Virus record (IMG/VR): IMGVR_UViG_3300037861_000102
Coordinates: 1-20,108 of that record
Reading direction: 5' to 3' (one strand)
Origin: a virus
DNA length: 20,108 nucleotides
Within the stretch, counting starts at the first letter, position 1; every line of letters begins with the position of its first letter. Position numbers and translations under genes: made by a program. The notes beneath the pieces were generated by a model. It saw only the letters and a list, made by a program, of their open reading frames with translations. It was not told the origin of the DNA and searched no databases. Positions 1 through 20,108 of the stretch are shown here, piece by piece.

Positions 1-1150
1 GGTCCATCAATCCTTCAATTGACATTACTAAGGCTGTTTGTGAATCCAAGTCTTTTTGTTCCTTAGATATCTTTTCTTTAAGCAATGAGACGTCATTCTC
101 TTTGCTTATTTGTATTTTTAAAAAATCGATACCTTTTTTTAAATCTGAAATAATTAAAGTAGTCGTTTCGTTTGGCTTACTTAATTCTAATGATTGAAAA
201 TGATCTTTTAAAATTTTATTTGAGTCTCTTTTTTCAATGATTTCTAATTTTAAGTCAGACATAGCCTTAATAAACTTATTTTGCTTACTTGCTTTCAACT
301 CATCAAACAATTTTTGAGTAATTTTTGTTCCGCATAAGCTACAACCGGTACTGTCTTCTAGCTTAGAATCAGTCTCAACTTTTAGTCTTAATTCTGATTC
401 TTTGTACTGTGCCACTAATCCAGCGTAAAGCCTTGTCGCTGTCTTAAACTTAGTGTCAATATCATAGTAAGTAGACCAGTCATAGTTGCTAGCTTTTTCT
501 AGTTCATTAGACTTTTGTTCTAGCTTTAATTTTAAATCAACATAATCAACCGCCACAACTTCGCTAATGCTTTTAAGATGCGTTTCAATAATAATTCCCG
601 ACTTTTTAAGCGCATCCATCGCTTCTTTTTTCTGCTTAGTTTTTGATTTTCTAATGTCAGAAATTGACATTGATTTCATAAGCCATGCAAACTCGCTGTC
701 TTCAGAAACTTTTTCGCAAAACAATCCAGTAAGATAATTTCTTCTTACCTCCCAATTAAGCGACATGAACGCCAAAGGATTAGACAAAAATTCCAAAGTC
801 TCTACATTGTAGATGTTTGACAAAAGATCCTCGTAAACGTTCTTTTTTACCTCTAAACCATTATAGTAACACTTGCCTATTTCTTTTGATAATACAACCT
901 CTGAACCGTCTACATCTAATAACAAAGTAACTTTTGTCTTTGAATTTTCTTTATTGTAAGGCTCAATTTGAAATCTGGAAGATTGTGTGCTATTTTTGCT
1001 AAATACTACCCAACAATAAGCGTCGTAAATAGTTGTTTTTCCAAATCCGTTCGGCAACTCAATCATGTTTGTAATTGGGTCTAGCTCTAATTTTTTGTGC
1101 TCAATTCCTTTAAAGTCTTGTAGCTCGATTGATTTTAATATTGCTTTCAT
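1..1150 (-). CDS. Rad50/SbcC-like ATPase, N-terminal part (3' end off the window)
   Basis: Translated by hand from ATG at 1150 towards position 1, this frame stays open for 383 codons and runs off the left edge. Residues 33-40 (PNGFGKTT) are a Walker A motif in the place expected of Rad50/SbcC/RecF-type SMC-like ATPases, just after the opening strands (MKAILKSIELQDFKGIEHKK). The middle is rich in charged heptads typical of a coiled coil. C270-S-L-C273 is a CxxC that fits a Rad50 zinc hook at the coiled-coil tip. The second half of the coil and the C-terminal Walker B half are missing because of the window edge. The family processes DNA ends together with an SbcD/Mre11 nuclease, so a recombination or end-processing role is inferred. 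The gene diverges from the helicase and follows a 46-codon ORF by one base. Family assignment is strong; partner and exact role are unknown. Confidence 0.85.
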   Translation of the reverse strand, partial: MKAILKSIELQDFKGIEHKKLELDPITNMIELPNGFGKTTIYDAYCWVVFSKNSTQSSRFQIEPYNKENSKTKVTLLLDVDGSEVVLSKEIGKCYYNGLEVKKNVYEDLLSNIYNVETLEFLSNPLAFMSLNWEVRRNYLTGLFCEKVSEDSEFAWLMKSMSISDIRKSKTKQKKEAMDALKKSGIIIETHLKSISEVVAVDYVDLKLKLEQKSNELEKASNYDWSTYYDIDTKFKTATRLYAGLVAQYKESELRLKVETDSKLEDSTGCSLCGTKITQKLFDELKASKQNKFIKAMSDLKLEIIEKRDSNKILKDHFQSLELSKPNETTTLIISDLKKGIDFLKIQISKENDVSLLKEKISKEQKDLDSQTALVMSIEGLMD

Positions 1151-1151
1151 A

Positions 1152-1292
1152 TTATTTTTTTATTGGTTTTTCAAAAATTGGATCTTTTACTAAAATCTGC
1201 ATAGCTGCTCGATGCAACTCTAATTGTAATAATTCATTTTCTTTTTCTAAAGCTGCAATTCTTAACAGCAAGTACTCAATTGTGTTTTCCAT
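1152..1292 (-). CDS. 46-aa coiled-coil small protein
   Basis: An ATG-to-TAA frame of 46 codons lies directly upstream of the Rad50-like gene on the same strand, its stop codon one base from that gene's ATG. The product begins MENTIEYLLLRIAALEKENE and has leucine/isoleucine at heptad spacing followed by a basic tail (EKPIKK), so a short coiled coil is likely. A TATCTTTG -7 box lies 17 bases upstream of its ATG, which makes it the first gene of the leftward transcript. I recognise no family. Tight coupling to the Rad50-like gene suggests an accessory partner, but this is inference. It could also be an untranslated leader with a chance frame; the promoter position and lack of a gap favour a gene. 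Confidence 0.5.
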   Translation of the reverse strand: MENTIEYLLLRIAALEKENELLQLELHRAAMQILVKDPIFEKPIKK

Positions 1293-1309
1293 GTGTGATT
1301 TGTTTTGAG

Positions 1310-1317
1310 CAAAGATA
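1310..1317 (-). promoter_or_regulatory. -7 promoter box TATCTTTG, leftward
   Basis: On the minus strand this reads TATCTTTG, matching the Bacteroidota sigma factor -7 consensus TAnnTTTG. It lies 17 bases before the ATG at 1292, so the leader would be only about ten bases. No good -33 TTG/TTTG is seen at the usual spacing. Confidence 0.55.
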
Positions 1318-1382
1318 TATAGGTAGATTGGATAAATAAAACTTTTAACATTTTATTAACAAATATATCTTTTCTGTTGTGT

Positions 1383-1390
1383 TATCTTTG
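1383..1390 (+). promoter_or_regulatory. -7 promoter box TATCTTTG, rightward
   Basis: TATCTTTG matches the Bacteroidota TAnnTTTG consensus and lies 18 bases before the helicase ATG at 1409. It is the same eight-base box used in the opposite direction at 1310-1317. Because transcription would begin near 1397, a translation start further upstream (GTG at 1379) is excluded if this promoter is used. A clear -33 element is not visible. Confidence 0.6.
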
Positions 1391-1408
1391 TTGCTCACAT
1401 ATAGAAAA

Positions 1409-2992
1409 ATGAAGCCAAGACCATACCAGCAACAAGCCGTAAATGAAATTTTAAAAAAGTTTGAGACAGTTGAAAGAATATGTTACTCCCTCGCTACCGG
1501 CGGCGGAAAAACAGCTTTATTTTCTTTTCTTGCTAAACAGTTTATAGGTAGCAGCAACAAGCGCATTTTAATCATGGCGCACAGAACCGAACTTATTCAG
1601 CAAACAGTCAACACACTCTTTCAAATTGGAGTTAAGTCCGAAGCTGTAGTAGCTAGTAAAAAGTACTTGCATCATTCTTCACAGGTATATGTGGCTATGG
1701 TTGAAACTATCGCTAATCGATTAAAAAAGAACCCTTACTTTTTGCCTAAAATTGATCTTATAATAGTTGACGAGTGTCACTTGCTGTTCTTTGAAAAGAT
1801 TTTTGTACATTTTCCTCATGTTAAAATTCTAGGTGTAACAGCAACACCAGCAACGATAATAACCGAGAAAACAATTAGAAATATCGGCAAGGGCAACGAA
1901 ATGGAATACACTCAAAAATTTGGCTTGCATAAGATATATAAAAATTTTATTCAAGGGTATGCAATTCAAAATTTAATTGAAGACGGCAATTTGGTTCCCG
2001 AATTAATCTTTAGAGATACTCAAATTGATCGCTCTAGTTTGTCAATTGACAACAAGACAAATGATTTTAAGGGTGCCAACAATCACGCTAAAAAAATGTG
2101 CGCCGTTACAAATTACGAAAAATTTGCTAAGGGTAAAAAAACTATTATATTTACAGCATCGACAAAAGATAACCTATCTTTGTTGCAAGATTTTAAAGAA
2201 AAAGGTTATGATAATGCACGCATATTCGACAGCGTAAACAAAGAGGAAAGCGGTAGCCGAACGGAATGTTTGCAATGGTATAAAGACACTCCTGACGCTA
2301 TATTAATTAATACAGGGGTGTTCACAACCGGTTTTAATGAGCCAACAATTGAAGCGGTATTATTGTCAATGTCAACAGCGTCCTTGTCAAAATTCCATCA
2401 GATGGTTGGCCGAGGTGGTCGAGCAACAAAAAAGATATTTAAGGACAAATTTCTGCTTATTGATTTAGGAGGCAATGTTGATACTTTTGGAAAGTGGAGT
2501 GATTCGGTTAACTGGGCAGAACATTTTTATTATGAAAGCGCATGTCTACCAAAAAAAGAAGCTTTGGAAAATATTACTTTTTGCGTAGAATGTGACATGA
2601 TTATTCCGGCTACAATTATTATATGCCCGTTTTGCGGAAATGAAAAGCAAAAAAGAGAAGTAGAAAAATCAAAAGAAAATGTTCATGTAGCTGAGTTAAT
2701 TTACCCTAGCGGGCAAAAAATTGTCAAGTACTGTGAACTTTACGCAAAAGACAAAGCTTTTGCAGTAGAATTAATGCTTGTACAATGCGTTGATCTGTTT
2801 ATTTACACCGAAATACCTTTGGAACAAATATCCGCAACAATAAAAAACGGTAATTTTTTTAAGACTATGACTAAAATTATTAATAAAGAATTATTGTTTA
2901 TTCAAAATTCAGAATTGATCGGAAGTTATAAAAACAATCCTATTAGTGAATTAATAATTAAATTGTACTATTTGCATGAAGCAAGAATCTAA
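1409..2992 (+). CDS. SF2 DEAD/DEAH-box-type helicase with C-terminal zinc site
   Basis: A 527-residue superfamily 2 helicase. From the chosen start (MKPRPYQQQAV) the motifs are: Q-motif-like RPYQQQA at 4-10; Walker A ATGGGKT at 29-35; DECH at 121-124; TAT at 144-146; motif V TGFNEP at 307-312; and motif VI QMVGRGGR at 331-338. C392, C395, C406 and C409 form a CxxC..CxxC site, probably binding zinc. This layout is common in phage replication helicases related to the UvsW/RecQ-like and XPB-like groups, and it would unwind or remodel forks using ATP. I chose ATG 1409 over an in-frame GTG at 1379 because the TATCTTTG promoter box overlaps the extra codons. The frame overlaps the following VRR-NUC gene by 17 bases, implying coupled translation and perhaps a joint function. 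Confidence 0.9.
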   Translation: MKPRPYQQQAVNEILKKFETVERICYSLATGGGKTALFSFLAKQFIGSSNKRILIMAHRTELIQQTVNTLFQIGVKSEAVVASKKYLHHSSQVYVAMVETIANRLKKNPYFLPKIDLIIVDECHLLFFEKIFVHFPHVKILGVTATPATIITEKTIRNIGKGNEMEYTQKFGLHKIYKNFIQGYAIQNLIEDGNLVPELIFRDTQIDRSSLSIDNKTNDFKGANNHAKKMCAVTNYEKFAKGKKTIIFTASTKDNLSLLQDFKEKGYDNARIFDSVNKEESGSRTECLQWYKDTPDAILINTGVFTTGFNEPTIEAVLLSMSTASLSKFHQMVGRGGRATKKIFKDKFLLIDLGGNVDTFGKWSDSVNWAEHFYYESACLPKKEALENITFCVECDMIIPATIIICPFCGNEKQKREVEKSKENVHVAELIYPSGQKIVKYCELYAKDKAFAVELMLVQCVDLFIYTEIPLEQISATIKNGNFFKTMTKIINKELLFIQNSELIGSYKNNPISELIIKLYYLHEARI

Positions 2993-3305
2993 AATTCAGC
3001 AAGAAATATTTATTGACTTTCACAACAAGCACCCTAATTTTATTATTCATTCGGTTCCTAATGGTGGCACGAGAAACAAGATAGAGGCTATTGAGCTAAA
3101 AAGAACTGGTCTAGTTGCTGGAATATCTGATTTTATTATTCATCTTACAAATGGTTTATGCGTAATGGTTGAAGTTAAAAATGAAAAAGGCAAACAGTCA
3201 AAAGAACAAATAAAAATACAGAATAAAATGATAGCTATGAATAGTAATTATATATTAGTTCGTAGCTTAGAAGATTTTAACAATCAAATACAGAAATATT
3301 TATGA
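2976..3305 (+). CDS. VRR-NUC domain nuclease
   Basis: A 109-residue protein that is essentially one VRR-NUC domain, the PD-(D/E)XK-type nuclease fold common as a stand-alone phage protein. The family signature is clear: VPNGGTRNK at about 27-35, the GISD aspartate, the EVK catalytic pair in the strand MVEVKNEKGKQSKEQ, and a downstream glutamine. Family members cleave branched DNA in phages and in human FAN1, so junction processing during replication or recombination is likely. The ATG lies inside the end of the helicase gene (17-base overlap, different frame). Size matches the family's usual 90-120 residues. The domain call is secure; the substrate is inferred. Confidence 0.88.
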   Translation: MKQESKIQQEIFIDFHNKHPNFIIHSVPNGGTRNKIEAIELKRTGLVAGISDFIIHLTNGLCVMVEVKNEKGKQSKEQIKIQNKMIAMNSNYILVRSLEDFNNQIQKYL

Positions 3306-3316
3306 AGTAATTAAAA

Positions 3317-3337
3317 AGCCTTATATCGTGGTAGGCT
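3317..3337 (+). other. small hairpin in gene-free stretch
   Basis: AGCCT at 3317-3321 pairs with AGGCT at 3333-3337 around an 11-base loop. No T-run follows, so it is not a terminator. It may belong to the same RNA as the tRNA-like element just downstream. Confidence 0.3.
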
Positions 3338-3343
3338 GGATTA

Positions 3344-3430
3344 AGCAATAATTCATTTTAAAATTTATGATTTAGTGAGATTTATTTATAAATTTAATCG
3401 GGATAAAATGGTTCGAATCCATATATTGCA
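3344..3430 (+). ncRNA. tRNA-like element (degenerate tRNA or structured RNA)
   Basis: The 139-base stretch 3306-3444 has no gene. Near its end, GG-TTCGAAT-CC (3410-3420) is a textbook tRNA T-arm, with 4 bp of stem (ATGG/CCAT) and the seven-base T loop. The bases after it, TATTGC (3424-3429), pair perfectly with GCAATA (3345-3350), where an acceptor stem would lie. TCAT/ATGA (3353-3356/3367-3370) could be a D stem. However, the D loop lacks GG, no clean anticodon stem or loop with T33 can be built, the first acceptor pair is A-A, and no CCA is encoded. I therefore call it tRNA-like, not a functional tRNA. It could be a decayed phage tRNA or a different structured RNA, or a coincidence. Confidence 0.3.
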
Positions 3431-3444
3431 CAAAAATTAAAATT

Positions 3445-3660
3445 ATGACAAGATCGATAGATAAAAATACACAAAAACAAATATTAGATTTGTTTTTAAA
3501 TAGTGACGACAATAGGCTTAAAAGTATAGGTAAAGTAGTTAATTTTTCAACCGTGCCGGTTATGAATGTTATTGATAAATACTTTAATGGTTTAATATAT
3601 TATAATAAACCAGAATATAAAATTTACCACTCAAAAATGAATTATGAAAATAGAATGTAA
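3445..3660 (+). CDS. small HTH-like hypothetical protein
   Basis: A 71-residue protein of no recognised family. Residues 9-45 (QKQILDLFLNSDDNRLKSIG...VMNVIDKYF) have the length and hydrophobic pattern of a tri-helical helix-turn-helix, with an SIGKVVNFS turn resembling HTH proteins that tell sites apart by the following helix. The C-terminal third is rich in Tyr and Asn. It overlaps the next gene by 17 bases in another frame, suggesting coupled translation. A DNA-binding role is inferred only from this pattern. Confidence 0.6.
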   Translation: MTRSIDKNTQKQILDLFLNSDDNRLKSIGKVVNFSTVPVMNVIDKYFNGLIYYNKPEYKIYHSKMNYENRM

Positions 3661-3850
3661 TAACTGTCTGCACCTTAATGGAATAGTATGTAGAAAAAAA
3701 TCAAAGAACGGATATAATAATTGCAATAAATACAAGTCCATACCCATGGATGTATTAAAAAAAGAACGCAACGATCTATTAATATCCAAAGAAAATTTAG
3801 AAAGATTAAAAACTTTAACAGAAAAAATAAAATTATTTGAAGGTTATTAA
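3644..3850 (+). CDS. small four-cysteine protein, possible zinc binder
   Basis: A 68-residue protein whose N-terminal half carries C5, C8, C16 and C27 (CNNC..C..C), a plausible zinc site, followed by an amphipathic charged helix (LKKERNDLLISKENLERLKTLTEKIKLF). Small Cys4 proteins of this form are common between replication genes in phages, but I cannot name a family. It begins inside the preceding small gene and ends 12 bases before a terminator, so it is the last gene of that transcript. Confidence 0.6.
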   Translation: MKIECNNCLHLNGIVCRKKSKNGYNNCNKYKSIPMDVLKKERNDLLISKENLERLKTLTEKIKLFEGY

Positions 3851-3851
3851 A

Positions 3852-3859
3852 TATATTTG
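3852..3859 (+). promoter_or_regulatory. possible -7 box TATATTTG ahead of a terminator
   Basis: TATATTTG fits the TAnnTTTG consensus. Transcription would start around 3866, inside the following terminator hairpin, and the next ATG is at 3910. The nearest TTTG upstream (3836-3839) is only 12 bases away, closer than the usual spacing, so confidence is modest. Confidence 0.35.
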
Positions 3860-3862
3860 CAT

Positions 3863-3889
3863 AGCCGTTACATGAGTAGCGGCTTTTTT
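3863..3889 (+). terminator. Rho-independent terminator
   Basis: AGCCGTTAC (3863-3871) pairs with GTAGCGGCT (3876-3884) through a nine-pair stem with one T-G wobble, closed by loop ATGA and followed by six T residues. It ends the 3445-3850 gene pair. Confidence 0.85.
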
Positions 3890-3909
3890 CACAATTAAAA
3901 TGTATAGAA

Positions 3910-4065
3910 ATGGACACAACACAAAAAATCAAAAGACGCCTTCAAACTTTTACATTCGAAGAAGTCGCAAAAGAAATAGGCATAAGCCGAACCACATTGT
4001 ACAAGAGATTGCAATGCAACGACTGGAAGAAAAGTGAAATTGTTTTGATAAAATCATTATTTTGA
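3910..4065 (+). CDS. 51-aa HTH protein
   Basis: A short ATG-to-TGA frame encodes a compact helix-turn-helix protein: TFEEVAKEIGISRTTLYKRL at about 14-33 is the classic form, with an alanine in helix 2, the GIS turn and a recognition helix. Nothing else accompanies the domain. Its TGA overlaps the TTG start of the next gene (TTGA, 4062-4065), implying translational coupling. Tiny single-HTH proteins at the head of a phage replication cassette often act as local regulators or replication accessories; which applies here is unknown. Lysines after the recognition helix would aid DNA binding. Confidence 0.7.
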   Translation: MDTTQKIKRRLQTFTFEEVAKEIGISRTTLYKRLQCNDWKKSEIVLIKSLF

Positions 4066-4895
4066 CATATAAGTATAGTCTTAGACCGGGAAGCAAAAAA
4101 GACATTTGCCCATCTTGCAACAAAAAGACATTTGTTCCGTACTTTGAAACTGAAACAGGAAACGAAGTGGCGAAAGCTGGACGTTGTGATCGAGAGAGTA
4201 ACTGCGGTTATTTTAAAAAGCCAGAAGACAACGAAGCTATTACAGCGCCAAAGTTTGAAGCAATAGAAATACACACAGATTATATCCCTTTGCAAAAGAT
4301 GAAAGATTTATATTGCTTGGGCTCTTACAATTCATTTAGTAAATTTTTACAAAGTAAATTTGACTTAAAAGAAGTTTTTGCAGCCGAGCAAATGTATTTT
4401 TTAACTGGAATTAATAAGAGCGTAATTTTTTGGCAAATTGACCAATTAGAAAGAATAAGGTCGGGAAAGATTATGGAATACAATCCAGTAACAGGCAAGA
4501 GGTTAAAAGACGCAAACGGAAAGGCTCACATAAGTTGGGCGCATAAGAAACCGTATAATCTAAAACAATGCTTATTCGGTTTGCATTTATTGAATGATGA
4601 CCGTAAAAAAGATATTGCAATTGTGGAAAGCGAAAAGACAGCAGTAATAATGTCAATAAAAGAACCTCGATTAACTTGGATGGCATGTGGATCTCTTAAT
4701 GGTTTTAAAGTAGAGTATTTGGCTCCTCTAAGGCTTAGAAAAATATTTGGGTTCCCAGACAAAGGATGCTTTACGATATGGTCAGAAACCTCTGCTAGAT
4801 TAAACGAGCAGGGCTTTAACATTCAAGTAAGTGATTTAATTGAAAATAATTTAACGTTGTCTAATGGTGATGACTTAGCAGATTTGTATTTATGA
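4062..4895 (+). CDS. zinc-finger/Toprim primase-like protein (DUF6371-type)
   Basis: A 277-residue protein resembling the DUF6371-type primase-like proteins of Bacteroidota mobile elements. The N-terminus has the characteristic YSLRPGSKKDICPSC start and a zinc site (C16, C19, C42, C48; GRCDRESNCGY). The C-terminal half contains a Toprim-like core: AIVESEKTAV with E189, then FPDKG with D233, and a terminal NGDDLADL. Bacterial primases combine the same two parts, so primer synthesis or a related DNA-binding role in replication is likely, although the full primase catalytic domain is not obvious. The only start giving the N-terminal motif is TTG at 4062, overlapping the stop of the HTH gene. The end overlaps the methyltransferase ATG by four bases (ATGA). 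Confidence 0.75.
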   Translation: MTYKYSLRPGSKKDICPSCNKKTFVPYFETETGNEVAKAGRCDRESNCGYFKKPEDNEAITAPKFEAIEIHTDYIPLQKMKDLYCLGSYNSFSKFLQSKFDLKEVFAAEQMYFLTGINKSVIFWQIDQLERIRSGKIMEYNPVTGKRLKDANGKAHISWAHKKPYNLKQCLFGLHLLNDDRKKDIAIVESEKTAVIMSIKEPRLTWMACGSLNGFKVEYLAPLRLRKIFGFPDKGCFTIWSETSARLNEQGFNIQVSDLIENNLTLSNGDDLADLYL

Positions 4896-5518
4896 TAACA
4901 ATAACAAACGAAGATAATATGCTTTTAATGGCAAGGTATCCTGACAATTATTTTGATTTAGCAATAGTTGACCCGCCTTATGGATTAGGAAATAAAACGG
5001 TAGGTAGTGATAAGGTTGATTTAACAAATAGAAATTCACAACAAAAATTCACAAGACATAAATGGGATGATACTATTCCTTTGAATTCTTATTTTGATGA
5101 ATTGTTTAGAGTTAGTAAAAGACAAATAATTTGGGGAGGAAATTACTTCCCTTATATTTGGAAAAAAGAATGCAGAGGATTAATAACTTGGGATAAAATG
5201 GTTTACATACCGATAATGAGCCAAATAGAATACGCTTGGTATTCTGAAGATAAACTACCAAAATTAATAAAAATAAATAACACAGATATAAATAGAAAAC
5301 ACCCAACACAAAAACCTGTAAAACTTTACGAATGGCTTTTAATGAACTACGCTAAAGACGGCGACAAAATACTAGACACTCATTTAGGTTCTGGCTCAAT
5401 TGCAATAGCATGCCACAATCTTAAATTTGACTTAACGTCTTGTGAACTTGACAAAGAATACTACGAAGCAAGTTTAAAAAGATTACAAAACCATCAATCA
5501 CAATTAACAATGTTTTAA
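4892..5518 (+). CDS. DNA adenine methyltransferase, copy 1
   Basis: A 208-residue S-adenosylmethionine-dependent DNA methyltransferase of the N4/N6 amino type. Catalytic motif IV is D27-P-P-Y30 near the N-terminus. The AdoMet-binding motif lies at the C-terminus (LDTHLGSGS at about 161-169, followed by CELD), so this is the beta arrangement, with the target-recognition part in between. DPPY rather than SPPY favours N6-adenine. The most probable role is protecting phage DNA from host restriction or marking its own DNA. No restriction enzyme gene adjoins it. It overlaps the Toprim-like gene by four bases and is followed by the DUF3987 gene after two bases. A second, paralogous copy lies at 6823-7440. 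Confidence 0.88.
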   Translation: MITITNEDNMLLMARYPDNYFDLAIVDPPYGLGNKTVGSDKVDLTNRNSQQKFTRHKWDDTIPLNSYFDELFRVSKRQIIWGGNYFPYIWKKECRGLITWDKMVYIPIMSQIEYAWYSEDKLPKLIKINNTDINRKHPTQKPVKLYEWLLMNYAKDGDKILDTHLGSGSIAIACHNLKFDLTSCELDKEYYEASLKRLQNHQSQLTMF

Positions 5519-5520
5519 TT

Positions 5521-6819
5521 ATGAAAGACTTTGATAAATTACTAGAAAAAAAACAAGATTACAAAAATTTCCCAATAGACGTCTTCCCGATACAAGTCAC
5601 CGAGTACATGCAAGAGCTTAGAGATAAGCTAGGGTGTAATCCAAATTATATGGCTGGGGCATTCATCACAGCTTGCAGCATTTGCATTGGCAGAAGCAAA
5701 GCAATTCAGATACGTGATACATGGAGAGAGTGGGCCGTGTTTTGGAATATTATTATTGGAGAGGCTGGAAGCAAAAAAACCCCTTCGACTGCACCTTTTA
5801 TGAAGCCAATTAGGTCGATTGAATCAGAAATGTATAAAGATTATCTATCTAAGTTAAAAGCGCATAGCAACAATGTAAGCGACGATAAACCTTTACAACC
5901 ACGTTTATACGTTGGAGACGCAACAATTGAAGCGTATATACAAATTCACAGTCAAAACTTAAGAGGGGTTGCAATTGTGCTAGATGAAATTAGCGGTCTT
6001 GTTGCTAATTCGGGTAAGTACAACAAAGGATCTGATATTGAAAAGTACCTATCTGCTTTTTCCTATTCCGATATTTCAGCAGCTAGAAAAGGAGTAGGTA
6101 TGTCATCCATACTTTACGATCCGTACTTACCAATTTTCGGAGGTATTCAGCCAAAGATTTTGACTAGCTTAATGACCGAACAATTAAAAGACAATGGTTT
6201 TTGGGATAGATTTTTATTTGTAAGCGGTAACTTTCAAACAGGGAAAATGACCAAAGAAGATGTAGCTGTTAATGTTGCTAATAATTATGATAGCTATGTC
6301 CGTGGCATGTTTGAATTGATTAAAGATACAGAATTTACAAAAGAAAACAGTGATCTAAATGTCGATTATTACCACATGGATAATGAGGCGAAAGACCTTT
6401 GGTTTGACTACAATGGAAAAATTGAAGATATGATTGCGGACGGCTCTGAGCTTTCTAACGGAACAAAAAGCGCGTACAGTAAGATGGCCACATACTTTGG
6501 TCGATTTATTTTACTTATGCATATTCTAGACAGCATTTATGTATATCCGTTTCAGAAATTAAGAGATGCGCAAATAAATGTGGGCTCAGTTGAAAAAGCA
6601 ATACGACTTGTTAAATATTTTATGTTTCAATATGAATTAGTCAGCAAAGAAGTCTCTAGCGAAAAAGAGGCGAAAAACATTTTATTTGACACTAAGGGTA
6701 TGACAATATCGGAAAAAGTAAAACTGTTGCATACAAAGGATCCTAATATGAGCCAGCGGGCATTGGCTAAACATTTTTCAATTAGCGTGGGAAGTATTAA
6801 TAAAATTTTAAATAGTTAA
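5521..6819 (+). CDS. DUF3987 family ATPase with C-terminal HTH
   Basis: A 432-residue protein of the DUF3987 type, which in Bacteroidota phages and mobile elements accompanies primase-like proteins and is regarded as a replicative helicase-like ATPase. The start FPIDVFPIQVTEYMQEL is typical. A Walker A-like loop GEAGSKKTPS lies at 80-89 and a Walker B IVLDEIS at 152-158. The last roughly 27 residues (MSQRALAKHFSISVGSINKIL) form a helix-turn-helix, probably DNA-contacting. That HTH closely resembles the C-terminus of the protein at 7920-8234, the first gene beyond the palindromic region. The gene sits between two paralogous methyltransferases. Replication initiation or fork helicase activity is inferred from family and context. 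Confidence 0.82.
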   Translation: MKDFDKLLEKKQDYKNFPIDVFPIQVTEYMQELRDKLGCNPNYMAGAFITACSICIGRSKAIQIRDTWREWAVFWNIIIGEAGSKKTPSTAPFMKPIRSIESEMYKDYLSKLKAHSNNVSDDKPLQPRLYVGDATIEAYIQIHSQNLRGVAIVLDEISGLVANSGKYNKGSDIEKYLSAFSYSDISAARKGVGMSSILYDPYLPIFGGIQPKILTSLMTEQLKDNGFWDRFLFVSGNFQTGKMTKEDVAVNVANNYDSYVRGMFELIKDTEFTKENSDLNVDYYHMDNEAKDLWFDYNGKIEDMIADGSELSNGTKSAYSKMATYFGRFILLMHILDSIYVYPFQKLRDAQINVGSVEKAIRLVKYFMFQYELVSKEVSSEKEAKNILFDTKGMTISEKVKLLHTKDPNMSQRALAKHFSISVGSINKILNS

Positions 6820-6822
6820 ATT

Positions 6823-7440
6823 ATGATAACAATAACAAACGAATGTAACATGGAGTTAATGGCTCGTTACCCTGACAATTATTTTGATTTAGCAATAGTT
6901 GATCCGCCTTATGGGATTAATATAAATGAAAATATGGGATTAAAAAAAGGTCAAAAAAAGAGACATGATAAAAAAGTAGAATGGGACAATGAAATACCTA
7001 CTGCAGAATACTTTAAAGAACTTTATCGCGTTTCAAAAAATCAAATTGTATGGGGCGGAAATTACTTCCCAGATTTATGGGTAAGCGGATGTAGTCATTT
7101 TATATTTTGGGATAAAAAGACGCCAATAGGAATGAGTTTTAGCGATGGAGAGCTAGCTTGGACTTCTTTTAATAAAGCAGACAGAAAATACACTCTTTAC
7201 AACGAGAGGGTCGGTAAAATACACCCTACACAAAAACCAGTAAAGTTATACAAATGGCTTTTAATAAACTACGCAAAAGAAGGCGACAAGATTTTAGACA
7301 CGCATTTAGGTTCTGGAAGTATCGCAATAGCTTGTCATAATCTAAAATTTAATTTAACCGCTTGTGAACTTGACAAAGATTATTTTAAAGAAAGTTTAAA
7401 AAGATTACACAACCATCAATCACAACTCACAATGTTTTAA
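6823..7440 (+). CDS. DNA adenine methyltransferase, copy 2
   Basis: A 205-residue paralogue of the methyltransferase at 4892-5518. The first roughly 31 residues, through D27-P-P-Y-G, and the last 72, from HPTQKPVKLY to NHQSQLTMF, are nearly the same in both, including the LDTHLGSGS AdoMet motif. The middle (about 32-133), which should contact the target sequence, has diverged strongly apart from a WGGNYFP segment and a WDK motif. Matching stretches are also visible at the DNA level, with many silent changes, pointing to duplication followed by divergence or domain swapping. The two enzymes probably methylate different sites. This gene closes the cassette, and a terminator begins 10 bases after its stop. 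Confidence 0.88.
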   Translation: MITITNECNMELMARYPDNYFDLAIVDPPYGININENMGLKKGQKKRHDKKVEWDNEIPTAEYFKELYRVSKNQIVWGGNYFPDLWVSGCSHFIFWDKKTPIGMSFSDGELAWTSFNKADRKYTLYNERVGKIHPTQKPVKLYKWLLINYAKEGDKILDTHLGSGSIAIACHNLKFNLTACELDKDYFKESLKRLHNHQSQLTMF

Positions 7441-7449
7441 CCTAGAAAT

Positions 7450-7473
7450 ACCGCCCTCAAAAGCGGTTTTTTT
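7450..7473 (+). terminator. Rho-independent terminator
   Basis: ACCGC (7450-7454) pairs with GCGGT (7463-7467) around an eight-base loop and is followed by seven T residues. It ends the replication/modification transcript and insulates the palindromic region. Confidence 0.85.
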
Positions 7474-7500
7474 GTTCATATACTTTCCTACAAAAGTTTT

Positions 7501-7512
7501 GTTAAATTTAAC
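7501..7512. repeat. 12-bp palindrome GTTAAATTTAAC
   Basis: A perfect 12-base palindrome just outside the left arm of the large inverted repeat. It may be a protein site; no role can be assigned. Confidence 0.4.
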
Positions 7513-7549
7513 ACTAATATAATACTTAACTTACAATTTTGCAAAAATA

Positions 7550-7568
7550 GTGTTCAAGTCACGAACGC
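7550..7568. promoter_or_regulatory. left outer dyad of the octamer box
   Basis: GTGTTCAA and ACGAACGC face each other across three bases, an imperfect version of the perfect dyad at 7835-7853 with the same 19-base length. It is the mirror position of that dyad in the other arm. Confidence 0.55.
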
Positions 7569-7613
7569 TGTGTTCAGGCTTTTTATCAATGGTAGCAAGG
7601 CTTTCCGTAGGTT

Positions 7614-7629
7614 TTGAACGCTTGAACGC
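7614..7629 (+). repeat. tandem TTGAACGC x2 (left arm)
   Basis: Two exact head-to-tail copies of the octamer TTGAACGC. The mirror pair in the opposite orientation is at 7773-7788. Exact tandem copies inside otherwise diverged arms suggest selection for protein binding. Confidence 0.75.
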
Positions 7630-7659
7630 AATTCTAAATATCTTTTTACAAACTTATAA

Positions 7660-7704
7660 ATTCTTACATATTCTTTTAGTTAGATATATTATATATGTAA
7701 GAAT
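7660..7704. repeat. 11-bp inverted repeat in AT-rich core
   Basis: ATTCTTACATA (7660-7670) and TATGTAAGAAT (7694-7704) are perfect reverse complements around 23 bases. They could form a hairpin when the strands separate, or bind a dimer. Confidence 0.6.
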
Positions 7705-7734
7705 AATATTGTTAATATAATATATAATACTTCT

Positions 7735-7746
7735 ATACGTACGTAT
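7735..7746. repeat. 12-bp palindrome ATACGTACGTAT
   Basis: A perfect palindrome containing overlapping ACGT units, the only G/C-containing island in the right half of the AT-rich core. Confidence 0.55.
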
Positions 7747-7772
7747 GTATTAATAAAAAGATATTCGATTTT

Positions 7773-7788
7773 GCGTTCAAGCGTTCAA
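7773..7788 (-). repeat. tandem TTGAACGC x2 (right arm, inverted)
   Basis: Two exact copies of GCGTTCAA, the reverse complement of TTGAACGC, mirror the pair at 7614-7629. Confidence 0.75.
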
Positions 7789-7834
7789 AAAACGTGGTAG
7801 CCCTTACTACTATTGACTTTAAGCCCTGAACACA

Positions 7835-7853
7835 GCGTTCAATAATTGAACGC
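7835..7853. promoter_or_regulatory. perfect 19-bp dyad GCGTTCAAT-A-ATTGAACGC
   Basis: Nine perfectly symmetric bases on each side of a single A, built from two facing TTGAACGC boxes. This is the form expected for a dimeric HTH protein. It lies 46 bases upstream of the TATATTTG box of the next gene, so it could also regulate that gene. Confidence 0.65.
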
Positions 7854-7899
7854 TATAAAAATAAAAGTAATAATTAACGGATTTGTTCACTATTATAAC

Positions 7900-7907
7900 T
7901 ATATTTG
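7900..7907 (+). promoter_or_regulatory. -7 promoter box TATATTTG
   Basis: TATATTTG matches TAnnTTTG and lies 12 bases before the ATG at 7920. A TTTG at 7882-7885 is a possible -33 element, though its 14-base spacing is short. It would start the terminase and structural transcript. Confidence 0.6.
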
Positions 7908-7919
7908 TAAAAAAAAGAT

Positions 7920-8234
7920 ATGGAATTAATTAACTTAGATCATTGCGCTACTAACGACCAAGATTCAATTTTAAAAAAAGAATCATTAAAAGCTTTTATT
8001 TTAAAAAATGAGAATTACAATGTAGAACTACTCTTAAATGCTTTAGATGTGAATAGAGTAACATTGATAAAATGGATTAAAGAGATAAATAGGCTGCCTT
8101 TAGAAAATTTTAAAGAAAGAATTGTAAAAATGAAATTGAAACACCCAGCATTAACACAAAGGCAAATAGCTATAAACATTGGCTGCAGTCTTGGAAGTGT
8201 TAACAAAGCGTTAAAAAAAATAAACATAAACTGA
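7920..8234 (+). CDS. DNA-binding protein with one or two HTH motifs
   Basis: A 104-residue protein with a probable HTH near the middle (NVELLLNALDVNRVTLIKWIKEI) and a clearer one at the C-terminus (HPALTQRQIAINIGCSLGSVNKALKK). The C-terminal segment shares the pattern QR..A......S.GS.NK.L with the end of the DUF3987 ATPase upstream, so both may recognise related DNA. It is the first gene after the 310-bp inverted repeat, with its own TATATTTG promoter. Possible roles are origin- or operator-binding protein or a terminase accessory factor; none is proven. The family is not recognised beyond HTH. Confidence 0.75.
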   Translation: MELINLDHCATNDQDSILKKESLKAFILKNENYNVELLLNALDVNRVTLIKWIKEINRLPLENFKERIVKMKLKHPALTQRQIAINIGCSLGSVNKALKKININ

Positions 8235-8242
8235 ATTTATTC

Positions 8243-8250
8243 TATCTTTA
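8243..8250 (+). promoter_or_regulatory. weak -7 box TATCTTTA
   Basis: TATCTTTA differs by one base from TAnnTTTG and lies four bases before the ATG at 8255. That is too close for a normal leader, so the evidence is weak; transcription may instead continue from 7900. Confidence 0.2.
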
Positions 8251-8254
8251 CAAA

Positions 8255-8518
8255 ATGAAAGATATAGCACAACACGGAATCACACAGAAAAAGCATAAAT
8301 GCAAAATAGACGTTTTAAAGCAGTTTCTTTTATGCTTTGATACTTATGACGTCAAAAGTCTTTCGATCGATTTAAACATGCCAGTTTCGTCTCTAATTAA
8401 CGAGATTGACAGTATTAAAGGTTGGGAATACATGACGGTGACAACAAAAGCATTATATTTGAAAGCAAAAGGCTTTAAAAATGAAGAAATTAATTTAACA
8501 CTAAATATAAAACGATGA
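8255..8518 (+). CDS. small HTH-like hypothetical protein
   Basis: An 87-residue basic protein with no family I recognise. Residues 19-47 (IDVLKQFLLCFDTYDVKSLSIDLNMPVSSLINEI) have the spacing of a tri-helical HTH, with SIDLNMPVSSL as turn plus recognition helix. A second, similar helical pair follows (ALYLKAKGFKNEEINLTLNI). It starts 20 bases after the preceding HTH gene and overlaps the next gene by four bases (ATGA). Position just before the small terminase suggests a regulatory or packaging accessory role, which is inference. Confidence 0.6.
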   Translation: MKDIAQHGITQKKHKCKIDVLKQFLLCFDTYDVKSLSIDLNMPVSSLINEIDSIKGWEYMTVTTKALYLKAKGFKNEEINLTLNIKR

Positions 8519-8979
8519 GTGATTTCACAATTACAAAAGAGCAATTAAGAAGTTTGACGGATCCTAAAGTTAAAGAAATGTTTCCAGATGCTTTTAGAAA
8601 TGTTTTAGAAGTTGGAAAATGGTATAAAAATGATTTATGGCCCGCAATTTTTTGCGCAAATACAGATTATACAGGCAAAGAGTTTACTGGTTATGGCGTT
8701 AATAGCAATGGTTCTTTTTGTAAATACCTTAGCTTATTTTCGCATCCAGATTGGCAAGCAGCAAGCAACGAAGAAGTGTTTGAAGCATTAAAAAGAGCAG
8801 CAATTAAAATGGGGTACAAGAAAGGTTTGTATTGTGTTTTTGGAAAAGACAAGCACATTAGAGCTATTGATGGAAATGAATTTAAATGGAGTGAATATTG
8901 GGATGCATTATATATTGGATATGATTGTATTTTTCAAGACGGAGAATGGGCGGAAATTGTTAATAAAAATTTATTGTAA
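8515..8979 (+). CDS. conserved-looking phage hypothetical protein
   Basis: A 154-residue soluble protein, rich in aromatic residues and with no signal peptide. The segments VGKWYKNDLWPAIFCANTDYTGKEFTGYGV and NEEVFEALKRAAIKMGYKKG resemble small proteins often found beside terminases and lysis genes in Bacteroidota phages, where no function is established. It overlaps its neighbours by 4 bases and 1 base, so it is firmly part of the operon. I cannot assign a role. Confidence 0.7.
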   Translation: MSDFTITKEQLRSLTDPKVKEMFPDAFRNVLEVGKWYKNDLWPAIFCANTDYTGKEFTGYGVNSNGSFCKYLSLFSHPDWQAASNEEVFEALKRAAIKMGYKKGLYCVFGKDKHIRAIDGNEFKWSEYWDALYIGYDCIFQDGEWAEIVNKNLL

Positions 8980-9431
8980 TGGCAAAAAACGGAAACATAC
9001 ACCCAACTAGGGTATTTAGAACTCCAGACGAATTAGAAAGAGCTTTTGAATTGTATAAAGAAGATTTGATAGTTCAAGCAGGTAGCTGGCAAAAAGTGCA
9101 GTATGTAGGTAAAGAAGGGCAACGAATGAGCGACGATTTAAAGCTGCCATATACAATGGATGGGTTTGAAGTATTTTGTTATAAAAATTATGGAACAGTT
9201 GAGGATTATTTTAAAAACAAAGATGGTTATTACACCGACTTCTCCCCTATCTGTTCGCAGATAAAAAAAGAAATTAGGTCAAATCAAATTACTGGAGGAA
9301 TGACAGGGGTTTTTAATACAAGCATCACACAGCGATTAAATAGTCTAGTCGAGAAAATTGAAGACGTTACACCCGCAACTCCAAAGAAAATAATTGTAAA
9401 AATTAAAAGAGATGAAAATACTAATCCTTAA
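8979..9431 (+). CDS. terminase small subunit (DNA-packaging gp3-like)
   Basis: A 150-residue protein matching the pattern of the DNA-packaging protein gp3/small terminase family. It starts with a short leader and FRTPDELERAFELYK, then has YTMDGFEVFCYKNYGTVEDYF, a helical block SPICSQIKKEIRSNQI, and the characteristic TGGMTGVFNTSITQRLNSLVEKIE. The C-terminus is basic. Small terminases recognise viral DNA and bring the large subunit to it. The large terminase follows after one small ORF. The ATG overlaps the last base of the preceding stop codon. Family and position agree, so the call is fairly strong. Confidence 0.8.
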   Translation: MAKNGNIHPTRVFRTPDELERAFELYKEDLIVQAGSWQKVQYVGKEGQRMSDDLKLPYTMDGFEVFCYKNYGTVEDYFKNKDGYYTDFSPICSQIKKEIRSNQITGGMTGVFNTSITQRLNSLVEKIEDVTPATPKKIIVKIKRDENTNP

Positions 9432-9621
9432 AAAATCAATCTTACTTATTAGAATTAATCCGGAAGAAGACTGTTGCAAGTGTTTGTTTATCTTTTTGAT
9501 AAGTTGGAATGCTTTTAAATTTGATGTATTGAATTTTGATTTTGACAATTTCACAATGAAACAAATCAAAGAATTTTACATAAATTTGTCAGATGATTGG
9601 AATCGAAAGTATAGAATTTGA
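9412..9621 (+). CDS. small ORF bridging the terminase genes
   Basis: A 69-codon frame that overlaps the end of the small terminase by 20 bases and the start of the large terminase by 29. It thereby fills the 161-base gap between them. The product is hydrophobic in its first half (ILILKKSILLIRI and CCKCLFIFLISWNAFKF) and ends in a charged helix. No family is recognised. The exact bridging supports a real gene. The high Ile/Leu/Phe content, which AT-rich DNA gives by chance, and the lack of motifs argue for caution. Confidence 0.45.
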   Translation: MKILILKKSILLIRINPEEDCCKCLFIFLISWNAFKFDVLNFDFDNFTMKQIKEFYINLSDDWNRKYRI

Positions 9622-10996
9622 AGAAGGCATATTTAATGAATTATATCACGAAATAGATCGGGCGTTTTCTGATGAAAAGATACGCTTCATATTTATTTAT
9701 GGTGGTTCCTCCTCTTCAAAAACATTTTCTTATGTACAGAAATCAATTGTTTACATGATGGAAGGCGTAGACAACAATAGCCTAATATTTAGAAAATTCT
9801 CAGTTGATATTGAGCAATCAATATTTCAAGACTTCAAAACAATAATTAACGATTGGGGGCTAAACGAATATTTTAAAATACAAAAGCATTACATTGAATG
9901 TTTATTAACAGGATCGTACGTTAGATTTAAGGGACTAGATGACAGCGAGAAGATTAAAGGATTGTCTGGCATAAAAAAGATATGCCTAGAAGAGCTTTCG
10001 CAGTTTGACATGATAGACTTTAAACAGGTCAAGAAACGTTTAAGAGGGTTAGTAGGGCAACAGATTATTGGTATCTTTAATCCGGTGTCTGAATTGTCGT
10101 TTATAAAAACACAAATATTTGATAATGAAATTTTTACAGATATTGAAAGCAAAATACAATCTAAGCAATTTAACCAATCAGGAGATACTTTAGTTCTGCG
10201 GACTTGTTATCTTGACAATATTTGGATTGTTGGTAACGGTAAAGGTGGGGGTTTTATTGACGTGCATGTTATAGCAGATTTTGAGCGAGATAAAATTAAC
10301 GACATAAACTATTATAACATTTACGCATTAGGTAACTGGGGTAAACTTCGCACCGGTGGCGAGTTCTTAAAACAATTTAAAAGCGATAAGCACGTAGGAA
10401 TATATCCTTATGATCAATTACTACCAATTCATATATCTTTTGACGAGAATGTACTACCTTACTTAACTTGCAACGTATTTCAGTTGTCAAATAATGTTTT
10501 AAGACAGATAGATGAGATTATGTTAAAGGATCCTTTAAACACGCTTAAAGATACGTGCGAAGAGTTTATAAAAAGATACGGATCAAACAGGCAGGGACTT
10601 TTTATTTATGGAGACGCAACCAGCCGCAAACAAGACACTAAGATTCAAAAAGGGCAAAACTTTTACTTATTGATTAAAGTATATTTAAAATCAATGCGTC
10701 CAGATTTTAGGATTCCGCGTGCTAATCCATCAGTCATTATGTCCCGTAACTTTACAAATGAATTATTAGCTGGAGAGGTTGATGGACTTACAATTGCGTT
10801 TGATTCTAGATGTAGAAATTCAATTAATGATTATCAGTACTGCACGGAGAATGAAGAGGGTAAAGTCAATAAAAAAGTAATTAAAGACAAATTAACTGGT
10901 CAAAGTTACCAGGAGTTTGGACACGCTTGCGATACGTTGAGGTACATATTGATTTCTATGTTTGGTGAAAAGTATAAAAAGTATATGAAAGGTTAA
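9593..10996 (+). CDS. terminase large subunit
   Basis: A 467-residue large terminase, the motor and nuclease that fills the prohead with DNA. The ATPase half shows a Walker A variant GGSSSSKT at 37-44, a Walker B ICLEELS at about 130-136 with E133/E134, and a coupling region near 161-171 (IFNPVSELSFI). The nuclease half shows the acidic residues expected of the RNase H-like fold: D284 in ISFDEN, D341 in IYGDATS and D447 in HACDTLRYI. The layout fits the Terminase_3 (PBSX/SPP1-like) group. ATG 9593 is the first start and leaves the usual short helix before the Walker A motif. The first structural gene follows after 22 bases. Confidence 0.93.
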   Translation: MIGIESIEFEEGIFNELYHEIDRAFSDEKIRFIFIYGGSSSSKTFSYVQKSIVYMMEGVDNNSLIFRKFSVDIEQSIFQDFKTIINDWGLNEYFKIQKHYIECLLTGSYVRFKGLDDSEKIKGLSGIKKICLEELSQFDMIDFKQVKKRLRGLVGQQIIGIFNPVSELSFIKTQIFDNEIFTDIESKIQSKQFNQSGDTLVLRTCYLDNIWIVGNGKGGGFIDVHVIADFERDKINDINYYNIYALGNWGKLRTGGEFLKQFKSDKHVGIYPYDQLLPIHISFDENVLPYLTCNVFQLSNNVLRQIDEIMLKDPLNTLKDTCEEFIKRYGSNRQGLFIYGDATSRKQDTKIQKGQNFYLLIKVYLKSMRPDFRIPRANPSVIMSRNFTNELLAGEVDGLTIAFDSRCRNSINDYQYCTENEEGKVNKKVIKDKLTGQSYQEFGHACDTLRYILISMFGEKYKKYMKG

Positions 10997-11018
10997 ATTA
11001 ATTTAAAGAGACTAACAA

Positions 11019-11552
11019 ATGATTCTAGGCATAACATTAAATCGATTTGCAAAGATAAGATCTCAAGGAGAGAATGTAAAGTATAATTTCTTGACTAAGA
11101 TACTTCTTGAAAAAAAACCAGTAAAGAGATTTAAGTGCAAGGAAATACAAGATCTTACATTAGATCAATTAGTTAATTTAGAAATGTACCTTCAAGATGA
11201 AGATTATAGTAAATTTTGTTCTATATTTGTAGTTAAGAAATTTTGGCAAACTATTTATATTCACAACATGTCATTTATCATTATGGAATTTCTTTGTCAG
11301 CAAAGAATGCATTATGAATTATATGATTTTATTTTTGACCCCCCGAGTTACGGTGAAGATGCAAAAGAGACGACGGGGTCAGAATTAAAAAGGGAATTTG
11401 TGGAAAGGTTTGGAAACTATGTCATATTGATGGATGTTATCTGTAAAGGAGATATGACAAAGTACAAGGCAGTAGAACAATGGAAAGTAAGTGAGTTCTT
11501 TTTTTGGGCAAACTATTTAACAGGTCAAAGAATAATAGAAGGGGTAAAATAA
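11019..11552 (+). CDS. hypothetical protein downstream of large terminase
   Basis: A 177-residue, mostly helical protein with no recognised family. It has an aromatic-rich central segment (FVVKKFWQTIYIHNMSFIIMEFLCQQRMHYELYDFIF) and a C-terminus VEQWKVSEFFFWANYLTGQRIIE. The DPPSYG near residue 108 superficially resembles a methyltransferase DPPY, but the order and surroundings do not fit. In this position a phage often has a portal, but the protein is far too short and lacks that family's pattern. A neck or tail-assembly role is possible from context only. Confidence 0.7.
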   Translation: MILGITLNRFAKIRSQGENVKYNFLTKILLEKKPVKRFKCKEIQDLTLDQLVNLEMYLQDEDYSKFCSIFVVKKFWQTIYIHNMSFIIMEFLCQQRMHYELYDFIFDPPSYGEDAKETTGSELKREFVERFGNYVILMDVICKGDMTKYKAVEQWKVSEFFFWANYLTGQRIIEGVK

Positions 11553-11558
11553 AAAAAC

Positions 11559-12017
11559 ATGGCAAATCAATTATCAAAATTATTAACATTCATTATTGAG
11601 ATTTACGATGCGATACCGCTTGTAAATACTATCTGTTTTAAAGATGATGATGTAGTTGATGTCGAAAAAGAAAATGTTTACCCGCTTGTATCTATACAGT
11701 TGTTATCTGGACCAGCACCAGATTGGTACAATAGGCAGTATATAATTGCTTTTGAAGTTCTAAACCAACGAGATGACACAAAGACCTCAACAGGATCAAA
11801 GCTGTTATCTGACGCAAACTACATTGATAACATTGGTATTACAGATAGCATAGCAAACAATTTTTTAATGGAGATTTTAAAAGACCATAATGATTTAGAT
11901 ATACAAATTGTTGACGGTAGCATCTCAACATTTGAGCCGGTAAGAAAAGACGAGCGAAATGCTCTCGACGGCGTTAAGTTTTCAGCAACATTTATGATGC
12001 ATCAAAATGGAATATAG
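11559..12017 (+). CDS. probable tail terminator/neck-type protein
   Basis: A 152-residue alpha/beta protein. It starts with an amphipathic helix (NQLSKLLTFIIEIYDAI), continues with strands and ends ALDGVKFSATFMMHQNGI. The size, the leading helix, the central PLVSIQLLSG strand and the final strand resemble tail-terminator or neck proteins that close the tail tube, and the neighbours are consistent. I cannot tie it to a named family. It overlaps the next gene by 11 bases. Confidence 0.5.
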   Translation: MANQLSKLLTFIIEIYDAIPLVNTICFKDDDVVDVEKENVYPLVSIQLLSGPAPDWYNRQYIIAFEVLNQRDDTKTSTGSKLLSDANYIDNIGITDSIANNFLMEILKDHNDLDIQIVDGSISTFEPVRKDERNALDGVKFSATFMMHQNGI

Positions 12018-12429
12018 TGTCGCTCAAATTAGACAGTACATAAGGGAAGTTATAAGAGCTTCAAAGAATACCGCTCGCGTTGATTCCGGATTGTTAAAAG
12101 ACACAATGAGAGGTGCGTATATTGGCAGAACTAAGTCAATTGAATTTCGACAATTATTCTATGGAGCCTACGGAAATAACAGCAAGTTAATTGCAAACGC
12201 TGAAAAAATAATACCTAAGGATTTACCATGGACGGTAATTTTTGAAGATGAAGAAGGCAGGCAGACCACGGTAAAAGGTACCACAAGAACAGGAAGAGAA
12301 ATAAGAAGGTCGGCAATATCTCAAGCAAATGTAGGTACTGATAAGATTAAGCAATTATTAAAATCTTTAAAGATAGCAGATGGCAGCACGAAAGACAATA
12401 CAACAAAAGGAGATAGAAGCATTGACTAA
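12007..12429 (+). CDS. neck/tail-completion-like protein (HK97 gp10-type?)
   Basis: A 140-residue basic protein. It starts with a helix (SVAQIRQYIREVIRAS), then VDSGLLKDTMRG and a strand ending EFRQLFYGAYGNNSK. That combination, a short helix, an 'LKDS/LKDT' turn and a strand with a Y-G motif, is typical of HK97 gp10-like tail-completion proteins, although the match is distant. The last 50 bases overlap the next gene, whose product has the same succession of motifs, suggesting a tandem pair. Function is inferred from position between terminase and tail genes. Confidence 0.5.
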   Translation: MEYSVAQIRQYIREVIRASKNTARVDSGLLKDTMRGAYIGRTKSIEFRQLFYGAYGNNSKLIANAEKIIPKDLPWTVIFEDEEGRQTTVKGTTRTGREIRRSAISQANVGTDKIKQLLKSLKIADGSTKDNTTKGDRSID

Positions 12430-12733
12430 AAATAGTTTACTTGAATTAGGCCGAGTAATTAAAGTTGTTACTGCTCGTAATTCCAAGGTAAGTAAGTTAG
12501 AGAAAGATCACTTACGGGATTCTATTGGACGTGCTGTAAAGCCGTTCAATGTTTTGATTTTATCACAAAAATTTTACGGACAATTCAATACTCCAAAAGG
12601 AAAGCCAACGCCAAAGAATCGAACTAACTTAACTGACACGCCTATGGAAAATGCAATTCAAGAGTACCTTCCAGACGCTACAAATGTTTACGTAAAAAAT
12701 ATGATTGATTTATTAATTAGCCCAATAGTTTAA
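12380..12733 (+). CDS. second neck/tail-completion-like protein
   Basis: A 117-residue protein repeating the plan of its neighbour: helix, basic turn, LEKDHLRDSIGRAV, then LILSQKFYGQFN (compare LLKDTMRGAYI and EFRQLFYGAYGN). It extends to a helical C-terminus (ENAIQEYLPDATNVYVKNMIDLLIS). It starts 50 bases inside the preceding gene. A later in-frame TTG near 12422 would reduce the overlap to a few bases and may be the true start. Likely neck or tail completion; not certain. Confidence 0.5.
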   Translation: MAARKTIQQKEIEALTKNSLLELGRVIKVVTARNSKVSKLEKDHLRDSIGRAVKPFNVLILSQKFYGQFNTPKGKPTPKNRTNLTDTPMENAIQEYLPDATNVYVKNMIDLLISPIV

Positions 12734-12734
12734 T

Positions 12735-13892
12735 ATGCCATTAGCCACACCCGCACTAACCAATATAAGTACTAAGTCTCAAATTTATTTAGCCGAGTCT
12801 CCAGTTCATTTTAATTTTCAAAATGAATTAGCAGACGCAAGTATTGCGAGTGTTACGATAGAAGTGTATATTTGGAGAGGGTTTCAAACTGCTGATCTTC
12901 CTGCTACGCCTAGACTTGTATTTAACAATGTGAAAAAAGTTAGTCCCGCAGACAAATACATTGCGATTGAATTGCACAATGAAATAAAAGCATTTATTAC
13001 AAGTTCTAACCTCAATAAAAATAACCCCCAATATGCGTACAACACAACTTCAGGAGCGACGACAGCGGGGGAAGGGGTTTACTTTCACATAGTTTACAAA
13101 GTAGATACAGAGAGTGTTAAACAATTAGGATCTTTCTTTGCTACTTCAGGTTATCGTTATTCATTTGAACAATTAGGCGGACCTTACAGTAGCTACAATG
13201 ACGTGGAAACTGCTAGAAAATTTGCTTTAGGAATCAACTACAGCAAGTGGGATATAAATCTAGATACAGATTTCGCGTCTTCTTTTTCAGGAATAGGAGT
13301 TGACGGGATGATTGTTAGGGATTTAGTAAGCACATCTGACAGGCAATATCAAACAGGCGTTACTTGTTTGATAGCTTACTTAAATAGATTAGGTTTATGG
13401 GACACTTTTACTCCTTTTGGCAAGTTTGTAACGCAAGAACCTATTAAAAGAGACGAGTTTGCAAGTACTTATCGTAACCCATTACAGATTAATAGTCAAA
13501 TTCAGCATCTAAAACAAAACGGATCGCCTACAGGGTTTCGAAAGTTTGCTATTAACAGTGGATTAATTGACGAAAGTAACAATTATCAGATACGCGAGTT
13601 AAAAAATAGCTCAAAAATATACCTAATTGTCTTTGGTAATGATGTTTTTACGAATGTTCAGGCAGGAATTACTGTTGACAGTACGATTGTTACAGTTGAC
13701 AACACAGAAATCACTGTAGATAGCGACGTTGTAACGCTTAATAATTTAGGATTTTACAGTAAATTTACTCAGATTCCAGTTAGATTTGTTGGAAATGATT
13801 TTACTATAAAGACTAGATTAAACGAAAAAAGTTCCATATCTTACAATCTTGAATTTGAAGAAACGAACAACTTTATAAATAATATCTTGTAG
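12735..13892 (+). CDS. phage tail structural protein (unknown type)
   Basis: A 385-residue beta-rich protein (PVHFNFQNELADASIASVTIEVYIWRG near the start). It has no signal peptide, no membrane segment and almost no cysteine, as expected of a virion component. It is encoded between neck-like genes and the tail-tip-like protein. Residues 313-333 comprise three imperfect seven-residue repeats (TVDSTIV, TVDNTEI, TVDSDVV). I do not recognise a family. A tail or baseplate component is the best guess from context; a tail tube protein is an alternative. Confidence 0.6.
   Translation: MPLATPALTNISTKSQIYLAESPVHFNFQNELADASIASVTIEVYIWRGFQTADLPATPRLVFNNVKKVSPADKYIAIELHNEIKAFITSSNLNKNNPQYAYNTTSGATTAGEGVYFHIVYKVDTESVKQLGSFFATSGYRYSFEQLGGPYSSYNDVETARKFALGINYSKWDINLDTDFASSFSGIGVDGMIVRDLVSTSDRQYQTGVTCLIAYLNRLGLWDTFTPFGKFVTQEPIKRDEFASTYRNPLQINSQIQHLKQNGSPTGFRKFAINSGLIDESNNYQIRELKNSSKIYLIVFGNDVFTNVQAGITVDSTIVTVDNTEITVDSDVVTLNNLGFYSKFTQIPVRFVGNDFTIKTRLNEKSSISYNLEFEETNNFINNIL
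13671..13733 (+). repeat. three 21-bp imperfect in-frame repeats
   Basis: Three consecutive 21-base units encode TVDSTIV, TVDNTEI and TVDSDVV. Each begins ACT/ACA-GTT/GTA-GAC/GAT. They keep the reading frame and probably form repeated beta strands in the encoded structural protein. Confidence 0.6.
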
Positions 13893-13893
13893 C

Positions 13894-16155
13894 ATGATCC
13901 AAATATACATCAAGCACACTGACAATAATTTTTATTTACTAGACGTAGAGCCAACGGAACTTATTAATTTTAAATTAACGTCAAAGGACCTTAGTGACAT
14001 TTCAAAGATTTTTAGTCCATTTACGCAATCATTCAATTTAAAAGCTACAGACAAAAATAAAATACTTTGTGGATTTATTGGAAACGAAAAAATACAACGT
14101 GCTAATTTGACAGGCGAATTTGATTCAATGATTTACATTTCTGGATTTTTGTTTCAATCTGGAAAGATTACTTTTGACGAGTCTGACTATGAACTGCAAG
14201 ATCAGAAAACTTTAAAAACTTCTTTTGCAAGCAACCTAACCAGCTTAACAGATAGGCTTGGTGACACAACTATTCAAACATTATTCCAAGATGCTAACGG
14301 TGCATTTGATGACGCCGTAAAAGTCGAATGGAATTATATTGCTTTACGTGATAGAATGAGATCAATAATTAATGTTCTTATTCCTAGCACTAATATTGCC
14401 ATGCGCTTTGGCATCCCTTTTATTTCAAATAATAGAATTTTCACATACGACGAGGTTAATCTTGACGTTGTAGATAACATTGCTTTCAAACAAATTAGAA
14501 CAGAAGCGACTGTAAATCAAATATCATTATCAGAAGTTCGTCCCGCTGTCAGTTTTATGACAATTATGGAACACTTAATTTTAAAAATAGGCACACCAAT
14601 AATTTGCCCAATTTTTGAAAGACCAGAAGTTCGTGATATTTTTGTTTGGTGCAGTTCGGAAAGTCTTGTGGTTCCGGATGCAAAAGCATTTGCGTTAATT
14701 AATTATGAGCCTATTGTTTTTTTCCGAACTAATTTTAAACAAGATGAAGGAGCGGTAGCCGTTCCTGCTAGGGGAAATGAAAAATGGATAATGACAAGTG
14801 ATCCATCAACTGGAATTTTTAAATGTAAACGTAATAATGCAACGTCTGGGGAACAAGGCGGCTGGGGAGACGGGTTTGATGTTAATGTAAATTTTATTAA
14901 TTTAGTGCCGTTAGTTGATACCGAAACAAAAATTAAAGTAAATTTAATTAATAATGAAACGGGTATAATTTTAGACAGTCAAGAAATTACAGGCAATATT
15001 TTTACCTTTCGTATAACAGATACTCGAGCAGAGAATCCCACAATGCTTGATTCAAATGGCGAAATATTTTTACGTGTTGAAATTTTACCTGTTACGTTAT
15101 TAAAATGGGATTATTTAGAATTTCAAACTTTACAAAGATTTAGATATTCCAGAAAAGTATTTTTTAGCAATAGAGTTGCTAGGGCCGACTACTTTGCAAC
15201 TTCTAGAAATAATACGGCGTCAGGCACATTAGGAGGTAATAAATTTAATTTAATTACAGCCTTACCAAAAAAAAAATGTACTGACTTTTTGCGAGACTTT
15301 TTTAAAACATTTAATATATCTGTTGTGTCAACAGGACTTCCAGATCAATCTATGTACTGGTTGACGCCAGAAGATATTAACGAAAACAACAAGCCGTATT
15401 CCAAAAGAATAGTGGATTACACTTCATACGTTGATATAGCCACATTAAACAAAAAAAAAGCAAACGAGTATAATTTATTTTCATTTACTCCTTTTGCTTC
15501 AAAGTATTTTGACGGAACATATTTTAATGGCGAAACTTTTGGCTCACTAGTCTATCCATTAGTAACTGTGCCCAAGCCAACAAAGTATGAGATTAAAACC
15601 GAATACAGCATAATGAATCAGCGTATTTTAATTAGCCATCCGTCTGGAGTTAAAAGTTGTTACGGGTTCTCAAAAGACACGCCAACTGTATTGGATAGCG
15701 GGGCTGTTAGGTATAAACCAGTTTACGAAGAATTCACTTTGTTTTATTTGCAGTCCAAAGGGCTTGATTTTAATCCTGTGTCAATTGAATATACTCCGAC
15801 AATTAATCAGCCATTGTACGGGTTGCTAGAAGCTAGTTACCGGAATTTATTTAATGGAAAAACCTTAGCTTTTGGCGCAATAGGAATTGATACTGACTCT
15901 TTATTTTTGAATTATTACAATAGTTTTATTGAGTTGTTGCTAGATCCTAATACTTATAAGAGTGAGTTTGTGCTGAATTTACCAGCAAATGAAATATTTT
16001 TAAATTTTAGCAATCTTGCCCAAGGGGAAAGCAACATTCCGACAGGTTTTAGGGCGCAAAACGAGTTTATTATAAGCGAGCAAAGGTATCAATTAGTTGA
16101 AGCGGCTATAGGATTGACAGATGGAAAGACAAAATTAACAGGTTTAAATTTTTAA
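13894..16155 (+). CDS. large tail-tip/baseplate-type structural protein
   Basis: A 753-residue beta-rich protein. The N-terminal segment, LINFKLTSKDLSDISKIFSPFTQSFNLKATDKNKILCGFIGN, resembles the opening of large tail-associated proteins of Bacteroidota phages, in which a strand pair is followed by 'F..F.L.AT..N..LFG'. The rest has alternating strands and a segment that includes LNKKKANEYNLFSFTPFASKYFDGTYF. No catalytic motif is evident. It lies directly before the tape measure gene. A baseplate or tail-tip role fits, but the exact protein type (Dit, Tal or other) cannot be fixed by eye. Confidence 0.6.
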   Translation: MIQIYIKHTDNNFYLLDVEPTELINFKLTSKDLSDISKIFSPFTQSFNLKATDKNKILCGFIGNEKIQRANLTGEFDSMIYISGFLFQSGKITFDESDYELQDQKTLKTSFASNLTSLTDRLGDTTIQTLFQDANGAFDDAVKVEWNYIALRDRMRSIINVLIPSTNIAMRFGIPFISNNRIFTYDEVNLDVVDNIAFKQIRTEATVNQISLSEVRPAVSFMTIMEHLILKIGTPIICPIFERPEVRDIFVWCSSESLVVPDAKAFALINYEPIVFFRTNFKQDEGAVAVPARGNEKWIMTSDPSTGIFKCKRNNATSGEQGGWGDGFDVNVNFINLVPLVDTETKIKVNLINNETGIILDSQEITGNIFTFRITDTRAENPTMLDSNGEIFLRVEILPVTLLKWDYLEFQTLQRFRYSRKVFFSNRVARADYFATSRNNTASGTLGGNKFNLITALPKKKCTDFLRDFFKTFNISVVSTGLPDQSMYWLTPEDINENNKPYSKRIVDYTSYVDIATLNKKKANEYNLFSFTPFASKYFDGTYFNGETFGSLVYPLVTVPKPTKYEIKTEYSIMNQRILISHPSGVKSCYGFSKDTPTVLDSGAVRYKPVYEEFTLFYLQSKGLDFNPVSIEYTPTINQPLYGLLEASYRNLFNGKTLAFGAIGIDTDSLFLNYYNSFIELLLDPNTYKSEFVLNLPANEIFLNFSNLAQGESNIPTGFRAQNEFIISEQRYQLVEAAIGLTDGKTKLTGLNF

Positions 16156-16156
16156 T

Positions 16157-18157
16157 ATGGCAAACGAAGAAAGAAAAGTAAAAATCATATTTGACACAAA
16201 CGCGCAAAAGGCAAGCGTCGAGACAAGTAAATTGGGTGGGTCACTTGATCAAGTAGAGGAGAGCGCCAAGTCAACCGGTAAAGCTTTTAAAGACTTAGAT
16301 CAAACGTTTGAGCAAGTTTACGGAGATATTAAGCCGCTTACCGCAAGAATGGGAGAGGCCGAAGATAGGCTTTATGAATTAGCATTAGCTGGACAAACAG
16401 CAAGCGAGGAGTACAAGTTATTGCTTGCGTCAGTTGCAAATTATAGAAAAATACAAATTGAAACAGACAGGACTGTTGACGCGGCCGCCACTACTTTGGC
16501 TCAAAAGTTAGGAGGAGCTGCTCAAATTGCAGCAGTAGGAGTTCAAGGAGTTACTGCTGGAATGGCATTATTTGGCGATCAATCGGAAGACACCGAAAAA
16601 GCATTATTAAAAGTTCAATCTGCTATGGCTTTTGCGGACGCAATTAGTAGCGTGTCAGAATTAGGAGGTCAATTCAGGGTATTGAAATCTTTAGTTGTTG
16701 ACAGTACAATTGTAAATAAGGCAAACGCTGCGGCCACAGGATTAGCCACAATAGCCACTAAATTGTTTGGTGGTTCAGTAGATGCTACATCAACAAGTTT
16801 TAAGTTTTTAAAGGGTGCGATAGCAGCTACAGGAATAGGTTTGTTAGTTGTTGGAGTTGTAGCGTTAGTTCAAAATTTTGATAAAGTTAAGGAGGTTGTT
16901 TTAAATTTTGTTCCAGCTCTTGCAAGTGTAGGTACTACCATAAAAAATATAGTAAATTCAATTACGGATTTTATTGGAGTGACATCGCAAGCAGATCGAG
17001 CAATTGCTAAATCAAAAGAACAAGCCGAAAAATCATTAGCACAAAATCAAAGATACTTAGAGCGCAACGCGTCAACATTGTCTGAAGCGCAAAAAAAAGA
17101 AATTGAATTAAGGAATGAGCATTTTAGCAGAATTAGCGAGGGTAGATTTAGCGAAGCGGAAAGTGTTAAAATATATCACGAAGCACAAAGAAAAGAAGTT
17201 AATGAAAAAAATAAAGTTCTTAACGATCTTGAAAAAACCGCACAAGAAAAAAGAAATTCGGAAGCAAAAGCATTAAGGGATAAAGCAAGGGAAGAACAAA
17301 ATGCAATAGATACTACTTTAAGACAAGCCGAAACTGACAAACTTAATAAAATTGCATTAGATAATGAAAAAGCTTTTGATGATGGTTTAAAAGTACAAGC
17401 AGACGCCGCTAAGGCAACAGCTAATGCGCTGCTATCTGAAAATGAATTAAAAGTACAGGCAGAAAATGAAGCTTATGCGATAAAATTAGAGGCGTTAAAA
17501 TTAGCAAATTTAGGGACAGAAGAGGTTGAAGCAGAACACAAAAGAGTTTTAGCAGAATTAAATAATGAGTTTTTTGCAGGTGAAGCTGACAAAGCAAAGG
17601 CATCGGCTATTAAAGAAATTGAAATTGAAAAAGCATTAGAGCAAGCGAAAAAAGAAGTTCGAGAAATAGGATTATCAAATATTGAAAGTGGCTTACAATC
17701 TCTTAAAAGTATATTTGGAAAAAACAAAGCCGTTCAAAAAGGAGTTTTAATCGCAGAAAGTGCAATTGGAACTGCTAAAATTATTCAAAATACATTGGTA
17801 GCTAACGCTAAATCAGTGGCATCTTTTCCTTTAACAGGTGGATTACCATTTACGGCTATAAATACAGCATCTGGAGCGTTAGGAATAGCGGCAAACGTGG
17901 CAGCGACTGCAAAAGGATTGCAAGCATTAGGCGGTGGCAGTGCAGGAGCAGCATCTGGATCAATTCCAATATCTGCAGGAACTACAAGAGCAGCACCGCC
18001 CCCAGTAGCATTTAACAACACCGCTGAAAATCAAATCGGTCAGAGTTTAGGGCGAGCGCAAGCGGACCAGCCGCCAATATTGGTCAGTGTAAACGTGGCT
18101 GATATAAATAAAGCACAAAAAGAAGTGTTAGTATTAGTTAATAAGAATAGTTTTTAG
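16157..18157 (+). CDS. tail tape measure protein
   Basis: A 666-residue protein with tape measure character. The N-terminus is helical. A hydrophobic segment, GAIAATGIGLLVVGVVALVQ, at about 220-239 could cross or insert into a membrane during DNA ejection. A long Glu/Lys/Ala/Gln-rich coiled coil spans about 285-490. A second hydrophobic glycine/alanine-rich region lies near 540-615, before a Pro-rich stretch. In siphophages and myophages the tape measure sets tail length at about 0.15 nm per residue, which would give roughly 100 nm (inference). It is followed by a terminator. Confidence 0.87.
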   Translation: MANEERKVKIIFDTNAQKASVETSKLGGSLDQVEESAKSTGKAFKDLDQTFEQVYGDIKPLTARMGEAEDRLYELALAGQTASEEYKLLLASVANYRKIQIETDRTVDAAATTLAQKLGGAAQIAAVGVQGVTAGMALFGDQSEDTEKALLKVQSAMAFADAISSVSELGGQFRVLKSLVVDSTIVNKANAAATGLATIATKLFGGSVDATSTSFKFLKGAIAATGIGLLVVGVVALVQNFDKVKEVVLNFVPALASVGTTIKNIVNSITDFIGVTSQADRAIAKSKEQAEKSLAQNQRYLERNASTLSEAQKKEIELRNEHFSRISEGRFSEAESVKIYHEAQRKEVNEKNKVLNDLEKTAQEKRNSEAKALRDKAREEQNAIDTTLRQAETDKLNKIALDNEKAFDDGLKVQADAAKATANALLSENELKVQAENEAYAIKLEALKLANLGTEEVEAEHKRVLAELNNEFFAGEADKAKASAIKEIEIEKALEQAKKEVREIGLSNIESGLQSLKSIFGKNKAVQKGVLIAESAIGTAKIIQNTLVANAKSVASFPLTGGLPFTAINTASGALGIAANVAATAKGLQALGGGSAGAASGSIPISAGTTRAAPPPVAFNNTAENQIGQSLGRAQADQPPILVSVNVADINKAQKEVLVLVNKNSF

Positions 18158-18276
18158 TATATTTACATATCCATAAAAAATGTGAAGATGCATTTTACTC
18201 GATTGTTTTTTAAATTGTGAATTAAAAGCCTACCTGATTTGATACTCGGGCAGGCTTTTTTTTGTTAAAAATTATT
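18158..18276 (+). other. gene-free leader between tail and head genes
   Basis: No gene is seen here. A TATATTTA sequence near its start differs by one base from the -7 consensus. About 90 bases later comes the terminator at 18227-18263. A short transcript could be made here, but nothing else supports it. Confidence 0.3.
18227..18263 (+). terminator. Rho-independent terminator after the tape measure gene
   Basis: AGCCT-A-CCTGA pairs with TCGGG-C-AGGCT, a stem of five plus five pairs with one mismatch and one T-G wobble. Eight T residues follow. It separates tail genes from head genes and overlaps an in-frame TTG at 18262, which is therefore not the real start of the next gene. Confidence 0.85.
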
Positions 18277-19293
18277 ATGAAAAAATACGAATTACAATAT
18301 ACTAAAGGAGAGACAGGAGTTTTTAGAATGTCGACGGTAGAAAGTCCAGCGACAAGAACTACTCTAGTAATGTTTGACGACGAGTGTAAATTACTGCAAT
18401 TTGCCGATGAGGAAAAGCAAGTGATCTATTCAGTTGCAATGAGACCTAATATTTTAATTCCGAGAAAAGATATAAACGGAGAGCCCGCACTTGTTTTTTA
18501 TAGCGAGGAGACAGTTGAGAATTTGCAGCAAAACTTTTTTAAAAATAATAGTCACAACGGAGCGACCGTTAACCATGATGGAAAAGTTAGAAGTGATATG
18601 TATATTTTTGAAAGTTGGATCGTAATGGATGCGGAAAGAGACAAGGCGGCAGTTATTGGAATGGATGTTAGAAAAGGTGATCTTGTCATGGCACAAAAAG
18701 TTGATAATCCACAAGTATGGGCAGATGTAAAATCAGGAAAATTGCAAGGCTTTTCAATAGAAGCATATTTAGAACCAGTATTAACCGAAGAAAAAAAGAT
18801 AGAAATGACAGACGAAGAATTTAACGCACGCGTTAAGAAAGTACTTATGGCTGAAGCCTTAGGCGACATGTACATGGTAGGAGAGAAAGCTTATTACCTT
18901 GACAAAAAAGAAATTGGGGGATTGCTTACTGACATTGACGGAGTGCCATTTGCAGGTATTACCGAAACAATTGACGGCTTAGTAATGACAACCGACGAGA
19001 ACGGATTTGTTATTGATGCGGTTCCATTTGTAGAAGAAGATGCAGCTGAAGATCCTAAACCAGACATGACAAAAATGATGGACGATTTGCAAGCCGAAAA
19101 CAATGATCTTAAAGCTCAAATTGTAGCACTAAAAGAAGGTAACACTATGATGTCAAAAGAAAACGCTGCCATTAAAAAGGTATCAATAGAAATGACTGAG
19201 GAGTTAAAGAAGGGATTGAAAGCAACTTCTGACGGGAAAAACGTTGAAGAAATGAGCGCATTGGAAAGATACCGCGACAAAAAATCTAAGTAA
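18277..19293 (+). CDS. prohead serine protease with scaffold-like C-terminus (XkdF-type)
   Basis: A 338-residue protein. The first roughly 170 residues match the XkdF-type phage serine protease (S78-like) pattern: MRPNILIPRKD, NGATVNHDG with candidate catalytic H100, FESWIVMD, and KLQGFSIEAYLEP with candidate catalytic S160. Residues about 265-310 form a strong coiled coil (DMTKMMDDLQAENNDLKAQ...) of the kind seen in capsid scaffolds. Together they suggest a protease fused to a scaffold domain that it cleaves during maturation. ATG 18277 is used because the in-frame TTG at 18262 lies in the terminator T-run. The probable capsid gene follows two small genes later. Confidence 0.85.
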   Translation: MKKYELQYTKGETGVFRMSTVESPATRTTLVMFDDECKLLQFADEEKQVIYSVAMRPNILIPRKDINGEPALVFYSEETVENLQQNFFKNNSHNGATVNHDGKVRSDMYIFESWIVMDAERDKAAVIGMDVRKGDLVMAQKVDNPQVWADVKSGKLQGFSIEAYLEPVLTEEKKIEMTDEEFNARVKKVLMAEALGDMYMVGEKAYYLDKKEIGGLLTDIDGVPFAGITETIDGLVMTTDENGFVIDAVPFVEEDAAEDPKPDMTKMMDDLQAENNDLKAQIVALKEGNTMMSKENAAIKKVSIEMTEELKKGLKATSDGKNVEEMSALERYRDKKSK

Positions 19294-19638
19294 ATGGGGA
19301 CGTTAATTCAAATGATACCGTCTGGAACACCTGCTGGAGTCGCTTTTACAGGCGATACAGTTGACATGGAAACGTTACCTATTAGATACAATCCTGCAAC
19401 TGTTGGCTTGCAAATTAAAGCAACTTCAATAGGTACGGGTGACGTTGTGATTTCAATGCAAGAATCTAATGACGGCATTAATTGGGATGCACTGGAAACA
19501 ACGTCTCAAACAGCAAGCTCAGGCAATAGTGTTTTTACAATTCCATTTTCAGGATTAAGGAATAGGTATATTAGGGCTATTGTTACTAGAACATTAAATA
19601 ACTTAGGAACAATAAGTGGGATAGCGTATTTCACTTAA
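19294..19638 (+). CDS. small beta-rich virion protein, possibly capsid decoration
   Basis: A 114-residue protein of alternating strands (DVVISMQESNDGINWDALETTSQTASSGNSVFTIPFSGLRNRYIRAIVTR) with few charged residues, resembling a small beta-sandwich. This SNDG-NW..L pattern occurs in phage and cell-surface beta-sandwich proteins. It directly follows the protease gene (TAA then ATG) and precedes the capsid gene, where decoration or head-completion proteins occur. Function is inferred from that position. Confidence 0.55.
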   Translation: MGTLIQMIPSGTPAGVAFTGDTVDMETLPIRYNPATVGLQIKATSIGTGDVVISMQESNDGINWDALETTSQTASSGNSVFTIPFSGLRNRYIRAIVTRTLNNLGTISGIAYFT

Positions 19639-19657
19639 ATAATTAAATAAAAAAAAC

Positions 19658-19840
19658 ATGGCAGCAGCAAAAGAAGAGGTTTTAATAACATTAAACCCAT
19701 TTACAGAGGGCGTATCGTACGCGGAATTTATTATCTCGTTAGGAGATAAAGATATTGACGAAGAGCTAGGATTACTTGGTTGTTCGGTTCAGCAAATCAG
19801 CTGGTTAAAAAAAGATTTAGAAATTTATAAAACATTATAA
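19658..19840 (+). CDS. 60-aa hypothetical protein in head module
   Basis: A 60-residue acidic protein (MAAAKEEVLITLNPFTEGVSYAEFIISLGDKDIDEELGLL...) of no recognised family, probably helical at the C-terminus (VQQISWLKKDLEIYKTL). It stands between the possible decoration protein and the probable capsid, with an A-rich run before its ATG. The close spacing (four bases to the next ATG) supports a real gene. Confidence 0.6.
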   Translation: MAAAKEEVLITLNPFTEGVSYAEFIISLGDKDIDEELGLLGCSVQQISWLKKDLEIYKTL

Positions 19841-19843
19841 AAT

Positions 19844-20108
19844 ATGCCAATTACTTACAGCCCAGTAGCACTTAGGGGAGAAGCAGTCTCACCGATCATT
19901 CAAGAAATCTTTTTCGCAAATAAAACTGTCGAAAAAGGTATTGTCAACTTTGCCGATGATGTAAAAGCATCGACAATTATCACGGAAACTTCCGTAACTG
20001 TAGTAGGACAAGCCTACACAGGAGAAGCTTTAACTTCAAGCGGCGGACCTGTGTTAAGAGACCGTGTAGCAAATCCTAAAAAAATCGAGTACAAGTACAC
20101 GTTTAAAA
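19844..20108 (+). CDS. probable major capsid protein, N-terminal part (cut by right edge)
   Basis: The frame from ATG 19844 stays open to the end of the window and gives 88 residues. The start, MPITYSPVALRGEAVSPIIQ, is followed by EIFFANKTVEKGIVNFADDVKAST and several beta strands. This is the place of the major capsid gene, after protease/scaffold and two small genes. The N-terminal helix-then-strand profile agrees, but no capsid fold motif is complete in 88 residues, so position carries most of the weight. Confidence 0.6.
   Translation, partial: MPITYSPVALRGEAVSPIIQEIFFANKTVEKGIVNFADDVKASTIITETSVTVVGQAYTGEALTSSGGPVLRDRVANPKKIEYKYTFK

Follow-up and report, generated by a model that had tools for sequence, protein, structure and literature searches.

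What is the function of a large, box-bearing palindrome lying in a virus genome between a gene for a DUF3987 protein and the terminase and structural genes, and which protein reads its boxes? The DNA analysed here (the window) is a virus record of 20,108 bases. Upstream of the palindrome are found the genes for a zinc-ribbon/DUF6371 protein, the DUF3987 protein, and two small methyltransferases; downstream, the gene for a 104-aa helix-turn-helix (HTH) protein is followed by the terminase and structural genes, and a promoter-like motif, TATATTTG, is located between the array of boxes and the gene starting at 7920. The genes that bear on the question are the following:

4062–4895, plus strand: zinc-ribbon and DUF6371 protein (Pfam PF21957 and PF19898), inferred to be a probable primase partner.
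5521–6819, plus strand: DUF3987 helicase with a C-terminal HTH, the proposed initiator (Pfam PF13148, E 8.5e-48; AlphaFold2 pLDDT 81.6; co-variation peak at the recognition helix).
7920–8234, plus strand: 104-aa HTH protein, accessory, with a recognition helix resembling that of the DUF3987 protein (weak HTH matches; absent from L053–L057).
8979–9431: terminase small subunit gene (phrog_606), with the array about 1.1 kb before it.

The region 7547–7856 matches its own reverse complement with 70–72% identity (BLASTN E 9.5e-32 and 4.4e-15 in two runs). The complementarity of the arms amounts to 84% for 7547–7578/7825–7856 and 74% for 7577–7648/7754–7825, two blocks separated by a register shift of one base. 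A pattern search for GYGTTCR located boxes at 7550, 7570, 7773, 7781, and 7835 on the plus strand and at 7562, 7615, 7623, 7827, and 7847 on the minus strand. Ten of the 12 copies of this pattern in the window fall inside the palindrome, as do all six exact copies of GCGTTCAA, while in 500 shuffles of the palindrome region GYGTTCR occurred 0.1 times on average and never more than twice. The description of a 310-bp palindrome with ten boxes in the first-pass annotation is borne out, each box lying within 1–2 bases of where it had been placed. The elements of the palindrome, with the strand where one is assigned, are:

7547–7856: imperfect 310-bp palindrome, proposed origin of replication (reverse-complement self-alignment; same site 3' of the DUF3987 gene in nine relatives).
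7550–7577: left outer boxes GTGTTCA (7550), CGAACGC (7562, minus strand), and GTGTTCA (7570), from the pattern search.
7578–7613: left spacer from outer to inner boxes, ATCAATGGTAGCAAGG (own spacer motif in other arrays; belongs to arm pair I1).
7614–7629, minus strand: left inner boxes, two tandem copies of TTGAACGC (pattern search).
7630–7772: AT-rich core, candidate unwinding element (83% A+T across the 145 bp between exact 7-mer boxes).
7692–7718, plus strand: core word TATATGTAAGAAN6TGTTAATAT (kept in nine matching IMG/VR contigs in a scan of viral contigs).
7773–7788, plus strand: right inner boxes, two tandem copies of GCGTTCAA (pattern search).
7789–7825: right spacer, mirroring the left one.
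7826–7854: right outer boxes TGAACAC (7827, minus strand), GCGTTCAA (7835, plus strand), and TTGAACGC (7846, minus strand), from the pattern search.

Seven viral contigs encode a DUF3987 protein 78–97% identical to that of the window, and a scan with the word from the AT core retrieved nine contigs, two of them new. Among INPHARED phages only distant metagenomic matches were obtained, and a scan of bacterial genomes with the window-type protein did not find relatives. All close relatives carry a palindromic region 3' of the DUF3987 gene, with a nearly unchanged core and different arms. The boxes are TTGAACGC in the window and two relatives, GTTCATGAAC in L053 and L058, TGAACGC/GTTCAC in L057, GTTCG in L059, and GGTTGC in L064. 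The two arms of one genome are 0.59–0.72 identical in eight of nine genomes (0.48 in L061), whereas the same arm compared across distant genomes shows an identity of about 0.47–0.57, the level of shuffled sequence (0.52). Since the arms match within a genome and not between distant genomes, the symmetry is kept while the sequence turns over. The core word at 7692–7718, which holds TTCTTACATA-type inverted words, remains nearly constant while the arms turn over completely. Absence of the boxes from close relatives had been named as an outcome that would refute the first interpretation; the array is present in them but its box sequence has changed, and this test needs to be restated. The suggestion that the boxes and their symmetric spacing are selected also needs correction: relatives do not conserve the octamer itself, whereas they retain the mirrored layout, an AT core, and the link of the box to the helicase helix.

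The palindrome belongs to a large and previously undescribed class of box arrays that lie next to DUF3987 genes. Among 163 distinct DUF3987 loci with enough 3' sequence, all from metagenomic virus contigs (IMG/VR), 132 have an array in which a single 7-mer occurs six or more times no further than about 1.1 kb from the DUF3987 gene, 70 on its 3' side and 62 on its 5' side; many of the remaining loci are truncated where the contig stops. Of 2,725 windows of 500 bp drawn at random from these loci and counted separately, 57 reached seven copies. The arrays have a median of 14 boxes, a span of 276 bp, and a core of 54 bp with 90% A+T, compared with a locus average of 69%. Each arm holds about 6–7 boxes, most commonly six, divided into an inner group of 2–3 boxes at about 24–50 bp from the centre and an outer group of 3–4 boxes at about 80–135 bp, and 41 of 55 arrays have their innermost boxes in mirrored orientation (41 versus 14). 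The clade of the window differs from this large class in having five clear boxes per arm and a longer core of about 143 bp. Box sequences among the relatives include TTGAACGC, GTTCATGAAC, GGTTGC, GTTAAC, GTGTAAA, GGTTTAA, TGCGCAA, and others, and the side of the helicase gene on which the array lies, 3' or 5', has changed six times on the tree.

The spacer between the box groups has a motif of its own, roughly TTGTTAAGYCTTATAAACATTGA read outward, as in 7578–7613 and 7789–7825 of the window, and it is IHF-like in some relatives. Perfect WATCAANNNNTTR matches (IHF sites) occur 18 times between inner and outer boxes versus 5.7 expected, in only 12 of 70 loci, which is no more than a hint; the spacers may be sites for a DNA-bending protein of the host. 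Where DUF3987 proteins of plasmids and phages carry a different C-terminal tail, no clear array lies nearby, with the exception of seven copies of AACTGCA near L330. One of them is encoded by the Bacteroides uniformis plasmid pBUN2 (2923–5457), where the DUF3987 and DUF6371 genes adjoin those of MobC and a relaxase and no box array is found nearby. From these neighbours on a Bacteroides plasmid, together with the TATATTTG motif, the host of the phage is inferred to belong probably to the Bacteroidota.

The DUF3987 proteins associated with arrays end in a short HTH, whose recognition helix in the AlphaFold2 model of the window's protein comprises residues 423–431 (VGSINKILN). In the main test, box similarity was compared with protein similarity across 67 non-redundant proteins (less than 92% identity) without prior choice of a part of the protein. 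Box distance correlates with recognition-helix distance (Mantel r 0.475; partial r 0.441 after accounting for the rest of the protein; 0 of 5000 permutations). In a scan of 431 nine-residue windows of these proteins, the best one was the recognition helix itself, with a partial r of 0.46, compared with 0.18 for the best window outside the C-terminal domain and a mean of 0 (s.d. 0.10); adding 17 further loci (n = 84) left the peak in the same place (0 of 3000). Small changes in the helix are accompanied by small changes in the box: SxQMIYKY pairs with GGTTTAA and SLRMIYKY with GGTTCAA, while SRQQVINL pairs with GTGTAAA and SRQQVNRL with GTGTAAC. According to two residue rules, both written after the data had been seen, a box containing C accompanies Arg at helix residue 3 (15/16, versus 2/49 without it), and one containing AAC or GAC accompanies Arg at residue 7 (17/17, versus 2/48). 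When the HTH columns were left out of the tree, these residues changed 14 and 12 times, respectively, and in independent pairs the box followed in 8.6 of 9 and 5.9 of 6 cases for the two residue changes, never in the opposite direction.

A held-out set of 17 non-redundant new proteins from a later scan supports the overall link between box and helix only weakly. The effect of the helix was positive and weaker (partial r 0.27; 106 of 5000), the scan peak in this set did not lie at the helix, and prediction from the nearest helix was not significantly above prediction from the nearest rest of the protein (0.81 versus 0.77, p 0.13). The simple rule linking Arg3 to C, which had worked well in the first set, did not hold in its literal form when applied frozen to the held-out proteins (1/6), where Arg3 is accompanied by G or C one step further, at box position 4 or 5.

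Because the boxes co-vary with the helix of the helicase, flank a core that is 90% A+T on average, and stay beside the helicase gene on either side, the palindrome is read as the phage origin of replication, its boxes being bound by the phage's own MCM-like helicase, with initiator and helicase in one protein. A probability of about 0.86 is assigned to this reading, for which no data on replication, DNA binding, or helicase activity exist. An iteron-type origin had been the first interpretation of the locus, and it is now the best-supported explanation, although a replication start has not been demonstrated. The DUF3987 ATPase was also rightly named as a candidate binder, whereas the 7920–8234 protein, proposed alongside it, is not a conserved partner: five relatives with the palindrome (L053–L057) lack its gene, which rules it out as an obligate binder of the boxes. 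A GC-skew switch near 7700, which the first-pass annotation would have expected, is seen neither in the window nor in two longer relatives; this test has little power, since nearly all genes lie on one strand.

The array might instead be an operator, through which the DUF3987 protein or a small HTH protein (the 104-aa one at 7920 or a 51-aa one at 3910) controls transcription of the flanking genes, perhaps by looping. The promoter-like TATATTTG motif, the presence of small HTH genes, and the resemblance between the 104-aa helix SLGSVNKAL and SVGSINKIL of the DUF3987 protein are in keeping with such a role, but the array is kept where the 104-aa gene is missing, it moves between the two sides of the helicase gene by clade while box identity follows the helicase helix, and at least 12 boxes around a core of 90% A+T are more than an operator needs. 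An operator as the sole explanation is unlikely, although an origin could still control expression as well. Much less credible still is a structure for recombination or a transposon end, or a cruciform or RNA hairpin selected for pairing; its long inverted arms and their greater identity within genomes than between distant ones would fit, but in larger clades the arms agree as mirrored box arrays with similar distances and not as perfect arms, no Rfam family matched above chance, and neither a transposase nor an integrase was recognised next to the array in the window. The position of the array ahead of the terminase small subunit gene in the window would suit a packaging signal (pac/cos) recognised by that subunit, but box identity tracks the helicase helix and in many phages the arrays lie on one side or the other of helicase genes, 5' or 3', which makes this reading equally improbable.

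In the origin reading, computation establishes the boxes, their layout, and the co-variation between box and recognition helix, while physical binding, hexamers, melting, and replication start are inferred. The DUF3987 protein, encoded immediately upstream, would bind the boxes through its C-terminal HTH, and the two mirrored box groups would seat helicase assemblies to the left and right of the AT-rich core, which would then open. The protein, a putative MCM-like ring ATPase, would continue as the fork helicase with the neighbouring primase. A more specific version remains tentative: each arm would seat one ring, its roughly six boxes each holding the HTH of one hexamer subunit, so that the two arms together would bring a pair of MCM-like hexamers face to face on the AT core; initiator, loader, and replicative helicase would be one phage protein, whose origin specificity would have been re-set repeatedly through changes at a few positions in one helix. 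A Foldseek search with the DUF3987 model gave mostly MCM/CMG structures among the top PDB matches (best E 1.9e-4, weak TM 0.35–0.42), which lends weak support to a predicted ring helicase; by sequence, no PDB relatives were found at E ≤ 1 except two spurious matches.

Origins of the initiator-helicase kind are already known. In SaPI Rep/ori (Ubeda et al. 2007, described in PMC7581432), one protein is both initiator and helicase, and the origin immediately downstream of its gene contains short repeats that the protein's C-terminal domain recognises. The present arrays would share the single initiator-helicase protein and the C-terminal reading of repeats, and they do share the adjacency of repeats and gene, as well as an AT-rich region (90% in the average core, 83% in the window). 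That repeat specificity follows the helicase C-terminal domain is supported by the co-variation, without binding data and with a held-out set that alone does not localise it. In contrast, SaPI helicases are of the DUF927 or Primase_Cterm/D5-like types, whereas here the protein is DUF3987, in phages probably of Bacteroidota hosts, and the arrays are mirrored, with 5–7 boxes per arm, a box changed many times, and a position on either side of the gene. By sequence the protein does not belong to the SaPI Rep family, Pfam giving only DUF3987. In SCCmec, the helicase Cch2 acts on repeats just downstream of its operon, which its isolated C-terminal domain binds (PMC7581432); there too the repeats adjoin helicase genes, but the putative origin has only three AAGTG iterons and the helicase belongs to another family. 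DUF3987 domains are predicted helicases whose C-terminal winged helix may recognise origins, and the PrimQH and All3500 families combine Prim-Pol and helicase with DUF3987, according to passages of PMC5862659 that describe no DUF3987 origin. Larger-clade relatives here carry an N-terminal Prim-Pol match, whereas the window's DUF3987 protein has no fused Prim-Pol domain. Iteron plasmid origins of the RepA/TrfA type likewise have repeats beside an AT-rich region. Their initiators are not helicases and recruit the host DnaB. An origin of that type, with direct repeats bound by a non-helicase Rep and accompanied by DnaA boxes, does not fit the window in its first two features, since box identity follows a helicase-family protein and the boxes form mirrored groups.

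Neither the DUF3987 family as such an initiator nor the scale of the class was found in the literature searched. What is new is that an origin is assigned to DUF3987 proteins, that its boxes are mirrored, with about six to each arm, that the array shifts its position relative to the gene, and that box and helix have repeatedly been re-specified together. This provides a likely job for DUF3987, which Pfam still names as a family of unknown function, and allows the origin to be predicted in many uncultivated phages. Moreover, the natural helix/box pairs constitute a recognition-code data set for an initiator, show how phages change the specificity of an origin while retaining the rest of the helicase, and are candidate mutually independent replication origins.

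Some further observations concern other genes. The 104-aa HTH protein (7920–8234 in the window, 7593–7895 in L058, 7916–8230 in L059) has a helix similar to the DUF3987 helix of the same genome, as in SLGSVNKAL/SVGSINKIL and SSVNKYL/STVNKYL, and this optional protein may compete with the DUF3987 protein for the same boxes. Right before the primase-like gene, at 3910–4065, lies the gene of the 51-aa HTH protein, whose helix also differs between L057 and L059 and which may act at the origin or in regulation. The sole long gene on the minus strand, at 1–1150, is an open frame running past the contig end and SbcC/RecN-like by eye. Finally, the paralogous small DNA methyltransferases on both sides of the DUF3987 gene (4892–5518 and 6823–7440) have near-identical ends and different middles, and relatives vary in their number and middles at the same spots, with a PAPS-reductase-like gene in place of a methyltransferase in L054; the methyltransferase pattern looks like a swapping of recognition regions.
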